DNA from: Halorubrum salinarum
GTDB lineage: Archaea > Halobacteriota > Halobacteria > Halobacteriales > Haloferacaceae
Assembly: GCF_013267195.1 (NCBI RefSeq)
Contig: NZ_CP053943.1
Location: 62,001 to 126,000 of the forward strand
Reading direction: 5' to 3'
DNA: 64,000 nucleotides
In this document: positions 1-64,000 of the stretch, in pieces
Layout of the letters: every line of letters starts with the position of its first letter
How positions within the stretch are numbered: the first letter of the stretch is position 1
Position numbers and translations under genes: made by a program
The notes under the pieces: generated by a model
What the model was told of the DNA's origin: nothing
The model's input: only the letters and a program-made list of their open reading frames with translations
Database searches by the model: none

Positions 1-181
1 CTGTCAGGGTGAAATAGAGGGCGGTACTGTTCTGGTGGAGATCCGTGACCTCGCCAATACAACGGACGCCGTTGAGGGCAGGCGTGTCCTGGACGACCGA
101 TGCAATTCGGTCGTTCAGCTCTTGGACTGAAAGAACATTCCCGGACAGGGCATCATCTACCTCTCGTTCGGCATCAGCCAT
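1..181 (-). CDS. xseA: Exodeoxyribonuclease VII large subunit, N-terminal part (runs off window)
   Basis: The reverse complement of the first 181 bases is open from an ATG at 181 and begins MADAEREVDDAL, then LSVQELNDRIASVV and a stretch ending GEVTDLHQNSTALYFTL. This matches the N-terminal OB-fold (tRNA_anti-like) of XseA, which binds single-stranded DNA; the catalytic part lies outside the window. The family forms, with XseB, an exonuclease that degrades single-stranded DNA. Only about 60 residues are visible, so intactness cannot be judged. It is transcribed in the same direction as the TBP gene upstream. Confidence 0.8.
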   Translation of the reverse strand, partial: MADAEREVDDALSGNVLSVQELNDRIASVVQDTPALNGVRCIGEVTDLHQNSTALYFTLT

Positions 182-266
182 CGCACTAACTTAAGACGGA
201 GAGAGCAGATTCAAAAATGTACCCCTCAGTGCCAGTGTACCCTGCCAACTGTTCTGTGTCCTTGAA

Positions 267-827
267 TTACTCTAGTAACCCGAGATCAGTCAGCCGGTTT
301 TCGATCACTGTAAGCGCTTGTTCAGCATCGTCAAGCTGTTTTCCGCCCGTGATGACGAGCTTGCCACTCCCGAAGAGGAGTGCGACGACGTCTGGGTCGT
401 CAAGCCGGTAGACGAGCCCCGGGAACTGCTCTGGTTCGTATTCGATGTGTTCGAGACCTAGGCCGATCGCAATCGCATTCAAATTGAGTGTGTGGTCGAG
501 GTCCCCACTTGAGACAATATTTTGGATTTCGATATCTGGGGTGGTAGCGACATCGACACCCAATTCACGGAGTTCGTCGAAGACGTATTCCAACGCAGTC
601 GTCACATTGTCGACGCTTTTTGCACCCGTACAGACGACTTTCCCCGAGCGGAAAATGAGCGCTGCGGCTTTGGGATCGTGCATCCGATACACGAGTCCAG
701 GGAAGTTATCGGGGTCGTAGTCGGTGGCCCCTAAATCCTCAGAAAGTGTTTCGAGATCGAGTTCTTGACCGATATCGGACGACGCAACCACATTCTCGAC
801 TTGAATTGATTCGGCTGTGACACTCAT
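267..827 (-). CDS. tbp: TATA-box-binding protein (TBP)
   Basis: General archaeal transcription factor that binds the TATA box and recruits TFB and RNA polymerase. The 186-residue product is two direct repeats of the saddle fold: each has an (E/Q)FPGLVYR or NFPGLVYR segment followed by D(P)xxxALxFxSGKxVxTGxK, at about residues 40-75 and 130-165. The ATG at 827 (MSVTAESIQVENVV) fits the usual haloarchaeal N-terminus better than an in-frame ATG at 842, which would add five residues. Haloarchaea often carry several tbp and tfb copies, and a TFB gene lies at 13.7 kb. The copy here looks intact. Confidence 0.95.
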   Translation of the reverse strand: MSVTAESIQVENVVASSDIGQELDLETLSEDLGATDYDPDNFPGLVYRMHDPKAAALIFRSGKVVCTGAKSVDNVTTALEYVFDELRELGVDVATTPDIEIQNIVSSGDLDHTLNLNAIAIGLGLEHIEYEPEQFPGLVYRLDDPDVVALLFGSGKLVITGGKQLDDAEQALTVIENRLTDLGLLE

Positions 828-898
828 GGGAGTACCTTCCAATCACAACCCCCTTAAAACGGGGAGTGACTTCGAGCGTTGGTGTAGTTCCTTCCGAA

Positions 899-1071
899 TT
901 AGAGGTCGCGGGGCTGGACCGTCTTCCGGTCGTTGGCCTCGGCACGCTCTGCGGCGTCGTCGAGCAGTTCGGCGACCTCTTCGTTGAGGGCGTCGTAGAA
1001 ATCTGCCGAGACGTTGTGGTCCGAGAGTGCGTCCTTCACGGCTGCTTTGACGATGAGGTCAGAGATTCCAT
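899..1071 (-). pseudogene. DUF1931 histone-fold protein, start codon lost or frameshifted
   Basis: The minus strand encodes SDLIVKAAVKDALSD, then a segment rich in Asp/Glu/Ala and a C-terminus RKTVQPRDL, ending at TAA (899-901). This is the pattern of the roughly 54-residue haloarchaeal DUF1931 histone-fold proteins, which normally start with Met just before DLIVKAAVK. No in-frame ATG, GTG or TTG exists after the upstream TAG at 1088-1090; the frame reads GAT GGA ATC TCT GAC. An ATG at 1069-1071 is one base out of frame, so a single-base deletion between it and the DLIVK codons would explain the loss. A TATA box sits at the right distance. It could be a decayed gene, a sequencing error, or use a rare start. 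Confidence 0.7.
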
Positions 1072-1090
1072 CGCGGACTTCTCGTGTCTA

Positions 1091-1100
1091 TGTTATAAAG
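1091..1100 (-). promoter_or_regulatory. TATA box of the DUF1931 gene
   Basis: On the minus strand the sequence reads CTTTATAACA. Its centre is about 25-29 bases upstream of the expected translation start (1066-1071), the spacing expected for a leaderless haloarchaeal transcript. This supports the view that the gene was recently functional. Confidence 0.5.
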
Positions 1101-1253
1101 GTTCGAACTCTCGGTTTTGTCATTCTGTGTGTCAGCGAGTAACACAACAGGAAGATACGGAAAATCAATGCGCCAGTGTTGACCGTGGCGATAGCCGGCC
1201 CCATCTCAGACTTACGCCCACAGCTGGCGACAAGACGAATTATTCCTAGGGCA

Positions 1254-1277
1254 AATTATAAACTTAGCCCCGTCTAA
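1254..1277 (+). promoter_or_regulatory. TATA box and putative DtxR-family operator
   Basis: AAATTATAAA lies about 30 bases before the ATG at 1288, as for a leaderless promoter. Just downstream, TTAGCCCCGTCTAA (1264-1277) is a partial inverted repeat of the form TTAG-N6-CTAA. The same form recurs upstream of the multicopper oxidase operon and upstream of the second DtxR gene at 11 kb. The position between TATA box and start would let a bound repressor block initiation, so autoregulation is inferred. Confidence 0.55.
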
Positions 1278-1287
1278 TTTCTCTCTA

Positions 1288-1965
1288 ATGCTGAGCGCCA
1301 TCATGGAGGACTATCTCAAAGCAATCTATTACCTCCAGGACGAAACGGATGAACGGGTGCGGACCTCGACGCTCGCTGAGCATATGGATGTAGAACAACC
1401 GTCAGTCACCAGTATGGTGAAAAAATTGGCCGAGCGCGATTTTGTCCATTACGAACCCTACAAGGGCGTTGTACTCACAGACACTGGAGTTCCTGTCGCG
1501 CTCGAAATTATTCGCCACCATCGGCTCTTAGAACGATACCTGACGGAGCGCCTTGAGTACGATTGGGCTGAGGTACACGACGAAGCCGATCGCCTCGAAC
1601 ACCATATCAGTAGTCAATTTGCCGACAGAATTGCAGAGCAGTTAGGGAATCCGGCAGTTGACCCACATGGCGACCCGATTCCCACAGCGGATCTGGACGT
1701 TTCACCGCTACAATCCGGTGAAACCCTCGCTGATCAGCAGGTTGGCGACAAGGTTCGAATCGAACGGGTGCCAGACAATGACCCAGATCTACTCCGGTAC
1801 CTGTCTGAACACGGGATTACCCCAACAACTGTTGTCGAAATTGTTGAGACTACCTCATTTGGGATGGTGACGCTTGATCCCGATGGCACCGACGAACGAG
1901 TTGCACTCCCAGAAGAAGTGTCCCGATCCATATCCGCTCAAACGCTCACTGGGGCTTCAAACTAA
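1288..1965 (+). CDS. DtxR/MntR-family metal-dependent transcriptional regulator
   Basis: Predicted metal-sensing repressor. The 225-residue protein has an N-terminal winged helix (about residues 1-65, with EDYLKAIYYL and a recognition helix region QPSVTSMVKKLAERDFV), a dimerisation and metal-binding domain (about 66-140, with HHRLLERYL and EADRLEHHIS, whose His and Glu residues match the family's metal ligands), and a C-terminal FeoA/SH3-like domain from about residue 145. The start is the ATG 28-34 bases after the TATA box. It lies directly upstream of the multicopper oxidase/ZIP/halocyanin operon, whose promoter carries two copies of the same operator-like repeat. Whether it senses Mn, Fe or another metal cannot be read from the sequence. 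A paralogue is encoded at 10293-10997. Confidence 0.9.
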   Translation: MLSAIMEDYLKAIYYLQDETDERVRTSTLAEHMDVEQPSVTSMVKKLAERDFVHYEPYKGVVLTDTGVPVALEIIRHHRLLERYLTERLEYDWAEVHDEADRLEHHISSQFADRIAEQLGNPAVDPHGDPIPTADLDVSPLQSGETLADQQVGDKVRIERVPDNDPDLLRYLSEHGITPTTVVEIVETTSFGMVTLDPDGTDERVALPEEVSRSISAQTLTGASN

Positions 1966-1997
1966 ACTGATGATTCTCCATTAGCGAAGTGATTGGT

Positions 1998-2038
1998 TTA
2001 GACTCAATCTAAGTTTAGATAGGTCTAATTTATATATT
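1998..2038 (+). promoter_or_regulatory. Double operator-like inverted repeat plus TATA box
   Basis: Two inverted repeats, TTAGACTCAATCTAA (1998-2012) and TTAGATAGGTCTAA (2015-2028), stand side by side and are followed at once by TTTATATATT (2029-2038), the likely TATA box for the operon starting at 2094. The transcript would have a leader of roughly 30 bases with a GGAGGAG ribosome binding site at 2084-2090. The repeats share half-sites TTAGA/TCTAA with sites at 1264 and 11010. Binding by a DtxR-family regulator is inferred. Confidence 0.6.
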
Positions 2039-2093
2039 GGGTGGTACAATAGACGTGTATGGGTACGCGAAGGCTTGACCAGCGGAGGAGATC

Positions 2094-3353
2094 ATGCCAT
2101 CGATAGATTACAGTAGCGCAGCAGACGTCACAGAACGCCTCGAGCAGCAACTGGTTGAATCACTCACCGGTGATACGAGTGTCAGTCGCCGCACAGTCCT
2201 TGGCGGTCTTGGTGTTGCCGGGAGTGCAGCAGTCGGACTCGGTAGTTCTCGGGCAAGTGCCTCATCCGATCATGACGATGAGGATGAACACGGTAACTTC
2301 GGTGCGGTGGGTGAATACCGAGATTTGGATTTCGACCCTCACGAGTTCCTCACCGCGTTCAATACCGGAGAGAGCGGACAGGATAACGTTCCCCAACAGG
2401 TCTACGAAGAGGACGGCCAAACCGTACGGGAATTCGAGTTTACTGCCGTCGACACGACGATCACGATTGCGCCGGGTGTCGAGTTTCAAGCGTGGGCGTA
2501 CAACGGCCAGGTACCGGGCCCGACGATCCGCGCCGTCGAAGGTGACCTGATCCGCGTGAAGTTCACCAATCTGGGACGACACGCACACACGATTCATCCA
2601 CACCTGAAGAACCTCAACCCGCGAATGGACGGGATTCCCCAGAATGGACCGGGCGTCCTCGATACGGGTGAGTCGTTCACCTACGAGTGGATCGCCCAGC
2701 CCGCCGGTACTCACTTCTATCACTGTCACTCGCTTCCACTGAAAGAACACATCCACCGTGGACTCTACGGCACGATCATTGTCGATCCGGACCCCGAACG
2801 CGTCAGGGAGAATCCACGCGACTACGTCAACTACCCTGGCCCAATTACCGACGACATGCGGACGCGGTTCGTCGAAGAGGCGAAGAGCCGGAACCACGAG
2901 TACGCCGAAAACGACGCCGTCAACGAGATGGTCATGGTGATGAATTCGTTCGACACCAACTTCGACGGCGGGAACGAGGTCTACGCGGCGAACACACGGG
3001 CGTTCGCATACGGGATCGGTAGTACCGACGGCACCGGCAACTGGACGGCGGGCGAGACGAAGCGTCCCATCCAGATCGACAAGAACGAACGGCAACGCGT
3101 CTATCTCTCCAATGCGACTGAGTTCGACCTCATCAACTCGTTCCACACGCACTCGCAGTTCTTCGATTACTATGACCACGGGACGACGCTGACACCGACG
3201 CGCAAGACCGTGGACACGATCATGCAGACGCAGGCGCAACGCGGTATCATCGAGCTCGACTACTCGGATCACGAACCCGGGCTGTACATGTTCCACGCCC
3301 ACCAGTCCGAGTTCGCCGAACTCGGCTGGATGAGCTTCTTTGAGGTGATCTAA
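2094..3353 (+). CDS. Two-domain multicopper oxidase (NirK-like arrangement), Tat-exported
   Basis: Predicted extracytoplasmic copper enzyme. The 419-residue product has a Tat signal (SRRTVLGGLGVAGSAAVG, about residues 31-55), an acidic His-containing linker and two cupredoxin domains. Domain 1 has RHAHTIHPH (His163, 165, 168, 170) and THFYHCHSLPLKEHIH (His207, His210, Cys211, His212), supplying a type 1 site and part of a trinuclear site. Domain 2 has NSFHTHSQF (His351, 353) and YMFHAHQSEF (His401, 403), where the usual HCH reads HAH, so domain 2 lacks the type 1 cysteine. That pattern resembles two-domain oxidases with type 1 copper only in domain 1, and nitrite reductases. It starts with a good ribosome binding site (GGAGGAG) and is followed after one base by the ZIP gene. 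Substrate is unknown; Cu(I) or Mn(II) oxidation is possible. Confidence 0.85.
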   Translation: MPSIDYSSAADVTERLEQQLVESLTGDTSVSRRTVLGGLGVAGSAAVGLGSSRASASSDHDDEDEHGNFGAVGEYRDLDFDPHEFLTAFNTGESGQDNVPQQVYEEDGQTVREFEFTAVDTTITIAPGVEFQAWAYNGQVPGPTIRAVEGDLIRVKFTNLGRHAHTIHPHLKNLNPRMDGIPQNGPGVLDTGESFTYEWIAQPAGTHFYHCHSLPLKEHIHRGLYGTIIVDPDPERVRENPRDYVNYPGPITDDMRTRFVEEAKSRNHEYAENDAVNEMVMVMNSFDTNFDGGNEVYAANTRAFAYGIGSTDGTGNWTAGETKRPIQIDKNERQRVYLSNATEFDLINSFHTHSQFFDYYDHGTTLTPTRKTVDTIMQTQAQRGIIELDYSDHEPGLYMFHAHQSEFAELGWMSFFEVI

Positions 3354-3354
3354 C

Positions 3355-4611
3355 ATGGCGGATAAGACACAAAAACCGACGCCAGACGGTGGTGTATCTA
3401 CTGAAAACGAGGTCACACAGCCGCTCGGACTACCGCGATGGGTCAGCGCGATACTCCCGATCGTGTTGCTCGTGCTCGTCTTGGGTGTGTTCGCGTTCAC
3501 GTCACCACTCGCGAGTATTCAGAGCCAGAGTGGTGAACCGCTTCCCGACGTGACGATCACGCACACGACGCTTCCGAGCGACGAAACGGTCGTGTTACAT
3601 GTAACGAACAACGGGCCCGATTCCGTGACGATAGCACAGGTCCTCGTCGATGAGGCCTACTGGAATTTTCAGGTAGAAGGAGCTGGTGGCGACCAAACGC
3701 TCGCCCCAATGGAAAGCGCACAGATCGTGATCCCGTATCACTGGAATCCGGGGTGGGATCTCAACGTCGCCCTCGTACTCTCTGACGGAGCGACATTCGA
3801 GAATACGATCGTCGCTCCGAGTCAGGCACCCGGATTCAGCCTCAGTCTGCTCTGGACGCTTGCAGTCATCGGGCTGTTCGTCGGTGTGATCCCGGTCGCA
3901 TTAGGGATGCTGTGGTTCCCCTACATCAAGACGATGAGCGATCGATGGCTGCACGCCGTGCTCTTGTTCGCGGCCGGCGTCCTCGGTTTCTTGGCGTTCG
4001 ACGCCGGATTCGAGGCGTTCGAACTCGCTCAACGAGTTCCGGGCGCGTACGAGGGCAACCTCTTGGTCGTCTTCGGGATCCTCGGCGCGCTCACTCTCGT
4101 TCAGGCAATCAGCGCGTGGCGCAAAGGCCGTGTCGCCGCCGGTGACAGTCGGGCGAGTAGCGGTCTCTGGATCGCCTATCTGGTCGCGGTCGGGATCGGC
4201 CTGCACAACCTCGCGGAAGGACTGGCGATCGGGAGTTCGTTCGCACTCGGACGTGTGTCGCTCGGCGCGTTCCTCGTGATCGGGTTCATGCTCCACAACG
4301 TGACGGAAGGCCCGGCCGTCGTTGCACCGGTCGCCCGCGGAGAGCGCCCGTCGTTCAGACACTTCGCCGCGCTCGGCGTCATCGCCGGTTCCCCCGTCAT
4401 CCTCGGCGGGTGGATCGGTAGTCTCGCGTACTCACCGACGATCGGTGCCTTCTTCCTCGCGATCGGGGTTGGTGCGATCCTACAGGTCAACTGGGAGATC
4501 GCGGGTATGGTTCGGGATGCAGGCGGTCGGGTGGCCAGCGCCACGAACCTGCTCGCGTTCCTGCTCGGCCTCGGCGTGATGTACGTGACCGACCTCTTCG
4601 TAGTGCTCTAA
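3355..4611 (+). CDS. ZIP-family metal transporter with extra N-terminal extracytoplasmic domain
   Basis: Membrane protein of 418 residues. A transmembrane anchor at about residues 33-52 is followed by an outside domain of about 100 residues (DVTITHTTLPSDETVVLHV onward, beta-rich and possibly cupredoxin-like) and then seven or eight membrane segments. The ZIP signatures are GLHNLAEGLAIG (His284) and MLHNVTEGPAV (His314), the conserved metal-site helices of the family. ZIP proteins usually import Zn, Fe or Mn. The gene begins one base after the oxidase stop and is followed by a halocyanin gene, so oxidase, transporter and blue copper protein are probably one operon. The N-terminal domain is an unusual addition to a ZIP protein. 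Confidence 0.85.
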   Translation: MADKTQKPTPDGGVSTENEVTQPLGLPRWVSAILPIVLLVLVLGVFAFTSPLASIQSQSGEPLPDVTITHTTLPSDETVVLHVTNNGPDSVTIAQVLVDEAYWNFQVEGAGGDQTLAPMESAQIVIPYHWNPGWDLNVALVLSDGATFENTIVAPSQAPGFSLSLLWTLAVIGLFVGVIPVALGMLWFPYIKTMSDRWLHAVLLFAAGVLGFLAFDAGFEAFELAQRVPGAYEGNLLVVFGILGALTLVQAISAWRKGRVAAGDSRASSGLWIAYLVAVGIGLHNLAEGLAIGSSFALGRVSLGAFLVIGFMLHNVTEGPAVVAPVARGERPSFRHFAALGVIAGSPVILGGWIGSLAYSPTIGAFFLAIGVGAILQVNWEIAGMVRDAGGRVASATNLLAFLLGLGVMYVTDLFVVL

Positions 4612-4635
4612 TCGGCACCACCCATCTCTGTGTCA

Positions 4636-5058
4636 ATGTCACCCGAATTCTACGATCGGCGAACGGTGTTGCGACTCAGCACTGCCACCCTAGCGATGCT
4701 TAGCACGGCTGGGTGTCTGGGCGGACAGTCCTCGGCGGCCCAGACCGTCACGATGCCCGGCGACCTCAGATTTGAGCCGAAGATCGCGACGATCGAACCT
4801 AGCGAGACGGTTACGTGGACGAACGAGAGTGACATCGATCACACGGTCACAGCGTATGAAGACGAGATTCCAGACGAAGCCGCGTACTTCGCAAGTGGTG
4901 GCTTTGAATCAGAGCGGGCTGCGAGGAATCGGGTCACCGAGGGGCTCATCGCTCCGGGTGAAAATTACGAGTATACGTTTGAGGAACCAGGCACGTACAG
5001 GTACTTTTGTATCCCACACGAGGGGTCTGGAATGATCGGGACAGTTCGGGTAAAGTAA
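4636..5058 (+). CDS. Halocyanin-type blue copper lipoprotein
   Basis: Small electron carrier of about 140 residues with twin arginines (DRRTVLRLS), a hydrophobic stretch and a lipobox ending TAGCLGG, so it is probably exported and lipid-anchored outside the membrane. The cupredoxin core shows the first copper His in IDHTVTAYE and the C-terminal cluster YFCIPHEGSGMIG, giving Cys, His and Met ligands. ATG at 4636 is preferred; an in-frame GTG at 4630 adds two residues. It is the third gene of the oxidase/ZIP operon and may pass electrons to or from the oxidase. It is clearly related to the halocyanin at 35335, sharing PDEAxYFASGG and GDLRFxP segments. Confidence 0.9.
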   Translation: MSPEFYDRRTVLRLSTATLAMLSTAGCLGGQSSAAQTVTMPGDLRFEPKIATIEPSETVTWTNESDIDHTVTAYEDEIPDEAAYFASGGFESERAARNRVTEGLIAPGENYEYTFEEPGTYRYFCIPHEGSGMIGTVRVK

Positions 5059-5268
5059 TCGAAGAATCAAGTTCTCGTTACGGCGAAGGGTCACGTGATC
5101 GTGGGCCCACTCGCTATCGTAACGAGGAGACGATGATGAGCCCAATGAATACCACTGGTGATGTGGTCAGCGTCGGTCTCATCGTGTATTGAGTCCGTAC
5201 GCATCTCCTCGGGTTCAAACACGGCGAGTATCGAGCAATCCAGACTTTGGTCCGGGGGATGGGACGAA

Positions 5269-5353
5269 TTAACGGTTGAGTTAATAATCCAATACAGTTA
5301 TTTTATTAGAGATTATCATAATATGGGGTTTTAATAGCAGCTGATTTAATAAG
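5269..5353 (+). promoter_or_regulatory. AT-rich promoter region with inverted repeat before the Zn/Cd ATPase operon
   Basis: The 318-base gap between 5059 and 5376 holds no convincing gene. Its 3' part is strongly AT-rich and includes the inverted repeat TTAACGGTTGAGTTAA (5269-5284) and a likely TATA box TTTAATAAG (5345-5353), about 24-32 bases before the ATG at 5377. The repeat is a candidate operator; the cognate regulator is unknown and no regulator gene is adjacent in this operon. Confidence 0.45.
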
Positions 5354-5376
5354 TCTGTAGTAGCTAGCAGTACGTA

Positions 5377-8052
5377 ATGACCTCACCTAACGAGGAATCC
5401 CACGACGGAAGTGGTGAACTACCGGATCATACCCACAACCACGGAGAGGATTCTCACAAGCAGGGTCATACACATGACCATGATCACGAGCACATCCAGC
5501 ACACAGGACAAGATGGTGATGACGTTACCTCATCGATAGACCAGGGAGACGTTGCACAATTCTCCGTCCCGGAGATGGATTGCCCGTCCTGTGCAAAAAA
5601 GGTCGAAAACAGCGTCGAAAAACTGGACGGAATCCAGAGCGTCGACCCGCAAGTGGCAACAGGGACATTGACCGTTTCGTACGACGACGAGCAAACGAGT
5701 GCCACCGCGATCGAAGATCGGGTTGAAAAGGCCGGATACACCGTGGAGAACACCGGCGAGGTCACCTCGAAATTCACGGTTTCAGAAATGGATTGTCCGT
5801 CGTGTGCGGGCAAAATCGAAAACGCTCTTGACAGAGTCGGTGGAGTGACCACTTACGAGACGAAGCCGACGACCGGAACCGTCGTTGTCACGTACGATTC
5901 GTCGAGGGCTGGGGAAGCTGACGTCATCGACGCGATCGAAAGCGCTGGGTATGAGGTCACGGATACGACAGGCGACAAATCAGAACGTCAGGAAGCGGGC
6001 GGAGGGCGCGAGAGTATCTGGACGAGTTCGCGCGCACTCAAGACGTGGGTGAGCGGTGGATTCGTCGCCCTCGGCTTACTCTTCGAATTCTTCTTGACCG
6101 GCCAGAATGTACAGATTGCAGGTCTTTTTGGTACGGAGCTACTGGTTGCCGACGTCCTGTTCCTGATTGCTGTAGCCACCGGCGGCCAGGAAATCCTTCG
6201 CAACGGCTACTACTCGGCGCGAAATCTGAACCTCGATATCGACTTCCTGATGTCGGTGGCTATCCTCGGAGCACTCGTTGCGAGCCTCGCATTCGGCGAG
6301 GCACTCTACTTCGAGGCCGCCACCCTCGCGTTCCTGTTCAGCATCGCGGAACTGCTGGAGCGGTACTCGATGGACCGTGCCCGAAACTCCCTCCGCGAGC
6401 TAATGGATCTCTCACCGGATGAAGCGACCGTCAAGCGGAACGGGAGCACGGAGACGATTCCCGTCGACGAGGTCGCAGTTGGTGACATCGTCGTCGTCAA
6501 GCCAGGGGAGAAAATCCCGATGGACGGAAGCGTCGTCGACGGTGAAAGCGCCGTCAACCAGGCACCTATCACGGGTGAAAGCGTCCCTGTCGACAAGACG
6601 ACTGGCGACGAAGTGTACGCCGGCACCATCAACGAGGAGGGGTATCTCGAGGTGGAGGTCACCTCCGAGGCCGGCGATAACACGCTCTCCCGAATCGTGG
6701 AGATGGTCGAAGATGCACAGTCGAATAAGACAGAGCGCGAGCAGTTCGTCGAGCGCTTCTCGACGTACTACACGCCAGTGGTCGTCGTCTTCGCTATCCT
6801 GACGACACTAGCAAGCCCGTACATCCTCGGCACAACCTGGTCCACGGCCGTCGTCTACGGGCTGACCTTACTGGTCCTGGCCTGCCCGTGTGCGTTTGTC
6901 ATCTCGACGCCCGTCTCGGTGGTGTCGGGAATTACGAGCGCCGCGAAGAACGGCGTCCTGATCAAAGGCGGCAATCACCTCGAAGCGATGGGAGCCGTCG
7001 ACGTCGTCGCGTTCGACAAGACGGGAACCCTCACCAAAGGTGAACTCACCGTCACCGACGTCGTTCCCTTGAACGGGAACTCGGAGGAGGACGTGCTCCG
7101 GTGTGCACGCGGGCTCGAGCAACGGAGTGAACACCCCATCGGCGAGGCAATCGTCGCCGAAGCCGGCAGCGCAGGGGTTGCCGAGCGCGAGGTTGATGAC
7201 TTCGAGAGCATCACCGGAAAGGGTGTTCGCGCCGATCTCGACGGGACTCCTCACTTCGCAGGCAAGCCGGGTCTGTTTGAGGAGTTAGAGTTCGACCTGT
7301 CGCACGTTCACGCGACGACCGAGGGTGGCGTCGTGACGCAGACAGCCCGACAGATGTGTGACCGGAACAACTGTCTCGATCTCCTCGAAGAGACCGTTCC
7401 CGAACTCCAAGCAGAAGGCAAGACCGTCGTTCTCGTTGGGACCGAAGACGAACTCGAAGGCGTCATCGCGGTTGCCGACGAGATTCGGCCGGAAGCGAAG
7501 CGAACGGTGGCGCGACTGAAGCAGCTCGGTGTTGCCCGAACGGTGATGCTGACGGGTGACAACGAGCGGACTGCCCGCGCGATCGCCGAGCAGGTCGGCG
7601 TCGACGAGTACCAGGCCGAATTACTCCCCGAGGACAAGGTGACGGCGATCGAGGAGCTCGTCGACGAGTACGACGGCGTTGCGATGGTCGGTGACGGCAT
7701 CAACGACGCCCCGGCACTCGCGACGGCGACGGTGGGCGTTGCGATGGGCGCGGCCGGGACGGACACCGCGTTAGAGACGGCCGACATCGCCCTGATGGGC
7801 GACGACCTCGCGAAGCTCCCGTACCTCTACGAACTCGCGAACGACGCGAACGGCGTCATCCGACAGAACATCTGGGCGAGTCTCGGAGTGAAGGCTGGAC
7901 TGGCGCTCGCGGTCCCCTTCGGATACGTTCCGATCTGGCTCGCCGTCCTCGCCGGAGACGCCGGCATGACGACCGCGGTGACCGGAAACGCGATGCGACT
8001 CTCGCGGATCCGTCCTGCGACTGACGATAGAGACGCGGTGGCCGACAGCTAA
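5377..8052 (+). CDS. P1B-type heavy-metal ATPase, probable Zn/Cd exporter
   Basis: ATP-driven metal efflux pump of 891 residues. A His-rich N-terminus (about residues 9-45) precedes two HMA domains with MDCPSCA motifs (Cys69/72 and Cys140/143). The membrane and catalytic core has TGES, a CPC motif in TM6 (Cys503-Pro-Cys505, followed by AFVISTPVS), the phosphorylated Asp547 in DKTGTLT, an HP locus motif (SEHPIGEA) and GDGINDAPAL. The ISTP context after CPC and the final membrane segment LAGDAGMTTAVTGNAMRL fit the ZntA/CadA (Zn2+, Cd2+, Pb2+) group rather than copper pumps. An insertion of about 40 residues containing HVHA and CDRNNC lies in the nucleotide-binding region. A CDF transporter follows 22 bases downstream. 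Confidence 0.92.
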   Translation: MTSPNEESHDGSGELPDHTHNHGEDSHKQGHTHDHDHEHIQHTGQDGDDVTSSIDQGDVAQFSVPEMDCPSCAKKVENSVEKLDGIQSVDPQVATGTLTVSYDDEQTSATAIEDRVEKAGYTVENTGEVTSKFTVSEMDCPSCAGKIENALDRVGGVTTYETKPTTGTVVVTYDSSRAGEADVIDAIESAGYEVTDTTGDKSERQEAGGGRESIWTSSRALKTWVSGGFVALGLLFEFFLTGQNVQIAGLFGTELLVADVLFLIAVATGGQEILRNGYYSARNLNLDIDFLMSVAILGALVASLAFGEALYFEAATLAFLFSIAELLERYSMDRARNSLRELMDLSPDEATVKRNGSTETIPVDEVAVGDIVVVKPGEKIPMDGSVVDGESAVNQAPITGESVPVDKTTGDEVYAGTINEEGYLEVEVTSEAGDNTLSRIVEMVEDAQSNKTEREQFVERFSTYYTPVVVVFAILTTLASPYILGTTWSTAVVYGLTLLVLACPCAFVISTPVSVVSGITSAAKNGVLIKGGNHLEAMGAVDVVAFDKTGTLTKGELTVTDVVPLNGNSEEDVLRCARGLEQRSEHPIGEAIVAEAGSAGVAEREVDDFESITGKGVRADLDGTPHFAGKPGLFEELEFDLSHVHATTEGGVVTQTARQMCDRNNCLDLLEETVPELQAEGKTVVLVGTEDELEGVIAVADEIRPEAKRTVARLKQLGVARTVMLTGDNERTARAIAEQVGVDEYQAELLPEDKVTAIEELVDEYDGVAMVGDGINDAPALATATVGVAMGAAGTDTALETADIALMGDDLAKLPYLYELANDANGVIRQNIWASLGVKAGLALAVPFGYVPIWLAVLAGDAGMTTAVTGNAMRLSRIRPATDDRDAVADS

Positions 8053-8074
8053 CCACTCTTCACTGGTCGAGACG

Positions 8075-9001
8075 ATGTCCCTCCATACGCACGAGCACGA
8101 CGACGAGGACCGGCGTCAGACGACAGAGCAGAGTACTCGACGGTTGGCGTTCGTGGCCGTTATCAACTTCGTCGGCTTCGCCGTCGAGCTGGCTGGTGGA
8201 CTCCTGTTCGGTTCGGTGGCGCTCATCAGCGACGCACTCCACATGCTGTTCGACATGCTTGCGTACGCGATGGCGTTCGGGGCGAGCTACACCGCCGAAC
8301 GATTCCAGGGCGGTGAGGCGTGGTCGTACGGTCTCCACCGACTGGAGCCGGTTGCGGCCTTCCTGAACGGGGTCTTGCTCCTTCCAATGGTCGGATACAT
8401 CGTCTGGAAGTCCTACCAGCGGTTCCTTGAGCCGGTAGCGATCAATCCGGAGTTGACGCTGATCATCGCGACGGGTGGACTGCTGGTAAACATCGGCTCC
8501 GTGTACGTGTTACAAGGTGATAAGATGAGCCTCAACGAACGGGGCGCGTTCTACCACCTGCTCGGAGACGCCGGTGGCTCTGTTGCGGTAATCGTCTCGA
8601 CTGTCGCTGTCGCAGTGTTCGATCTCCCCATCGCAGACCCTATGGCGGCCGTAGTCATCGGGCTGGTGGTGCTCGCGTCGGCCGGGAACGTTCTCCGGGA
8701 AAGCACCTCGATCCTGTTGGAACGGAGCCCGGTGTCGTCAGAAGAGCTTCAGGATGAATTGACGACACTCGACGGCGTCGACCAGGTTGAGGACCTCCAC
8801 GTCTGGCAGGTGTGTAGTCAACTCACCGTCGCAACCGTCCGGCTCATCGAGACAGCGACCACTCTCGAAGAACAACGAGAGATCCGGGCGCGAGTTCACG
8901 ATCATCTCACGGATCGAAGAATCGATCACGCAACCGTCGAGGTCGTCGGGCGTGCCGACCCCGATACCGACCCTGTCGGTACGACGAATCACTCCCACTA
9001 A
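8075..9001 (+). CDS. CDF-family cation efflux protein (CzcD/ZitB-like)
   Basis: Proton-coupled metal exporter of 308 residues with six predicted membrane segments. The metal sites typical of Zn/Cd members are present: SDALHMLFD (His56, Asp60) in TM2 and HLLGDAGGS (His161, Asp165) in TM5. The C-terminal cytosolic domain from about residue 215 (LDGVDQVEDLHVWQV) is the ferredoxin-like dimer domain, with the conserved HVW. An N-terminal HTHEHDDED stretch may bind metal. It lies 22 bases after the Zn/Cd ATPase and two bases before the next gene, so the three are probably co-transcribed and share a zinc or cadmium tolerance role. Confidence 0.92.
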   Translation: MSLHTHEHDDEDRRQTTEQSTRRLAFVAVINFVGFAVELAGGLLFGSVALISDALHMLFDMLAYAMAFGASYTAERFQGGEAWSYGLHRLEPVAAFLNGVLLLPMVGYIVWKSYQRFLEPVAINPELTLIIATGGLLVNIGSVYVLQGDKMSLNERGAFYHLLGDAGGSVAVIVSTVAVAVFDLPIADPMAAVVIGLVVLASAGNVLRESTSILLERSPVSSEELQDELTTLDGVDQVEDLHVWQVCSQLTVATVRLIETATTLEEQREIRARVHDHLTDRRIDHATVEVVGRADPDTDPVGTTNHSH

Positions 9002-9003
9002 CG

Positions 9004-9411
9004 ATGGCTCACGCAGCACCCAATCGAATGTTCGAAGTGTTAGACGAGACGAACGAAAAGATCGTTGCGATTCGCGTCGGGCGGGGGTCGAGAGCAGGCT
9101 ATCGAGAGTTGTACTCGCTACTCGTCGAAAAAAGTGACCAGCACGGACGCATCCATGTGTACGAGGAAGTTCCGAACTGGACGTTCGGGACGTTTCTCAC
9201 ACATCTCCACGGGGTGATTCCCGATCTCCGGTACGGCCCTGACTTCGATATCGACCGGTACGCCGCAGTCGGCGATTCGAGGTGGGCGACGCTGCTCTTT
9301 GACTGGTGGCGTGTCATCCGGCCGATCTGGCCGGTCGCGCCCGACGAGATGCGATATTTCGACAGTATCGAGCGCGAGAGAGCGCTCGACTGGCTTTCCG
9401 AGAAGGGATGA
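9004..9411 (+). CDS. SpoIIAA-like (STAS-fold) protein
   Basis: A 135-residue cytosolic protein. The pattern RVGRGSRAGYRELYSLLVEKSDQHGRIHVYEEV, seen in two halves, followed by DLRYGPDFDIDRYAAVGDSRWATLL and a Trp-rich tail, matches the SpoIIAA-like family (formerly DUF3478), a STAS-type fold of unclear function. It starts two bases after the CDF stop, so it belongs to the Zn/Cd operon. A role in membrane association or regulation of transport is possible, but the sequence gives no direct proof. Confidence 0.75.
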   Translation: MAHAAPNRMFEVLDETNEKIVAIRVGRGSRAGYRELYSLLVEKSDQHGRIHVYEEVPNWTFGTFLTHLHGVIPDLRYGPDFDIDRYAAVGDSRWATLLFDWWRVIRPIWPVAPDEMRYFDSIERERALDWLSEKG

Positions 9412-9555
9412 GTGACAGATAGGCTTCGGTTCCCGTACCGCAAACAGCACGTTCTCGCCCCGGAAGATTGGCATCCCAGCGGATGAGATACGTCTCTGCC
9501 GTGAGTTTCGATGAGGAATCAACAGTTCCACCGTAGTACGGCAAGCGAGAAGTGG

Positions 9556-10296
9556 TCACACGACTGCGAGGAGCGCATCCGAAGCGGCGCTGACGATCGC
9601 CTCCCAGAGGCTGTTGTGACCGAACACCGCTTCCGGGCCGGTCGCTATCCCTAAGATCGTATCCACCCCAAAGAACGCAAACAGTGCCGCGCCGGCGTAG
9701 TGGGCCTTCCGGACGTCGAAGCGGTGTGAGAACGTGTGGAAGAAGTACGCGTTCGCAAGGCTCACCGGGATGATGACCAACATTTCACCCGCCCAGATCG
9801 CGGCACTAGCCCCGTACTGTGCCGCCAGCCCGATGGTGACAAGCTGGGTCTTATCGCCGAACTCCCCAGCAGCCATCATCGCGAAGATGGTGAGAAATTC
9901 GCCCAGTTGCCCGCCGATCGTGTAGCCGAACGCTTCGAACTCCGGGTTGATCTCCGTGATTCGTGTCCCGACGACGCCACCATCCGTCTGTGTGCCGCTC
10001 TCGACTGGGACAGTATGGCTGCCAGGTGCTGACCGGACGAGTAACACCGCGAACAGCAGGAAGAGCGCCGCCGTAATCCCGTCGAGGACGACGCCCGGGA
10101 GCGCCTGCTGGAGCGCCTGGCCGAACAGGATCTCGAGGACGGTCCAGCCCGCGAATGCCGTCCCGGCCGCCGCGACAACCAGCAGTGGCTTGAACCGGGT
10201 CGACAGTCCGGCGATAATGAACTGGACTTTCTCCCCTGGCAGTACGGTGAGCTGTGCGATGGCCGCGATTACGACGATCTCCAGAAATGGCGTCAT
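9556..10296 (-). CDS. GDT1/TMEM165 (UPF0016) family cation transporter, probable Mn exporter
   Basis: Membrane protein of 246 residues with about six or seven helices. The family carries two copies of an E-x-G-D-K/R-T/S motif; the second is intact here (GEFGDKTQLVTIGLA, Asp148), while the first is altered to PGEKVQF near residue 23. Family members transport Mn2+ or Ca2+. Its ATG overlaps the stop codon of the DtxR-type regulator (ATGA at 10293-10296), so the two form an operon. This pairing supports a role in manganese homeostasis, which is inference from context. Confidence 0.82.
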   Translation of the reverse strand: MTPFLEIVVIAAIAQLTVLPGEKVQFIIAGLSTRFKPLLVVAAAGTAFAGWTVLEILFGQALQQALPGVVLDGITAALFLLFAVLLVRSAPGSHTVPVESGTQTDGGVVGTRITEINPEFEAFGYTIGGQLGEFLTIFAMMAAGEFGDKTQLVTIGLAAQYGASAAIWAGEMLVIIPVSLANAYFFHTFSHRFDVRKAHYAGAALFAFFGVDTILGIATGPEAVFGHNSLWEAIVSAASDALLAVV

Positions 10297-10997
10297 GCGT
10301 CACCCCGGTGCTCAACGCTACCCGAGTCGTCGGCGTCGTTCACGGGGGTCACTCGGATCGACGTCGCAACCCCTTCGGGAATGGCTTGCTCAGTATCGTC
10401 GACAGCGAGAGTAAGCATTCCGAACGGGGCGATGTCAACAATACGGACAGCTGTGCCCGGCGTGATCCCGACGTCGGCCAAGTATGCGAGGTCGTTCTCG
10501 TTGCGATCGCTAACGCGAGTGATGACCACTCGATCGCCGACCTCACAGGCTGACAGGGGTGTCATCGGGTCCTGATTCGGCGGCTCTAGGTCTTCGCTTG
10601 GAATCGGATCGCCGTGGGGGTCTCGCCGGGGGTTTTCGAGTGTCTCGGCGAGCCGCCGTTCGAACTCCTCGCTGATGTGGTGTTCGAGTCTGTCGGCTTC
10701 CTCGTGGACCTGTTCCCAAGGGTAATCGAGGTGGTCGGCCAGATAGGTTTCGAGGAGCCGGTGATGCCGGAGTACTTCGACCGCAACGGTTTTGCCGTCG
10801 TCGGTGAGTTCGCTTCCATGGTACGGTTCGCGTGCGATCAGTCCCTGCGCTTCAAGTCGGTCAAGCGTACTCGTAACCGTCGCCTGTGCCTTATCGAGCC
10901 GATCGGCAATATCAGATGTTGACACCGGTGGACCCGCTTCCTGCTGGAGGTGGTAGATCGTTTTGAGGGTGTCCTCAACTACTGGACTCGAATCCAT
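10293..10997 (-). CDS. DtxR/MntR-family metal-dependent regulator (second copy)
   Basis: Predicted metal-responsive repressor of 234 residues, related over its whole length to the regulator at 1288. It has a winged helix (about 1-65, TSDIADRLDKAQATVTSTLDRL), a dimerisation/metal domain with HHRLLETYLADHL and EADRLEHHISEEF, then RRDPHGDPIP and a C-terminal FeoA/SH3-like domain from about 150. It starts at the ATG at 10997, about 28 bases after a TATA-like TATTAAAT, so the transcript is probably leaderless. It overlaps the GDT1-type transporter gene. An inverted repeat TTAGACCCATCTAA sits between TATA box and start, consistent with autorepression. Confidence 0.9.
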   Translation of the reverse strand: MDSSPVVEDTLKTIYHLQQEAGPPVSTSDIADRLDKAQATVTSTLDRLEAQGLIAREPYHGSELTDDGKTVAVEVLRHHRLLETYLADHLDYPWEQVHEEADRLEHHISEEFERRLAETLENPRRDPHGDPIPSEDLEPPNQDPMTPLSACEVGDRVVITRVSDRNENDLAYLADVGITPGTAVRIVDIAPFGMLTLAVDDTEQAIPEGVATSIRVTPVNDADDSGSVEHRGDA

Positions 10998-11009
10998 TTA
11001 GACCGTTAT

Positions 11010-11031
11010 TTAGACCCATCTAATTTAATAC
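11010..11031 (-). promoter_or_regulatory. Operator-like inverted repeat and TATA box of the second DtxR gene
   Basis: TTAGACCCATCTAA (11010-11023) is an inverted repeat with half-sites TTAGA and TCTAA, the same as the sites at 1264, 1998 and 2015. On the minus strand it follows the TATA-like element at about 11024-11031 and precedes the ATG at 10997. A further half-site TTTAGAC overlaps the start codon. Confidence 0.6.
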
Positions 11032-11084
11032 TTGGGGATCATTGAGAGAGTCGGTTACATCAATTTTCTGTAATTGTGATAATA

Positions 11085-11243
11085 GAGTTCATCGGCCTTG
11101 TTTGGACGCTTCTGAATTGGTTGGTTAGTGGCTCTGTTGGGGTCAACAGGATCTGTCCGTGAGTGCCTCTCAATCCGCTTTGGTGGTTTGGATAGAGACC
11201 GGAAACGGTGATTCCACCGCGTCTAAACAAGCCCGAGTTCATC
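11085..11243. mobile_element. MITE-like element with 16-bp inverted ends and 9-bp target duplication
   Basis: A stretch of about 141 bases (11094-11234) is bounded by imperfect inverted repeats: GGCCTTGTTTGGACGC on the left (11094-11109) and GCGTCTAAACAAGCCC on the right (11219-11234), matching at 14 of 16 positions. It is flanked on both sides by the direct repeat GAGTTCATC (11085-11093 and 11235-11243), as expected for a target-site duplication. No transposase is encoded inside, so it would be a non-autonomous element or a solo remnant. The parent insertion sequence is not in the window. The rest of the gap 10998-11392 contains no gene I can support. Confidence 0.7.
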
Positions 11244-11392
11244 TTATCGCAGCAGGCGAAGTAGGTGTATCAAAATGAAGTTGGTGAAAAGAGGTTAACC
11301 GTCTCTGGGGGTGATAAAAAGAAGCCTACGAACTCTCCTTGGTCGAGTTGGAATCGTACAGAGATGTGATTGGGTACCTCACCGTTGATTGA

Positions 11393-12651
11393 TTAGGTCC
11401 GACGATGGTCAATTCCACCGGCGACGTTGAGGAGCGCGGAGACTATCGTTAGTCCGAGTTGTGGTTCCCGAAACCAGAAGGCCGTAGAGGTAATGACGGC
11501 TCGAAGCCCTACGAGCAGCAGTGAGAGAGCCGGCACGTCTTTATTGACACTTCCAACGCCACCTCCATCACTCGTGTACCGGGCCCCTCGCCAGATTCAC
11601 CAACTGGGAGGCGACCTGCTTCATATGGAATACGCTCAGTTTGGACGCTCCAGACCACCTTTCCTGATTCGTTTACTTCGACAAACCGGCGATTCAACGT
11701 GTCTGTGATCAATGTATTCCCGTTCGGGAGATGATCAGCATCTTGAGGCCAATTAAACGTGATACCACCAGCACGGTCGAGTGTCCACGCTGGTTCCACA
11801 CTCCCATTCTCAGTCCGGTGGAGTTCGACGACCCAGTCGTGCTCGCTATCAGCGACGAGGACGGCATCATCCCCGAGCCACTGAGGATTGTGCTGGTGGT
11901 TGAGCACGTCAGGGTCGCCACATCGAATATCGCCATCACTGTCATAGTCGGCTAACTGGCATGATATATGACAGTTGGTCTCGTTTGAATCGGTCGTGTC
12001 TTTGTTGTTGACGTCGACGACACCCTCTCCGCGCTTGATGACGAGAAGCTGGTTGGCGTTCCGCACTGAGACGAGATAGTGTCCGGTGCTGGTGACGCCC
12101 ACGTCGTTGATGTGTAGCCAGTCGGTCGTTGTCGGATCTTGTGGGGCGTCGTAGAACGAACTCGCATTCCACTGCCACGTGACTTCGCCGTTCTTGACAG
12201 TAAAGATACGCTTGTACTCCATATCGGTGACCAAATATTCACCCGATTCGAGTCGTTCGACATCGTGGACTACGCTGTTCTTGTTCGTTCGCACCGGGAA
12301 GCTATACCCCGAAAGCACCTGCAGGTCTTTCCCGGGGTCAATGACTCGGAATCCCGTTCGGGTACAGGGAGACTCGTCTGATCCGCACGAAGCGTACCCG
12401 CTGTCCATGAACCCGGCTAACACTGTTCCGTTCTCTGTTTGGGTGACGTTAAAAATAGCTATCAGCACTCGATTCACGTCACGTAGTGTTCGTACCGTTG
12501 AGGAGGTAGACGCTATGCCGCATTCGTGCCAGCCTGGACCACCCCTCTGAGACTCGACCAAGGTTTGGGACGTCTGGTTTATCTCCGAAGCCGTCCCAAT
12601 CGCAGGGGCGAGCATTGTACTGCTAACAAGCGTGAGAACGAACAGAACCAC
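11393..12651 (-). pseudogene. Arylsulfotransferase (ASST) family protein, C-terminus frameshifted
   Basis: The main frame (11509-12651, 380 residues) has a signal peptide at the N-terminus and the ASST-type beta-propeller: HDVERLESGEYLVTDME, DWLHINDVGVTSTGHYLVSVRN, NPQWLGDDAVLVADSEHDWVVEL and LPNGNTLITDTLNRRFVEV. After GEGPG the frame runs into a basic, Cys-containing tail that does not look haloarchaeal. In another frame the sequence continues as TSDGGGVGSVNKDVPALS, then hydrophobic segments, to a TAA at 11393. A one-base loss in the G/C run at 11579-11589 would account for this. Family members transfer sulfate between aryl compounds, though haloarchaeal ones are uncharacterised. Without its membrane tail the product may be non-functional. 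Confidence 0.75.
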
Positions 12652-12697
12652 GCCGAAAAGGATTGGATAGCTGCCCCACGGAGATCAGGAACGGGGT

Positions 12698-12976
12698 TCA
12701 TTTCTGGATATACAGCGAGTACATGATAACCGCGAGACCAAGGGCAACGAACAGGCTGTTGATGAGCACGCCGAGGGCCAATCCGACAGAAAAGAACTGG
12801 TTGGCCACGCCAGTCAGGATTGCCCCGAGTGTGATAATACCGAACCCGACACCAAGGACACGTAGTGAATCCTCACCCGTGCGTCGATAGGCCTTAAATG
12901 CAATGTAGGTGATCCCGCCACCGAGAAACAGGATTACGAACTTGACGACTGCAATCGCCGTGATGACGCCGTTCAT
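12698..12976 (-). CDS. Small three-helix membrane protein, DUF7521-like
   Basis: A 92-residue protein made of three predicted membrane helices: about 5-25, 40-63 and 67-90, with a short basic loop FKAYRRTGEDSLR between the first two. The same layout, including K/Q-AYRxYRR-type loop and a GFxIIxxGxIxEG-like second helix, recurs in the two proteins at 45762 and 46053. It overlaps the stop of the HTH gene 12973-13350 (ATGA), so they form an operon. Function unknown; pairing with a winged-helix regulator twice in this window suggests a sensor-like or membrane-stress role. Confidence 0.75.
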   Translation of the reverse strand: MNGVITAIAVVKFVILFLGGGITYIAFKAYRRTGEDSLRVLGVGFGIITLGAILTGVANQFFSVGLALGVLINSLFVALGLAVIMYSLYIQK

Positions 12977-13350
12977 ACTTCGTCTCCCATCATCGACCAG
13001 ATATCTACAAGCCGTTCATCGGTGGACTGTGGGGGCCGCTCAATACTCACCGAAAACTCGCCTGTATCGTCCACAGATATCATCACGTTATCGAATGATC
13101 TTTTGTAATGGGTAACACGTCCACCCCCGGAATTGATCGTATCCCACTCTCGGACAAGGGAAGCGGAACTGAGTAATTCTAATTTACGATACAACGTCGA
13201 CTTTGGGATGTCACAGACATCATTCAATTCGTTCGCGGTCATGGGTTCAACGGTTTGGCGGAGGATGGAACGACAGTCGGGATCATCCAGCGCATCAAGG
13301 ACTTCCTGTAACGCCGGTGCGTCCTCGGATGCCGCTGAATTATTTCCCAT
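12973..13350 (-). CDS. Winged-helix (ArsR-like) transcriptional regulator
   Basis: A 125-residue protein with a helix-turn-helix at about residues 20-75: LDALDDPDCRSILRQTV, ELNDVCDIPKSTLYRKLELL and LVREWDTINSGGGRVTHYKRS, the last being the wing. The C-terminal half (DNVMISVDDTGEFSVSIERP) is a small beta-rich segment. It overlaps the following membrane-protein gene by four bases. The arrangement parallels the regulator at 45409 and its membrane partners. No metal-binding cysteine cluster is visible, so what it senses is unknown. Confidence 0.85.
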   Translation of the reverse strand: MGNNSAASEDAPALQEVLDALDDPDCRSILRQTVEPMTANELNDVCDIPKSTLYRKLELLSSASLVREWDTINSGGGRVTHYKRSFDNVMISVDDTGEFSVSIERPPQSTDERLVDIWSMMGDEV

Positions 13351-13722
13351 AATTCAATTAAATACATTGGACGAAAAATAGTGTCCGATTGTTTTTTGAC
13401 GGTTCTCCTGATGAAGCAGGGCTGGGAAAAGTCTCGATTCCCAGCTCAAAAGTAACGATTTGAAAGAATAGAGAGGTGAGCGAAGACTTAGTGACATAAT
13501 ATTGAGAGGAGTATATTTTGTATTGATCTCTGAGTCGGGGTTCATTATTTTCAGATGGATCTTATATTCCCCTACAGAGCGAGCAGGGATAGGAAACGTA
13601 TCATGAATTAATATTTCATGAGATGTGATACATAACCCACCTTCTGTCTGTGTCTGGAAATCATTCATATTAAATTAAATTTGTATGACCCAATATCCAT
13701 TATTATACAACAAATTGCTATT
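13351..13722. other. Gene-free AT-rich gap
   Basis: The 372 bases between the HTH gene and the 3' end of the TFB gene are AT-rich compared with neighbours. The open frames found here have a composition unlike haloarchaeal proteins (few acidic residues, many Ile/Lys/Ser), so I do not call a gene. The end nearest 13350 should contain the HTH promoter on the minus strand. Confidence 0.5.
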
Positions 13723-14682
13723 TTATATATCCTTTTCGTACACTTCGAGAAGCTCCTTATATCGATTTTGTATTGTAACTTGGCTTATGTGGGCGACTTC
13801 GCTCACAGTCTCTTGTGTGAGCTGTTCGTTCGTAAGATGGGTCGCAGCATATAACGCAGCAGCCGCTAATCCTGCCGGGTTCTTCCCACTGTGTACCCCA
13901 TTTTCTGTCGCAACCTCAAGAATTTCTCGAGAACGCTGTTCCGCTTCATCGCTCACGCCAAGTGATGAAGCGAATTGTGGAAGAAATTGAGTCGGAAGCT
14001 CCGGTTCAATTTTTAACTCAAGTTCACGGGATAGATATCGATACGCTCGCTGGACTCGGATTTTTTTAACACGACTCACATCAGAGAATTCTTCTAATGG
14101 CCGTGGCATTCCATGCTGTCGTGTAGCCGCGTACAGCGAAGCTGTTGACATCCCTTCAATCGATCGGCCGGGTAGTAAGTCCTTCTCTACAGCACGTCTG
14201 TATAGGATACCCGCTGTTTCTCGGATTGATTTCGGAAGGCCGAGTGCAGACGCCATCCGGTTTATTTCACCGAATGCTTGTTTAAGATTTCGTTCATGAG
14301 AATTTTTTGCTCGAAACCGTTCATCCCACATCCGAAGACGCTGTAACAGAGCGCGTTGACCATCAGGAACTGATTTTCCGTTAGCGTCCTCATCTCGCCA
14401 GCCGATAGTTGTACTTAAACCCTTATCATGCATCAGCCGTGTTGTTGGGGAACCAACACGACTCTTCTCATCGCGCTCCTCTGACGTGAACGCACGCCAC
14501 TCTGGACCATGATCGATCCGGTTTTCCTTGAAAATCAACCCACAATCTTCACAAGTTGATTCACCTCCGGTATCGTTATGAGTGATTTGACCTGAACACT
14601 CGGGGCACACGCTGTTTTCAATGTACTCTGAGGCCTGATTGAGATTATCTAACGGCTGTTCGATGTTATGTTCTTGGCGCAT
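13723..14682 (-). CDS. tfb: Transcription initiation factor IIB (TFB)
   Basis: Archaeal general transcription factor of 319 residues. An N-terminal zinc ribbon has CPECSG (about residue 26) and CEDCGLIF, followed by the B-finger/linker region (GPEWRAFTSEERDEKSRVGSPTT, read in parts) and two cyclin-like repeats (about 120-210 and 215-310; the second includes GKNPAGLAAAALYAATHL). Haloarchaea have multiple TFBs that partner with TBPs to select promoters; a TBP gene lies at 267-827 in this window. Codon use is less GC-rich than that of nearby metal genes, consistent with a different history. Confidence 0.95.
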   Translation of the reverse strand: MRQEHNIEQPLDNLNQASEYIENSVCPECSGQITHNDTGGESTCEDCGLIFKENRIDHGPEWRAFTSEERDEKSRVGSPTTRLMHDKGLSTTIGWRDEDANGKSVPDGQRALLQRLRMWDERFRAKNSHERNLKQAFGEINRMASALGLPKSIRETAGILYRRAVEKDLLPGRSIEGMSTASLYAATRQHGMPRPLEEFSDVSRVKKIRVQRAYRYLSRELELKIEPELPTQFLPQFASSLGVSDEAEQRSREILEVATENGVHSGKNPAGLAAAALYAATHLTNEQLTQETVSEVAHISQVTIQNRYKELLEVYEKDI

Positions 14683-15484
14683 AATAGTAACCCGATGAAT
14701 AGGTTTGTTCCCCCCAAATCGTGGGGCTTCTTACCTGTTCTGAGGGGTAGCTGCGTATTGAACAAGTGGCGGAATCCCATTCGGGAGGAATCCGACCTAT
14801 ACCTTTGTAACCAAACTGTTGATAGACTTATTGTAATTAGGAAGCATCCTATCAATAAAAATATGTTCACCGGTATAATGAATACTAATCATTCAATTCA
14901 CGATGGGGTGGTCAGCCTAGTAAATAAAGAACAACGACCTGTCCCCTTACTAAACGAATTTTAGATGGGGTACGAACGGAACCAATTCGTATTGGAAAGT
15001 CTATTTCCGTCGCAGAGATCGCAACAATTGGGATTTTCTGGTTCAGCCTCGGCCTCGGACTGCGACCATGTGTCCTCGGTTGGTACCAACGAATTCTGAT
15101 GAACCCACTAGTAATCGTCCTAGGTGTTACAGCAATCAGGTCTCATCTGTCAGTTTGGTGGACTAACATTCACTTATCGGTTCCTAGTAGAGTGTTCTCA
15201 ACGTATCACCCGATGGTACAGGCGGCGACAACCTCCTGCTCATACAAATCACCGTGCGCCGCTGTACGATGACAGACTCCCGTAGATGGACTAACAATTC
15301 CGAATCTCCCACTCCTGGCATTCATGCACATTACAGCCACAGAAGCTATTTGTTTGGCTGTATCTGAGAGACAAACGAACAACATCAGACAATTAATGAT
15401 CAAAAGCGCCAATTTATCAGCACAACTCAGTATCGGAACTCGACGTATTGCTCACGCAAACCGATCAGTAACAGGTATTTTCAA
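14683..15484. other. 802-base gap without a convincing gene
   Basis: The region is lower in GC than its surroundings. Short frames are present on both strands but none has haloarchaeal codon bias, a recognisable domain or a suitable start. One stretch at about 14990-15125 reads in a frame that gives a hydrophobic segment (GIFWFSLGLGLRP), possibly a relic of a membrane protein gene. The TFB promoter must lie near 14700 on the minus strand and the promoter of the CPBP gene just before 15485. Confidence 0.4.
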
Positions 15485-16213
15485 ATGACAAATTTAATTA
15501 CACGGATCCAGTCTGTCGGCAGTGCAGTTGGACTGACGTACGGCTCAACGGTTATTGGATCGATTATTGTCACCATCGCTGCCGCATTACTGGGCGCATT
15601 CGGGATCGACGTAACCGCTCGTCCATCATTGCGCCTCGTGATGACCACGATCTTGTTACAAGGAGTAACATTCGGAGGGCTCTCAATCCTCTATCTCAGA
15701 TTCCGCGGTCTCAACTACACATTCGTTTCGCTTTCGATTCCGGACCGCCGGGATATTGCTGTGACTATCGGAGGAATAGGTACGCTTCTCAGCCTACTCG
15801 TTGTCTCATCACGCATCACTTCCGCACTTGGACTGGAATCTGCAGAAAATCAGGTAGTAACGATTGGTCAACAGAATCCAACAGCCTTTCTGGTTCTAAT
15901 TCCTCTATCGTTTTTGTTAGTTGGTCCGGGCGAAGAGCTCCTATACCGAGGATTGGTTCAGGGGACACTTCGAGAAACACTACATCCAACCCGTGCAATC
16001 GTTCTTGCAAGCATCCTCTTCGCGTCGATCCATCTCTTTTCGTTGAGCGGGGAAGGGAAACTCGTGTACGTCGGTATCGCATTCATTCTCGCCTTGGTAC
16101 TCGGTGCGACCTACGAATACACCGATAACCTCACTGTTCCGGCCGTGATTCATGGTGCGTATAATGCGATACAATTTACCATCGCATATCTAACAGCTAC
16201 TGGCGGCGTGTAA
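15485..16213 (+). CDS. CPBP (CAAX protease / bacteriocin-processing) family membrane protease
   Basis: Membrane protein of 242 residues with about seven or eight helices. The three CPBP motifs are present: GPGEELLYRG (Glu150, Glu151, Arg), FASIHLFSL (His183) and VPAVIHGAYN (His223, Asn227), which together form the putative metalloprotease site. Family members act in CAAX processing, self-immunity or membrane-protein turnover; the substrate here is unknown. It stands alone, with 70-160 bases of non-coding sequence on either side. Confidence 0.88.
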   Translation: MTNLITRIQSVGSAVGLTYGSTVIGSIIVTIAAALLGAFGIDVTARPSLRLVMTTILLQGVTFGGLSILYLRFRGLNYTFVSLSIPDRRDIAVTIGGIGTLLSLLVVSSRITSALGLESAENQVVTIGQQNPTAFLVLIPLSFLLVGPGEELLYRGLVQGTLRETLHPTRAIVLASILFASIHLFSLSGEGKLVYVGIAFILALVLGATYEYTDNLTVPAVIHGAYNAIQFTIAYLTATGGV

Positions 16214-16375
16214 CTGTTCGCTATCTGTTGATAGCGTATTTGTTTCTTTGACCGCTACACAAGTGCCTTACTTGCGGATAGTTTGACTGTAGCCGAATAT
16301 GTTCGTAGGGGTCTCTCACTGACGGGGATTCCGCATTCCTGTTTTAATACGACAACAAAGTATTCCAAATGTACC

Positions 16376-17533
16376 ATGACTAGATCTTTCGGTGCCCCTG
16401 GAACCGGACTATCCCGGAGAGAATTTCTCGCTGCGACTGGGGTGACAGGCGTGTCGGCGTTGGCGGGCTGTTCATCCAAAACAATCGACGCGCCGACAGC
16501 GGCCACGGGCACCCCGAGTGAAGCACAGACGACATCGTCTGATCTTCCCTACACCAGTCCTCCGACGGTGATTAATGTCGACGAACAGGGAGGATCCGTG
16601 ACGATGGGGACGCAGCCGGCGCGACACGCGGTCCATCCACTTGATTCAATGGGCGGCCCGGTCGAGTTTCCCCGAGTCTGGGCATGGCAGGCCGACGACA
16701 ACGACCCGAGCGTTCCAGGCCCGATCCTTCGGACAACCGAAGGGAATGACATGGAAGTGACCCTCGACAATACGAATGGGCGTCGACCCCATACCATCCA
16801 CTTCCACGGGGTCACCAAAACATGGAAGAACGACGGTGTTCCGACATCGACCGGAATCCAAGTCCCGGCGGGTGAGAAACACACCTATGAAATTCCGGCG
16901 AACGTTCCGGGGACGCACCTGTACCACTGTCACTTCCAGACACACCGTCACATCGATATGGGAATGTACGGTATCTTTCGGGTCGACCCCGAAGGCTACG
17001 AGTCGGCGGACCGGGAGTACTTCATGACGATCAAAGACTGGGACTCACGGATCCCGGAAAAATGGGCCGGAGAGGCGGATTTTACCTACGATACGACCTC
17101 GCGGACTCCGGACGTCTTCACGGTTAACGGGAAGAGCGCACCCCGGACGCTCCACCCCGAACAAGGGTCACCGATCATTGTCGATCAGGGCGATCAGGTC
17201 CGTATTCACCTCGTCAACGGGGGATACATGTCACACCCGATACACATCCACAACCACCGCTTCCGGCGCGTCGAAAAGGACGGTGGGACGGTTCCGGAGG
17301 CCACCCGCCACGACATGGATGTCACGAATATTGCACCCGCTGAACGACACACAATCGAGTTCACGGCGGACGCAGACCCCGGGATCTACCTCATGCACTG
17401 CCACAAAGTCAACCACGTGATGAACGGGTCGTTCTACCCCGGTGGCATGCTTACGGGGGTTGTGTATCGCTCCGTCATGGATACGGACATCTTCAGCCAG
17501 CTCATGGAATACGCCGGCTACGAACCGAACTGA
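16376..17533 (+). CDS. Two-domain multicopper oxidase, Tat lipoprotein
   Basis: Predicted exported copper oxidase of about 385 residues. The ATG at 16376 places SRREFLAATGVTG and the lipobox LAGCS at the N-terminus, giving a Tat-exported lipoprotein; an earlier in-frame start at 16283 would bury the signal. Domain 1 has HTIHFHG (His139, 142, 144) and THLYHCHFQTHRHIDMGM (Cys185). Domain 2 has HPIHIHNHRF and YLMHCHKVNHVMNG (Cys342). Cysteine and nearby His and Met are present in both domains, so both may hold type 1 copper, unlike the oxidase at 2094. It may oxidise Cu(I) or organic substrates outside the cell. Not in an obvious operon. Confidence 0.88.
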   Translation: MTRSFGAPGTGLSRREFLAATGVTGVSALAGCSSKTIDAPTAATGTPSEAQTTSSDLPYTSPPTVINVDEQGGSVTMGTQPARHAVHPLDSMGGPVEFPRVWAWQADDNDPSVPGPILRTTEGNDMEVTLDNTNGRRPHTIHFHGVTKTWKNDGVPTSTGIQVPAGEKHTYEIPANVPGTHLYHCHFQTHRHIDMGMYGIFRVDPEGYESADREYFMTIKDWDSRIPEKWAGEADFTYDTTSRTPDVFTVNGKSAPRTLHPEQGSPIIVDQGDQVRIHLVNGGYMSHPIHIHNHRFRRVEKDGGTVPEATRHDMDVTNIAPAERHTIEFTADADPGIYLMHCHKVNHVMNGSFYPGGMLTGVVYRSVMDTDIFSQLMEYAGYEPN

Positions 17534-17687
17534 CACGATCAGACACCCTCCCCCCTCCCTCCGAGCCTTTCTAGTCGGGGCTCTACAGCACGGTTCCACT
17601 CATACACAGACTCTCAGGTGGTCACGAGGTGCGTCTCGGGGAAACGAGAGAGACAGATAGTTGTGTGTGAGTTACTAAGCTCGCGTA

Positions 17688-18890
17688 ATGACTCAGAAAG
17701 GCCGGAAAGAGAAAGCGGATGGTGACAGACCGAAATCTCGCAGAAGGTCGATCCGCCTACTCGTCCTGGTTTCTGTCGGGATCAGTCTCCTTTCGCTGGT
17801 CCCCACAGTTTCGGCCCACGGTGGCGCCGAGGCGTCGGGTTTCACACAGTCGCACGGGCTGGCGATCGCTGGTATCGGCGCCCTCGCAGTCGGTGCGCTC
17901 GTTCTCCTCAAGCGAAGGGAACGGATCTCACCGAGAGCCGCTCTGTACGGGATTGCGGTCGGCATCGGAGTTGCTGTCGCCGGTGCGATCCTCTTTGAGG
18001 GCCTGGCCCCGGATCCGACGTATCAGGCAGATTCGATGCCGTTCTCGCGGTCTTTGTATCAGCCGCTCGCGATCGGAACCGGCCTGTTAGTCGTGGTTGC
18101 GAGTTTTATCACCGGACTCGTTCGATGGACGACACGTCCTCGGTACATGGCTCTCGGAATACTGTTCGGCGGCTGGATACTGTATCCGTATCTGCTGCCC
18201 GGGTTCAGCGGCTACACCAATCCGATAGGATACGGGATCGTCCTCGCGACACCGCTGCTCGTCGGATACATTCTCTGGAAAGACGTTGGCGCGGCGCTGT
18301 CGACGATCCTTCGGGATTCGGTGGCGCGTCGGTTCGGATTCAGCGTCGGAGTCATGGTGAGCCTCTTCTTCATGGCGACGGCAGGATACCTGTCGTTCTT
18401 CAGTGAAGAGGGGGCTCCGCAAGAGACGACCATAGCTGTCCTGAACGTGCTGTATCAGATCGTGCGATGGCCCACCCTTGAGGTACTGCTTCCTGACGTC
18501 CCGTTTTTCATCGCGATCTCGCCTGGAGTGGTCATCGTACTGGGACTACTCGGCGTTCTCGTGGGATTGAACGCAGCCGCCGTCGCTCACTCGTGGCGTC
18601 TCGATCGGCAGGCGGGCGCCACACAGAGCACGGCCGGGACGGCGACGGTCGTCGGTGCGTGTACGTGTGGGTGTTGTGGGCCACTCGTCTCCCAAGTCGC
18701 CGTCATCGCGGCCGGCCCGACGATCGCGGCGCCGATATACTGGATCTTCGTCGATTCGGCGTCGCCACTGAGTTCAATATTCTTGTTAGGTAGCATCGCA
18801 CTGTTCACCGGCACGCTCGTGTATTCGATTGACTCCCCAGCACCTATCCGAAAAGATACGTCTGAGATCAGTACGGGAGTCACAGAATAG
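17688..18890 (+). CDS. Polytopic membrane protein with a Cys cluster
   Basis: A 400-residue protein with a basic cytosolic N-terminus, a first hydrophobic segment ending VSAHGG (signal peptide or anchor), and about nine further membrane helices. A conserved-looking CTCGCCGPL cluster (Cys325, 327, 329, 330) lies in the loop after TM7-8 and could bind metal. No family with known function is recognised. It sits 155 bases after the multicopper oxidase on the same strand and may be functionally tied to copper. The protein at 50444 also carries a membrane-embedded Cys motif (CPAC) in a similar setting, but wider similarity is not evident. Confidence 0.7.
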   Translation: MTQKGRKEKADGDRPKSRRRSIRLLVLVSVGISLLSLVPTVSAHGGAEASGFTQSHGLAIAGIGALAVGALVLLKRRERISPRAALYGIAVGIGVAVAGAILFEGLAPDPTYQADSMPFSRSLYQPLAIGTGLLVVVASFITGLVRWTTRPRYMALGILFGGWILYPYLLPGFSGYTNPIGYGIVLATPLLVGYILWKDVGAALSTILRDSVARRFGFSVGVMVSLFFMATAGYLSFFSEEGAPQETTIAVLNVLYQIVRWPTLEVLLPDVPFFIAISPGVVIVLGLLGVLVGLNAAAVAHSWRLDRQAGATQSTAGTATVVGACTCGCCGPLVSQVAVIAAGPTIAAPIYWIFVDSASPLSSIFLLGSIALFTGTLVYSIDSPAPIRKDTSEISTGVTE

Positions 18891-19036
18891 GCGTCTCGGC
18901 CACATCGATCCTCCGTTGCTGATCGTTCATCAAGTTTTGTTGAAACGAAGTGCGGACCACCGGACGTAGTAACCCGAATGAAGACGCTTCAGACGGACGG
19001 ACACTGTGAGTTTGGGGGCAGTACCGGACAGGACCG

Positions 19037-19222
19037 CTACGGACTAACGCGGAATTCGCCGTGTTTCATCCCGAAAAAGTACGCGACCACCGAGAACGCG
19101 ATCATCGAGGGAAGAACCATCATAAATACGGTCGAAGGTGCCATCACTGCGGTTAGCGCGACCGTTGCGACAGCGACGATCACGGCGAGCGGAACCACCG
19201 AACGTGTAAAGTCGAACTCCAT
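19037..19222 (-). CDS. Small two-helix membrane protein, DUF7333-like
   Basis: Using the internal ATG at 19222 the product is about 61 residues, starts MEFDFTRSVVPLAVIV and has two membrane helices, ending GMKHGEFRVSP. The upstream extension to 19330 contains Leu/Ser-rich sequence unlike haloarchaeal N-termini, so the shorter start is preferred. The pattern resembles small haloarchaeal proteins of the DUF7333 type. Function unknown. It lies downstream of the SPW-type ATPase on the same strand, 170 bases after its stop. Confidence 0.6.
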   Translation of the reverse strand: MEFDFTRSVVPLAVIVAVATVALTAVMAPSTVFMMVLPSMIAFSVVAYFFGMKHGEFRVSP

Positions 19223-19391
19223 AGTTGTAGTAGTATCTAGACAAGCATAGTCCTTAAGAAACAGAAGGAATGAGGAGCCGGATGGTGACCCCAACAGTCG
19301 GATCAACGATGCGCGAACCTTGATATCCACCCTTCATACCACGTCGGTGAGACAGCTCGGATCCGTGCTCGTTTGGAGGCCGTACCCCTCA

Positions 19392-21890
19392 TCAAATTAG
19401 CTTCCGTTGAGTGTTTACCGCGATCAACCCACCGCCGGCAATGACCGCGGCCGCTGCCGTCAGCGGATTGAAGAACCCGACAGCCAACGCCGCGAGGGCG
19501 ATACCATTGTAGGAGAACGCGAGGAGGTTGTTCTGTTTCACGCGGCGGCGAGCCGCTCCCGCGAGGTCGAAGGCGGTTTCGACAGAGCGGATGTCGTTGT
19601 CGACGATGGCAATGTCGGCAGCGTCGGCGGCTAGTGCTGTACCGCCGCCCAGAGAGATACCGAGGTCGGCAGCGGCGAGGGCCGGGGCGTCGTTGGTACC
19701 GTCACCGACCATCGCGACCTCCCCATCAGATTTGAGCCGCCGGATCGTTGCCGTCTTCCCCTCCGGCGGAACCGTCGCAAAGACGTGCGTCACGGCGTCG
19801 TGTCGCTTGAAGAAGTCCGTTGCCTCCTCGTCGTCGCCGGTCAGGACGACGATCTCCGTGCCCCGTTCCCCAAGCCGAGAGACGGTGTCATCCCAGCCGT
19901 CTCGCGGCTCGTCCCCGACGACAATCAGCCCCTCTGCTGTCCCGTCACGACCGACGACCACCGGAAGCTGTCCGAATTCCTGGGCGTCGGCGATCCGAGA
20001 TCGGATGTCGTCGTCGACGGTCCACCCCTGTTCTGCGAACAGATCAAGGTTTCCGACGAGGTACGATGTGTTGCCGATCACGCCTTCGATACCGGACCGA
20101 TGGTTCGTGAACTCGCGTATCTGACCGACGCCTTCCGTTCCGGCCGCGTCATCTCCGGAGTCCGGCTGATCCGCTGTGCCGTCGCTACCGTCTTTCCCAG
20201 CGAATGCCGTCGTGATAGCGTTCGCGGCGGGATGTGACGCCCGTTGTTCGAGTGCGGCGACGGCGTCGAGCAACTCGGGAGGCGCGTCCGCTTTGATCAC
20301 TTCCATCTCTCCGGTTGTGAGTGTCCCCGTCTTATCGAAGACGACGATATCGACGTCGCGGAGCCGTTCAAAAACTGTTTCGTCGAAGATGATGATCCCG
20401 CGGCGGAGCGCACTGGAGAGGCTCTTCGCGACCGACAGGGGCGTCGCAAGGCCGAGAGCCCACGGTGAGCCGGCAAGGATGATCAACAGCGCGAGGAGGA
20501 GGGCATCTGGCAGGCCCATCCCGAATGCGAGTACACCGACGCCGCCAACCGCGACAGCGGCTCCGACGACGAGGAAGACGGCGTACGACGCGAGTTGGTC
20601 AGCATGGCGTTGGACGCCGTGAGTCGCGCTCTGTAGGTCCCAGACGGCAGTCGTTATCCGGTCGATACTACTCGTTAGGTCCGGGGCGACACGGACCAAC
20701 GCTGCCCCGTCCGTCACGATCGACCCCCCGATCACGTCGTCGCCGGCGCGTTTGAGCACCGGAAGTGACTCCCCTGTCACGATCGCTTCGTCGACGGTAC
20801 AACTGTCTTCAACCAGTTCACCGTCTATTGGAACACGTTCGCCCTGTCGGACGAGCACGACATCCCCTGTACTGAGATCCTCCACGCGAACTTCCTGAGT
20901 CTCCCCGTCCGAGTCGTACGTTCGTGTACTCTCGACCTGTGAAATGGTGAGTTCGGTGAGACGATCAAGTGCCCGCTGTTTGATCGACGATTCGTAGAAT
21001 ACCATCGCGGTAACCGCAGCCGTGACGATGATCGCGAGATCATAGAAAATGTCGTTTTGCCCGAGAATAACGGCAGCCGTACTGTACGCGTACGCGCTAA
21101 CGGCGGTGAGCGCAACCAACAGGTCGGTGTTCGGGCGTCGCATTTTGAGACTGATATACGCGCCACGCAACACTGGCAGACCGGTGAAGACGAGAATGAT
21201 ACCAGTCATCACGAAATACAGTCGGAGGAACACGAATGCCCCTTGACTGTTTAGCCGAAATGTGCCCTCAAATATTTCGAGCACTTGCCAGTCGAAAATC
21301 GACGCGAGCTGCGCTGGATAGAGGATCGCAACGTATGGAACCAACAGAAACGCACCGAAGAGGAACCCAACGGAGTATCGCATACCCAAGAGCTGGTCGT
21401 CTCGGCGCTTTCGAATCCCACCCATCTCCCGCGATCGACGTGTCGTGCCACCGGCCTCACCCACGTCTGATGAGGCATCTTCACGGAGATACGCGGTGTA
21501 ACCCAGCGAGCTCAGTGCCTCGCGCAACGATTCCTTCGAAACAATGGCTGGGTCGTGTTCAACTCGGATCGTCTCCGTGACGTAACTCGCCTCGGCACTA
21601 GCCACTCCCTCTTGTTTATCGGCAAGAGATTCAAGATACGCCTCACACGTCGCAGAATACATTCCGTCGATCCGGAGGAACGTTTGAGAACGATGTTGAT
21701 TGGGAGGACCCGTGTCGTCTCCCTCTTCGATCTTGCTCTCAGATGAGGTTTGCGTGGCATCGGGAGAATCGGAAGCTCCGAGCGTCGTATACACATCGTG
21801 GCAACCACTCGAACAGAACGATTGTTCACCGACAGTCTCAAATGTGGAAGAGTGAACCTCGCGACCACACAAGTAGCAGTTATCAGTCAT
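19392..21890 (-). CDS. P1B-type ATPase with non-canonical SPW motif in place of CPC
   Basis: Heavy-metal ATPase-like protein of 832 residues. The N-terminus has a TRASH/YHS-like cluster (CYLCGREV ... FCSSGC), then an HMA-like domain whose MxCxxC has become MYSATC (only Cys82 kept). The catalytic parts look intact: TGES, Asp519 in DKTGTLTTGE, ASHPAANA, and GDGTNDAPAL. The key TM6 metal-binding motif, CPC in most relatives, reads SPW (Ser475-Pro-Trp477, followed by ALGLATPLS). The last helix lacks the M-x-x-S-S motif of copper pumps. The ATPase machinery is thus conserved while the metal path is changed. It could carry a different ion, or pair with copper oxidase maturation as CcoI-like pumps do. 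Starts at 21890. Confidence 0.85.
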   Translation of the reverse strand: MTDNCYLCGREVHSSTFETVGEQSFCSSGCHDVYTTLGASDSPDATQTSSESKIEEGDDTGPPNQHRSQTFLRIDGMYSATCEAYLESLADKQEGVASAEASYVTETIRVEHDPAIVSKESLREALSSLGYTAYLREDASSDVGEAGGTTRRSREMGGIRKRRDDQLLGMRYSVGFLFGAFLLVPYVAILYPAQLASIFDWQVLEIFEGTFRLNSQGAFVFLRLYFVMTGIILVFTGLPVLRGAYISLKMRRPNTDLLVALTAVSAYAYSTAAVILGQNDIFYDLAIIVTAAVTAMVFYESSIKQRALDRLTELTISQVESTRTYDSDGETQEVRVEDLSTGDVVLVRQGERVPIDGELVEDSCTVDEAIVTGESLPVLKRAGDDVIGGSIVTDGAALVRVAPDLTSSIDRITTAVWDLQSATHGVQRHADQLASYAVFLVVGAAVAVGGVGVLAFGMGLPDALLLALLIILAGSPWALGLATPLSVAKSLSSALRRGIIIFDETVFERLRDVDIVVFDKTGTLTTGEMEVIKADAPPELLDAVAALEQRASHPAANAITTAFAGKDGSDGTADQPDSGDDAAGTEGVGQIREFTNHRSGIEGVIGNTSYLVGNLDLFAEQGWTVDDDIRSRIADAQEFGQLPVVVGRDGTAEGLIVVGDEPRDGWDDTVSRLGERGTEIVVLTGDDEEATDFFKRHDAVTHVFATVPPEGKTATIRRLKSDGEVAMVGDGTNDAPALAAADLGISLGGGTALAADAADIAIVDNDIRSVETAFDLAGAARRRVKQNNLLAFSYNGIALAALAVGFFNPLTAAAAVIAGGGLIAVNTQRKLI

Positions 21891-22787
21891 AGTTCAACAG
21901 AGGGGTGCTTGGTCTGCTTGAAACTATACCGGCCTGAATAGACATCATAAAACATATTATTCCATATAGATTGATCAGGCGCTAGGACGTTGATCGCTCA
22001 GTATACAATAATCGGGTCATGTTTATGTGGTTGTTGCTACCTTCCGTATGGTGAGATTCACAGTAGTGTATCTGTGTCGATCCATATTGGTTCTACACGT
22101 ACACAGTACCCTCAAGAGCAGCCCTTTGTAGGCAGCATATAGGAGCAAAGCACGTTCTACACGTACACAGTACCCTCAAGAGTACACGATAACCATCCTC
22201 GCTCACTGATCTCTATGTGTAATTGTACCATGATACCCAACAGGGCAGTTCCAAATGAGGGCTGATCACCGCGCCAGCGGGATGGGTAGTTCCTCGAGAA
22301 CGTGACAACAGCGGTCCCAAGTGTAGTTAGAGAGTTTCTCGACAGAATTACGCTGTTGAAACACATGGATTCCTCGCACGAGAAATAAAGCACACTCCCG
22401 ACAGCAAATCCCACGCTGCGATTGATCGCGTAGAAGTCGTTGACTAGAATTTCCATTAGTGCCATCAGCCGCAGATTTTCAAGTGTAATACTACCATTTG
22501 CCGAATTTTCACCGATTATGAGACTCAAATTACGATCGATAGTGGATTCAGGTTCGGAAGAAAGCGCCGGATGAAATTGCTAGCTCCGCCTTCAGGGCAG
22601 TCTTCATCAAGTTACGCCTCCAAAGGCAGGTTGAATGACTACCACGAGCAAGATATTTTAATAGTAACATTGTTGGTAATCCCACGTGGCAGGTGTTCCG
22701 AAAACTCGGTACAACTATTCTACTCAGGTGATACAAAATAATAAGTGGACCCTCGTGAAGTAGAGGGGCGAGACTACGGAAGCAAAT
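21891..22787. other. 897-base gap, with a 29-bp direct repeat
   Basis: No convincing gene is visible. A 123-codon frame on the minus strand (22157-22528) has unusual composition and ends inside a repeat, so it is left uncalled. A 29-base sequence beginning GTTCTACACGTACACAG occurs twice, at 22090-22118 and 22154-22182. The 3' end of the gap is AT-rich and must hold the promoter of the cytochrome oxidase genes. Confidence 0.45.
22090..22182 (+). repeat. Pair of exact 29-bp direct repeats
   Basis: The copies at 22090-22118 and 22154-22182 are identical over 29 bases, with 35 bases between them. The spacing is too long and the number too small for a CRISPR array. They could come from a local duplication or be remnants of a mobile element end. 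Confidence 0.75.
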
Positions 22788-23579
22788 ATGATTGACACAG
22801 TTATCTTACAACGAGGGAGCGACTGGCGCGCGCAAGCGGAGGTTTTCGACGAGATCTTCTTCGTCTTCCTCGCGCTCGGTACCCTCGTCGGCACCATCGT
22901 CGTGGCGTACACGCTGTGGAACGTGTACAAGTACCGCGACGACGGGGGCGAACCGAAAGAAGACTTCGACGCGCCGACGGTCGGCGAGCTCCCGACGGGA
23001 CAGGGTGGTCCGAAAGCGAAGAAGCTCTTCCTCTCATTTGGACTGAGCGCGATCGTCGTTATCAGTCTCGTTGTGTACGCGTACGGGATCCTCCTCTACG
23101 TCGAGGAGGGGCCAGACACAGCAGACGAGAGCGACATCGAGATCCTCGTCGAGGGGTACCAGTTCGGCTGGGAGTACGAGTACCCGAACGGCCACACCAC
23201 GACGGGCGAGATGGTCGTGCCGGCCGATAACCGAGTCAACCTCGACGTGACCTCACGCGACGTGTGGCACAACTTCGGCTCGTCAGAGTTGCGGATAAAA
23301 TCCGACGCTATCCCCGGAGAGACCAGCGAGGTCTGGTTCTCCGTGAGTTCCGAAGAAGTCGAGGCACAGGGCGGCGAGGCAACGTACCGAGTCGAATGCT
23401 TCGAGCTCTGTGGGGCCGGTCACTCTGCGATGACTGGTCAAATCACGGTGCTCCCGCAAGACGAGTGGGAAGAATGGTATACAGGTACCCAAAGTGAAAA
23501 CACCTCCAATATCGATAGGACTTCCGCCGGAAATACTCCCAGCGTTGACAACGCGATCATTCGAGGTGCCCCTACATGA
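22788..23579 (+). CDS. coxB: Cytochrome c oxidase subunit II
   Basis: Membrane-anchored electron-entry subunit of a heme-copper oxidase, 263 residues. Two N-terminal membrane helices (about 22-45 and 83-105) are followed by the extracytoplasmic CuA cupredoxin domain. The CuA ligands are visible: VWHNFG (His161) and [12 protein letters not shown] (Cys204, Cys208, His212, Met215). A conserved aromatic patch [10 protein letters not shown] precedes them. The stop codon overlaps the start of the next gene (ATGA at 23576-23579), so the two are translationally linked. In haloarchaea the electron donor may be halocyanin, and several halocyanin genes occur in this window. Confidence 0.95.
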
Positions 23580-26074
23580 GCGAACTCCCGCCCACGACTT
23601 CGGTCAAACGATGGCTCGTCACGACTAACCACAAGGACATCGGGATCCTCTACACGATCACTGCCCTGTTCTTCCTACTATTCGGCGGTGTCCTTGCTTT
23701 ACTGATCCGTGTCCAGCTCTGGGAACCAACGAATCAGATCCTGTCCGGGCTGGCGTACAACGAGGCCGTCACTGCCCACGGACTGATAATGGTGTTCTGG
23801 TTCCTCTCCCCGTTTGCCTTCGGCTTTGCAAACTACTTCGTGCCGCTCCAGATCGGTGCCGACGACCTTGCGTTCCCACGGCTTAACGCACTCTCCTACT
23901 GGATGTACCTGTTCTCAGGCGTATTATTATCAATCAGCTTCTTCCAAGGCGGCACGCTGAGCGCTGGCTGGACGATATACGCTCCGCTCAACATACCCGC
24001 GTACACACCGAGTATCGGCTCGACGGGTGCGATACTAGCACTCGCGATGTTCACCATCGGAGTCACCGCCTCGTCGATAAATTTCCTCGTGTCTATTCAT
24101 CACTCGCGTGCCGAAGGGATGGGAATCATGGACATGCCGATGTTCACATGGTCCATCCTCGCGACCGTGTGGATGATGCTGTTCGCATTCGCCGCATTAC
24201 TCGCTGCGGGACTAATTCTTGCATCCGACCGTGTACTAGGCTCGGTGTACTTTTCCGCAACAGAGGGCGGCTCCCTTCTGTGGGGCCACCTATTCTGGTT
24301 CTTCGGCCATCCGGAGGTGTACATCGTCTTCTTCCCGGCGCTCGGTGCAATGTTGGAGCTTTTCCAGACATTCTCTGGGCGTCGCCTCGTCGGGCGAAAG
24401 TGGGTGATAATCGCCATCTGTCTTGTCTCCGTCCAATCGTTCCTTGTGTGGATGCACCATATGTTCCTGACGACGATCAATTTGGAGATCAAGACGCTAA
24501 TGATGGCAACCACCATCGGTATTTCCTTACCCTTTGACCTGATCGTGTTCTCGCTGATCTACACGCTCATCAAGGGACGAATCCAGTTCACGACACCGTT
24601 CCTCTTCGCGTTCGGGGCGCTGCTATTGTTCATCCTCGGCGGCATCACCGGGGTGTTCCTCGGCGCTATCGTCCTCGACTACGAGTTCCGTGGCACCTAC
24701 TGGGTGGTCGCGCACTTCCACTACGTGATGTTCGGGGGGGCGACAGCGCTGATCGGCGCTGCGTACTACTGGTTCCCGAAAATAACTGGGAAGATGTACG
24801 ATGAACTCCTCGGGAAGATCCATTTCATACTGTTCTTCATCGGGTTCAACGCCGTCTATTTCTCGATGTTCCTCGGGTGGGAGACCCCCCGGCGTGTCTT
24901 CGAATACAACCCCGAACTCCAAATTTACCACCAATTCGGGACTATCGGCGCGTTCGTACTCGGATTCTCCTTCTTCATCATGTTCTATAACTTCGCGAAG
25001 TCGTATGTCTCCGGCGAGCCTGCCGGCGACAACCCATGGGACTACTCGCGAACTGCTGAGTGGGCCATCTCTTCACCCCCGCCGCTCGAGAACTGGCCAA
25101 ACCGGCCGTCCTACGCGTCCGGTAAGCTTGAATTCGTGAAAGATTATGTGCCAGACGGAGGTCCGGCTGTCAAGACCGACGCCAATGGGAACGGAACGAC
25201 TGACGGTGGTGACACCCACTCCGAACACATCAAAAAATATCCGTACTGGGACAAGCACCCAAGCCACGCAAGTATCTGGCCGCTGGCCCTATCGCTGGCA
25301 GTCGGTGTATTGTTCCTCGGACTCACCGGGTTCCGCGATAACGTTGTCTTCGAGCTGGGCGAGTCGCTCACATCGACTGGCGTGACAATCTCGAATCCAG
25401 TATACCCGATACTCATAGTTATCGGTCTGGTCGGACTCATTTGGACCGGGGTGAAGTGGGGCCTTGAGGACTTCTATGCCCCACCGACAGAGTTCGCCGA
25501 GCGGTGGCCGTTCGACGGCATCGAAAAAGTCAAGCTGGGGATGTGGTTCTTCATCGCGTCAGACGTGATCGTCTTTGGCGCGTTCCTCTCTGCAGCCATC
25601 TTCGTCCGGTACAACGCCGGCTGGATGACATGGGAGCCACTGGCCGAACCACTACCGGGGCTGATCAACACGTTCGTACTCCTCACCTCGTCATTTACCG
25701 TGATCTTGGCGCTGGTCGCCGCTCGTCGAAAGAATCGGCAGGGCCTGCTCGCGTCACTCGGTACAACGATAGTGCTTGGATTCACATTCTTGGGTATCAA
25801 GCTCTGGGAGTGGAACAAAGAGATCTTCGAACGAGGCGTGACAATTTCGGCGAATGCCCATGGTGACCCTATTCAAGCATCGATCTACTACGTCACGACC
25901 GGCCTCCACGGGATCCACGTAGTTATTGGCCTTGTGATCGCCATCTTCCTGTTCATCAGGGCCTACCAAGGCCACTACCTCGACGACGAGCGGCCAATCG
26001 AGTACTTTGGCCTCTACTGGCACTTCGTCGACATCGTCTGGGTGTTCATCTTCCCGCTGTTCTACCTCTTCTGA
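23576..26074 (+). CDS. coxAC: Cytochrome c oxidase subunits I and III, fused
   Basis: Terminal oxidase catalytic subunit fused to subunit III, 832 residues. The subunit I part (about 1-490) has the low-spin heme His in AVTAHGLIM, the copper-B site with cross-linked Tyr in GHPEVYI, the two His in WMHHMF, and [10 protein letters not shown] for heme ligands. GADDLAFPR keeps the D-channel Asp, pointing to a type A oxidase. After a linker of about 80 residues and two further helices, the subunit III part starts near residue 640 ([19 protein letters not shown]) and ends with [19 protein letters not shown]. Fusion of CoxA and CoxC is common in archaea. No assembly gene is adjacent. Confidence 0.95.
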
Positions 26075-26165
26075 ATACATCGGAATAATTATAAAATTCC
26101 GAATATATTGAATTTTATATTATCAACAGTGTAGATATCTACGACCCATAAATCTCCGCCCACTC

Positions 26166-26275
26166 ATAGTGATTACTGCGACTATTTTCACGGGTGGTGT
26201 CGAAAGACGGCGGTTCAGAGGCTCCAATCACCGATCCAGATCATCACGGCGGTAAAGAATCGCAGTAATCACTAT
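26166..26275. mobile_element. MITE-like element, 110 bp with perfect 16-bp inverted ends
   Basis: ATAGTGATTACTGCGA at 26166-26181 is the exact reverse complement of TCGCAGTAATCACTAT at 26260-26275. The 78 bases between contain no open frame of note. Length, terminal repeats and lack of coding capacity fit a miniature inverted-repeat element. No clear target-site duplication is visible in the flanks, so the exact ends are uncertain. A long stem-loop transcript is the main alternative. The rest of the gap 26075-26424 holds nothing I recognise. Confidence 0.65.
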
Positions 26276-26424
26276 CAGTCACGTGTCCTGGGGAGCACCA
26301 ATTCCGACCGTCGCTGGGGAAGTGATGTCGAATTTGATTCTCCGACATTCCCTCCCGAATGCGAATCATCGAACTGGCAGCGTGATGCTACAGTTCTGTA
26401 TTGAGAGTGTGGACGGATTTTGCG

Positions 26425-26841
26425 ATGCCACGAACACACGTCGACGACAACACTTGGCGAGAGTGGGTCGATCCCTACATCGTCGATTCCAAGCGGCTCA
26501 TCACGGTCTGCCGGAACAACCTCCGTTTCAAGCAACTCGAAGACCTAGATGTCGACCTCGTCGAAGGGAAAGACGGGATCCAAATCCAATTAGCCGAGTT
26601 CGAGCTGGATATACACTGGCGAGAAGCTCTTTCGAAGTACGCTGAGCAGCATGAATCCCACTGTACGGCTTCGCACAGGCAGTTCTCGAACGAGCAGAAC
26701 GGGACGATCTGCTCGACCGTCAAGGACCAACCGTAGATCGTACAGTCGCGCGAATACCGGATGAGACGGTTCAGTCATGCCGAGAGGTCGACTCCTTTGA
26801 GTCGGCGGGCGTTGATCGCGACGATGATCGTCGACAGTGAC
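26425..26841 (+). pseudogene. Hypothetical gene with a probable single-base frameshift
   Basis: From the ATG at 26425 the frame reads MPRTHVDDNTWREWVD, then acidic haloarchaeal-looking sequence to KYAEQHE near 26654. After that the frame turns into SHCTASHRQF and soon stops at 26736. In the neighbouring frame the sequence continues smoothly as IPLYGFAQAVLERAERDDLL and RQGPTVDRTVARIPDE, running into the 3' end of the CopB gene. Loss of one A in GAATCC (26654-26658) would explain it. The protein family is not recognised. It could be a decayed gene or a sequencing error. Confidence 0.45.
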
Positions 26842-29138
26842 ATGAACACGGCACCGATGGCCGGCGACAGTAGAATGCCGATGGGTGCGAGGATTCCCGC
26901 AGCGAGTGGCAGCGCGAACACGTTGTAGCCGGTCGCCCAGACGAGGTTCTCCTGCATCTTCCGGTAGCTCGCCTTCGAGAGCTTGATGAGACGGACCACG
27001 TCGAGAGGGTTGTTGTCGACGAGGATGATGTCGCCCGACTCGATGGCGACGTCGGTCCCGGAGCCGATGGCGATGCCCACGTCAGCCCTGGTGAGCGCTG
27101 GCGCGTCGTTGACGCCGTCGCCGACCATCGCGACCAGTTTGCCCTCGGACTGGAGTTGTTCGACCTTCGTGTCTTTCTCCTCCGGGAGCACCTCAGCAAA
27201 GTACTGGTCAATGCCGAGTTCTTCAGAGACGGCCTTCGCGACGTCTTCGCTGTCTCCCGTAAGCATCGCCACCTCGATGCCCATCCCATGCAGTGCCTCG
27301 ATGGCCTGTCTGCTCTCTTCCCGAATGACATCGGCCAGCGCGAACGCCGCGACGACCTCAGATTCGTCGTGAATCAGATAGATAACCGTCTGTGCGTTCG
27401 CTCCGGCTTCCTCGGCGAAGGCAGTAATGTCGTCGGATCGCTCGATACCGAGTTTCTCGATCAAATTGGGGCCACCCAGGTGGACCGTTTCGCCATCGAC
27501 GGTGGCTCTGACACCGAGGCCACGGAGGTTTTCGAAGCTCGAGACCTTCGCCCGTTGGATGTCACGTTCGGCGGCGGCGTTCCGGATGGCGCGAGCGATC
27601 ATGTGTTCGGAATCGCCTTCGACGCCCGCAGCGACCTCGAACGCCCGCTGTTCATCCCAGTCGCCTGCCGTCTCGACGCCGACGACGCCCTGTTCGCCCT
27701 TCGTGAGCGTCCCGGTCTTGTCGAACATCACCGTGTCGAGGTTCCGGGCTTCCTCCATAGCGATACGGTCGCGGATGAGCATCCCGTTCTGGGCAGCCGT
27801 GGAGGTGTTGATTGCCACCACGAGCGGGACGGCCAAGCCGAGTGCGTGCGGACACGCGATGACGAGAACCGTCACGACGCGTTCGAGGACGGTGATGTTG
27901 AATCCGACCGCGACGACCCACGCAACGGCCGTAATCGCCGCGACGCCGAGTGCGACGTAGAACAGCCAGCCGGCTGCCCGGTCGGCCAGGAGTTGCGTGC
28001 GGGATTTGGACTGCTGGGCCTCGTCGACCAGTCGCATGATGCCTGCCAGCGTCGTCTCGTCACCGGTCTTCGTGACGCGAACGCGGAGGCTGCCGTCCTG
28101 GTTGACCGTACCAGCGACGACTTCTGACCCGGGTTCCTTGTCGACAGAACGAGACTCGCCGGTGATCATCGATTCGTCGACCGAGGACTCCCCCTCGACG
28201 ACTTCCCCATCCGCAGGTACACTCGCACCCGGACGGACGAGAACGACGTCGTCCTCGCCGAGTTCGGAGACAGGAATCTCTTCCGTGTCCCCACTCTCGG
28301 TGACGCGCTCGGCGATGTCGGGCATGAGCTTCGCCAGCTCGTCGAGCGCCCCGGAGGCCTGCCGGACCGAGCGCATCTCCATCCAATGGCCCAGTAACAT
28401 GATGTCGATCAGCGTGACGAGTTCCCAGAAAAAGGGCGTCGTCCCTGGAAGGAACAGGCTGGCGATGGAGTAGACGAACGCGACCGTGATGGCCAGCGAA
28501 ATAAGCATCATCATCCCCGGCTCACGGTTCTCGAGTTCCGTCCGGGCCATCGAGAGGAACGGCACCCCACCGTACGCGAAGACGATCACCGAGAGGACGG
28601 GCGTGATCCAGACGCTCCCGGGGAATATCGGTGCCGTGTACCCGAAGACGTCCTGGATGAACTCGCTGAAAAAGATGACTGGCACCGAGAGGACGAGCGA
28701 CACCCAGAACCGCCGGCGGAACATCCCTTCATGGCCCGTGTGGTCCGTGTGGGCTCCGTGATCGTCGTGTGGGCCCCCTTCGTGACCGTTCGCCCCGCGG
28801 TCGTGTTCTGCGTCTCCGTGGTGAGTGTGTTCGGATTCGACTTGGTGGTGATCGTGTTCGGCTTCGTGCTCGTGCTGTACGTGTTCGTCCGGGTGTTCGG
28901 GTTCTGTGGGTGCCTCATCCGCCGCAGTGTGTGCTTCGTGCTCCGAGGGGTGGGACTGCTGCTCGGATGACGCGTGGGCTGATGCTCGTGGTTCCGACTC
29001 TGTTTTTAACCGGCAAATTCGACAACAGTAGACGGGTCCTTCGGATTGGTTCGAGGTGTGACCCTCTGCAGAGGGGGTTTCGGAGTTCTCGTGGTCTGGA
29101 TGGTTGCTCATGGTGTGGGTGTTGGTGCCGTCCCTCAT
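26775..29138 (-). CDS. copB: CopB-type P1B ATPase (Cu/Ag exporter, CPH motif)
   Basis: ATP-driven copper or silver pump of 787 residues. The N-terminal 145 residues hold a Cys motif (YCCRICR) and a very His-rich region with many [10 protein letters not shown]-type runs, typical of the CopB (P1B-3) group. The TM6 motif is CPH (Cys429-Pro-His431, followed by [11 protein letters not shown]), the phosphorylated residue is Asp473 in [10 protein letters not shown], and [12 protein letters not shown] (in place of HP) and [10 protein letters not shown] are present. The final helix has [15 protein letters not shown], a copper-pump signature. ATG at 29138 or 29111 are both possible starts. It lies just downstream of CopZ on the same strand and is divergent from the Lrp-TRASH regulator. 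Confidence 0.92.
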
Positions 29139-29234
29139 TATGCTGTCCAGACCCTGATACGGCGCGGTACCGTCAAGAGGGCCGGTGTCGAACGAGAACG
29201 GCGGTGCGCTCGTGGACGTGCGTTCCGGCGTTTC

Positions 29235-29432
29235 TCAGGCGTGGGAGGTGTATCCGGCGTCCTCGACGGCTTGAACGAGTGACGTGACGTCAGCGTCGCC
29301 GTCGACGCTCGCCTGTTCGGCCTCTCGATCGGCGGTCGCGTCGGTCACGCCGCTCACTTCTCGAAGCGCGTCTTCGACTGTCTGTTCACAGTGGCCGCAG
29401 GTCATGCCTTCGACGGTGATCGTCTGCGTCAT
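29235..29432 (-). CDS. copZ: Copper chaperone (single HMA domain)
   Basis: A 65-residue cytosolic protein consisting of one heavy-metal-associated domain. The metal-binding motif is EGMTCGHC (Cys12, Cys15) and the C-terminus AVEDAGYTSHA is typical of CopZ/Atx1 chaperones, which hand Cu(I) to P-type ATPases. It lies upstream of copB on the same strand with 96 bases between and is divergent from the copper-type regulator gene. Its natural partners are the ATPases at 26775 and 30316. Confidence 0.93.
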   Translation of the reverse strand: MTQTITVEGMTCGHCEQTVEDALREVSGVTDATADREAEQASVDGDADVTSLVQAVEDAGYTSHA

Positions 29433-29530
29433 ACAGCTATACGTATGAGATGCACGTCTTTGTCAGTTACTGCTTCGAATCCAAAGTCAATCCTGAAAAT
29501 GAAATGGCATACGAAGCCCAACGCTGGGAA

Positions 29531-29540
29531 ACAATATTGT
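29531..29540. promoter_or_regulatory. Palindrome in the promoter of the Lrp-TRASH regulator
   Basis: ACAATATTGT is a perfect 10-base palindrome, 25-34 bases before the ATG at 29565, so it overlaps the expected TATA position. It lies in the divergent region between copZ and the regulator gene and could be an operator for autoregulation. The evidence is position and symmetry only. Confidence 0.35.
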
Positions 29541-29564
29541 AATTCGAGATACCTACAGATAGAT

Positions 29565-30155
29565 ATGCGTGATTTAGATGAGACTGACATGAAGATCCTC
29601 TCGCTACTGGCAGAGGACGCGCGACGTCCGTTCAGCAGCATCGGTGAGGAGGTAGATCTCTCTGGTCCGGCCGTATCAGACCGCGTGAAACGGTTAGAGG
29701 AATCCGACATCATCAACGGGTTCACCGTCGACGTGAATCGCGCACAACTGCGAGCTGGCGTTCCGGTGTTCGTCCGGCTCGAAAACGATACCTCTGTCAT
29801 CGAGCCACTTCGAAGCCGACTCCACGACGCGGATGGTATCGAACACCTCTTCGTTACTGCCGAGGGGAAAATATGGTTCTACGGTCGTGCGGAGGGGCAG
29901 AACGTTCGACGGTGGATCGATGGGCTTCTCGAGGAGACGCCATCGACGGACTACTCGGTAACGCTCGTCGACGACCTCGAATGGACACCCTCGCTCGACG
30001 GCACTGAGTTCGCAATTACATGTGCCGAGTGTGGGAATACGGTCGATAGCGAGGGCGAATCCGCTCGAATCGACGATGATGTCTATCACTTCTGTTGTTC
30101 GTCGTGCCGTGGTCGCTTCGAAGACCAGTATCAGCGACTCGAAGAAGGAGCGTAA
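29565..30155 (+). CDS. Lrp/AsnC-family regulator with C-terminal TRASH domain (copper sensor)
   Basis: Predicted copper-responsive transcription regulator, 196 residues from the ATG at 29565. An Lrp-type helix-turn-helix (about 1-50, DETDMKILSLLAEDARRPF and LSGPAVSDRVKRLEES) is followed by a ligand-binding-like domain and a C-terminal TRASH motif: CAEC (Cys153, Cys156) and FCCSSCRGRF (Cys177, 178, 181). In Halobacterium salinarum a protein of this architecture (VNG1179C) is reported to control a copper ATPase. Here it lies between copZ-copB (divergent) and the CopA gene, which fits the same role. The longer frame starting at 29391 adds sequence without domain support and is rejected. Confidence 0.9.
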   Translation: MRDLDETDMKILSLLAEDARRPFSSIGEEVDLSGPAVSDRVKRLEESDIINGFTVDVNRAQLRAGVPVFVRLENDTSVIEPLRSRLHDADGIEHLFVTAEGKIWFYGRAEGQNVRRWIDGLLEETPSTDYSVTLVDDLEWTPSLDGTEFAITCAECGNTVDSEGESARIDDDVYHFCCSSCRGRFEDQYQRLEEGA

Positions 30156-30315
30156 GCTGTAGTCGCTGTTTCCTCTCTGGGTGGGGTCGTTGATATTGGC
30201 TTCCTTCGGCGGTGTAACGTTAATTTGCTTTAGAATCTGAATTCTATACTTGTCTAAAGCCCTGTTCTCGAAACAGTAACTGCACTAAGTAAGGACCACG
30301 TATTGTAGGGTACGA

Positions 30316-32916
30316 ATGGGAACGCGAACTGTCCACCTCGATATCACGGGAATGTCCTGCGCCAACTGTTCGGCGACGATCCAGGACACCCTCGAATCCC
30401 TCACCGGGGTATCGGAGGCGAACGCGAACTTCGCCACCGACGAGGGCTCCGTCGAGTACGACCCCGAGGAGGTATCGCTCCGCGAAATCTACGACGCTAT
30501 TGATGATGCCGGCTACGGCGCCGTCTCGGAGACGGCCACCATCGCCATCTCCGACATGACGTGTGCCAACTGTGCTGAGACCAACGAAACCGCGCTGGAG
30601 GCCACACCGGGCGTCATCGACGCCGAGGTCAACTACGCGACCGACGAGGCGCAGGTCACGTACAATCCTGCCGACACGTCGCTAGACGCGCTGTACGACG
30701 CCATCGAAGACACGGGGTACTCACCGGTTCGTGAGGACGACGGGGAATCCGGTGAAGATGCCCGTGACGCCGCACGACAGGCCGAGATTCGGAAACAGCT
30801 CCGGCTGACCCTGTTTGGCGCGGTGCTGTCGGCCCCGCTGCTGTTCTTCCTCGCCGAGAAGTTCCTGCTCGGCGGTGGCGTCCTCCCGGAGACGATTCTC
30901 GGGGTCGAGTTCGGCTGGGCAGAGTTCCTGCTGGCGACACCCGTCCAGCTGGTACTCGGCTGGCCGTTCTACAAGAACTCCTACAAGGCGCTCGTGAAGA
31001 ACGGTCGCGCCAACATGGACGTGCTGATCGCGCTGGGTTCGACCACCGCGTACGTCTACTCCGTCGCAGTCTTGCTCGGCGTGATCGCCGGTGGGCTGTA
31101 CTTCGACACCGCAGCGCTCATCCTCCTGTTCATCACGCTCGGGAACTACCTCGAAGCCCGCTCGAAGGGGCAGGCCGGCGAGGCGCTGCGGAAACTGCTG
31201 GAGATGGAGGCCGACACCGCGACCCTCGTCGACGAGGACGGGAACGAGGAGGAGATTCCCCTGGAAGACGTCGAGGTCGGCGACCGGATGAAGGTGCGAC
31301 CGGGCGAGCAGATTCCCACGGACGGCGTCGTCGTCGACGGGCAGTCGGCGGTCGACGAGTCGATGGTCACGGGAGAATCGGTCCCCATCGAGAAGAGCGA
31401 GGGCGACGAGGTGGTCGGCTCCACCATCAACGAGAACGGCGTGCTCGTCGTCGAGGCGACGAAGGTCGGGAAGGACACGGCGCTCCAGCAGATCGTGCAG
31501 ACGGTCAAGGACGCCCAGTCGCGCCAGCCCGACATCCAGAACCTCGCTGACCGCATCTCCGCGTACTTCGTGCCGGCCGTCATCGCGAACGCCGTTCTCT
31601 GGGGCGTCGTCTGGTACCTGTTCCCCGGAACTCTCGCGAGCTTCGTCGAGTGGCTCCCGCTGTGGGGTGCCGTGGCAGGTGGACCCGCAATTGCTGGAGG
31701 GACCGTCACCGTCTTCGAGTTCTCGATCATCGTGTTCGCGTCGGCCGTACTGATCGCCTGCCCCTGTGCGCTCGGGTTGGCGACGCCTGCCGCGACGATG
31801 GTCGGAACGACCATCGGCGCACAGAACGGCGTCCTGTTCAAGGGAGGTGACATCCTCGAGCGAGCGAAGGACGTGGACACGGTCGTCTTCGACAAGACCG
31901 GGACGCTGACGAAAGGAGAGATGGAGCTGACCGACGTGGTCGTGTTCGATAGTGACGGCCAACCGGTCGCGGACGGCGGCGACACCGCTGCCGATGGGGG
32001 TCAGCTAACCGCACGTGACCGCCTTAGCGAGGAAGACGTCCTTCGGCTCGCAGCCACGGCCGAGAGCGGGAGCGAACACCCGCTCGCCCGCGCTATCGTC
32101 AACGGAGCCAAGGATCGTGGCATCGACGTGACCGACCCCGAGGACTTCGAGAACGTCCCCGGACACGGCATCAAAGCGACCGTCGGTGACAGCGAGGTAC
32201 TGGTGGGCAACCGGAAGCTGCTCCGCGACAACGGGATCGACCCCTCGCCCGCCCAGGAGACGATGGAACGCCTAGAGAACGAGGGGAAGACAGCCATGCT
32301 CGTCGCCTACGAGAACGAACTGGTTGGAGTGGTCGCTGATGCCGACACGATCAAAGAGAGCGCGAAGGACGCCGTACACCAACTACAGGAACGTGGTGTC
32401 GACGTGATGATGATCACCGGCGACAACGAGCGGACCGCCCGCGCGGTCGCCGAGCAGGTCGGCATCAACCCCGAGAACGTTCGCGCGGGGGTTCTCCCCG
32501 AGGACAAGTCCGACGCCGTCGAGACCATCCAGGACGAGGGCCGGAAGGCGATGATGGTCGGTGACGGCGTCAACGACGCGCCCGCCCTCGCCGTCGCGTA
32601 CGTGGGGACGGCCATCGGCTCGGGGACGGACGTCGCCATCGAGGCCGCCGACGTCACGCTGATGCGCGACGACCCGCTCGACGTCGTGAAGGCCATCCGC
32701 ATCTCGGACGCGACGCTCGCGAAGATCAAGCAGAACCTCGTCTGGGCGCTCGGGTACAACACCGCGATGATTCCGCTGGCGTCGCTAGGCCTGCTCCAAC
32801 CGGTGCTCGCTGCCGGGGCGATGGCGTTCTCCAGCGTGTCGGTGCTGTCGAACAGCCTGCTGTTCCGACGGTACACCCCCGATCACGACTACAAACTGCT
32901 CGGGAAACTCCGCTGA
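30316..32916 (+). CDS. copA: CopA-type P1B ATPase (Cu+ exporter)
   Basis: Cu(I)/Ag(I)-exporting ATPase of 866 residues. Two HMA domains carry MSCANC (Cys15, Cys18) and MTCANC (Cys83, Cys86). The membrane core has TGES, the CPC motif (Cys482-Pro-Cys484, then [13 protein letters not shown]), Asp526 in [18 protein letters not shown] and [11 protein letters not shown]. The final two helices contain GYNTAMIP and [13 protein letters not shown], which are copper-pump ligands (Asn-Tyr and Met-x-x-Ser-Ser). All hallmarks of a CopA pump are intact. The gene follows the Lrp-TRASH regulator with 160 bases between, and is followed by a small regulator-like gene. Confidence 0.95.
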
Positions 32917-32936
32917 ACGCCAAATCCACTTGCTCC

Positions 32937-33161
32937 ATGTCGTCTATTTCCCGCCGCACGGTGCACGCGTACCTCGTCGAGACGGCCGATACTGAGCCCA
33001 CGTACCTTCGGGCTCGGGATATCGCCAGCGACCTCGACGGATCGCCGAAAGCCGTCGCACAGTATCTGAGCCAGCTCCAGGACGACCTCACCGACGTGTC
33101 GCTCGAACAGTGGGGACGCTCGAAGAGCACGACGTGGCGACTGGAGGTGAGCGAGTCGTGA
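32937..33161 (+). CDS. Small winged-helix-like protein (DUF7123-like)
   Basis: A 74-residue protein that starts 20 bases after copA. The pattern ARDIASDLDGSPKAVAQYLSQLQDD looks like a helix-turn-helix, with a C-terminal STTWRLEVSES strand as a short wing. Similar small proteins occur in haloarchaea as DUF7123. It probably binds DNA, but the target is unknown. Its stop overlaps the GTG start of the next gene, so it is co-transcribed with copA and the membrane-protein run that follows. Confidence 0.75.
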   Translation: MSSISRRTVHAYLVETADTEPTYLRARDIASDLDGSPKAVAQYLSQLQDDLTDVSLEQWGRSKSTTWRLEVSES

Positions 33162-34159
33162 GCACCGTCACTCACCGCGTCGAAACCGCCCTCCCCGCCA
33201 CTGGAACTCGGGAGTGGTGGGTCCTGTATCTGCTCGCCCCGGTCGTCCTCGTCGGTGCAGCACTCCTCGCATTCCCGACGCTCGTCTACGACCGATTCGT
33301 CTGGCAGTATCTCTGGGGCCCGGTCGTCGCTGACGCTGCCGGCCAGCCAGTCACGCACGAGGGAATACGGGCCGTCCGCGGATACAACGCCGTGAACACG
33401 GTGACGTACCTCGCGGCAGTCGTGTACAGTCTCCCCGGGCTCCGAGCGTATCTCGACTCCCTCGATGTCACGTACGACGCTCGACTCGCGTACGGGTTCG
33501 CGCCAATCATCGTTGCTGGCGGAGCGATGCGCGCCCTCGAGGATATCGGCCTGCTCGGTGACTACGCCGTGCTGTTCATCACGCCGTCGATCTACTTCGT
33601 CGTCACCGCCGTCACCGTCCTCTCACTCGGCGTCGGCGCACTCGCGCGTAACCGGAATATCGGATCCATCCCGTCGATAGTCGGTCTCGTTGGAACGGTC
33701 TGGGCGATCGGTGCCGTCGGGTGGGCGCTCTGGTATGGGCTCTCGACGTCGGCTCCACTCCGCGTGTGGGTGCCGGTCGCGACGACGGGGATCGCCCTCG
33801 GCGTGACCGCGCTCTACTACTGGGGCGCGAGTCTTGTGGATATCGCACACCTCCGACACCCGTTGTCCCTGCTGGCCGTCTTCGGCCAGATGTGGGATGC
33901 GGCGCAGAATCTCATCGGCGTCACGTTCCTCGGCTATTCACCCAAGCTGGTCGTGACGAATCTCGTGTACCAGGCGACCGGATTCTCGGGATCGACGTTC
34001 GTCCTCAAACTCCTCGTGACTGGCGGTATCGTGTGGTACCTCGCGGACGCGAAAGAAGAAATGAATCACACTTGGTGGTGGCTCATGACGTTCTTCATCG
34101 GGGCGATTGGGCTCCCGATGGGCGTCCGTGGATCGCTTCGGATGATGCTCGGAGTCTAA
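33158..34159 (+). CDS. DUF63 family polytopic membrane protein
   Basis: A 333-residue membrane protein with about nine helices. The GTG at 33158 (overlapping the previous TGA as GTGA) is the likely start, as the ORF upstream reads through the HTH gene in another frame. Motifs RGYNAVNTVTYLAAVV, AYGFAPIIVAGGAMRALEDIG and HLLDA-like WDAAQNLIGVTFLGY match DUF63, a family of unknown function found in Archaea. It is in the copA-linked series leading to a halocyanin gene, so a copper or envelope role is possible but unproven. Confidence 0.85.
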   Translation: MSTVTHRVETALPATGTREWWVLYLLAPVVLVGAALLAFPTLVYDRFVWQYLWGPVVADAAGQPVTHEGIRAVRGYNAVNTVTYLAAVVYSLPGLRAYLDSLDVTYDARLAYGFAPIIVAGGAMRALEDIGLLGDYAVLFITPSIYFVVTAVTVLSLGVGALARNRNIGSIPSIVGLVGTVWAIGAVGWALWYGLSTSAPLRVWVPVATTGIALGVTALYYWGASLVDIAHLRHPLSLLAVFGQMWDAAQNLIGVTFLGYSPKLVVTNLVYQATGFSGSTFVLKLLVTGGIVWYLADAKEEMNHTWWWLMTFFIGAIGLPMGVRGSLRMMLGV

Positions 34160-34161
34160 CA

Positions 34162-34620
34162 ATGGAGACGATGAACACGAACGGTACGACACGGCAGTAC
34201 GGCGCGGCAATCGCACTCGTCTCGGGAGTCTACTCGCTGCTCTCGGCGGTAACCGGCAGCGGGATGATGGAATCGAACAGCGGGCTCCTCATGGTGCTCC
34301 TCGGCGTCATCGTAGTCGTGCATGGCGTCGTTCTGCTGACGCCGTACGCGGATCGGCTCGGGAACACGAGCGGACCGCTGATGATCGGCTACTCGCTCGT
34401 GATGTTGCTCAATCAAGCGCTCGTCGGCGTCACCGGGAGTATGAACTGGGGAATGGGGTCCGGTATGAACGGCGGAATGGGTGGCGGGATGAGCGGCGGC
34501 ATGGGGTCGTCGATGACTGCCGGGATGGGCTGGGACCTCGGAATGGTCGCGCTCGCAGTCCTGATGTTGATCAGCGGCGTGATTATGACGAACCGACGAA
34601 ACGACAGCTCAGGGATGTAA
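34162..34620 (+). CDS. Small membrane protein with Met/Gly-rich loop
   Basis: A 152-residue protein, ATG at 34162, two bases after the DUF63 stop. Four membrane helices are predicted, at about 14-30, 37-55, 65-85 and 128-145. Between the third and fourth helix is a loop (about residues 93-122) in which GM, GGM and SGGM units repeat, giving about ten Met. Such Met-rich segments are known to bind Cu(I) in other copper proteins. The loop is the main reason to link this gene to copper. No family assigned. Confidence 0.75.
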   Translation: METMNTNGTTRQYGAAIALVSGVYSLLSAVTGSGMMESNSGLLMVLLGVIVVVHGVVLLTPYADRLGNTSGPLMIGYSLVMLLNQALVGVTGSMNWGMGSGMNGGMGGGMSGGMGSSMTAGMGWDLGMVALAVLMLISGVIMTNRRNDSSGM

Positions 34621-34633
34621 TTCGGCGAGACGA

Positions 34634-35338
34634 ATGACATCCGCACCTACAGCGACCACGAATCGACTGCCCAGCTATCTCGCCCCACTCCCCCGGCGCG
34701 TTGAGGACCTCGCACTTCGGTACGCGTGGGTCATCGTCGCGATTAATCTAGCCGGGACTGCGTTCGGGTTCTGGTACTACCGCTTCCAGCTGGCCCAAAC
34801 CCCGATAGTGATGTGGCCGTTCGTCCCCGATAGCCCCGCCGCGACGCTGTTTGTCGCGCTTAGTCTCGCCGCGTGGAAACTGGACTACGACGTCGAGTGG
34901 CTCCACATGCTCGCCTTCTTCGGCAATATCAAACTCGGGCTCTGGACGCCGTTCGTCCAGCTGGTTCTCAACGGGCCAGGTGGTATCGAACCCTGGCTCT
35001 ACTGGTTCCTCATCGTAAGCCATCTCGCGATGAGTCTGCAGTCGTTCCTGATCTATCGCTACGCCGAGTTCTCGGTTGGTGCGGTCGCCGTCACCACCGT
35101 CTGGTACGGCCTCAACGACATCGTGGACTACTTCGCGCCGCTCGTCGGGGAGTTCCACCACACGTTCCTGCGGGCCGAACTCGTCAACGGCGCACTCGAT
35201 CACTCGGTGCGAGCGCACGACCTCGCAGCGGCCGCGGCCGTGACGCTGACGCTCGCCGCGACGTTTCTCGCACTAGCGACACGGGTGAAGAAGCTCGAAA
35301 CAACTGAGGAGTCCTCCGCACGAGGGGTGCGCCGATGA
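34634..35338 (+). CDS. DUF1405 family membrane protein
   Basis: A 234-residue polytopic membrane protein. WYYRFQLAQTPIVMWPFVPDSP, GNIKLGLWTPFV and the segment WYGLNDIVDYFAP match DUF1405, a family of unknown function in Archaea and Firmicutes. It starts 13 bases after the previous gene and its stop overlaps the halocyanin start by four bases, so the five genes 32937-35760 appear to be a unit. No metal motifs apart from scattered His are visible. Confidence 0.85.
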   Translation: MTSAPTATTNRLPSYLAPLPRRVEDLALRYAWVIVAINLAGTAFGFWYYRFQLAQTPIVMWPFVPDSPAATLFVALSLAAWKLDYDVEWLHMLAFFGNIKLGLWTPFVQLVLNGPGGIEPWLYWFLIVSHLAMSLQSFLIYRYAEFSVGAVAVTTVWYGLNDIVDYFAPLVGEFHHTFLRAELVNGALDHSVRAHDLAAAAAVTLTLAATFLALATRVKKLETTEESSARGVRR

Positions 35339-35760
35339 ACGGCTATTCACGACGGTCGGTACTTCGCCGGAGCCGGAGTGTGCTAGCAGTCGGGGCAACC
35401 GCGATTGCTGGCTGTCTCGGAGGTAGCGGCCCGTCGGGTCCGACGGTGACGATGACGGGCGACCTGCGATTCGATCCGGCTGACGTCGCAATCGACCCCG
35501 GTCAGCAGGTCACCTGGGTGAACGAGAGTGGAGTCCCCCATACCGCATCGGCATACGAAGAAGGGATTCCCGACGAGGCGTCGTACTTCGCAAGCGGCGG
35601 CTACGAGTCCGAGCAGGCTGTCCGGCAGAGTACGTCAGCGAGAGGGTTTCTCGAACGAGGCGAAACCTACAGTTACACGTTCGACGTCACGGGGACGTAC
35701 CAGTATTTCTGCCTGCCACACGAGGAAAGCGGGATGGTCGGACGTGTCATCGTCGAATGA
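35335..35760 (+). CDS. Halocyanin-type blue copper lipoprotein
   Basis: Exported electron carrier or copper-binding protein of 141 residues. N-terminus RRSVLRRSRSVLAVGAT and lipobox IAGCLGG indicate Tat export and lipid anchoring. The copper ligands are in VPHTASAYEEG and the cluster YFCLPHEESGMVG. It is closely similar to the halocyanin at 4636 (both have GDLRFxP, PDEAxYFASGG and the same C-terminal cluster), so one probably arose by duplication. The ATGA overlap with DUF1405 puts it at the end of the copA-linked run. Confidence 0.92.
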   Translation: MNGYSRRSVLRRSRSVLAVGATAIAGCLGGSGPSGPTVTMTGDLRFDPADVAIDPGQQVTWVNESGVPHTASAYEEGIPDEASYFASGGYESEQAVRQSTSARGFLERGETYSYTFDVTGTYQYFCLPHEESGMVGRVIVE

Positions 35761-35783
35761 CCACGAGAGTCGACCTCACTCGA

Positions 35784-36308
35784 TCACTGACGGTGGGTCG
35801 ATGGGTATCCCGGCATTCCATCGGCCATCCATAGCCAGAGCCCCAGTATCGTGACGACGGTTTGCCCGAGTACATACGGGGTCGGAGACAACAGCGCGAG
35901 CAGGTCTCCGACCGTCTCGACGTGGTGATAGTCAGTTACGACCGGCCAGAACAGAAACAGTAGCGTCTCCTCGGGGACGAACAGGTAATCCACGAGGTCC
36001 GCAGCGAGGTGTGATCCATATCCGAGCGCGTACGCCGCGCCGACCCCCCACCGGTCCCTGTGTTTCGTGACATAGAAGACAATCAGGACGACGAGTGCCG
36101 CGGTGAACACCGAGTGCGCGACCGACCGACTCGGGAGCGATGGAAGTACAAACGCGAGTGGTTTGTCGACGAGATCCGGGAGCAACGCACCTCCGAACAG
36201 GGCGAAGATCGGGACATCGTCACATCGGTCAGTAGGGCCACCAGAAATGCCTCGGTAAACGAGATACGCGACTGCAGCGTGGACCCAAAAGAGCACACTC
36301 GACAACAC
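35784..36308 (-). CDS. Membrane-bound metal-dependent hydrolase (YbcI/DUF457-like)
   Basis: A 174-residue membrane protein. HSVFTAALVVLIVFYV, GYGSHLAADLVDYLF and the N-terminal ALLPDLVDKP carry the Asp and His pattern (DLVDK, RSVAHS, GSHLAADLVD) of the YbcI/YdjM family, whose members are membrane proteins with a putative metal site. Five helices are expected. The substrate is unknown. It is convergent with the halocyanin gene, whose stop lies 24 bases away. Confidence 0.82.
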   Translation of the reverse strand: MLSSVLFWVHAAVAYLVYRGISGGPTDRCDDVPIFALFGGALLPDLVDKPLAFVLPSLPSRSVAHSVFTAALVVLIVFYVTKHRDRWGVGAAYALGYGSHLAADLVDYLFVPEETLLFLFWPVVTDYHHVETVGDLLALLSPTPYVLGQTVVTILGLWLWMADGMPGYPSTHRQ

Positions 36309-36353
36309 TGTCCAGGCTATTTAAATCGTTCACGCACTGCTGCCCCGTCAGCA

Positions 36354-37652
36354 TCACACGCTATCGATTTCGGAGCGAATAGTCTCGCGCTCGAAGTAGA
36401 GGATCTCCAGCCCCAGGAGGACGACCGTCACAACGAGAACCACACTGAAGACGGCGGGTTCCATCACGGCGAGGTGGTACACTAACGAAGGAAAGAACAG
36501 TACTGCACCCACCACGCCGACAGCGGGGAGGATACCTGTTCGAAGCCCCGCTCGATGCCTGAACGCGAGGAAACTCATCGACCCAAAGACGGTGATGAAG
36601 GCAAGCGACGCGAACGACGTGATTCCCTGAAGACTACCGTAGGCGGTGAACGCGGCCGTTATCAGGCCCAAGACGAGAAGTGTTCGCGTCGGAGCACCGT
36701 CGGCATCGGCGTCTCCGATCCGGTCGGGAAGTAGGTCGTCTTCAAGCATTCCCGTCGCAAAGTGGGCCGCCGAGAACAGCGTGGCGTTGATCGCGCTCCC
36801 AGTCGAGAACAGCGCCGCCACGGAAATGAGGATGAACCCCATCTGCCCCATGAACGGTTCGGCCGCGATGGCGAGTGACACCTCGGGGTTCGCGGCGATC
36901 GTTTCGGGCTGAAGCAGACCCGTCGTGACGACTGCTACGAGGACGTACAGCCCGAGAGAAGCGGGAATTGAGAGATAGATCGCCTGCGGGATGGTCGTCC
37001 GGGCGTTCCGAAGATTTCCCTCGTCGTAAAAGAGTAGCTGCCAGCCCTGAAAGGCGACAAATGAGAGGGCAGCGGACATGAGCAACCCGCCCGTCGCGAC
37101 GGAGGAGAACCCGGTCGTCAGCTGTCCTGTCCGCGCTCCAAAATAGAACCCCCACACACCGAAAATGAGGAGAATCCCGACCTTTGCCGCGACGAGGAGC
37201 ACCTCGGTCACGCCACTCGCCCGGGCGCCGAGGACGTTCAGCAGTACAAACCCCAGGACGCTGAGAACCGACACGACGGGGCGGAGTGGAACCCCGAGGG
37301 CTGTTTCGACGCCGAGAAGTTTCGTCGCGAAACTACCGAACGCGAACGCGTACATCCCCATCGACCCGATATAGCCAAACAGAAGCGTCCACCCGACCAT
37401 CCCAGCGACCGTCGTCGACTCACCGAACTCCTGTAAGAAACTGACCGAACCGCCGGACACGTCGCCAAGCCGCTGGAGACGAACGTACGAGTAGCCAGCG
37501 CAGAACGCGACGACACCGCCGCCGGTAAAGGCGAGCCACGCCGCAGGCCCCGACATTTCCGCAACGACGCCAAGTACGGCGAAGATCCCACCCCCGATCA
37601 TACCACCGAGCGCAATCGAGACTGCACCGAGACGGCCCAGCTTCTCGCTCAT
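36354..37652 (-). CDS. APC-superfamily amino acid permease
   Basis: Transporter of 432 residues with 12 predicted helices. The N-terminal helix LGAVSIALGGMIGGGIFAVLG has the GMIGGGIF motif that forms part of the substrate site in amino acid/cation symporters. The rest of the chain shows the usual APC helical pattern, including SFVAFQGWQLLFYDEGNL in TM6 and a short C-terminus. Substrate cannot be assigned. The gene has no obvious operon partner and it is the only non-metal transporter nearby. Confidence 0.88.
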   Translation of the reverse strand: MSEKLGRLGAVSIALGGMIGGGIFAVLGVVAEMSGPAAWLAFTGGGVVAFCAGYSYVRLQRLGDVSGGSVSFLQEFGESTTVAGMVGWTLLFGYIGSMGMYAFAFGSFATKLLGVETALGVPLRPVVSVLSVLGFVLLNVLGARASGVTEVLLVAAKVGILLIFGVWGFYFGARTGQLTTGFSSVATGGLLMSAALSFVAFQGWQLLFYDEGNLRNARTTIPQAIYLSIPASLGLYVLVAVVTTGLLQPETIAANPEVSLAIAAEPFMGQMGFILISVAALFSTGSAINATLFSAAHFATGMLEDDLLPDRIGDADADGAPTRTLLVLGLITAAFTAYGSLQGITSFASLAFITVFGSMSFLAFRHRAGLRTGILPAVGVVGAVLFFPSLVYHLAVMEPAVFSVVLVVTVVLLGLEILYFERETIRSEIDSV

Positions 37653-37744
37653 CGTCTCTCCGTTGGGGTGCCATCTTTAGACTTCTTGTTGTTTAGAATC
37701 CAAACCACCTCAGCCCGAGAAGTAGAAATCGTCTACTTCGATGC

Positions 37745-38044
37745 TCAGGTTCCGAAAAGCGAGTAGAACCACGCTTCAGTGTCCGGATGGAGACCGTTAT
37801 GGACTGTCCGGACCGCCGCAGCGATTGATACTGCGAAGATAGCGTGAAGAAGATGTGTCGGAACCCAGCCGACCACGACTGCACTTGCCCCGAGGACGGC
37901 AGCACAGAGCGCTCCAACGCCGATTCTAAAAAAGAACGGCCGCTGAATCACCAGCACGGAGTCCCCGTAGAGCAGAGTGTAACAAAGGAACGCAAGCCCA
38001 CCAGCGACGACTGCCGAGAGTAACGAGAAGAGGAGCGCCATCAT
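37745..38044 (-). CDS. Small membrane protein, unassigned
   Basis: A 99-residue protein with three predicted helices (about 4-25, 40-60, 63-80). Its ATG overlaps the stop of the upstream gene (38041-38340), so they are a pair. No domain or metal motif is recognised apart from a C-terminal HNGLHPDTEAWFYSLFGT segment. Confidence 0.65.
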   Translation of the reverse strand: MMALLFSLLSAVVAGGLAFLCYTLLYGDSVLVIQRPFFFRIGVGALCAAVLGASAVVVGWVPTHLLHAIFAVSIAAAVRTVHNGLHPDTEAWFYSLFGT

Positions 38045-38340
38045 CGGGATTCTCCCCCAGAATACCCAAGTCGCGGGTGAATATATCCGAGTGCGCCGAG
38101 TACGACTATGACACCGAGGAGAGCTCCGGTTTCCACTGCAGCGAGCAGGCCATGCGGAAGCGGTGTGAGCATCCCGAGATGGGCGATCCCGAACAGTAGC
38201 CCAACGAGCGGTACGCCAACGAGTAGGTGTCCATATATTCCCTCGTACTGGTGCCAGATAGCGGGCGTTTTGCTCACCGTGTACGCGGTGCTCGCGAGAA
38301 TGATACCCGTCAAGAGAAGTTCGCTGTAGGACGTAAGCAT
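38041..38340 (-). CDS. Small membrane protein, unassigned
   Basis: From the ATG at 38340 (MLTSYSELLLTGIILAS) the product is 99 residues with three helices. The earlier start at 38367 adds nine residues and is less likely. It has HQYEGIYGHLLVG and LGYIHPRLGYSGGES at loop positions. Its stop overlaps the start of the next gene. Both genes look like subunits of a small membrane complex, but I recognise no family. Confidence 0.62.
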   Translation of the reverse strand: MLTSYSELLLTGIILASTAYTVSKTPAIWHQYEGIYGHLLVGVPLVGLLFGIAHLGMLTPLPHGLLAAVETGALLGVIVVLGALGYIHPRLGYSGGESR

Positions 38341-38521
38341 ACGACTATCTTCCCCAGCCAGCCACAAGTCAATTACTCCGCACCCGAAGTGGCATACCCC
38401 TTGATTCTAAATTCTGCTAGGGTTGTGATGCTGGTATCCAAAGGATCACAAACGATATATCCCACAGATGTAGCCACAACCGCATTAGGAGAGGAGCCCC
38501 TAAATGTAGGCCACCAAGACA

Positions 38522-39856
38522 ATGGACAGATCAGATTACGCGATCCTCACGGTCATCGCCGTAATCACCGTCACCATCGGCATCGTCACGACGACGAAAC
38601 CGCTCGGGACGTTCATCGTGGAGAGTGCGAGGCAGGCCGCGACGACGACCGCCGCGATGGCGTGGATCACCTGGTGGGCACTCGTCATCGGCTTCGCCAT
38701 CGCCGGCGGCGTCGAGGCGTGGGTCTCGACCCAGCGGATCTCAGAGCTGCTCGAAGGCCACGGACCCCGCTCCATCGGCCTCGCGACGTTCTTCGGGTTC
38801 GTCTCCTCGTCGTGTTCGTACTCGGCCATCGCCACGGCGAAGAACCTCTACAAGAAGGGGGCGTCGGCTGCGGCGGCGCTGGCGGCATTCCAGTTCGCCT
38901 CGACGAACCTCGTCATCGAGATCGGCATCGTCATCTGGCTGCTGCTGGGTTGGGAGTTCCTGCTTGCCGATGTGGTCGGTGGACTGCTCCTCATCGGCCT
39001 GATGTCGGTCGGCTTCGTCTACGTCGTTCCCGACGAGGTCCTCGATGAAGCACGCGAGAACGTCACCGACGACGAGGGCATCACTGTCCAAGACCCGGTC
39101 TGTGGAATGGAGGTCGATCCTGAGGAAACCGACTACTCCATCGAACACAACGACCAGACGTACTACTTCTGCTCGCAGTCCTGCAAGGACTCCTTCGACC
39201 CCGAGGAAGCGAACACGTCGATTCCGGAAAAGGCGACCTCGTGGTCCGGGTGGAAATCGCTCGCGGACAAACAGTGGAAGGAGTGGGCGATGCTGTGGGA
39301 CGAGATCGCCATCGGGTTCATTTTCGCCGGGCTCATCGCCGGGTTCATCCCCGAAGCCGTCTGGACGAGCGTCTTCTCCGGAGCCGTATTCGGCTTGCCG
39401 GTATACGTCCTCTGGACGGCCGCGCTGGGTGCGATCATCGGCGTCGTCACCTTCGTCTGTTCGGTCGGGAACGTCCCGTTCGGGACCGTCCTCTGGACGC
39501 GCGGGCTCCCCTTCGGGTCGGTGCTGTCGTACATCTTCGCGGACCTCATCGTTCCGCCGATCATGAAAGCCTACGACGAGTACTACGGGACGACGTTCGC
39601 GGCGGTGCTGTCCCTGATGATCTTCGTCACCGCCGTTATCGCCGGGTTCGTGGTTCACTTCCTGTTCTTGGGCCTGGGCCTCATCCCGTCGCGGGCCTCC
39701 GCGCAGATCGCCGAAGTGTCCATCGAACTCAACTACAAGCTCGTGTTGAACGTCCTCGCGACGGCGTTCTTCGCGTTCCTCTACTGGCTCCACAAACAGG
39801 ATTCGGTGGCTGGCGGGGAACGCGGTGACGAGGGACATGTAGCAATGACGGACTGA
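38522..39856 (+). CDS. Permease (UPF0718/ArsP-like) with an internal YHS/TRASH domain
   Basis: Membrane protein of 444 residues. Two blocks of helices are each marked by family motifs: SSSCSYSAIATAKNLYKKGASAAAA in the first half and CSVGNVPFGTVLWTRG in the second, as in DUF318/ArsP-type permeases. Between them at about residues 190-225 is a YHS/TRASH-type metal-binding module: DPVCGMEVDPEE (Cys194) and YYFCSQSCKDSF (Cys217, Cys221). Family members export arsenicals or have unknown cargo. The added metal module suggests metal sensing or delivery. The paralogue at 51893 has the same layout plus a second module. Confidence 0.85.
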   Translation: MDRSDYAILTVIAVITVTIGIVTTTKPLGTFIVESARQAATTTAAMAWITWWALVIGFAIAGGVEAWVSTQRISELLEGHGPRSIGLATFFGFVSSSCSYSAIATAKNLYKKGASAAAALAAFQFASTNLVIEIGIVIWLLLGWEFLLADVVGGLLLIGLMSVGFVYVVPDEVLDEARENVTDDEGITVQDPVCGMEVDPEETDYSIEHNDQTYYFCSQSCKDSFDPEEANTSIPEKATSWSGWKSLADKQWKEWAMLWDEIAIGFIFAGLIAGFIPEAVWTSVFSGAVFGLPVYVLWTAALGAIIGVVTFVCSVGNVPFGTVLWTRGLPFGSVLSYIFADLIVPPIMKAYDEYYGTTFAAVLSLMIFVTAVIAGFVVHFLFLGLGLIPSRASAQIAEVSIELNYKLVLNVLATAFFAFLYWLHKQDSVAGGERGDEGHVAMTD

Positions 39857-39858
39857 TT

Positions 39859-42684
<2,826 letters not shown>

Positions 42685-42739
42685 CGGCTAGGCTGGACCG
42701 ATTCGCTCCTTGGACCCAATCAGCAGTGAGACGCTCCGG

Positions 42740-43474
42740 TCACAGAATCCGGTCGAGTGTATCTGTAATCGAGGGAGATTCGACGATTCGGAGCCCTTGA
42801 ACAGCCACGTCCGTCGGTTCGCTTGCCGGGATGATTAGCTCCCGTGCGCCGACTGCCCGCGCCGCGCGCGCTTTCCTCTCGATCCCGCCGACGGGAAGCA
42901 ACGCGCCCTCGTCGTCGACGATCCCCGTCATGAGCGTCTCCTGTGAGAGCGACTGCTGGTGGAGGCTAGCAACGAGTGCGACGGTAAGCCCGGCCTCCCA
43001 ACTCTTCCCGCGGAGTACAAGCACGCCGGAGGAGGGGGGCTCGAACGTGATGTGCGTCGCCATGTTGGTGAGCGACTTTCCGGTGAGACCTGTGGCCGTC
43101 TCCCTCGCCTCTCGGAGCGCGAGCTGGAGGTCGTGACGGACTTCGATTCCGTTCAGGTTGGCGAACAGTTCACCGTCCCCGTCGGTGAACTCGAACTCGA
43201 ACGGGACGACGAGGCCGTCGCCGGAGCCGTCGACCGCTGGAAGATAGTAGCGTGTTGTCGCGGGAAGCGTGGCCCCGCCCGCAAGCGTCGCCAGCGACTG
43301 AAACCCGTCTCCCGCTCGCGTGAGACCGAGAACCACCCCAGCGCCGCCGACGCCCCCCAGGCCGAGTCCTGCGAGGAACCCTCGCCGTGACAGAATCGTC
43401 TCTTCTACCCGTCCTACAACGTCTCTTTCCGTATCGGACGGGCGAGAGACGGACGCGGAATCATCGGTGGGCAT
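42740..43474 (-). CDS. Lon-like (S16) protease domain protein, Tat-exported
   Basis: A 244-residue protein with a Tat-like signal (SRRGFLAGLGLGGVGGAG, about 29-50) and a C-terminal Lon-type proteolytic domain. The catalytic Ser is expected in VLRGKSWEAGLTVAL and the catalytic Lys in LPVGGIERKARAARAVGA; TLMTGIVDDEGALLP matches the conserved strand between them. It lacks the AAA+ ATPase of Lon. Similar secreted or anchored S16 proteins are known in Archaea and in Bacillus (YlbL). Substrate unknown. It stands between acnA and a divergent PrsW-like gene. Confidence 0.78.
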   Translation of the reverse strand: MPTDDSASVSRPSDTERDVVGRVEETILSRRGFLAGLGLGGVGGAGVVLGLTRAGDGFQSLATLAGGATLPATTRYYLPAVDGSGDGLVVPFEFEFTDGDGELFANLNGIEVRHDLQLALREARETATGLTGKSLTNMATHITFEPPSSGVLVLRGKSWEAGLTVALVASLHQQSLSQETLMTGIVDDEGALLPVGGIERKARAARAVGARELIIPASEPTDVAVQGLRIVESPSITDTLDRIL

Positions 43475-43618
43475 AGCAGTATGGTGCGTGGCTACGCTGG
43501 GGCTTGCGTGGTACTATGTAACACGGGTACAGTAATAAATGCTCTTCGTGTACGCGTTTCGAACGGGTACATCTATTTCGGTGTGCGCTGACGTATAGAC
43601 ACAGTCTCATCACCACTC

Positions 43619-44152
43619 ATGACGCTCCGGTATCGGTCACTGGTCGGGCTCGTGGGCGTGAGCAGCGTTGTGACCGGGGTTGGCGTGTGGATCGCCTACC
43701 AGTTCGAACTTCTCTTGCTCGGAGTGACGACCCTCGCGACCTGGTCACTTCTGGTCGGACTCGTCGAGGAGGCATTCGTCCGGTTCGTCCCGCTGATACT
43801 CGTCTTCTACGGCTGGAGTTACCGTCGGGGGACGCTCCTCTCGAAGACCGAAGGGTTACTCGCGACCGTGGCCTCCGGGCTGACCGTTGCGCTCCTCGAA
43901 CTCGTGCTCAAACTCGAGTATCTGTCGCGGCTGGAGGCGACAGTCCGGTTCGACTCGCTCGTGCTCCCGCTGGTGTTCGTCCACCTGCCGTTCGCGTTAC
44001 TCGCCGGGCGGTTCGCGTACGCGCTCGGCGAGCGGATTCACGGCTCCGACGCCATCGGGCTCCCATCACTCTCTCGGCGAACCCTGGCGGCGCTCGTGCT
44101 CGGGTATCTCGCCCTCGCGTTCGCCCACGTCGGGTACAACGTGCTCATCTGA
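43619..44152 (+). CDS. PrsW-like membrane protease family protein
   Basis: A 177-residue membrane protein with about five helices. The sequence LVEEAFVRFVPL (Glu-Glu), VFVHLPFALLAGR (His) and FAHVGYNVL (His, Asn) match the motif series EE - H - HxxxN of PrsW and related CPBP-type intramembrane metalloproteases. A role in regulated proteolysis of a membrane factor is possible but no target is adjacent. It is convergent with the gene 44145-44570, which overlaps its 3' end by eight bases. Confidence 0.75.
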   Translation: MTLRYRSLVGLVGVSSVVTGVGVWIAYQFELLLLGVTTLATWSLLVGLVEEAFVRFVPLILVFYGWSYRRGTLLSKTEGLLATVASGLTVALLELVLKLEYLSRLEATVRFDSLVLPLVFVHLPFALLAGRFAYALGERIHGSDAIGLPSLSRRTLAALVLGYLALAFAHVGYNVLI

Positions 44153-44570
44153 GAGCCGCTCGAACAGAGGGGAGTACTGCAAGACCGACGATCACCACAC
44201 CCTGGACGAGGTGGGGATACTGCAACCGTTTCCCGAATCCGATGACAACCCCTTCGACGAGGACCCAAACGACGAGCGCGACGCCGACGGCGATGGCTGC
44301 CGGCCACGCCCATCGTTTTCGACGGTAGAGACCGTACACGACGACCAGCGGAAACACACCGAGGACACTGAAGAGGATGACCCCGGGAATCAGATAGCTC
44401 TCGAACGGGGAGCCAGCCAGAAGCGTCGACGAGATACCGATAAGACGCCCCGAGGGAGCGAGGATGAATTGGCCTCCGCCAGCGAGTCCCGACACGCCCA
44501 GCACACCAACCGTCGCGATGAGTGCCCAGAGCGAGAGTGGTCGATCTTGTTGCTGTGTTGAAATACCCAT
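44145..44570 (-). CDS. Small membrane protein, unassigned
   Basis: A 141-residue protein with four helices (about 15-38, 56-80, 88-108, 112-135). The middle loop YRRKRWAWP is basic and probably cytosolic. No family recognised. It lies downstream of the halocyanin gene at 44630 on the same strand with 59 bases between, so it may be co-transcribed with it. Confidence 0.65.
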   Translation of the reverse strand: MGISTQQQDRPLSLWALIATVGVLGVSGLAGGGQFILAPSGRLIGISSTLLAGSPFESYLIPGVILFSVLGVFPLVVVYGLYRRKRWAWPAAIAVGVALVVWVLVEGVVIGFGKRLQYPHLVQGVVIVGLAVLPSVRAALR

Positions 44571-44629
44571 TCGTCGACGCTCCTCGGTCCTGATAAAAAG
44601 TACTCGCTACGACGGGAAAATTATGTGTC

Positions 44630-45292
44630 TCAGTGGCTGTCTTCTTCGTGGTCGTCACCGAGCGCCGTCCGAATCATCCCGTTCAGCTCTTCGAGCTTCT
44701 CGCGGACGCTTTCCGGCTTATCGGCCGGCGGCTCTTCGAGGGCGACCTGCTCGTGGGGGTCCGGCTCGCCGACGATGACGCTGCCGAGCATCCCGAGGCT
44801 CTCGTGGGGCGTGCAGTAGTAGTGGTAGACGCCCTCGGTCTCGAGGGTGTGTTCGAACGTCGCGCCCTGCTCGGAGACGATACCGCTGTCCCAGGCCGCA
44901 GCCCCGTCGGGAACGAGCTGGGGCTGATCGTTGTCGGAGTGGTAGGCGGTCGTCGAGTGACTCCCACTCTCGTTGTTCCAGGTGACGGTTCCCCCGACGT
45001 TCACCCGCACGACGTGTGGCTCGAAGTGGTAGCCCCCGTCCTCCGTAATCATGTTCACTTCGGCCGTATCGGACGGCGCTCCGACCGCTTCGTCGTGACC
45101 GCCCTCGTCATCGTGGCCGCTCTCTTCGTCGCTGTGACCGCTCTCCGTACCTTCGTCGTTGCCACTCTCGGTCGGCGACGCGTTTGCCGCCTCGCTGTCG
45201 TTATTCTGCGTTCCAGTGCACCCGGCAAGCCCAACGACTGCTGCACCGCCAGTCAGCTGGAGCATCCGTCGACGCGTGATTGAGTCGGTCAT
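44630..45292 (-). CDS. Halocyanin/plastocyanin-family lipoprotein with His/Asp-rich linker
   Basis: From the ATG at 45292 the product is 220 residues and begins with a Tat lipoprotein signal (TRRRMLQLTGGAAVVGLAGC). A linker of about 40 residues rich in Glu, Asp, Gly and His (with SGHDDEGGHDEA units) precedes the cupredoxin domain, whose copper cluster is YYCTPHESLGMLG with the upstream His in SGSHSTTAYH. The C-terminal tail ends GDDHEEDSH, another potential metal-binding site. A longer start at 45367 would hide the signal. It is divergent from the regulator at 45409, with the shared promoter region between. Confidence 0.88.
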   Translation of the reverse strand: MTDSITRRRMLQLTGGAAVVGLAGCTGTQNNDSEAANASPTESGNDEGTESGHSDEESGHDDEGGHDEAVGAPSDTAEVNMITEDGGYHFEPHVVRVNVGGTVTWNNESGSHSTTAYHSDNDQPQLVPDGAAAWDSGIVSEQGATFEHTLETEGVYHYYCTPHESLGMLGSVIVGEPDPHEQVALEEPPADKPESVREKLEELNGMIRTALGDDHEEDSH

Positions 45293-45408
45293 GCCATCGG
45301 TCACCTTACAGGTGAACCTACACGGGCTGGGCATATAATCCGGAAAGCAGATTTGCTGGGTCAGCAAATCGGCGTTTCTTTATATACCCACCCACAACAA
45401 CACGGATT

Positions 45409-45759
45409 GTGAGTGAGGAGCGAGATATCTCGAGGATTCTCGAAATCCTTGACGACGACTATGCACGCGCGATCCTCGAGTCGACTCGCCGAAAACATCT
45501 GTCCGCCAAGGAACTCAGCGAAGAGTGTGACATGTCAGTCTCGACAGTTTCCAGACGGGTCAACACGTTACTGGAGTACGATCTGCTTATCGAGCGAACG
45601 CACGTTGATCCCGACGGTCATCATTACAGTGAATACGAAGCCCAACTCGACCGCGTCGAGGTCCAGCTCCTCGAATCAGGATTCGACGTCCGTATCGAAC
45701 TTCGAGAAGACGCGCCCGACAGATTTGCTCGGTTGTGGAACACAATGAGGAACGAATAA
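45409..45759 (+). CDS. Winged-helix (ArsR-like) transcriptional regulator
   Basis: A 116-residue protein that starts at a GTG. The helix-turn-helix (about 8-65) shows ILEILDDDYARAILESTR, AKELSEECDMSVSTVSRRVNTLLEYDLL and a wing with DPDGHHYSEYEA. It precedes two DUF7521-like membrane proteins and is divergent from a halocyanin gene, so it probably controls them. It resembles the HTH at 12973 in both fold and neighbours. No clear metal-binding Cys cluster; ligand unknown. Confidence 0.88.
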   Translation: MSEERDISRILEILDDDYARAILESTRRKHLSAKELSEECDMSVSTVSRRVNTLLEYDLLIERTHVDPDGHHYSEYEAQLDRVEVQLLESGFDVRIELREDAPDRFARLWNTMRNE

Positions 45760-45761
45760 CC

Positions 45762-46049
45762 ATGCACCCCGGACTCATCGTCGCAAAGCTCGTCACAATG
45801 GTTCTGGGATTCGTGATCGCCTATCAGGCCTATCGAGGGTACCGACGTAGCAACAGTCAATCGATGCTGTACCTCGCGGTCGGGTTCGCCATTATCAGCT
45901 TCGGCGCAATCGTCGAAGGAATCTTGTTCGACGTGGTTGGCCTGACCTTACATAATGCGGGAACGGTGGCAACAACCATCGTCGCGATTGGCATGCTTAC
46001 GATCCTCTACGCTCTATACGGACGTGACCCGCAGAAACTGGAGGACTGA
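45762..46049 (+). CDS. Small three-helix membrane protein, DUF7521-like
   Basis: A 95-residue protein starting two bases after the HTH stop (ATG 45762). Helices at about 5-22, 35-58 and 65-85 are joined by the loop YQAYRGYRRSNSQSM. The same fold is seen in the next gene and at 12698. Operon with the regulator and with 46053. Function unknown, perhaps a membrane partner of the regulator or of the halocyanin nearby. Confidence 0.75.
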   Translation: MHPGLIVAKLVTMVLGFVIAYQAYRGYRRSNSQSMLYLAVGFAIISFGAIVEGILFDVVGLTLHNAGTVATTIVAIGMLTILYALYGRDPQKLED

Positions 46050-46052
46050 CTA

Positions 46053-46328
46053 ATGGTGGATACGACAACAGCCGTTCTCGTGGCCGTCCGCTTGGCTGTC
46101 CTTGGCCTCGGTATTCTGATCACGTACTACAGTTTCAAGGCGTATCGACGAACGAGGACGTACTATATGAGAAACGCTGCAATCGGATTCGGGATCATCA
46201 CCCTCGGTGTGTTCATCGAAGGAGTACTGTTCGAGTTCGGGGGGCTCGATCTCGCTTTCGTCCATATCATCGAATCGGTCGCCATCGGTCTCGGATTCGT
46301 GGTGCTTCTCATCTCACTTCGCTGGTAG
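46053..46328 (+). CDS. Small three-helix membrane protein, DUF7521-like
   Basis: A 91-residue paralogue of the preceding protein, three bases downstream. The loop YSFKAYRRTRTYYMRNAAIGFGII aligns in pattern with FKAYRRTGEDSLRVLGVGFGII of the protein at 12698 (given in parts), so the three belong to one family. Three membrane helices fill almost the whole chain. No metal motif is visible. Confidence 0.75.
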   Translation: MVDTTTAVLVAVRLAVLGLGILITYYSFKAYRRTRTYYMRNAAIGFGIITLGVFIEGVLFEFGGLDLAFVHIIESVAIGLGFVVLLISLRW

Positions 46329-46340
46329 CTCGAGCCACGG

Positions 46341-46716
46341 CTATACTCCTCGAATGGTTAAAATGAGCTCATCTGAGTTCCGGAGATCCTGTTCGATCAC
46401 ACTTCCGAGGAGCCGTCGTGAAAGGCCGGATCGTCCGTGTGTTCCCATCACGACGAGGTCGTTCCCGTGTTGATCCAGTATTTCCTTATTGCCTGATGAG
46501 GAACGGCGTGAGTGATCTCAGCAACGACTAAAACATCGTCGGCAGCTGCCCGGGACTGGACATTTTCGACGACAGTCTCTCCGTTTTGCTCCAATACTTG
46601 CTGCAGTTTGTCCCACGTCCATTCCGGACGAGACGCGTAGGCACCTCTATCCACAATGTAGAGGGCATGAGGTGTCGGATCGTACGTCCGAGCCAAATCA
46701 AGAGCGTGAGTGACTG
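46341..46716 (-). pseudogene. Universal stress protein (UspA) remnant, frameshifted and N-terminally truncated
   Basis: On the minus strand, one frame gives SVTHALDLARTYDPTPHALYIVD and QQVLEQNGETVVENVQSRA, the middle of a UspA protein, up to about 46490. There the frame breaks, and an adjacent frame continues with EILDQHGNDLVVMGTHGRSG and LSRRLLGSVIEQDL to a TAG at 46341. GTHGRSG is the ATP-binding signature of UspA. The N-terminus is missing where it meets a cystathionine gamma-lyase-like fragment. Clearly non-functional. Confidence 0.8.
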
Positions 46717-47165
46717 ATGATCGTCGAGCCACGCCGCAAGGTCGCGGGCGTTCCCACTGTGTCGGTCCATCCGGATGGGGAGCGTCTTCGTTCCGCGAAG
46801 GACGAGGAAGCACGCGAACGGGTCCGGTGTCGCTCCCACGCTGTTCTGGTAGAACCCCAACTGCTCGTCCAAGCCTTCGTCGTCCGTGACCAAGGCGCCG
46901 CCGACGACATCGGAGTGACCGCCGAGGTACTTCGTCAACGAATGAGCGACGATATCTGCGCCTAACTCTAATGGGCGCTGGAGATACGGTGTCGCGAACG
47001 TGTTGTCCACGGTACAGAGAGCGCCGTACTCGTGTGCGATTTCGGCGATCTCCGCGATATCGACGACCTGCATAAGTGGATTCGTCGGCGTCGCGAGCCA
47101 TACGACTTCCGTCGCCGAGGAGACCGCCTCTCGGTCTCGGTCACGTATGGTCTCATCGGGATGCT
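46711..47165 (-). pseudogene. Fragment of cystathionine gamma-synthase/lyase-like PLP enzyme
   Basis: The minus-strand frame reads SATEVVWLATPTNPLMQVVD, then AEIAHEYGALCTVDNTFATP and HSLTKYLGGHSDVVGGALV, which include the conserved PLP-binding Lys motif of Cys/Met metabolism enzymes (residue K of SLTKY). It continues to DLAAWLDDH and then joins, without a stop, the UspA remnant. The first about 150 residues and the C-terminal third of the enzyme are missing. The left and right junctions both meet unrelated gene pieces, indicating rearrangement. Confidence 0.85.
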
Positions 47166-47442
47166 CGTCGGGGCCGTCTTCAACCGCCTAGCCGGGATGT
47201 GGCTGATGCTGATTCTCCCGATGCTCGATATCGGACTGTTTCAGGATCCGCTGTTTATTCAATCTGAACCTGATTGGTGGATGAAACTCTTTCCGGGCTA
47301 TTGGCCAGTCCGTGTAATGGTCGATACCGGACTCACAACCGACGTAGATACGGCTCTCTCGTTGGTGTGGGCTACTGGATATCTTCTCCTCGTAGCCGTG
47401 CTCGCAATTGGTGTTTACTACCGAGCCACACAGGCGAGTTGA
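47150..47442 (+). pseudogene. 3' end fragment of a membrane transporter gene (ABC-permease-like)
   Basis: The plus-strand frame gives GLIGMLVGAVFNRLAGMWLM, PMLDIGLFQDPLF and a terminal helix LLLVAVLAIGVYYRATQAS, ending at TGA 47442. It looks like the last part of an ABC-2-type permease. Upstream of about 47150 the frame runs into the antisense of the PLP-enzyme fragment, with no start codon of its own. The point of joining is near 47150. Remnant. Confidence 0.6.
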
Positions 47443-47577
47443 TCACAAGAGAAATCAGTCATAAATGGAACAAAACAAGTCACGGGATCGTTCTGAAATC
47501 AAAGGTATCGGTGAGGGCGGTATTCTCTAATCCCCGAATCACTTGACCCCGGTGAGTTCACCCTCTCACGGTGGCAA

Positions 47578-48333
47578 TCAGTTGGAGATGTCCTCATCAG
47601 TAGCATCTAATCGCTCACGGCGACGTCTATACTCCTCCTCGTCAATTTCGCCCCTGGCATAGCGGTTCTGGAGCGTTTTTCTGGCTGAGTCGTCGGTAGT
47701 CGATTGAGGAGATTTTTGGTTTCCAAGCCAGTAGAGCCCGCCACCGAGAACGCCCAGCATTCCGAGTACGCCACCAACAGCTGGTAGCCCTCCAACTCCA
47801 CCTCCGTTGCGGCCACTCATCATTCCAGAACCACCTCGTCCCATCATTCCACCACCAGTATTCCCGCTTCCATCGCTGCTTGAGCCGTAGGCGACTGTAC
47901 CCTGGTCAACAATCGCCTCACTCGATGGGACCTCTCCATCCGGGATTGAATCCTCCTCTGCCGGTCCGCCAGGACTGCCAACTACGATCCGTCCGACCAT
48001 CCCAATCGACTTGTGCGGGATGCAGTAGTAATCATACGTCCCTGGCGTTTCGAACGTATATTCGAAGCTCCCGTCTGAGATCGTCCCACTATCGAAGGCG
48101 GAAGCGCCCTCCGGAATACGATCTGCGTACGCCGTAGCGGAATGTGCCCCCGCTGCGAGTTCAAATTGAACGGTTGTCCCGGGATCAACACGTAGGCCGA
48201 TTGGGTCGAAGTAATTGTTTCCCATCTCCACGATGGGCGTCTCCTGTGCGTTCGCTGACTGAGCAAAGCCGGTGCTGGCGACTGCGCTGGCACCGACAAT
48301 GCCTAAGAATTGACGTCGGCTGTGATGTGTCAT
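47578..48333 (-). CDS. Halocyanin-like protein with C-terminal SHOCT domain
   Basis: From the ATG at 48333 the product is 251 residues: Tat signal (SRRQFLGIVGASAVASTGF), cupredoxin domain with a His in GAHSATAYADR and copper cluster YYCIPHKSIGMVG, then a Gly/Met/Ser linker with GGGMMGRGGSGMMSG (about residues 155-175), a membrane helix and a SHOCT domain at the C-terminus (LQNRYARGEIDEEEYRRRRERL). SHOCT is a short, usually oligomerising tail. A blue copper domain fused to a Met/Gly-rich segment and a SHOCT tail is unusual. It is first or last in the minus-strand envelope copper cluster. Confidence 0.85.
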   Translation of the reverse strand: MTHHSRRQFLGIVGASAVASTGFAQSANAQETPIVEMGNNYFDPIGLRVDPGTTVQFELAAGAHSATAYADRIPEGASAFDSGTISDGSFEYTFETPGTYDYYCIPHKSIGMVGRIVVGSPGGPAEEDSIPDGEVPSSEAIVDQGTVAYGSSSDGSGNTGGGMMGRGGSGMMSGRNGGGVGGLPAVGGVLGMLGVLGGGLYWLGNQKSPQSTTDDSARKTLQNRYARGEIDEEEYRRRRERLDATDEDISN

Positions 48334-48560
48334 GTTGTCTGGATCATTCTTCGGTGGGTAGCTACGCGCGATACTGGTGCGAAGACTTCGGACGTGACTC
48401 ACTCCGAACTTGTCGTTTGTTCCCATTACTACTCATAACCATATGCTGAATCGAGCACACCATTTCGATGTAACGGAACGATGCTGCCGAACGGTTGGTT
48501 TCGATACCCTCGAGTCGATCCGCAGGTGTTCAAACGGGTGAAACGCGGTTTGGGTAGTGG

Positions 48561-48914
48561 TCACTCTGATTGTTCGAGCTTTTCTCGTCGGGCTTCGAAC
48601 TCTTCGTCCGTGAGATCGCCACGAGCGTACGCCAGACGTAACTCTTCCATCGCGGGATTATGAGACGTCTGTGTCTCGCTCATCCGCCGGAAGATGAGAT
48701 ATCCACCGCCCAGAAGCGCAAGGAGGAAGATGACCGGGACGAGCATCCCGATGAGGGGCCACCAACCACCTGTGGTACCGTACTGGCCCATCATTCCTCC
48801 GTATCCCATCATCCCACCGAACCCCATACCCATTGTGAGCAAGGGAAGGAGGATGAACGCTCCGAGGACGATGAGCAGTATCGTCGTCGTATCCAGTTGA
48901 TCCGATGATGCCAT
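48561..48914 (-). CDS. Met/Gly-rich membrane protein with SHOCT domain
   Basis: A 117-residue protein: one helix at about 12-30, a Met/Gly-rich loop MGMGFGGMMGYGGMMGQYG (about 28-46), a second helix (about 53-75) and a C-terminal SHOCT domain (ELRLAYARGDLTDEEFEARR). The loop repeats GGMMG and is a candidate Cu(I) site. Related in design to 49443-49790 and to the C-terminus of the halocyanin at 47578. It is separated by six bases from the DUF302 gene, on the same strand. Confidence 0.8.
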   Translation of the reverse strand: MASSDQLDTTTILLIVLGAFILLPLLTMGMGFGGMMGYGGMMGQYGTTGGWWPLIGMLVPVIFLLALLGGGYLIFRRMSETQTSHNPAMEELRLAYARGDLTDEEFEARREKLEQSE

Positions 48915-48920
48915 CAGAGA

Positions 48921-49337
48921 TCAGGCCTCCGATGCGGATCCGAACTCGTCAGTTACGGCTGCCAGTACGCGGTCGAATCGTTCGCTGACCTCGGTCGCGA
49001 CGGAGTCAAGCGCGTCGTTATCAGCGATCCCGACTAACTGTTCCGGGTCGACCGCACTCACCACGATGACGCCGTCATCGTTCTCGTAGACGATGACGTT
49101 ACAGGGCAAGAGCGCACCGAGTTCAGTTTCTACACTCAACCCTTCGTATGCCAGCGGAGGATTGCACGCACCGAGGATGCGATACTGGCGGAACTCCTCA
49201 CCGAGTTTCTCCTTGAGCGTCGCCTGAATGTCGATGTCACAGAGAACACCGAATCCCTCGTCTTTGAGCGCGGCATTCGTTGCGTCGACGACATCGTCGA
49301 ACTCTCCATCAATCTTGGTTTGTATTGTGTAACTCAT
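48921..49337 (-). CDS. DUF302 family protein
   Basis: From the ATG at 49337 the product is 138 residues. The sequence YRILGACNPPLAYEGLSVE is the DUF302 signature (ACNPxxAxxxL), and LLPCNVIVYENDDGVIV follows. DUF302 proteins have an unknown role, often encoded with metal or redox genes. Cys in ACNPP and LLPCN may take part in metal or thiol chemistry. No signal peptide is visible, so it is probably cytosolic. It lies between the two SHOCT membrane proteins. Confidence 0.88.
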   Translation of the reverse strand: MSYTIQTKIDGEFDDVVDATNAALKDEGFGVLCDIDIQATLKEKLGEEFRQYRILGACNPPLAYEGLSVETELGALLPCNVIVYENDDGVIVVSAVDPEQLVGIADNDALDSVATEVSERFDRVLAAVTDEFGSASEA

Positions 49338-49442
49338 GTAATACTGTATCCTGTTTACGCACTTAAGCGTTCGGTCCCGTCGCCCCAACTGGCAGACGAG
49401 AATTTTTTCTCGACGATGCTCCTTCTATTTCGGTCATGGGCA

Positions 49443-49790
49443 CTACTCGAGTTGCTTTCGTCGACGTTCGAACTCTTCATCGGAGAGTTCACCGCGAGCG
49501 TAACGCTCACGAAGAACCGAAAGCGGCCGACTATCACTCCTCTCAGAATCTCTGTTGAGGAGTGAGTAGACGAGATAGAGCGGGACGACGATTAGGAGCC
49601 CCATCCAAAGGAAGCTCCAGAGGCCCATTCCACCGCTGAAGACCCCCCAACCGCCGCTACCCATCATACCGCCGCCGTAGCCTCCACCACCGTGAGCCGC
49701 TGCGGTGCCCGTTGCTACAATCAACAGCGGAACCGCTAGTATTGCGATTCGACGAGTCGTCCGCCCGAGAGTGTTGGTGTAGTGTGTCAT
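49443..49790 (-). CDS. Met/Gly-rich membrane protein with SHOCT domain (second)
   Basis: A 115-residue protein with signal-like helix (RRIAILAVPLLIVATGTAAA), the Gly/Met segment HGGGGYGGGMMGSGGWG (about residues 33-49), a second helix and a SHOCT tail (LRERYARGELSDEEFERRR). It is a paralogue of the protein at 48561, the main difference being the cleavable-looking signal and a His at the start of the Gly-rich segment. It is encoded upstream of DUF302. Confidence 0.8.
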   Translation of the reverse strand: MTHYTNTLGRTTRRIAILAVPLLIVATGTAAAHGGGGYGGGMMGSGGWGVFSGGMGLWSFLWMGLLIVVPLYLVYSLLNRDSERSDSRPLSVLRERYARGELSDEEFERRRKQLE

Positions 49791-49853
49791 TGTGATCGTT
49801 GAGTCAGTAAGTCGAATATCTATCGTGTCAGACGAGGATCCGAACAGGGATCG

Positions 49854-50171
49854 TTAGCAGCCGTACCCCTGTCCGTTCATCCCCGTCGCGGTGTGATTGT
49901 CGTCCGCCATATCTTGGGCCATCTCGTCGACGGTCACGCCCATGTGCGCTTCCATCTCGTCAACGGCATTCGGGCCCATGTAGTCGGTCATGTGACCTTC
50001 CATCCAGGCCGCCCAGTCTGCTGCACTACCATCGGCTGGCGTCCCTTCAGCTGCCGTCTCGTTCCCCTGGATCGGTTCGTCACCGTGTGCGCTAACTACC
50101 GGGGCGGCAAACGCGAGTCCGACAATCGCGAGCACCACGAGCAGCCATCGTCCGAGGTTTCGGTTGGTCAT
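49854..50171 (-). CDS. Small secreted Met/His-containing protein
   Basis: From the ATG at 50171 the product is 105 residues with a signal peptide (LGRWLLVVLAIVGLAFAAPVVSA) and then an acidic mature part with HGDEP near the start and repeated M-x3-M/H-M pairs (WMEGHMTDYMG, DEMEAHMGVTVDEM), ending GMNGQGYGC. His and Met are well placed for copper binding outside the cell. No family known. It looks like a small periplasmic metal-binding protein of the cluster, a possible copper scavenger, by analogy with other Met-rich proteins. Confidence 0.7.
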   Translation of the reverse strand: MTNRNLGRWLLVVLAIVGLAFAAPVVSAHGDEPIQGNETAAEGTPADGSAADWAAWMEGHMTDYMGPNAVDEMEAHMGVTVDEMAQDMADDNHTATGMNGQGYGC

Positions 50172-50443
50172 TGTTTTTCGCCTCAAGTAGTCATACGGTG
50201 GGTTCGGAGTTATCTTCGTGGGAGTGAACTCAAACAGGAGAGCGTTCAAGAACGTCTATAACGCCATCTAAACGTTTTCTACTGACGGGATCGTTCATAC
50301 CTGCCGAATTCGAAAGGATCAGAGGAATGGTGAGAGCAAAGGGGATCCGTCGAGACTGTTCACCTCATTGCGGCGATCCAGACAATAACCACGGTTCAGG
50401 CGGCGAGGGAGGCTCGGGTATTGCTGACCACGAACGAGATGGA

Positions 50444-51148
50444 TCAGTTCCCTCGGAACTGGTGATACTGCCTCGTGAGTGCCTGACGATGGTAGAGGAT
50501 TCCAATTGTCATGAGGAACAGAACGGTCGCAATTTCGTAGCCATACGCACCAAGCAATAACATCGTTGAAGAACCACTCAGTCCGCCTGCAAGTAGTACG
50601 GCAAACAACGGGCTAACGCAGGCAGGGCACGCCACAATCCCGACTATTCCTCCGACTGCCGACTGCGAGAAATCAAGCAATGCATCATAGACGAGATACG
50701 CCAGCGCGAACAGGCCAACCGCTTGGTAAGGAATGAGCGAGACCGTGATCAGGTCACCTGTATAGACGAAGACCGGACTCCATCCCAAAGATCGACCCCA
50801 CGTTATTCCGAAGCCGCTTGGTCCAGTGAGCTGCCCGAAATGAGAGGTGCTCGGTCCAAGTAATCCTGAAAAATAAAACATCACGATGAGGTATAGAGCA
50901 ACGACAAGTGCAGCACCGAGACGATACGCTCGACGTGTCGTCCCAGGTCGGGTATGCCAAATCACCCAGAGTGAGGCGGTGAACCAAATGAACGGAAGGA
51001 CGAAATGGGTCCACCGACTCCCCATATCCCCTGTGAAATATGCGTACACCAGTCCGGCGATCAACTGTGTAGCGAGGAGGAGATTGAGCAACGTACTTGA
51101 CTTGAGAAGTCGGCTAACATGATCGCTTTCGAGTGTTGCTTGTGACAT
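50444..51148 (-). CDS. Polytopic membrane protein with CPAC motif
   Basis: From the ATG at 51148 the product is 234 residues with about seven membrane helices. The penultimate part reads GGIVGIVACPACVSPLFAVLLAGG, with a CPAC motif inside a predicted helix pair, the kind of motif seen in metal or thiol-handling membrane proteins. The N-terminus is cytosolic (SQATLESDHVSRLL). I recognise no named family. It precedes the secreted Met-rich protein by about 270 bases and follows the membrane-tethered HTH gene, overlapping its 3' neighbourhood only slightly. Confidence 0.7.
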   Translation of the reverse strand: MSQATLESDHVSRLLKSSTLLNLLLATQLIAGLVYAYFTGDMGSRWTHFVLPFIWFTASLWVIWHTRPGTTRRAYRLGAALVVALYLIVMFYFSGLLGPSTSHFGQLTGPSGFGITWGRSLGWSPVFVYTGDLITVSLIPYQAVGLFALAYLVYDALLDFSQSAVGGIVGIVACPACVSPLFAVLLAGGLSGSSTMLLLGAYGYEIATVLFLMTIGILYHRQALTRQYHQFRGN

Positions 51149-51173
51149 GATGGGGTAGTGTTTGTATGAAGTT

Positions 51174-51767
51174 CTAGGTCTGTTGGTTCTGTAGGTCATC
51201 ACTCGGATACACGCGATAGGTCCGACCCTGTCGTTCCCGGTACAGCAACCCGCGCTCTTCGAGTGAACTCACAGTCTGGCTCACTTTGCTCTTCGAGAAC
51301 TCAGATCGATCCCGAAGTTCGATCTGCGTAATTCCAGGGGAGTTCAGGACGGGTTCGAGGACGCGTCGTTCATCATCCGGTAAGAGATCAAGAACCCGCC
51401 CCTGTGGGTCCGATTCAGGATTGATAGACGTCGCCGGCGAGGCTTCATCGTCCACCGACGTAGCCGTTGCCGACGATGTCTGTGTGGGATCGACAGGCGC
51501 CGTTGTGCCGGCCACTTCCGGATCAGTGAGTTCTCCCCGGACCACGTAATAGACGCCACCGATAACGCCAGCAACCAGCAGGGTTCCAACCACGTACCAG
51601 AGGGGGTCTGGGCCGTGCATCGTTCCCATAGATGAACCCATCATTGACCCCATCGATTGCTCGATAGCCCGACGCTGTTGATAGGCCCGCCAACTGAGTA
51701 CCCCGCCGGCCAGGAGAACGAACCCGAGAAGCACACCGACGACAGTATCTGCTCGACGGCGATTCAT
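51174..51767 (-). CDS. Membrane-tethered HTH regulator with Met-rich outside loop
   Basis: A 197-residue protein. Two helices at about 9-27 and 58-77 enclose a short outside loop with SMGSMMGSSMGTMHG (about residues 38-52). A linker of about 50 acidic/Thr-rich residues leads to a C-terminal winged helix (about 125-190: LLPDDERRVLEPVL, GITQIELRDRSEFSKSKVSQTVSSLEERGLL, read in parts). The DNA-binding domain therefore lies in the cytosol, fixed to the membrane, with a Met/His loop facing outside. This layout suggests a one-component sensor of extracellular copper or silver. It is encoded just upstream of the CPAC membrane protein, on the same strand. Confidence 0.78.
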   Translation of the reverse strand: MNRRRADTVVGVLLGFVLLAGGVLSWRAYQQRRAIEQSMGSMMGSSMGTMHGPDPLWYVVGTLLVAGVIGGVYYVVRGELTDPEVAGTTAPVDPTQTSSATATSVDDEASPATSINPESDPQGRVLDLLPDDERRVLEPVLNSPGITQIELRDRSEFSKSKVSQTVSSLEERGLLYRERQGRTYRVYPSDDLQNQQT

Positions 51768-51892
51768 ATGACAGCCCCGAGTTGCGGGATTTGACTATTC
51801 ATACCGTCTATTTGAGCGCAGTAGGTGTGACAATTGCGGATTGAAACTGTGATGATGAACCCCATCACAGCGGATGAACCACAGTGCGATCA

Positions 51893-53287
51893 TCAGTGGT
51901 CATGATCGTGATCGTGGCTCGATATTTGCGGGCTTTGATTAGTAAATTCCGTTGGTTCTTCTTCGAACGTACGCTTGCATTTCTTTGAGCAAAAATAGTA
52001 CGTCGTCCCATCGTGGGACGCACTCGGGCCCTCATCGTCGGTTCGCATCCCGCACACCGGATCTCGATACTGACCTGGTGCGCCGAGTCCCCGCCGGTAG
52101 ACATACAGAAGGAACCCGGAGAGCGCAAAGGCGATAATATTGAGGTAGAACGTGTAGTTGAGCTCGAAGTACGTCTGTTCAGTCGCCGTCTCGCCGCCCG
52201 CCAGATCTGGAACGATACCCAGCGCGTCGAACAGCAGCTCCATGAGGAAGCCGGAGAACGCCATCGTGACGAAGAAGACGCCGAGGATGTACAGCATCAC
52301 CTTCCAGCCGTAGTACTTCCGGTAGACGTTCAGGACGGGCACGGTGATGAGGTCGGCGTAGACGAACGCGATGATCCCGGCGAAGCTGACGCCACCACCC
52401 CAGAGCGCGACGGCGAACGGGACGTTGCCCATACTGCCGACGAAACTGAGGACGGCGATGATGACGCCCATGACGGCGTTCTCGGCAGTCACGAGCAGGC
52501 CGTCGCCCTGAATGAACAGCGTGTTCCACACCCACTGCGGGACGAAGACGATGACGAACCCAGAAATAAGGAAGCCGGCGACGATGTCTTTCCAGATCAT
52601 CGACCACTCCTTGCGGTACTGATTCCCGACCTTGTACCAGCCACCCCACGACAGCAACTCGTCACGCCACCCGCCGCTACTCGACGTCTCCTGGCGATAG
52701 GTCTCCATACAGCCCTCCGAGCAGAATTTGAGCGTCTCACCGCCGTCGGTCGTGAGCGTGTACTCGTCTTTCCCCTCCATCCCGCAGGTGGGATCTTCCG
52801 TGACGCCCGCCTGGCGGTCGCGCTCGTTGAGCTTCTCGCGGACTTCGTTAAACAGGTTTTCGGGAAGCGTGAGGTGGACGATGGCGGCCATGACGGCGAT
52901 GAGAATCAGGCCGCCGAGCAGTTCCGCGACGAGGAACTCCCAGCCAAGCAGGATGAGAATCATCAGCCCTAGTTCGACGATGAGGTTCGTCGACGCGAAC
53001 ATGAACGCGAGGAAGTTCACCGCGTGCGCCCCCTTCTTGAACAGGCCCTTCCCGATGGCGACGGCGCCGAAACTACAGCCACTGCTTGCTGCTCCGAACA
53101 CAGTCGCCTTGGTAAGTCCAGTTAGATCGCCCTCACCCAGCACCTGTGCCATCCGCTCCTTCGAGACGTAGACCTGGACGAGACTCGTAATCGTGAGGCC
53201 CATGATGATCGCCCACGCCGCCGTCCAGAGAAATCCGACACCGATACGAAGGGATTCAAGAACTCCGTCGATTATCGTCGCCTGCAT
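51893..53287 (-). CDS. Permease (UPF0718/ArsP-like) with two YHS/TRASH modules and His tail
   Basis: A 464-residue membrane protein related to that at 38522. Helix blocks contain SSGCSFGAVAIGKGLFKKGA and GSMGNVPFAVALWGGG. The central module has DPTCGMEGKDEY and FCSEGCMETY; a second YHS/TRASH module lies near the C-terminus (DPVCGMRTDDEG and YYFCSKKCKRTF). The chain ends with SSHDHDHDH, a His/Asp tail suited to metal binding. Probable metal or metalloid exporter. It is the last gene of the minus-strand copper cluster and starts at 53287. Confidence 0.85.
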   Translation of the reverse strand: MQATIIDGVLESLRIGVGFLWTAAWAIIMGLTITSLVQVYVSKERMAQVLGEGDLTGLTKATVFGAASSGCSFGAVAIGKGLFKKGAHAVNFLAFMFASTNLIVELGLMILILLGWEFLVAELLGGLILIAVMAAIVHLTLPENLFNEVREKLNERDRQAGVTEDPTCGMEGKDEYTLTTDGGETLKFCSEGCMETYRQETSSSGGWRDELLSWGGWYKVGNQYRKEWSMIWKDIVAGFLISGFVIVFVPQWVWNTLFIQGDGLLVTAENAVMGVIIAVLSFVGSMGNVPFAVALWGGGVSFAGIIAFVYADLITVPVLNVYRKYYGWKVMLYILGVFFVTMAFSGFLMELLFDALGIVPDLAGGETATEQTYFELNYTFYLNIIAFALSGFLLYVYRRGLGAPGQYRDPVCGMRTDDEGPSASHDGTTYYFCSKKCKRTFEEEPTEFTNQSPQISSHDHDHDH

Positions 53288-53444
53288 AGGTGTATCATTG
53301 TAGGGATCATCTATTGCGGTTTTGATTAGAATATACTGCCTATGAGGGTATCAGTACTATGGCATCGTAACCGTCGGCCATAGATGATCTATCGTGAAGA
53401 GGGGAAAACATTGCAAACCTCCACAAGCTCCACGGAATCCGACT

Positions 53445-53467
53445 TCAGATTCAAAAGGGGAATCTGA
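53445..53467. other. Short perfect hairpin in the gap before the amidohydrolase
   Basis: TCAGATTC and GAATCTGA are perfect complements separated by seven bases (AAAAGGG). The 328-base gap 53288-53615 holds no gene. The stem could be a regulatory hairpin or a protein-binding site; no run of T follows on either strand, so it is not an obvious terminator. Confidence 0.4.
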
Positions 53468-53615
53468 TTAAATCACGCCGACGTATTAGAGGCTAATGGG
53501 ACCAGTAGAGACCGATGATATCCCAAATGAGGGGAACACCACCTGGAAGAACAGCCTTCGCCGGCCTGCTCGGTTGTCCAGTACGGTAACTGTCACATCC
53601 ACTTCCTAATTTACG

Positions 53616-55082
53616 ATGGCTGTCGATCTGGCAATCCATGATGCACTCGTTCTCACAGCCGACGAGCGGAACCGCCTGTACGAGCGCGGCACAGTATGCA
53701 TCACCGATGGCTGTATCGAAGAAGTCCGACCATCACGTGCAGGAGACGGAGAATTAGAAGCATCCACCGTTATCGACGGGAACGGGAAACTGGTGATGCC
53801 GGGGTTGGTGAACGCCCACACGCACCTGGAGATGACACCGCTCATCGGTGCGTTTAGCGAACTCGAGCTGACGGAGATGCTTGGGAGTGGGACGGCCTTG
53901 TTTAACAGATTAGGGAACGGCGAATTCGAGTACCTCGTCGAGGCAGGCGTCGAGCTCGCAGCGCTCAATTTCCTCTTGGGCGGTGTCACGACCGTGAACT
54001 CGATGGACGCACGGCCTGCCGCAGGTGCAGAGGCGTTCGGGGAAGCAGGGCTCCGCGGATTTTTCGGCCCGGCGATCTCGGACCTCTTCTGGGACCAACC
54101 AGTCGATCAGCAGTTCGCCCGTGCTCGCGAGTTCGTCGAAACGTACCACGACACGTACGACGGCCGAATCAGGGCGACGATCTGCCCGCACGACGACTGG
54201 TCGTGTACCCGGCAGCTGTGGGAACGGACCGCATCCCTCGCCGCAGAGTATCCGGACCTGCTCGTCCACACGCACTTGCTCGAACTCGAGGAGAGTAACA
54301 CGATGGCACGAGCGAACGGTGGCGAGGACTCGGTAGGATTGCTCGACGACGTTGGACTCCTGGACGACCGACTGGTCGCTGCTCACTTCCGCCTCGGCGA
54401 CGAAGAGGACATCCAGCGAACCGCCGAGGCGGACGCGGCTGTTGCGCACTGCCCGTCCGTCTTCTGTTACTGGAATCCGGACGGGGAGACGCAGTGGACG
54501 CCCGTTCCCGAGCTTCGAGCCGCCGGCGTCGACGTCGGAGTAGGGATTGACGACCACTACTGGCACGACTCGTACAGCATGTTCGGTGAAGCGCGGCAAG
54601 CTCGGCTGGCGGCAAATCTCAAGCGTTCAGCCGGGCAGTTCGACTCGATGGAACTGATACGAATGCTCACTATCGAGGGCGCACGCGCGCTGGGGATGGG
54701 CGACGAGATCGGCAGTATCGAAGCGGGAAAGCGCGCGGATATTATCCTCCTCGACGTCGACAAACCGAAGTTCACGCCACTGACCAACGTTCCCGCACAG
54801 GTCGTGAACAACGCGGTGCCGGCCGACGTCGAGACAGTGATCGTTGACGGCGACGTCGTCCTCCGGAATGGTGTGCCCGAGACAATGGACTCGGACGACG
54901 TGCGACAGCGAGTAAATCAGGCTGTCGAACGCTTCATGGACGAGACAGGCTGGGAGTTAGACATTGGTGGTAGTGAACCGCCGACCAGCATCGAGACTGT
55001 ACGGGACCTCCCAAAGCGTGGCCCTGCGCGACTCCTGACTCGCCTCGCGATGCAATCCGCGCGTGATCGGTTCTCCTTCTAA
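53616..55082 (+). CDS. Amidohydrolase family protein (SsnA/AtzA-like)
   Basis: Metal-dependent hydrolase of 488 residues. The metal-binding His pair is in NAHTHLEMTPLIG, later ligands are expected at VHTHLLELEE (His), VAAHFRLGDEED (His) and VGIDDHYWHDSYSMF (Asp), all in order of the TIM-barrel amidohydrolase superfamily. Its relatives act on adenosine analogues, melamine or 5-methylthioadenosine; the substrate here is not predictable. The N-terminal sandwich ends with ADERNRLYERGTV. It is convergent with the ArsR-like gene and independent of the metal genes. Confidence 0.88.
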   Translation: MAVDLAIHDALVLTADERNRLYERGTVCITDGCIEEVRPSRAGDGELEASTVIDGNGKLVMPGLVNAHTHLEMTPLIGAFSELELTEMLGSGTALFNRLGNGEFEYLVEAGVELAALNFLLGGVTTVNSMDARPAAGAEAFGEAGLRGFFGPAISDLFWDQPVDQQFARAREFVETYHDTYDGRIRATICPHDDWSCTRQLWERTASLAAEYPDLLVHTHLLELEESNTMARANGGEDSVGLLDDVGLLDDRLVAAHFRLGDEEDIQRTAEADAAVAHCPSVFCYWNPDGETQWTPVPELRAAGVDVGVGIDDHYWHDSYSMFGEARQARLAANLKRSAGQFDSMELIRMLTIEGARALGMGDEIGSIEAGKRADIILLDVDKPKFTPLTNVPAQVVNNAVPADVETVIVDGDVVLRNGVPETMDSDDVRQRVNQAVERFMDETGWELDIGGSEPPTSIETVRDLPKRGPARLLTRLAMQSARDRFSF

Positions 55083-55111
55083 GACCCTGCCAGCGTAGGG
55101 GTGGTTCCCCC

Positions 55112-55636
55112 TCAGGAATTTCTGTGGGCGCGAACGAACGCACGTCGCAGGACGGTCAGAAGAACGTACGTCTCGTACTTCTGGGTCTGGCAGTGCTCGC
55201 AGGGCTGCATATCCTCGACGATCTCCTCAATAGCGTCGTCGTACTCGTCGGTGAGCGTAGTGAGCGCGTCCGTGATCTGGGGCTGGGCAGCGTCGATCAT
55301 CTCCTCGACGGCGGCGTCGGCCGAATCTGGTAGTGAGTACGAGAGGACGATCGTGTTCGCGTGGTAGTACTTCGTCGTCCCACCACGCCCCTCCTCGAAG
55401 CGAACGACGTCGACGAGGCCCGCATCCCGGAGCTCGTTGATGTGATGGCGGACCGTGTTCTCCGTCCGGTCGATGCCGCGATCGTCGAGGCGTTCGTGGA
55501 CCTCGGTCGCAGTTAGGGCTTCCTCGGACAGAATGTCGAGGACCATCGCCCGCATCGGCTCGTCGATGGCGTCCGAAATCCGAGTGTCTCGCACCGCGAT
55601 GTCGTCGAGACGGTGGTCGGTATCGGAATCACTCAT
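55112..55636 (-). CDS. ArsR-like HTH regulator with C-terminal Cys pair
   Basis: From the ATG at 55636 the product is 174 residues. The winged helix (about 15-90) shows EPMRAMVLDILSEEALTAT and NTVRHHINELRDAGLVDVV, with the wing GRGGTTKYYHA. The C-terminal half is alpha-helical and ends MQPCEHCQTQKYETY, where CEHC is a good soft-metal site. Divergent from the HMA/ATPase/FmdE-like operon starting at 55838, so it most likely regulates that operon in response to a metal. Longer starts reach 55789 but have no support. Confidence 0.86.
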   Translation of the reverse strand: MSDSDTDHRLDDIAVRDTRISDAIDEPMRAMVLDILSEEALTATEVHERLDDRGIDRTENTVRHHINELRDAGLVDVVRFEEGRGGTTKYYHANTIVLSYSLPDSADAAVEEMIDAAQPQITDALTTLTDEYDDAIEEIVEDMQPCEHCQTQKYETYVLLTVLRRAFVRAHRNS

Positions 55637-55837
55637 ACGAGGACTGAGCGCGAGCACGCGGGAAAAGGTAGCGGGGCAGGAGTCGGGTAGGTGTCTGTCG
55701 AGGTATCCAGTACAGGATGGACCCGCGATAGCGAAAGCCCTAGACGACCCGTTTGACTGTTCCAACGACTCGTATCCGAATTCAAACATATCATATAAAA
55801 AATACTTATTGAGGTACGGGCACTATCTCAAACTGTA

Positions 55838-56053
55838 ATGAGCGACACAACCCAATTCCGCGTCCTCGACTTCGACTGCCCGACCTGCGCGAGTACCGTC
55901 GAACGCGCCCTGTCGAACGTCGACGGCGTCCAGCACGTCGAAGTCCACTACGCGACCGGCCGCGTCGAGATCGAGTACGACGACAGCGTCGCTGACCCCG
56001 ACGCCTTCGCAGAGACCATCGAAAACCAGGGGTACACTCCCCAGCCCGCCTAA
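55838..56053 (+). CDS. Stand-alone HMA metal-binding protein
   Basis: A 71-residue HMA-type chaperone with the motif FDCPTCAS (Cys14, Cys17) and C-terminal ENQGYTPQPA. It precedes the ATPase at 56058 by four bases, and that ATPase has no N-terminal HMA domain, so this protein may deliver metal to it or be its split-off domain. The DCPTC core resembles HMA modules of Zn/Cd pumps (the 5377 ATPase has DCPSC) more than those of copper pumps (TCGHC, SCANC). Confidence 0.88.
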   Translation: MSDTTQFRVLDFDCPTCASTVERALSNVDGVQHVEVHYATGRVEIEYDDSVADPDAFAETIENQGYTPQPA

Positions 56054-56057
56054 CACT

Positions 56058-57977
56058 ATGAACAAACAATCGATCACGCAGTACTACCGGAACCACCGGA
56101 AGGCCATCGTCACGGCGACAAGCGGCCTGCTGTACGGCGGTGGCTGGAGTCTCGGCTACCTCACGAGTTTCGAGATGGCAAGCGCCGCCATCCTCGTCCT
56201 CGCGACGGTCGTGGGTGGCTACGACATCGCCAAGACCGCTTACCACGAGGTCACCAACCGGACGCTCGGCATCAAGACGCTGGTGACGCTGGCTGCAATC
56301 GGCGCCATCGTCATCGGCGAGTACTGGGAAGCCGCCGCCGTCGTCTTCCTGTTCAGCCTCGGCAGCTACCTCGAGGGCCGCACGATGCGGAAGACTCGGA
56401 CGGCCCTCCAGGAGCTGCTGGAGATGACGCCCGACACGGCGACCGTCCGTCGCGACGGGACACTCCAAAAGGTCTCCGCCCGCGATGTCGAAGAGGGCGA
56501 AGTCGTCGTCGTAAAGCCGGGCGGGAAGATCCCGGTCGACGGAACCGTCGTCGACGGCGAGAGCGCAGTCAACCAGGCGCCGGTCACCGGCGAGAGCGCG
56601 CCCGTCCACAAGGCCGACAGCGACGAGGTGTACGCCGGGACGGTCAACCAGGAAGGCGCACTGGAGGTCCGGACGACGGGTGCGGGCTCGGATACGACGC
56701 TCGAGCGCATCATCCGCCGCGTCGAGGAGGCCCAGGAGGCCCAGTCGCCCACGGAGAGTCTCATCGACCGGTTCGCGAAGTACTACACCCCAGCCGTCAT
56801 CGTGCTCGCAATCGGCGCGTACGCAGTCACGCAGAACGCGATCCTGTCGCTCACCTTGCTGGTCATCGGCTGTCCGGGCGCGCTGGTCATCGGACCGCCG
56901 GTCAGTATCGTCTCGGCCATCGGGAACGCCGCCCGGTCGGGCGTCCTGATGAAAGGTGGCGAACACCTCGAACGTGCCGGCAAGATCGACCTCGTTGCCT
57001 TCGACAAGACCGGCACCCTCACGAAAGGTGAGACCACCGTCGCCGACGTCGAGGGGTTCGGCGTCGACGACGACGAGGTAATCTCGCTCGCGGCGACTGC
57101 CGAGAAGAAAAGTGAACACCACCTCGCCGACGCCATCGTCGACGCAGCACGCGATCGTCCGACCGCCGCAACCGATGGCGGAACTGCGATCGCCCATTCC
57201 GATGCCGCGAGCGCCGAACACCGGTCGGTTCCGGATCCGGATGACTTCGACGTGGTCGCCGGCAAGGGTGTCGTCGCCCATACGGACGGCCACGAGGTCG
57301 TCGTTGGGAACCGGGCGCTGCTCGACGACCGCAGCATCGACATCCCGGATCACATCGCCGAGTACGTCCGTGGCCGCGAGGAACGCGGTGAGACGGTCGT
57401 CCACGTCGTGCGAGACGGCAGCATCATCGGCGTGATCGCGATGCGCGACGAACTTCGAGAGGCCGCTCCTGGCGTCGTAGCGGCGCTTCAAGATGCCGGC
57501 ATCGAGACGGTGATGCTCACCGGCGACAACGAGCGGACGGCAAGTGCCGTCGCAGGGGAGGTGGGCATCGACGAGTACCGCGCCGAACTCCTTCCCGAGG
57601 ACAAACAGACCGTCATCGAAGAATACCAGGCCGACGGCCACGTCGTTGCGATGGTCGGCGATGGCATCAACGACGCGCCGTCGCTGGCGACCGCCGACGT
57701 CGGTATCGCGATGGGCGCTGCCGGCACAGACACCGCCATCGAGACGGCGGACATGGCGCTGATGGCCGACGACCTGGAACGCATCCCGTACGCGGTCGCA
57801 CTCAGTAAGGCGACGCGCTGGAACGTCCTCGAGAACGTCGGGCTCGCGGTGCTGACCGTGACCGTCCTGCTCGCTGGCGTGCTCACCAGTTACGTCACGC
57901 TCGCCGCCGGGATGCTCGTCCACGAAGCCAGCGTTCTCCTCGTCATCCTCAACGGGATGCGACTGCTCCGACACTAA
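56058..57977 (+). CDS. P1B-like ATPase with CPG motif, no N-terminal metal-binding domain
   Basis: A 639-residue heavy-metal ATPase. It starts directly with the membrane core. The TM6 motif is CPG (Cys272-Pro-Gly274, then ALVIGPPVS) rather than CPC, an atypical but recurring variant. Catalytic parts are intact: TGES, Asp316 in [18 protein letters not shown] at the HP locus and GDGINDAPSLA. The final helix has HEASVLLVILNGMRL. The motif set indicates a non-copper ion, perhaps Zn, Co or another divalent metal. It is paired with the HMA protein upstream and an FmdE-like protein downstream. Confidence 0.88.
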   Translation: MNKQSITQYYRNHRKAIVTATSGLLYGGGWSLGYLTSFEMASAAILVLATVVGGYDIAKTAYHEVTNRTLGIKTLVTLAAIGAIVIGEYWEAAAVVFLFSLGSYLEGRTMRKTRTALQELLEMTPDTATVRRDGTLQKVSARDVEEGEVVVVKPGGKIPVDGTVVDGESAVNQAPVTGESAPVHKADSDEVYAGTVNQEGALEVRTTGAGSDTTLERIIRRVEEAQEAQSPTESLIDRFAKYYTPAVIVLAIGAYAVTQNAILSLTLLVIGCPGALVIGPPVSIVSAIGNAARSGVLMKGGEHLERAGKIDLVAFDKTGTLTKGETTVADVEGFGVDDDEVISLAATAEKKSEHHLADAIVDAARDRPTAATDGGTAIAHSDAASAEHRSVPDPDDFDVVAGKGVVAHTDGHEVVVGNRALLDDRSIDIPDHIAEYVRGREERGETVVHVVRDGSIIGVIAMRDELREAAPGVVAALQDAGIETVMLTGDNERTASAVAGEVGIDEYRAELLPEDKQTVIEEYQADGHVVAMVGDGINDAPSLATADVGIAMGAAGTDTAIETADMALMADDLERIPYAVALSKATRWNVLENVGLAVLTVTVLLAGVLTSYVTLAAGMLVHEASVLLVILNGMRLLRH

Positions 57978-57989
57978 TCACCACAACCA

Positions 57990-58643
57990 ATGACAACAAA
58001 TTCACCTGCGACTGACGCGACGCACACTAGCACCGACTGGCAGGTCGCCTACGACGCCGACCCGATCGAAATCCGCGACCCCGTCGCGGAGGCCCTCGGC
58101 GTCCTCACATCAGGCGATCCGTTCGTCGTCACCTACACGGACGCGGTGAAAGAGGCCGGTCACTCCTGTCCGACTGCCTCGGGCGCCTACCGGATCGTCC
58201 AGCTCGGGCTCGATGCCCTGTATCCCGACGACTATCCAATCCGAACCGAAATCGAAGTCCAGGCAGCCGGCCCGCGAGACGATGCTGCGTACGGCGTGAT
58301 GGGGCGCATCATTTCGTACGTGACTGGCGCGACCGAGGACGACGGATTCAGCGGGCTCGCCGGTGGTCATGGGGGGCGCCGTGACCTCCTGCACTTCGAC
58401 GCATTCGATCCAGACACGGCGGCGCCGACGTTCCGGTTCCGGCGAACCGATACGAACGAGACCGTCGAAGTGACCTACCATGTTGGCGACGTTCCTGACG
58501 GGGGACCCGCAATCGGGAATCTCCAGGAAATACTGGATGGGTCAGCAAGCGATCAACAGCGGGAGGCGTTCGCTGACGCCTGGCACCACCGGGTACAGGT
58601 CGTCCTCAACGACGACTCGCTGTTCACCGTCGAAGTGGTGTGA
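57990..58643 (+). CDS. FmdE-like metal-binding domain protein
   Basis: A 217-residue cytosolic protein. The segment KEAGHSCPTASGAYRIVQL resembles the metal-binding His-x-Cys motif of the FmdE family (formylmethanofuran dehydrogenase subunit E), and the rest (GVMGRIISYVTGATEDDGF, GGRRDLLHFDA) has the same alpha/beta look. FmdE-type domains bind zinc or molybdenum cofactors in other systems. Here the protein starts 12 bases after the ATPase gene, so it is likely to share its metal. A role as a chaperone, storage protein or sensor is inferred. Short of a poly-A stretch (58671-58678) there is no obvious terminator after it. Confidence 0.65.
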   Translation: MTTNSPATDATHTSTDWQVAYDADPIEIRDPVAEALGVLTSGDPFVVTYTDAVKEAGHSCPTASGAYRIVQLGLDALYPDDYPIRTEIEVQAAGPRDDAAYGVMGRIISYVTGATEDDGFSGLAGGHGGRRDLLHFDAFDPDTAAPTFRFRRTDTNETVEVTYHVGDVPDGGPAIGNLQEILDGSASDQQREAFADAWHHRVQVVLNDDSLFTVEVV

Positions 58644-58677
58644 CCACGTCGGTCCACCCCCACACTCGAAAAAAAAA

Positions 58678-59916
58678 TTACTCCGGTATACTATCGATCT
58701 CCTCGAGCGCCTCAGTGGCGACATCACCAAGTTCTCCAGCCTCAATATGTGAATACCGTTCTCGGACCATCTCTTCGGAGTTATCGAGATACCGGGCCGC
58801 CACCGTGTATCCGAACGCTCGGACAAGCACCTCTCCCATCCCTCGGCGACCGCCGTGCGGAGCAAGATAATCGTGTTTCGGATGGTCGATGTCGATCCCT
58901 GCGGCCCCCGAGAGCCGTTGGAGAATCGACCGTGCGCCATCCGTCGTGATCGACGGCGGCCGAATGTCCTCATCGAGCGCCAGCAGCAGGTCGCGAGCGT
59001 ACTCCGTACGGCGTTTAGTGATTGCTTCTGGGCGTTCCCCTCGTTCGGCTAGCTCTTCCCGGACGAGCTCCGCGAGCGTCCGTTGGTCGTACGTCGGAAA
59101 CACCGGCCAGCGCTCCGTCGGTGGATCCATCAGCTGGCGATAGCTCCGGAGCGGCGAGATCACCGGGTCGGGAAGACTGGCGGCGTCCCACTGCTGTTTC
59201 TTCCGGTAGACATCCATACTCCCCTCGTCAAGCGAGAGGTCCTCCCAGCGGACGCCCCGGCGACGCGGGTCGTTCGGATCCCGGAGGAGTTCCCCGACCC
59301 GAACGGCGGTGTACGCGAGGACGAACACCAGAGCCCGGTCACGAGCCGCCTTCAGCGCCGCATAGCGTCCTCGCTGCTTGTCGAGGGGGTCAGTATCCTC
59401 TGGGAGTGTCGTGTACGCCTCGACGGCGTCGCGGGCCCGTTCGTCGACGTGGCGGGTGAGGACGTGGCGTTGTTCCGACGTCCAGGCCTGCTGGTCGCCG
59501 GGCTTGCGGCCGTCGTCCTCCGGCAGCGGCGCCATCGCACTCGCCCGCTGCGCGTAATGCGCTTCGAGGTAACCCTCGTTGACACACCACCCGCACCACG
59601 CAGAGATATAGCGATAATAGGTTTGTACCGTGTTCTGTTTGAGTCCACGATCGCCGGTAAGATGGCGGGCGTACTCCCGAAACACGCGTTCGTCGAGGTC
59701 CTCGAAGGTGGGCTCCTGGTCGACGTTGCCGGAGACGATCCCGGTCCAGTCGTCGTCGCCGCGGTCGCCGGCGGCCCACTCGGCGAACCGCTCGAGTTCG
59801 CGTGCAGCGTTTCGTCGGTAGTTCCCGCCGTCGCCACCGCGGCCTTTCCCCTTGTCTTGGAGGTAGCGTTCGAAGGAACTCGCGAGTGATTGATCGGCGC
59901 GTTCTCGGGGCGTCAT
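58678..59916 (-). CDS. Tyrosine recombinase (phage integrase family)
   Basis: Site-specific recombinase of 412 residues. An N-terminal SAM-like DNA-binding domain (about 20-140) is followed by the catalytic domain. Visible active-site parts are Arg206 in AYTAVRVGELL, the H-x-x-R motif HGGRRGMGEVL (about 355-360) and the nucleophile Tyr in RERYSHIEAGE (about 390). Such enzymes integrate and excise mobile elements or resolve plasmid dimers. The gene is the last of a minus-strand set with 59913 and 60378. No attachment site is recognised. Confidence 0.9.
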   Translation of the reverse strand: MTPRERADQSLASSFERYLQDKGKGRGGDGGNYRRNAARELERFAEWAAGDRGDDDWTGIVSGNVDQEPTFEDLDERVFREYARHLTGDRGLKQNTVQTYYRYISAWCGWCVNEGYLEAHYAQRASAMAPLPEDDGRKPGDQQAWTSEQRHVLTRHVDERARDAVEAYTTLPEDTDPLDKQRGRYAALKAARDRALVFVLAYTAVRVGELLRDPNDPRRRGVRWEDLSLDEGSMDVYRKKQQWDAASLPDPVISPLRSYRQLMDPPTERWPVFPTYDQRTLAELVREELAERGERPEAITKRRTEYARDLLLALDEDIRPPSITTDGARSILQRLSGAAGIDIDHPKHDYLAPHGGRRGMGEVLVRAFGYTVAARYLDNSEEMVRERYSHIEAGELGDVATEALEEIDSIPE

Positions 59917-60374
59917 GAATCATCACTCGCGTACTGGTAATTCGGACGGACGTCCTCAAGAAGTTCTTCGACGATTTCCCAGAGAATCAGGGAGGGAGAC
60001 TCGTGTGCGAATGTGATCCCCCAGCGGTCCTCCGTATCGGCAGCTGAGTACTGGAAATGCGCGTGTCCGAGATCGGGATGGTCTTCGTCCTGGTGCCAGC
60101 CGGCGTGAAAGCCCGTGTTCGGGTCGGTGTAGTTGATACGGAACCAATCGTGGGGGTCCTGTCGATACCACTTGACGGTGAGTTCCGGCGAATCAGGGCC
60201 TGTCGGGGGATCCTCAAGGCGGGCCGAATCGAAAACCGCTCGCAGTTGCTTGGCCTCGATATCGTCGGGAACGAACTCGACGGTCGTGATCTGAGGAACC
60301 CTGTCGAGGACATCCCGCTTCAGTTGGGCGTAGAGGTTTGCGTTCGGGTCACCACCTGGATGTGGAACCGACAT
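59913..60374 (-). CDS. Haloarchaeal hypothetical protein
   Basis: A 153-residue acidic protein with no domain I can name. HAGWHQDEDHPDLGHAHFQYS is a His-rich central motif that could bind a metal. Its stop overlaps the recombinase start by four bases and its start lies three bases after the upstream HTH gene's stop, so the three are one operon. This HTH-plus-partner arrangement resembles haloarchaeal toxin-antitoxin-like or restriction-like pairs, but the role is unproven. Confidence 0.7.
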   Translation of the reverse strand: MSVPHPGGDPNANLYAQLKRDVLDRVPQITTVEFVPDDIEAKQLRAVFDSARLEDPPTGPDSPELTVKWYRQDPHDWFRINYTDPNTGFHAGWHQDEDHPDLGHAHFQYSAADTEDRWGITFAHESPSLILWEIVEELLEDVRPNYQYASDDS

Positions 60375-60377
60375 CCG

Positions 60378-60917
60378 TTAGCTGCTGGCCTCAGCAGGCT
60401 CTGTCGTCGGAGCGAGGAAGTCCCATTCGCGGATGGCAAACCCGACAATCTTGATACGTCGCTGAAGGTGCTCCCACTCACGGGCAATCTCGCGGCGTCG
60501 GTCTTCCTCGTCGGCGTCAAGAGACTCCTCCGCGAGCGTCCCGCGAAGCTGGTTCGGCGATTCAACGCCGAATTCGTCCTCCCAGTCGCGGATCTGCGCC
60601 TTCATATCGGCGAGACGGTCCGTGAGTTCCTCGACAGTGTGTCCGCTGTCTCGAAGCCGCATCGCCTCCTGCATCGCTTGGCGGCGGTAATCGGGGTAGT
60701 ACGTGGTGTGAGTCCCGCTATCGTCGCGGTGGAGGACCCCGTCGTCGACGAGTCGCTCAAGGACGCGTTTGGTCGGCTCGTGTGACCAGCCCGCTTCGGA
60801 AGCGATCCAGTTGGCTGTCCGCGGCTCCGACAGCTGCCGGGCGATCATCCGCACACGGTCTTCACCCGTGGTCTGGCGCTCCATCAGGCCCTCGGAGTTT
60901 GATTTGTCTTCGGTCAT
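60378..60917 (-). CDS. HTH protein, DUF7342-like
   Basis: From the ATG at 60917 the product is 179 residues. A winged helix (about 20-75) shows ARQLSEPRTANWIASEAGWS and TKRVLERLVDDGVLHRDD. A long helical part follows (VEELTDRLADMKAQIRDWE) and a C-terminal segment ending with LQRRIKIVGFAIREWDFL. Haloarchaeal proteins of this layout are listed as DUF7342. It is probably the regulator of the partner and recombinase downstream. A longer start at 60980 is not needed. Confidence 0.8.
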   Translation of the reverse strand: MTEDKSNSEGLMERQTTGEDRVRMIARQLSEPRTANWIASEAGWSHEPTKRVLERLVDDGVLHRDDSGTHTTYYPDYRRQAMQEAMRLRDSGHTVEELTDRLADMKAQIRDWEDEFGVESPNQLRGTLAEESLDADEEDRRREIAREWEHLQRRIKIVGFAIREWDFLAPTTEPAEASS

Positions 60918-61119
60918 ACCACACCATTCGTGCTTTGTCTTAATATAGGTTGAGGTCATTCGTCCTATATCGAATCTCATCTGTCACCATCGCCCCGACC
61001 ACAGCTGTGGAGAGTTATAGTAAAATCGAACCGTGGTCTTGGCGGCTCTACCCTGGGGGAAGCGTCTTTCTGAGCCGGTTGCAGCATTCGTGCTTCACCG
61101 ACGGCGGCAGGGTACTTCA

Positions 61120-61155
61120 AAGTGGTCGTGATTACGGGCATAATCAGGACCACTT
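61120..61155. promoter_or_regulatory. Long imperfect palindrome between partition genes and HTH operon
   Basis: AAGTGGTCGTGATTA (61120-61134) and TAATCAGGACCACTT (61141-61155) are complementary at 14 of 15 positions and separated by six bases. Weaker symmetry extends outward (GTAC at 61112 and 61161). It lies in the 361-base gap 60918-61278, downstream of the ParA/partner genes and about 200 bases upstream of the HTH start. It may be a terminator for the partition operon, a partition-site element or a regulator site. Confidence 0.55.
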
Positions 61156-61278
61156 GTTGTACTTGAGCCATCGGGAGAATTCGGGGGTCTAGAGTCTCTT
61201 AGCGTCGGAACTCCGCATTACAGTAGAGTATATATCGTATATCGCTATACAAAATCTCGGGCCTCGCTCTGCACGAGG

Positions 61279-61686
61279 TCATCCGTCGCCGAGTTCCGAA
61301 AGCCGAGCCTTGATTTCCTCGGCATCCGCCTCAGAGAGCGCCTCAACACCGAACTGAACGAGTAGCGGGTAGAAGTGGCGGTTCTTCTTGAACTCGTCCT
61401 GGCCCGCCTTGCGGAGCTTTAGCTGGGACTCGAGGTAGGTATCCTCCATCTCGTCGAGGACATCGTCGGGAATGTAGATCGTCCGCCCGTTCCACTCGTC
61501 CTTGATGTTCGTCTTCGTTTTGCTCGTTTCGTTCGTTTCACTCGTTGAAGTCGATTCTGTCGTTTCGGTCGATGAACTGGTTTCCACCGTTTCACTCACC
61601 TCACTCGTTTCGCTGGAATCAGCCTCGTCGTCCTCCTCTTCGTAGTTGCCCTCGATGCCGGAAGCATCACCCCAGCCGTCGGTCAT
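61279..61686 (-). CDS. ParA-partner (ParB-like) small protein with low-complexity linker
   Basis: A 135-residue protein. The N-terminal 65 residues are a low-complexity Ser/Thr/Glu linker (repeated ETSE, TSET, STET units). The C-terminal part RTIYIPDDVLDEMEDTYLES looks like a ribbon-helix-helix-type or partition-binding domain, then FYPLLVQFGVEALSEADAEE. Its start overlaps the ParA stop by four bases, so it is likely to be the centromere-binding partner. The DNA that encodes the linker is made of the same TTCGTTT-type repeats found upstream of parA. Confidence 0.65.
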   Translation of the reverse strand: MTDGWGDASGIEGNYEEEDDEADSSETSEVSETVETSSSTETTESTSTSETNETSKTKTNIKDEWNGRTIYIPDDVLDEMEDTYLESQLKLRKAGQDEFKKNRHFYPLLVQFGVEALSEADAEEIKARLSELGDG

Positions 61687-62501
61687 GCTTCCACCTCCTC
61701 AGGTGCGGTCTTCTCAAACGTCTCGTCGAACAGGTCGGCGATCTCGTTGAACAGGTCGCGTGCATCCTCGACGCGCTGGTTCTCCTTGCCGAAGCCGAAG
61801 ACGGACACCCCCTCGCCGATCGACTGGGAGAGGTCGGTCCGCTTCGGGATCTCGAACACCGGGAGGGAGTACGCCGACTTGATCTCCTCGATGGTGTCGC
61901 GGTGTTCAGCGTTCTGCTCGACGCGGTTACAGACAATCGCGATCCGATTGATGTCTCCGTACGCCTGTTCGAGGGAACTCAGCTGCTTTGCGAAAATCTG
62001 GAGGCTGTTGGCGTTGAGCTTCTCGGGAATGACGGGGATGACGACGTTGCCGGTTGCGACGAGGGCGTTGTCGGTGAGGACATTCAGGGATGGCGGCGTG
62101 TCGACGATGATGTAGTCGTAGTCCTTTTCGAGCTCGTCGAGAGTCATCTCCAACCGTTCGCGACTCTTCGGCGCCTCAAGCAGCGTCTGGATGTTCTTGT
62201 TGTTCGCGAGCTTCTCGCTGGCGGGAAGGATGTCGAATTCCTCGTGCTCGACGATGATGTCGTTCACCGACTCCATCTGGTCGAAGTCAAGGACGTCGAA
62301 CAGCGTCGTACGGTCGGTATCGTAGTACAGATCGTTGTAGCCAAGCGAGCAGGTGAGCCCACCGTGGTAGTCGATGTCGACCAGGAGGACGTCGTGGCCT
62401 CGGGCAGCGAGTGCGCCGCCAGTATGAATGACGTCGGTTGTCTTCCCCGCGCCTCCCTTCTGATTCGCCACCGTGATTCGTGCGGTGTTGGTGTCGGTCA
62501 T
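61683..62501 (-). CDS. parA: ParA/Soj family partition ATPase
   Basis: Deviant Walker-type ATPase of 272 residues that drives plasmid segregation. NQKGGAGKTTDVIHT is the Walker A motif, DYIIVDTPPS Walker B and VVIPVIPE the following switch region. It overlaps the gene for its partner by four bases. Together with the repeat array upstream it forms a partition module and supports the view that the window belongs to a plasmid or a plasmid-derived replicon. Confidence 0.92.
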   Translation of the reverse strand: MTDTNTARITVANQKGGAGKTTDVIHTGGALAARGHDVLLVDIDYHGGLTCSLGYNDLYYDTDRTTLFDVLDFDQMESVNDIIVEHEEFDILPASEKLANNKNIQTLLEAPKSRERLEMTLDELEKDYDYIIVDTPPSLNVLTDNALVATGNVVIPVIPEKLNANSLQIFAKQLSSLEQAYGDINRIAIVCNRVEQNAEHRDTIEEIKSAYSLPVFEIPKRTDLSQSIGEGVSVFGFGKENQRVEDARDLFNEIADLFDETFEKTAPEEVEA

Positions 62502-62504
62502 TAT

Positions 62505-62800
62505 CTTCGTTTCTCTCGTTGTGTTCGTTTCGTTCGTTTTTCTCGTTTAGTTCGGTGCGTTCGGTGAGGGTGTTTCACTCGGTGGGAGGATTACTACGAT
62601 GTTAAAACCAACTGTTCGTTTCGCTCGTGGAACTAATTGCGTTCATTTCTATCACTCACTTCGTTCCGTTCGTTTTGTTCGTTTCTATCACAAGCCAACC
62701 AGAGTCAAACCAGTTCGTTTGGAGAATTCAATTCATCAACCTCGTTTACTTCATTCCCTTCATTCTATTCGTTTCGTTCGTTCCTTTCGTTTCGGCAAAG
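62505..62800. repeat. TTCGTTT-type degenerate repeat array upstream of parA
   Basis: The 394-base gap 62502-62895 holds no gene. It contains many copies of TTCGTTT and CGTTCGTTT-like units, some in tandem, for instance TTCGTTTCGTTCGTTT at 62524-62539, GTTCGTTTTG and TTTCGTTTCGG. About nine clear TTCGTTT units are on the plus strand. They look like a centromere-like (parS) or iteron region. A TATA-like TTTTAAC (minus strand, about 62603-62609) may drive parA. Confidence 0.6.
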
Positions 62801-62895
62801 GAGGTCGTACCTTCTGTGGGGATGGCGAAGCTGGATAGGATAGTCAGCTGAGAAGGCTTCGACAGGTACTCGCAAAACCGACTTCTCAGAGGGGG

Positions 62896-64000
62896 TTAAA
62901 GCGATCGGACGGACAGACGTATCTCAAACTCTTGGTCCGTCTTCTCTTGAATTTCGTGGCGTACCTCATCTTGGTCGGATTCAATCCCGAACTCGTCCTC
63001 AAACGAATCGAACTCAAGCGTCGACAGAATATTCAAGAGGAGCTCGATTCGTCGATCCTGCAGAGTCTCGTAGGTCCAGAAGGAGTTGAAATACGCCACT
63101 ACATCGGCGTCCACATTCGAAACGTCACCGCCATCGTGCTGCTCACGGAGTTTGTCGAGGGAGTCGCGATCGACGTTGCCGTATTCGGCCGTGAAATACC
63201 GATTGGGGTAGATACTGGCGAAACCGTCGATCTCGGAGTAGTACTGCGTCATCTTCTCGGCGAGTGGCCGATTACTCGCCCCGATATTATCGGTGTCACG
63301 GAGCAGGAGGAAGTTCCCGATATCGTCGATGAACCCCTGCGTGATGAACTCCGAGACATTGTCTTTCAGTCGCTCCTCCTCTTCGTCGAGATCAGAGCGC
63401 TGCACCAGCTCGATATAGCGTTCGATCTCTGACGCGATCTCGATGTCCGGCTCCGAGTCGAGTTTGAAAAACTCCCGAAGCCACGTCGGGTCTTCCGGGT
63501 CGCTGACGGGGGTCTGCGGGAGGACGTGTTCGAGATGGATGTTCCCCATGTTCAGGTCTCGCTCGACGGCACGACTACTGTCGTCGAAGTGATCCTGGGC
63601 GATCTTCCCGAAGAGCAGTCGCGCTGTTCCGGTACTCCAGGACTGCGTCTGGACGACCGTATCGACGAACCTGTCGCCGAACAGCGTCGGCGTAGAGGAA
63701 CGCATCTCGGTGATGAGGTACTCTCGAGAAGCCTCGTATACACTATCTGGAGTGGCGTCGGCAGTTGGTGCGAGATTGAACTCCTCGACGGCCTCGATGA
63801 AGACCTCGCGGAAAATACTCGGACGTTCAGAGATGAGGAGGCGTCGCAGGTTGAGTTTCTCGATGGTCTCTAGTACGCGGTGGAACTGTGCTGCATCCCG
63901 TTCCGATTCAGGATTGGTGTGATAGTAGAGCGCCAAGACGAATGGCCGCCACTGGTCCATCTGTTGGTTATTGAGGCGAACAAGGATTTCCCGACACTGC
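62896..64000 (-). CDS. DUF1524/HNH nuclease (GmrSD-like), 5' end outside window
   Basis: The frame stays open beyond the ATG at 63960 to the window edge (QQ, NN, RLVLIERC when read back), so the true start is outside. The visible 368 residues include the DUF1524 signature: NIHLEHVLPQTP (His-Glu-His) and IGNFLLLRDTDNIGASNRP. These belong to the HNH-type endonuclease domain of GmrSD-type modification-dependent restriction enzymes, whose DUF262 (GmrS) part would lie upstream. A role in defence against modified foreign DNA is inferred. Confidence 0.78.
   Translation of the reverse strand, partial: QCREILVRLNNQQMDQWRPFVLALYYHTNPESERDAAQFHRVLETIEKLNLRRLLISERPSIFREVFIEAVEEFNLAPTADATPDSVYEASREYLITEMRSSTPTLFGDRFVDTVVQTQSWSTGTARLLFGKIAQDHFDDSSRAVERDLNMGNIHLEHVLPQTPVSDPEDPTWLREFFKLDSEPDIEIASEIERYIELVQRSDLDEEEERLKDNVSEFITQGFIDDIGNFLLLRDTDNIGASNRPLAEKMTQYYSEIDGFASIYPNRYFTAEYGNVDRDSLDKLREQHDGGDVSNVDADVVAYFNSFWTYETLQDRRIELLLNILSTLEFDSFEDEFGIESDQDEVRHEIQEKTDQEFEIRLSVRSL

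Follow-up and report, generated by a model that had tools for sequence, protein, structure and literature searches.

A 141-bp MITE with the ends of IS5-family elements, upstream of a DtxR–FeoA gene in Halorubrum salinarum, belongs to a widespread haloarchaeal family

In the part of a review on prokaryotic MITEs considered here, such elements are described as carrying terminal inverted repeats (TIRs) and direct repeats, as depending on an autonomous element for mobilisation in trans and as tending to be multicopy, with few archaeal cases given (PMC10969869). For Haloquadratum walsbyi, the sections used of a second paper describe five MITE families that have only their terminal bases in common with partner transposons, and that sometimes occur without a functional partner in the genome (PMC3119063). 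We report here an element of this kind from Halorubrum salinarum, found in a window of 64,000 nt (contig NZ_CP053943.1, positions 62,001 to 126,000); its parts and neighbors are collected in Table 1. The end sequence TTGTTTAGACGC was not found in the literature searched, a scope outside which ISfinder and supplements lie, and no paper was recognisable, judged by titles and abstract openings, as being on this 141-bp MITE family. The family may already have been named, e.g. in ISfinder or in supplements beyond that scope.

Table 1. Features of the insertion and its surroundings (window coordinates)
Feature	Position	Strand	Evidence
Left target duplication copy, GAGTTCATC	11085..11093	.	exact direct repeat D2, spacing 150
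Non-autonomous element (MITE), 141 bp	11094..11234	.	137-141-bp same-ended haloarchaeal relatives; empty orthologous site in two sister genomes
Left TIR, GGCCTTGTTTGGACGC	11094..11109	+	inverted repeat I1; family consensus GGCCTTGTTTAGACGC
Right TIR, GGGCTTGTTTAGACGC	11219..11234	-	inverted repeat I1; identical to right end of IS5-type elements in L088, L090 and L091
Right target duplication copy, GAGTTCATC	11235..11243	.	exact direct repeat, 9 bp
DtxR-type metal-dependent repressor fused to FeoA domain	10293..10997	-	Pfam PF02742 2.2e-30, PF04023 6.5e-17, PF01325 1.7e-12
Putative promoter/operator-like block with TATTAAAT and GGTCTAAAT repeats, uninterrupted	10998..11040	-	direct repeat D1; CTAATTTAATA kept in relatives
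Arylsulfotransferase-like gene, 3' end towards element	11509-12651	-	

A preliminary description, made from the letters of the window alone, had read the locus as a MITE-like insertion with imperfect 16-bp ends, an exact 9-bp flanking duplication and no transposase inside, and each of these features holds. The TIRs pair at 14 of 16 positions (16 of 18, or 89%, with the adjoining bases), and both copies of the duplication stand exactly where they had been placed. All six frames of the 141-bp element were checked for a conserved reading frame and none stays open in over 12 of the 67 family copies, by which coding capacity is rejected. Together with the elements of the IS5 family that have the same ends and with the empty sites described below, the TIRs and the target site duplication (TSD) sustain the MITE reading: the window element is an ordinary MITE, a further member of a widespread family.

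The anatomy of that family was taken from a paired-end scan of 282 sequences, with up to three substitutions per end and a spacing of 60–3000 bp, which left 94 pairs after context deduplication; pairs of 200 bp or more were retained only with matches at 7 or more of the 9 flanking bases, and shorter pairs were kept without that condition. Among the 67 MITE-sized pairs (136–143 bp), the TSD is an exact 9 bp in 35 and an exact 8 bp in seven, a further 10 match at 7–8 of 9 positions, and in the remaining 15 the defined ends have no duplication, exact or near. When flanks of different copies were paired as a control, exact matches occurred in 8 of 4422 pairings, as against 35 of the 67 true pairs. 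Chance, i.e. coincidental repeats with a flanking 9-mer, could appeal to the imperfection of the inverted repeats, but we give it next to no weight; it is already refuted by this control, by family members that have independent TSDs, each at another site, and by the empty sites. The window TSD is itself exact, and nine given bases match at one set position with a probability of 4^-9.

The preliminary description had also suggested comparison with a relative free of the insert, and this comparison bears it out. The DtxR gene is present in four relatives at 89% DNA identity (G105, G111, G117, and G139). We joined the window flanks with one TSD copy, aligned the product to the relatives, and took 500 shuffles of the right flank as the null. 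In L114 the joined flanks score 171.5, compared to 134.5 for the insert-bearing sequence and 140.5 for the best shuffle; in L115 the corresponding scores are 168.5, 130.5, and 137.5. Joined flanks in L113 and L116 score 130.5 and 116.0, against shuffle maxima of 131.5 and 123.0, respectively. Thus, clear empty orthologous sites, as judged from these alignments, are found in two sister genomes (L114 and L115). Flanks joined with one or with two TSD copies are nearly tied (171.5 and 169.5 in L114, 168.5 and 169.5 in L115), and where the duplication would stand L114 has GAATTCATC. An apparent jump of sister-genome homology from 11036 to 17649 was set aside as partly an effect of the BLAST cut-off, since global alignments continue the homology beyond the element. 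Searched as a whole against the genus's 51 other genomes, the right flank (11244–12651) matches nothing at E ≤ 0.001, and the upstream gene is therefore a local difference.

As first noted, the insertion lies upstream of the DtxR promoter region: 96 bp separate it from the ATG (10997) of the DtxR–FeoA gene, and it falls outside the promoter-like block. On the minus strand, the sequence from the element to the start codon reads AAGTATTAAATTAGATGGGTCTAAATAACGGTCTAAATGG. The TATA-like/operator-like block is partly conserved overall, with CTAATTTAATA conserved in all four relatives. With the block intact and CTAATTTAATA kept, the putative TATA-like box and two GGTCTAAAT repeats stay beside the gene, and from the sequence the insertion probably does the DtxR promoter no damage; the influence on DtxR expression that the preliminary description proposed may still exist as a quantitative one. 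A possible autoregulatory operator is formed at 10996–11016 by ATTTAGACC, present in two copies with a spacing of 12 bp, the first of which overlaps the DtxR start codon. The gene sits in a metal-related cluster that spans 5377–17533 of the window and includes a P-type ATPase with heavy-metal-like motifs (5377–8052) and a cation-diffusion-type transporter (8075–9001), both assigned from their translations by eye, a GDT1 antiporter (Pfam; 9556–10296) whose gene overlaps that of DtxR–FeoA by 4 bp, and a multicopper-oxidase-like frame (by eye; 16283–17533).

The preliminary description had staked its reading on the existence of a transposon with related ends, and such transposons exist: IS5-family elements of 0.93–0.98 kb carry the same TIR and a 9-bp TSD. 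More precisely, the same ends (GGCCTTGTTTAGACGC) and 9-bp duplications are found on elements of 932–979 bp that encode IS5-family transposases. Within this family, the ISH1 subgroup makes 8-bp duplications and the IS903 subgroup 9-bp duplications. The 932-bp element in L091 has the exact duplication CATCCAGCG; exact 9-bp duplications occur together with stop-free transposase frames in L260 (934 bp) and L265 (967 bp). The 286-aa transposase of L090 matches the NCBIfam IS5-family model NF033579 (E 1.5e-65; 221.6 bits, cut-off 140) and, in Pfam, DDE_Tnp_1 (PF01609, E 3.5e-16); the L090 and L088 copies are without matching 9-bp flanks. Among the IS-sized pairs, an exact 9-bp duplication flanks 17 of 23; this count is biased by preselection, since pairs of at least 200 bp needed at least 7 of 9 matching bases.

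Larger elements with the same 16-bp ends, flanks matching at 7–9 of 9 positions, and extra genes look like cargo-carrying IS5 elements. Their cargo includes a HAD-hydrolase/NUDIX fusion (L237, 1551–3828), with a near-identical frame in L148 (4724–7374), lipoprotein-like frames without a Pfam match (L157, 2766–4313; L262, 842–2334) and, in an element without transposase, a methyltransferase (L189, 6452–7574).

The MITEs and the IS elements have a target preference in common as well. A palindromic preference, CTGAATACA-N5-TGTATTCAG, emerges from both 35 MITE and 17 IS sites, all of them exact duplications. At least 10 of 16 palindromic positions match at 13 of 93 sites, compared to 0.44% of random sites; the window's own site fits the preference only weakly, with 7 of 16 positions matching against a null mean of 4.2 (sd 1.8). 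The preferred palindrome, GTGCTGAATACA-N5-TGTATTCAGCAC, often stands near a GGCTCTGTTGAAATC-like sequence, which is 27–99 bp off at 9 of 12 unoccupied sites (L282–L293) and lies within 120 bp of 12 of 82 insertions, compared to 39 of 2000 random places. That sequence is probably the end of another mobile element.

Is the window element then simply an IS5 element that has lost its middle, a solo deletion derivative and not part of a separate MITE family? Over its last 31 bp it shares 87% identity with the right end of L090/L091, and true deletion derivatives do occur, as shown by a 473-bp element in L093 that has both IS ends and an exact TSD. A fresh deletion would, however, keep IS sequence, and the ∼110-bp interior, unmatched in any IS found, instead matches 137–141-bp relatives of many genera at about 65–81%. 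This homology to the 141-bp family already largely refutes the deletion reading, which we regard as improbable. Comparison of the MITE interior with the IS elements gives 14 short matches at E ≤ 1e-3, mostly at the ends (best E 1.65e-4); the interior is thus unrelated to the IS elements, and mobilisation is therefore argued from ends, duplication, and target only.

On these grounds we favor, with a probability of roughly 0.94, a MITE inserted by the IS5-family transposase of a same-ended element, with a donor outside the genome and a copy now stranded. In this scheme, the IS5-family DDE transposase would have come from a full-length element that has these 16-bp ends too. It would have attached to the ends of a donor copy and linked the donor to staggered cuts 9 bp apart, repair of the cuts then duplicating GAGTTCATC. 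It would thus be an IS5-type transposase that moved the window copy, from a donor that presumably lay outside the present genome and was perhaps plasmid-borne. No second pair of matching ends was found in the host genome. Its IS5-like transposases are distant or broken: the best whole-length match has 36% identity with one stop, and the closest pieces have 49% over 113 and 91 aa. With no other paired ends, no close intact transposase, and no matching partner found in the genome, the copy looks stranded.

The element is single-copy in its host (G000; 3.34 Mb in three contigs, with the window on a contig of 155 kb), which thus does not show the multiple copies per genome that are usual for MITEs, a trait that is not strictly defining. 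A BLAST search with a 159-bp query finds relatives at E ≤ 0.1 in 34 of 170 genomes of the taxonomic family, a count that includes the host genome itself and in which some rows are short end matches; there are 1–4 matches per genome. At class level, with a near-consensus relative as the query, 43 of 391 genomes and 20 of 86 genera match at E ≤ 1e-5, and in a phylum-wide sample 7 of 294 genomes match, every one in the window's own order. Seven plasmid records carry relatives, from Halorubrum, Halorarius, Halorhabdus, Halomontanus, Haloglomus, and Haloprofundus. The multicopy state is seen only across genomes and in Halomicrobium katesii. The bacterial matches listed for the 16-base end pattern were left out of account, hundreds being expected by chance in 257 Gb. 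A phage origin was rejected: the phage collection gave no match to the element, and in the paired-end scan the seven viral contigs that bear one end motif yielded no pair.

Two genomes hold unusual forms. Halomicrobium katesii has at least 13 paired copies (among them those at L138, L143, L146, L149, L164, L187, L193, L194, L207, and L212) that are nearly identical to one another, several with 8-bp instead of 9-bp duplications. In plasmid pHTIA of Halorhabdus tiamatea (L085, 3006–3275), a 140-bp family element seems to be fused to an extra 130 bp that has the same inverted repeat at its end, and an exact 9-bp duplication encloses the whole 270 bp.

After removal of sequences at least 90% alike, 45 non-redundant copies remain, of which 28 are 141 bp, 13 are 140 bp, three are 139 bp, and one is 137 bp. 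Their mean pairwise identity is 66%, and substitutions outnumber gap events by ∼14 to one; the terminal 16 bp are near-invariant, and the interior is conserved in part only. Such constancy (41 of 45 copies at 140–141 bp despite the divergence, with partly conserved interior blocks) could be that of a mobile regulatory or RNA-coding module, a structured RNA or operator array whose interior is useful to the host, and the window copy does fold better than its shuffles on both strands (z −2.9 and −3.2). The inverted ends may explain this better-than-shuffle fold. RNAalifold confines pairing to the terminal repeats, with a covariation term of 0.22; the interior alone yields 0.0 kcal/mol for either strand and does not outdo 100 column shuffles; and the four Rfam matches are all far under their gathering scores, none of them covering the element. 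Conserved RNA structure is therefore rejected, with the TIR stem alone pairing and no Rfam family at gathering score. The element is, moreover, absent at the locus in two sister genomes, and we consider a host-function module quite unlikely.

The favored reading, a MITE moved by an IS5-family transposase, leaves the element mildly unusual for its kind, in its low copy number and in its near-fixed length across an order at ∼66% pairwise identity. Both features raise the minor question of how such elements persist. One tentative answer, which we think possible though not probable, is an old MITE lineage that extends through an entire archaeal order, where genomes hold one to a few copies and bursts are mostly absent, and whose interior drifts while the length stays at 140–141 bp; selection for transposition (on spacing or internal binding sites), and not use to the host, would then hold the length, with spread by plasmids and IS5 partners met by chance. 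The present analysis documents a haloarchaeal MITE family, its 9-bp duplication, the palindrome that it prefers as target, and its likely IS5 partner, along with an empty orthologous site. With these features on record, similar inserts need not pass for regulatory elements.

Compared with the known systems, the element resembles the MITEs of H. walsbyi, as the sections used of their description present them (Dyall-Smith et al. 2011, PMC3119063), in being short and non-coding, with transposon-related TIRs and a target duplication set by the partner, in differing from the partner everywhere but at the terminal bases, and in occurring at times where the genome has no functional partner; in contrast, those MITEs are multicopy (55 copies per strain in Table 4 of that paper), whereas the window's host has one copy. 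It likewise has the TIRs and direct repeats of the prokaryotic MITEs treated in the part of the review considered here (PMC10969869), and mobilisation in trans by an IS5 partner would be the counterpart of theirs. With the haloarchaeal IS elements of the IS5 family (NF033579) it shares the ends GGCCTTGTTTAGACGC, the 9-bp duplication, and the target palindrome; those elements encode a transposase of ∼286 aa, whereas the MITE has none and its interior is unrelated to theirs.

Follow-up and report, generated by a model that had tools for sequence, protein, structure and literature searches.

A maintained haloarchaeal clade of P1B-type ATPases that keeps its phosphorylation engine and, judging from its residues, has lost the classical Cu(I) path

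The window analysed here, a stretch of 64,000 nucleotides from Halorubrum salinarum covering positions 62001-126000 of a 155-kb contig, encodes a P1B-type ATPase in which SPW stands where the CPC motif of the membrane helix M4 is expected (Table 1). The sequence-only reading of this DNA had described the motif as Ser475-Pro476-Trp477 with neither CPC cysteine present, together with an HMA motif reduced to one cysteine and intact phosphorylation, TGES, HP and GDGxND motifs, and the translated gene bears out all of these, including the numbering of SPW. Pfam assigned HMA, E1-E2 ATPase and HAD domains to the protein, and an AlphaFold2 model (49 rows, mean pLDDT 73) showed A, P and N domains, the HMA domain and eight helices in a P1B fold, with M4 broken at Pro476 and with ATP7B (7si6) and LpCopA (4bbj) as the best fold matches in the PDB. 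Trp477 may fill a gap left on M6. The N-terminal Cys cluster reads C5xxC8...C26SSGC30 and keeps four cysteines (5, 8, 26 and 30); its best ATPase-related Pfam match, PF12156 (putative metal-binding domain of cation-transport ATPases), stayed below the gathering threshold (18.9 bits against 27), as it did in the CPC paralogs. This cluster had been taken for an N-terminal addition of YHS/TRASH type, but the two CPC paralogs in this genome carry it as well, as does every one of the 41 CPC relatives examined, and it is therefore inherited rather than added.

Table 1. Features of the SPW ATPase gene and its neighbours (positions are those of the window).
Feature	Position	Strand	Remarks
xPW-type P1B ATPase gene, SPW member	19392..21890	-	832 aa, ATG start, no internal stops
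N-terminal Cys cluster, C5-x2-C8 ... C26-x3-C30	21801..21878	-	weak PF12156 match; also in CPC paralogs
HMA domain, residues 68-135	21486..21689	-	PF00403, E 5e-10
GMYSATC, residues 76-82	21645..21665	-	Ser79 for first Cys of HMA CxxC; Cys82 in 50/50
Thr255 in place of entry-site Met (AfCopA M158)	21126..21128	-	Met in 41/41 CPC paralogs; PMC9433437
Cys364, new actuator-domain Cys (CTVDEAIVTGES)	20799..20801	-	50/50 xPW; Ala/Gly/Val in CPC
TGES dephosphorylation loop, residues 372-375	20766..20777	-	Glu374 in 50/50
SPW, residues 475-477, M4, where CPC is expected	20460..20468	-	
DKTGT phosphorylation site, residues 519-523	20322..20336	-	Asp519 in 50/50
HP of nucleotide-binding domain, residues 553-554	20229..20234	-	50/50
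GDGTND, residues 729-734	19689..19706	-	
M5 Tyr794-Asn795 (YN motif), kept	19506..19511	-	
M6 residues 816-820, VIAGG	19431..19445	-	MxxSS in CPC paralogs
coxB and fused coxA-coxC (cytochrome c oxidase)	22788..26074	+	divergent, upstream of the SPW ATPase gene
400-aa membrane protein with CTCGCCGP motif	17688..18890	+	adjoins most plasmid xPW loci

The protein passed the general heavy-metal ATPase model TIGR01525 (391.3 bits, curated cut-off 346.25) and fell short of the copper ATPase model TIGR01511 (333.9 against 397), a cut-off that the genome's own two CPC paralogs exceed with 433.4 and 430.8 bits. These paralogs (50% and 45% identity) are built on the same plan, and in them both CPC and the CxxC are intact. 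The general P1B features are all present (DKTGT, TGES, HP, GDGxND and eight membrane helices with MA/MB), and among the marks of subclass P1B-1 it retains YN in TM7 (M5) and lacks CPC in TM6 (M4), MxxSS in TM8 (M6) and the HMA CxxC. The marks of P1B-4 are likewise absent, TM6 having SPW rather than SPC and TM8 reading AAAAVIAGGGLIAVN rather than a HEGGT-type sequence. As for the signs of a pseudogene, the frame is unbroken and selection is not relaxed across the whole gene.

Scanning 391 Halobacteria genomes for the motif pattern and then reading the frames revealed SPW in 18 genomes and CPW in 14, both lower bounds; with plasmid records added and 84,980 species genomes scanned, the set grew to 50 distinct proteins with SPW or CPW (xPW; 36 have Ser475 and 14 have Cys475) and 41 CPC proteins. 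In a maximum-likelihood tree all 50 haloarchaeal xPW proteins fell into one clade with a long stem (SH-aLRT 100), nested, in this tree computed without bacterial CcoI, among haloarchaeal CcoI/FixI-like CPC copper ATPases. It joins two CPC rows at SH-aLRT 87, an exact sister that is unsure given the quick tree search and long-branch outgroups. The suggestion that SPW might define a clade thus holds for xPW as a whole, while the Ser and Cys states do not separate into two clean clades. Trp477 is invariant across the 50 distinct members, so the motif is no product of chance, and a sequencing error is ruled out too; the alternative that had been held against the sequence-only reading, an isolated SPW accompanied by decay or misread bases, gave way to a broad family under purifying selection. 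Most CPW members (11/14) retain the HMA CxxC. Every SPW genome sampled also encodes a CcoI-type CPC paralog, and none was found at E 1e-100 in four CPW genomes. Two copies depart from the common form: one (locus L188, genome G384) has CLW, with Leu for the otherwise invariant motif Pro, and an SPW copy at L040 (8493-10987, + strand) is frameshifted near its C-terminus, reading GDGTN and then out of frame (752 aa plus an out-of-frame tail), through either an assembly error or a real lesion.

Residues invariant in the 41 CPC paralogs, namely Met180, Met255, Cys475, Cys477, Met816, Ser819 and Ser820, have changed in the xPW proteins: Met180 to Ala, Thr or Ser; Met255 to Thr or Ala; position 475 to Ser or Cys; Cys477 to Trp; Met816 to Val or Ala; and Ser819 and Ser820 to mixed residues. 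Met occurs at position 816 in 0/50 xPW proteins, and the entry Met at 255 is kept by none of the 50. In a motif-anchored correspondence, which leaves Met180 without an AfCopA counterpart, residues 255, 475, 477, 816, 819 and 820 equate to AfCopA M158, C380, C382, M711, S714 and S715, which make up the entry site and the high-affinity site (PMC9433437). Replacing the M4-M6 ligands of AfCopA by Ala abolishes function, and Cu binding suffers when the CPC cysteines are mutated (PMC9433437). On the evidence of the aligned residues, the known Cu(I) ligands of the membrane relay have been lost as a set in xPW. Other residues are kept, namely Glu300 and Asp431 (equivalents of E205 and D336), Tyr794 and Asn795, and two invariant residues have been gained (50/50 each), Trp477 and Cys364, the latter in the actuator domain just ahead of TGES. 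None of the gains in the membrane part introduced a charged residue or a His, and the M6 sites 816-821 vary freely. The near-complete conservation of Trp477, Pro476, Tyr794, Asn795 and Glu300 suggests that some membrane chemistry is still selected.

The catalytic engine, by comparison, is essentially fixed. Glu374, Asp519, Lys520, Thr521, His553, Pro554, Asp686, Lys712, Asp730 and Asn733 are present in 50/50 xPW proteins, and Asp734 in 49, with a single Asp734Glu. Pairwise dN/dS values are 0.09-0.33 in xPW, similar to or somewhat higher than those of the CPC paralogs (0.16-0.17), and together with the invariant engine they rule out decay; purifying selection across the clade likewise excludes sequencing error. 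The earlier picture of a conserved engine with an altered ion site is supported. We then compared conservation per site on sets thinned at 85% identity. The soluble domains were equally conserved in xPW and CPC proteins (mean site difference -0.001, 394 sites) and MA/MB/M2 were nearly unaltered (-0.05), whereas M1/M3-M6 were relaxed in xPW, with mean pairwise identity per site lower by 0.25 (145 sites; Mann-Whitney p 2e-21, indicative since sites are not independent). The relaxation appeared in every bin of soluble identity filled by both groups: at 65-70% soluble identity, for example, the ion helices were 53% identical in xPW against 78% in CPC. Moreover, the TM/soluble ratio of pN in close pairs was 1.30 in xPW and 0.58 in CPC. 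No membrane part of CPC pumps is under tighter constraint than the ion helices, and no membrane part of xPW under looser. Such a pattern is to be expected of a machine whose purpose no longer lies in its ion path, and it would likewise suit a pocket whose substrate, bulky or hydrophobic, is less exactly defined.

The surroundings of the gene differ between plasmids and chromosomes. Plasmid xPW copies lie in copper/cytochrome-oxidase islands, as in this window and several other plasmid islands, and the surroundings of annotated relatives add COX15/CtaA, DsbA/DsbB-like proteins, SCO, TlpA, CcdA and plastocyanin. Chromosomal copies of the Natrialbaceae (Natrinema and others) have no copper-island or heme-copper oxidase context. 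In five loci of this family (L116, L126, L129, L086 and L087) a MATE efflux gene lies near the xPW ATPase. The CPC paralogs of the present genome neighbour a ba3-like oxidase with heme A/O synthesis genes, and a DsbD-like gene with halocyanin, a context as expected for CopA2-type pumps.

Several neighbours deserve mention in their own right. A CPH-type copper ATPase is encoded near the SPW ATPase, and between 5377 and 57977 of the window, about 53 kb, lie five or more P1B ATPases that between them show five different TM6 contexts (CPC of Zn type, SPW, CPH, CPC of CopA and CPG). The CPG protein (56058-57977, + strand) is P1B-like, with IGCPGALVIGPP in TM6, VHEASVLLVILN in TM8 and no CPC; a P1B ATPase beside another xPW locus (L047, 1883-4168, - strand) has YPC in TM6 (LGYPCALGMATP). 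At 16283-17533 (+) a short multicopper oxidase-like protein, conserved in the same islands, also matches a copper nitrite reductase model far below cut-off. The mature CTCGCCGP protein may begin at a His (SAHGG), and its Pfam match is sub-threshold. Its family occurs in 87/391 Halobacteria genomes, often without an xPW gene in the vicinity, and does not adjoin the chromosomal xPW copies.

Taken together, the sequences describe a maintained clade of single origin from which the classical Cu(I) path has been removed while the engine was kept, and xPW proteins are maintained ATPases that almost certainly do not act as classical Cu(I) pumps. That this state is common to no fewer than 50 distinct copies argues for a maintained machine rather than a broken gene. 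We tentatively favour the reading that xPW is a neofunctionalised CcoI/FixI (CopA2-type, P1B-1) paralog whose Cu-blind cycle serves regulation or assembly. The sequences show that the engine of phosphorylation and dephosphorylation has been kept, along with the N-terminal Cys cluster, a single HMA cysteine and the MA/MB/M2 platform; the proteins are predicted to hydrolyse ATP, and their E1/E2 cycle would still be ATP-driven. The classical M4-M6 path would carry no thiophilic metal, with Trp477 packing into the space left by small M6 residues and closing the old Cu site. Cytosolic Cys/HMA input and the chaperone-docking platform could then gate an ATP-driven conformational change, whose targets, in the plasmid islands at least, may be copper or cytochrome-oxidase maturation proteins. 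That such an uncoupled cycle is feasible is suggested by R. capsulatus CcoI, whose C417A/C419A variant retains about 70% of ATPase activity and has lost Cu transport (PMC8475189). We are more doubtful of the stronger version, in which ion transport has been given up altogether and the phosphorylation cycle works as a conformational switch or as a partner's motor behind a Trp-sealed site. Nor can xPW always regulate a CcoI-type CPC paralog, given the four CPW genomes that show none at E 1e-100. Against a regulatory or assembly role stand also the membrane residues that remain under selection (Trp477, Pro476, Tyr794, Asn795 and Glu300), the relaxed helices, which would also suit a bulky or hydrophobic cargo, and a gene context that is not constant, the chromosomal Natrialbaceae copies lying outside copper islands.

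The sequence-only reading had proposed a different cargo or a regulatory role. Relaxation of M1/M3-M6 relative to the soluble engine favours its second half, an uncoupled or regulatory machine, and speaks against specificity for a new ion; we thus favour an ATP-driven machine for regulation or assembly and place a switch of cargo second. Such a switch, to a non-thiophilic substrate that might be an organic or hydrophobic cation (bound through cation-pi contacts with Trp477 and Tyr794) or a small neutral or lipid-like molecule, strikes us as somewhat unlikely. It would account for a complete engine, including TGES, and a YN motif kept across the clade, for the invariant Trp477 and the gain of Thr255 and Ser486, for relaxed helices resembling a less specific pocket, and for the MATE efflux genes adjoining xPW in the five Natrialbaceae loci, yet the membrane part acquired no charged or His residue and the free variation of M6 sites 816-821 is unlike a specific site.

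Less probable again is that xPW remains a Cu(I)/Ag(I) pump of residual function in which the coordination has changed, by Cys475 and Trp477 in CPW and weakened in SPW. Trp-assisted coordination of Cu(I)/Ag(I) has a model in the cation-pi interaction of CusF. The Cys475 of CPW members, their mostly retained HMA CxxC and the cox, SCO, plastocyanin and multicopper oxidase genes around plasmid copies are consistent with this idea, but Cys475 is missing in 36/50 proteins and the M6 and entry Met in all, and the loss of AfCopA activity on Ala substitution of its M4-M6 ligands (PMC9433437) weighs against it. We consider it improbable that xPW is an ATP engine for a partner membrane protein, in a KdpB-like division of labour. 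The candidate would be the CTCGCCGP neighbour, which stands tail-to-tail to the SPW or CPW gene in most plasmid loci and diverges along with it; this synteny led us to consider an obligate partnership, which is weakened by the family's occurrence without xPW and its absence from chromosomal xPW loci, and the AlphaFold model of the neighbour is poor (pLDDT 46). Very little speaks for a pump decaying towards a pseudogene and carried along by plasmid islands: the relaxed ion helices, the frameshifted copy and the CLW copy would agree with it, but it is largely refuted by a clade of nearly all full-length proteins with a low dN/dS and an engine that hardly varies, in which the new residues Trp477 and Cys364 are invariant and chromosomal copies are conserved too.

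What defines a P1B subclass is the set of residues at the membrane ion site. In at least 50 xPW proteins those residues are gone and the engine is invariant, selection having shifted away from the ion helices. The clade offers a natural experiment on whether a P-type ATPase can run its cycle apart from ion transport, with the CPW members completing a graded series of CPC, CPW and SPW. Its proteins are annotated as 'cation/heavy-metal translocating P-type ATPase', and genes of this kind should not be named copper or metal resistance pumps. We found no description of the SPW/CPW motif in the literature searched, which did not extend to subscription journals, the main P1B classification papers among them, and reviews listing P1B-1 to P1B-7 contain no such class.

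Among known systems, KdpB (P1A) is a P-type engine that works with the ion path of another subunit; no KdpA-like partner emerged here for xPW. Single-residue swaps at the CPx site are familiar from P1B-4, with SPC in TM6, and P1B-5, with TPC. Further TM6 variants are CPH, of P1B-3, and CPD (PMC5552934), but all of these keep at least one motif Cys and their own M6 signatures, whereas the SPW motif has no Cys. AfCopA, LpCopA and ATP7B share fold and catalytic motifs with xPW, although SPW members retain no sulfur ligand of the Cu(I) path. A precedent for a P1B ATPase with no typical membrane metal motif, likened here by its published description, is R. capsulatus Rcc01042, whose absence leaves Cu resistance and cbb3 oxidase unaffected (PMC7558416). 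The closest system is CcoI/FixI/CtpA (CopA2-type, P1B-1; P1B-1c of PMC5552934): xPW proteins differ from it in [SC]PW, the missing MxxSS and entry Met, an HMA domain with mostly one Cys and the new actuator Cys, but they nest in its haloarchaeal branch and share with it the N-terminal Cys cluster, the HMA domain, the eight-helix P1B architecture and, in plasmid islands, nearby cytochrome oxidase genes.
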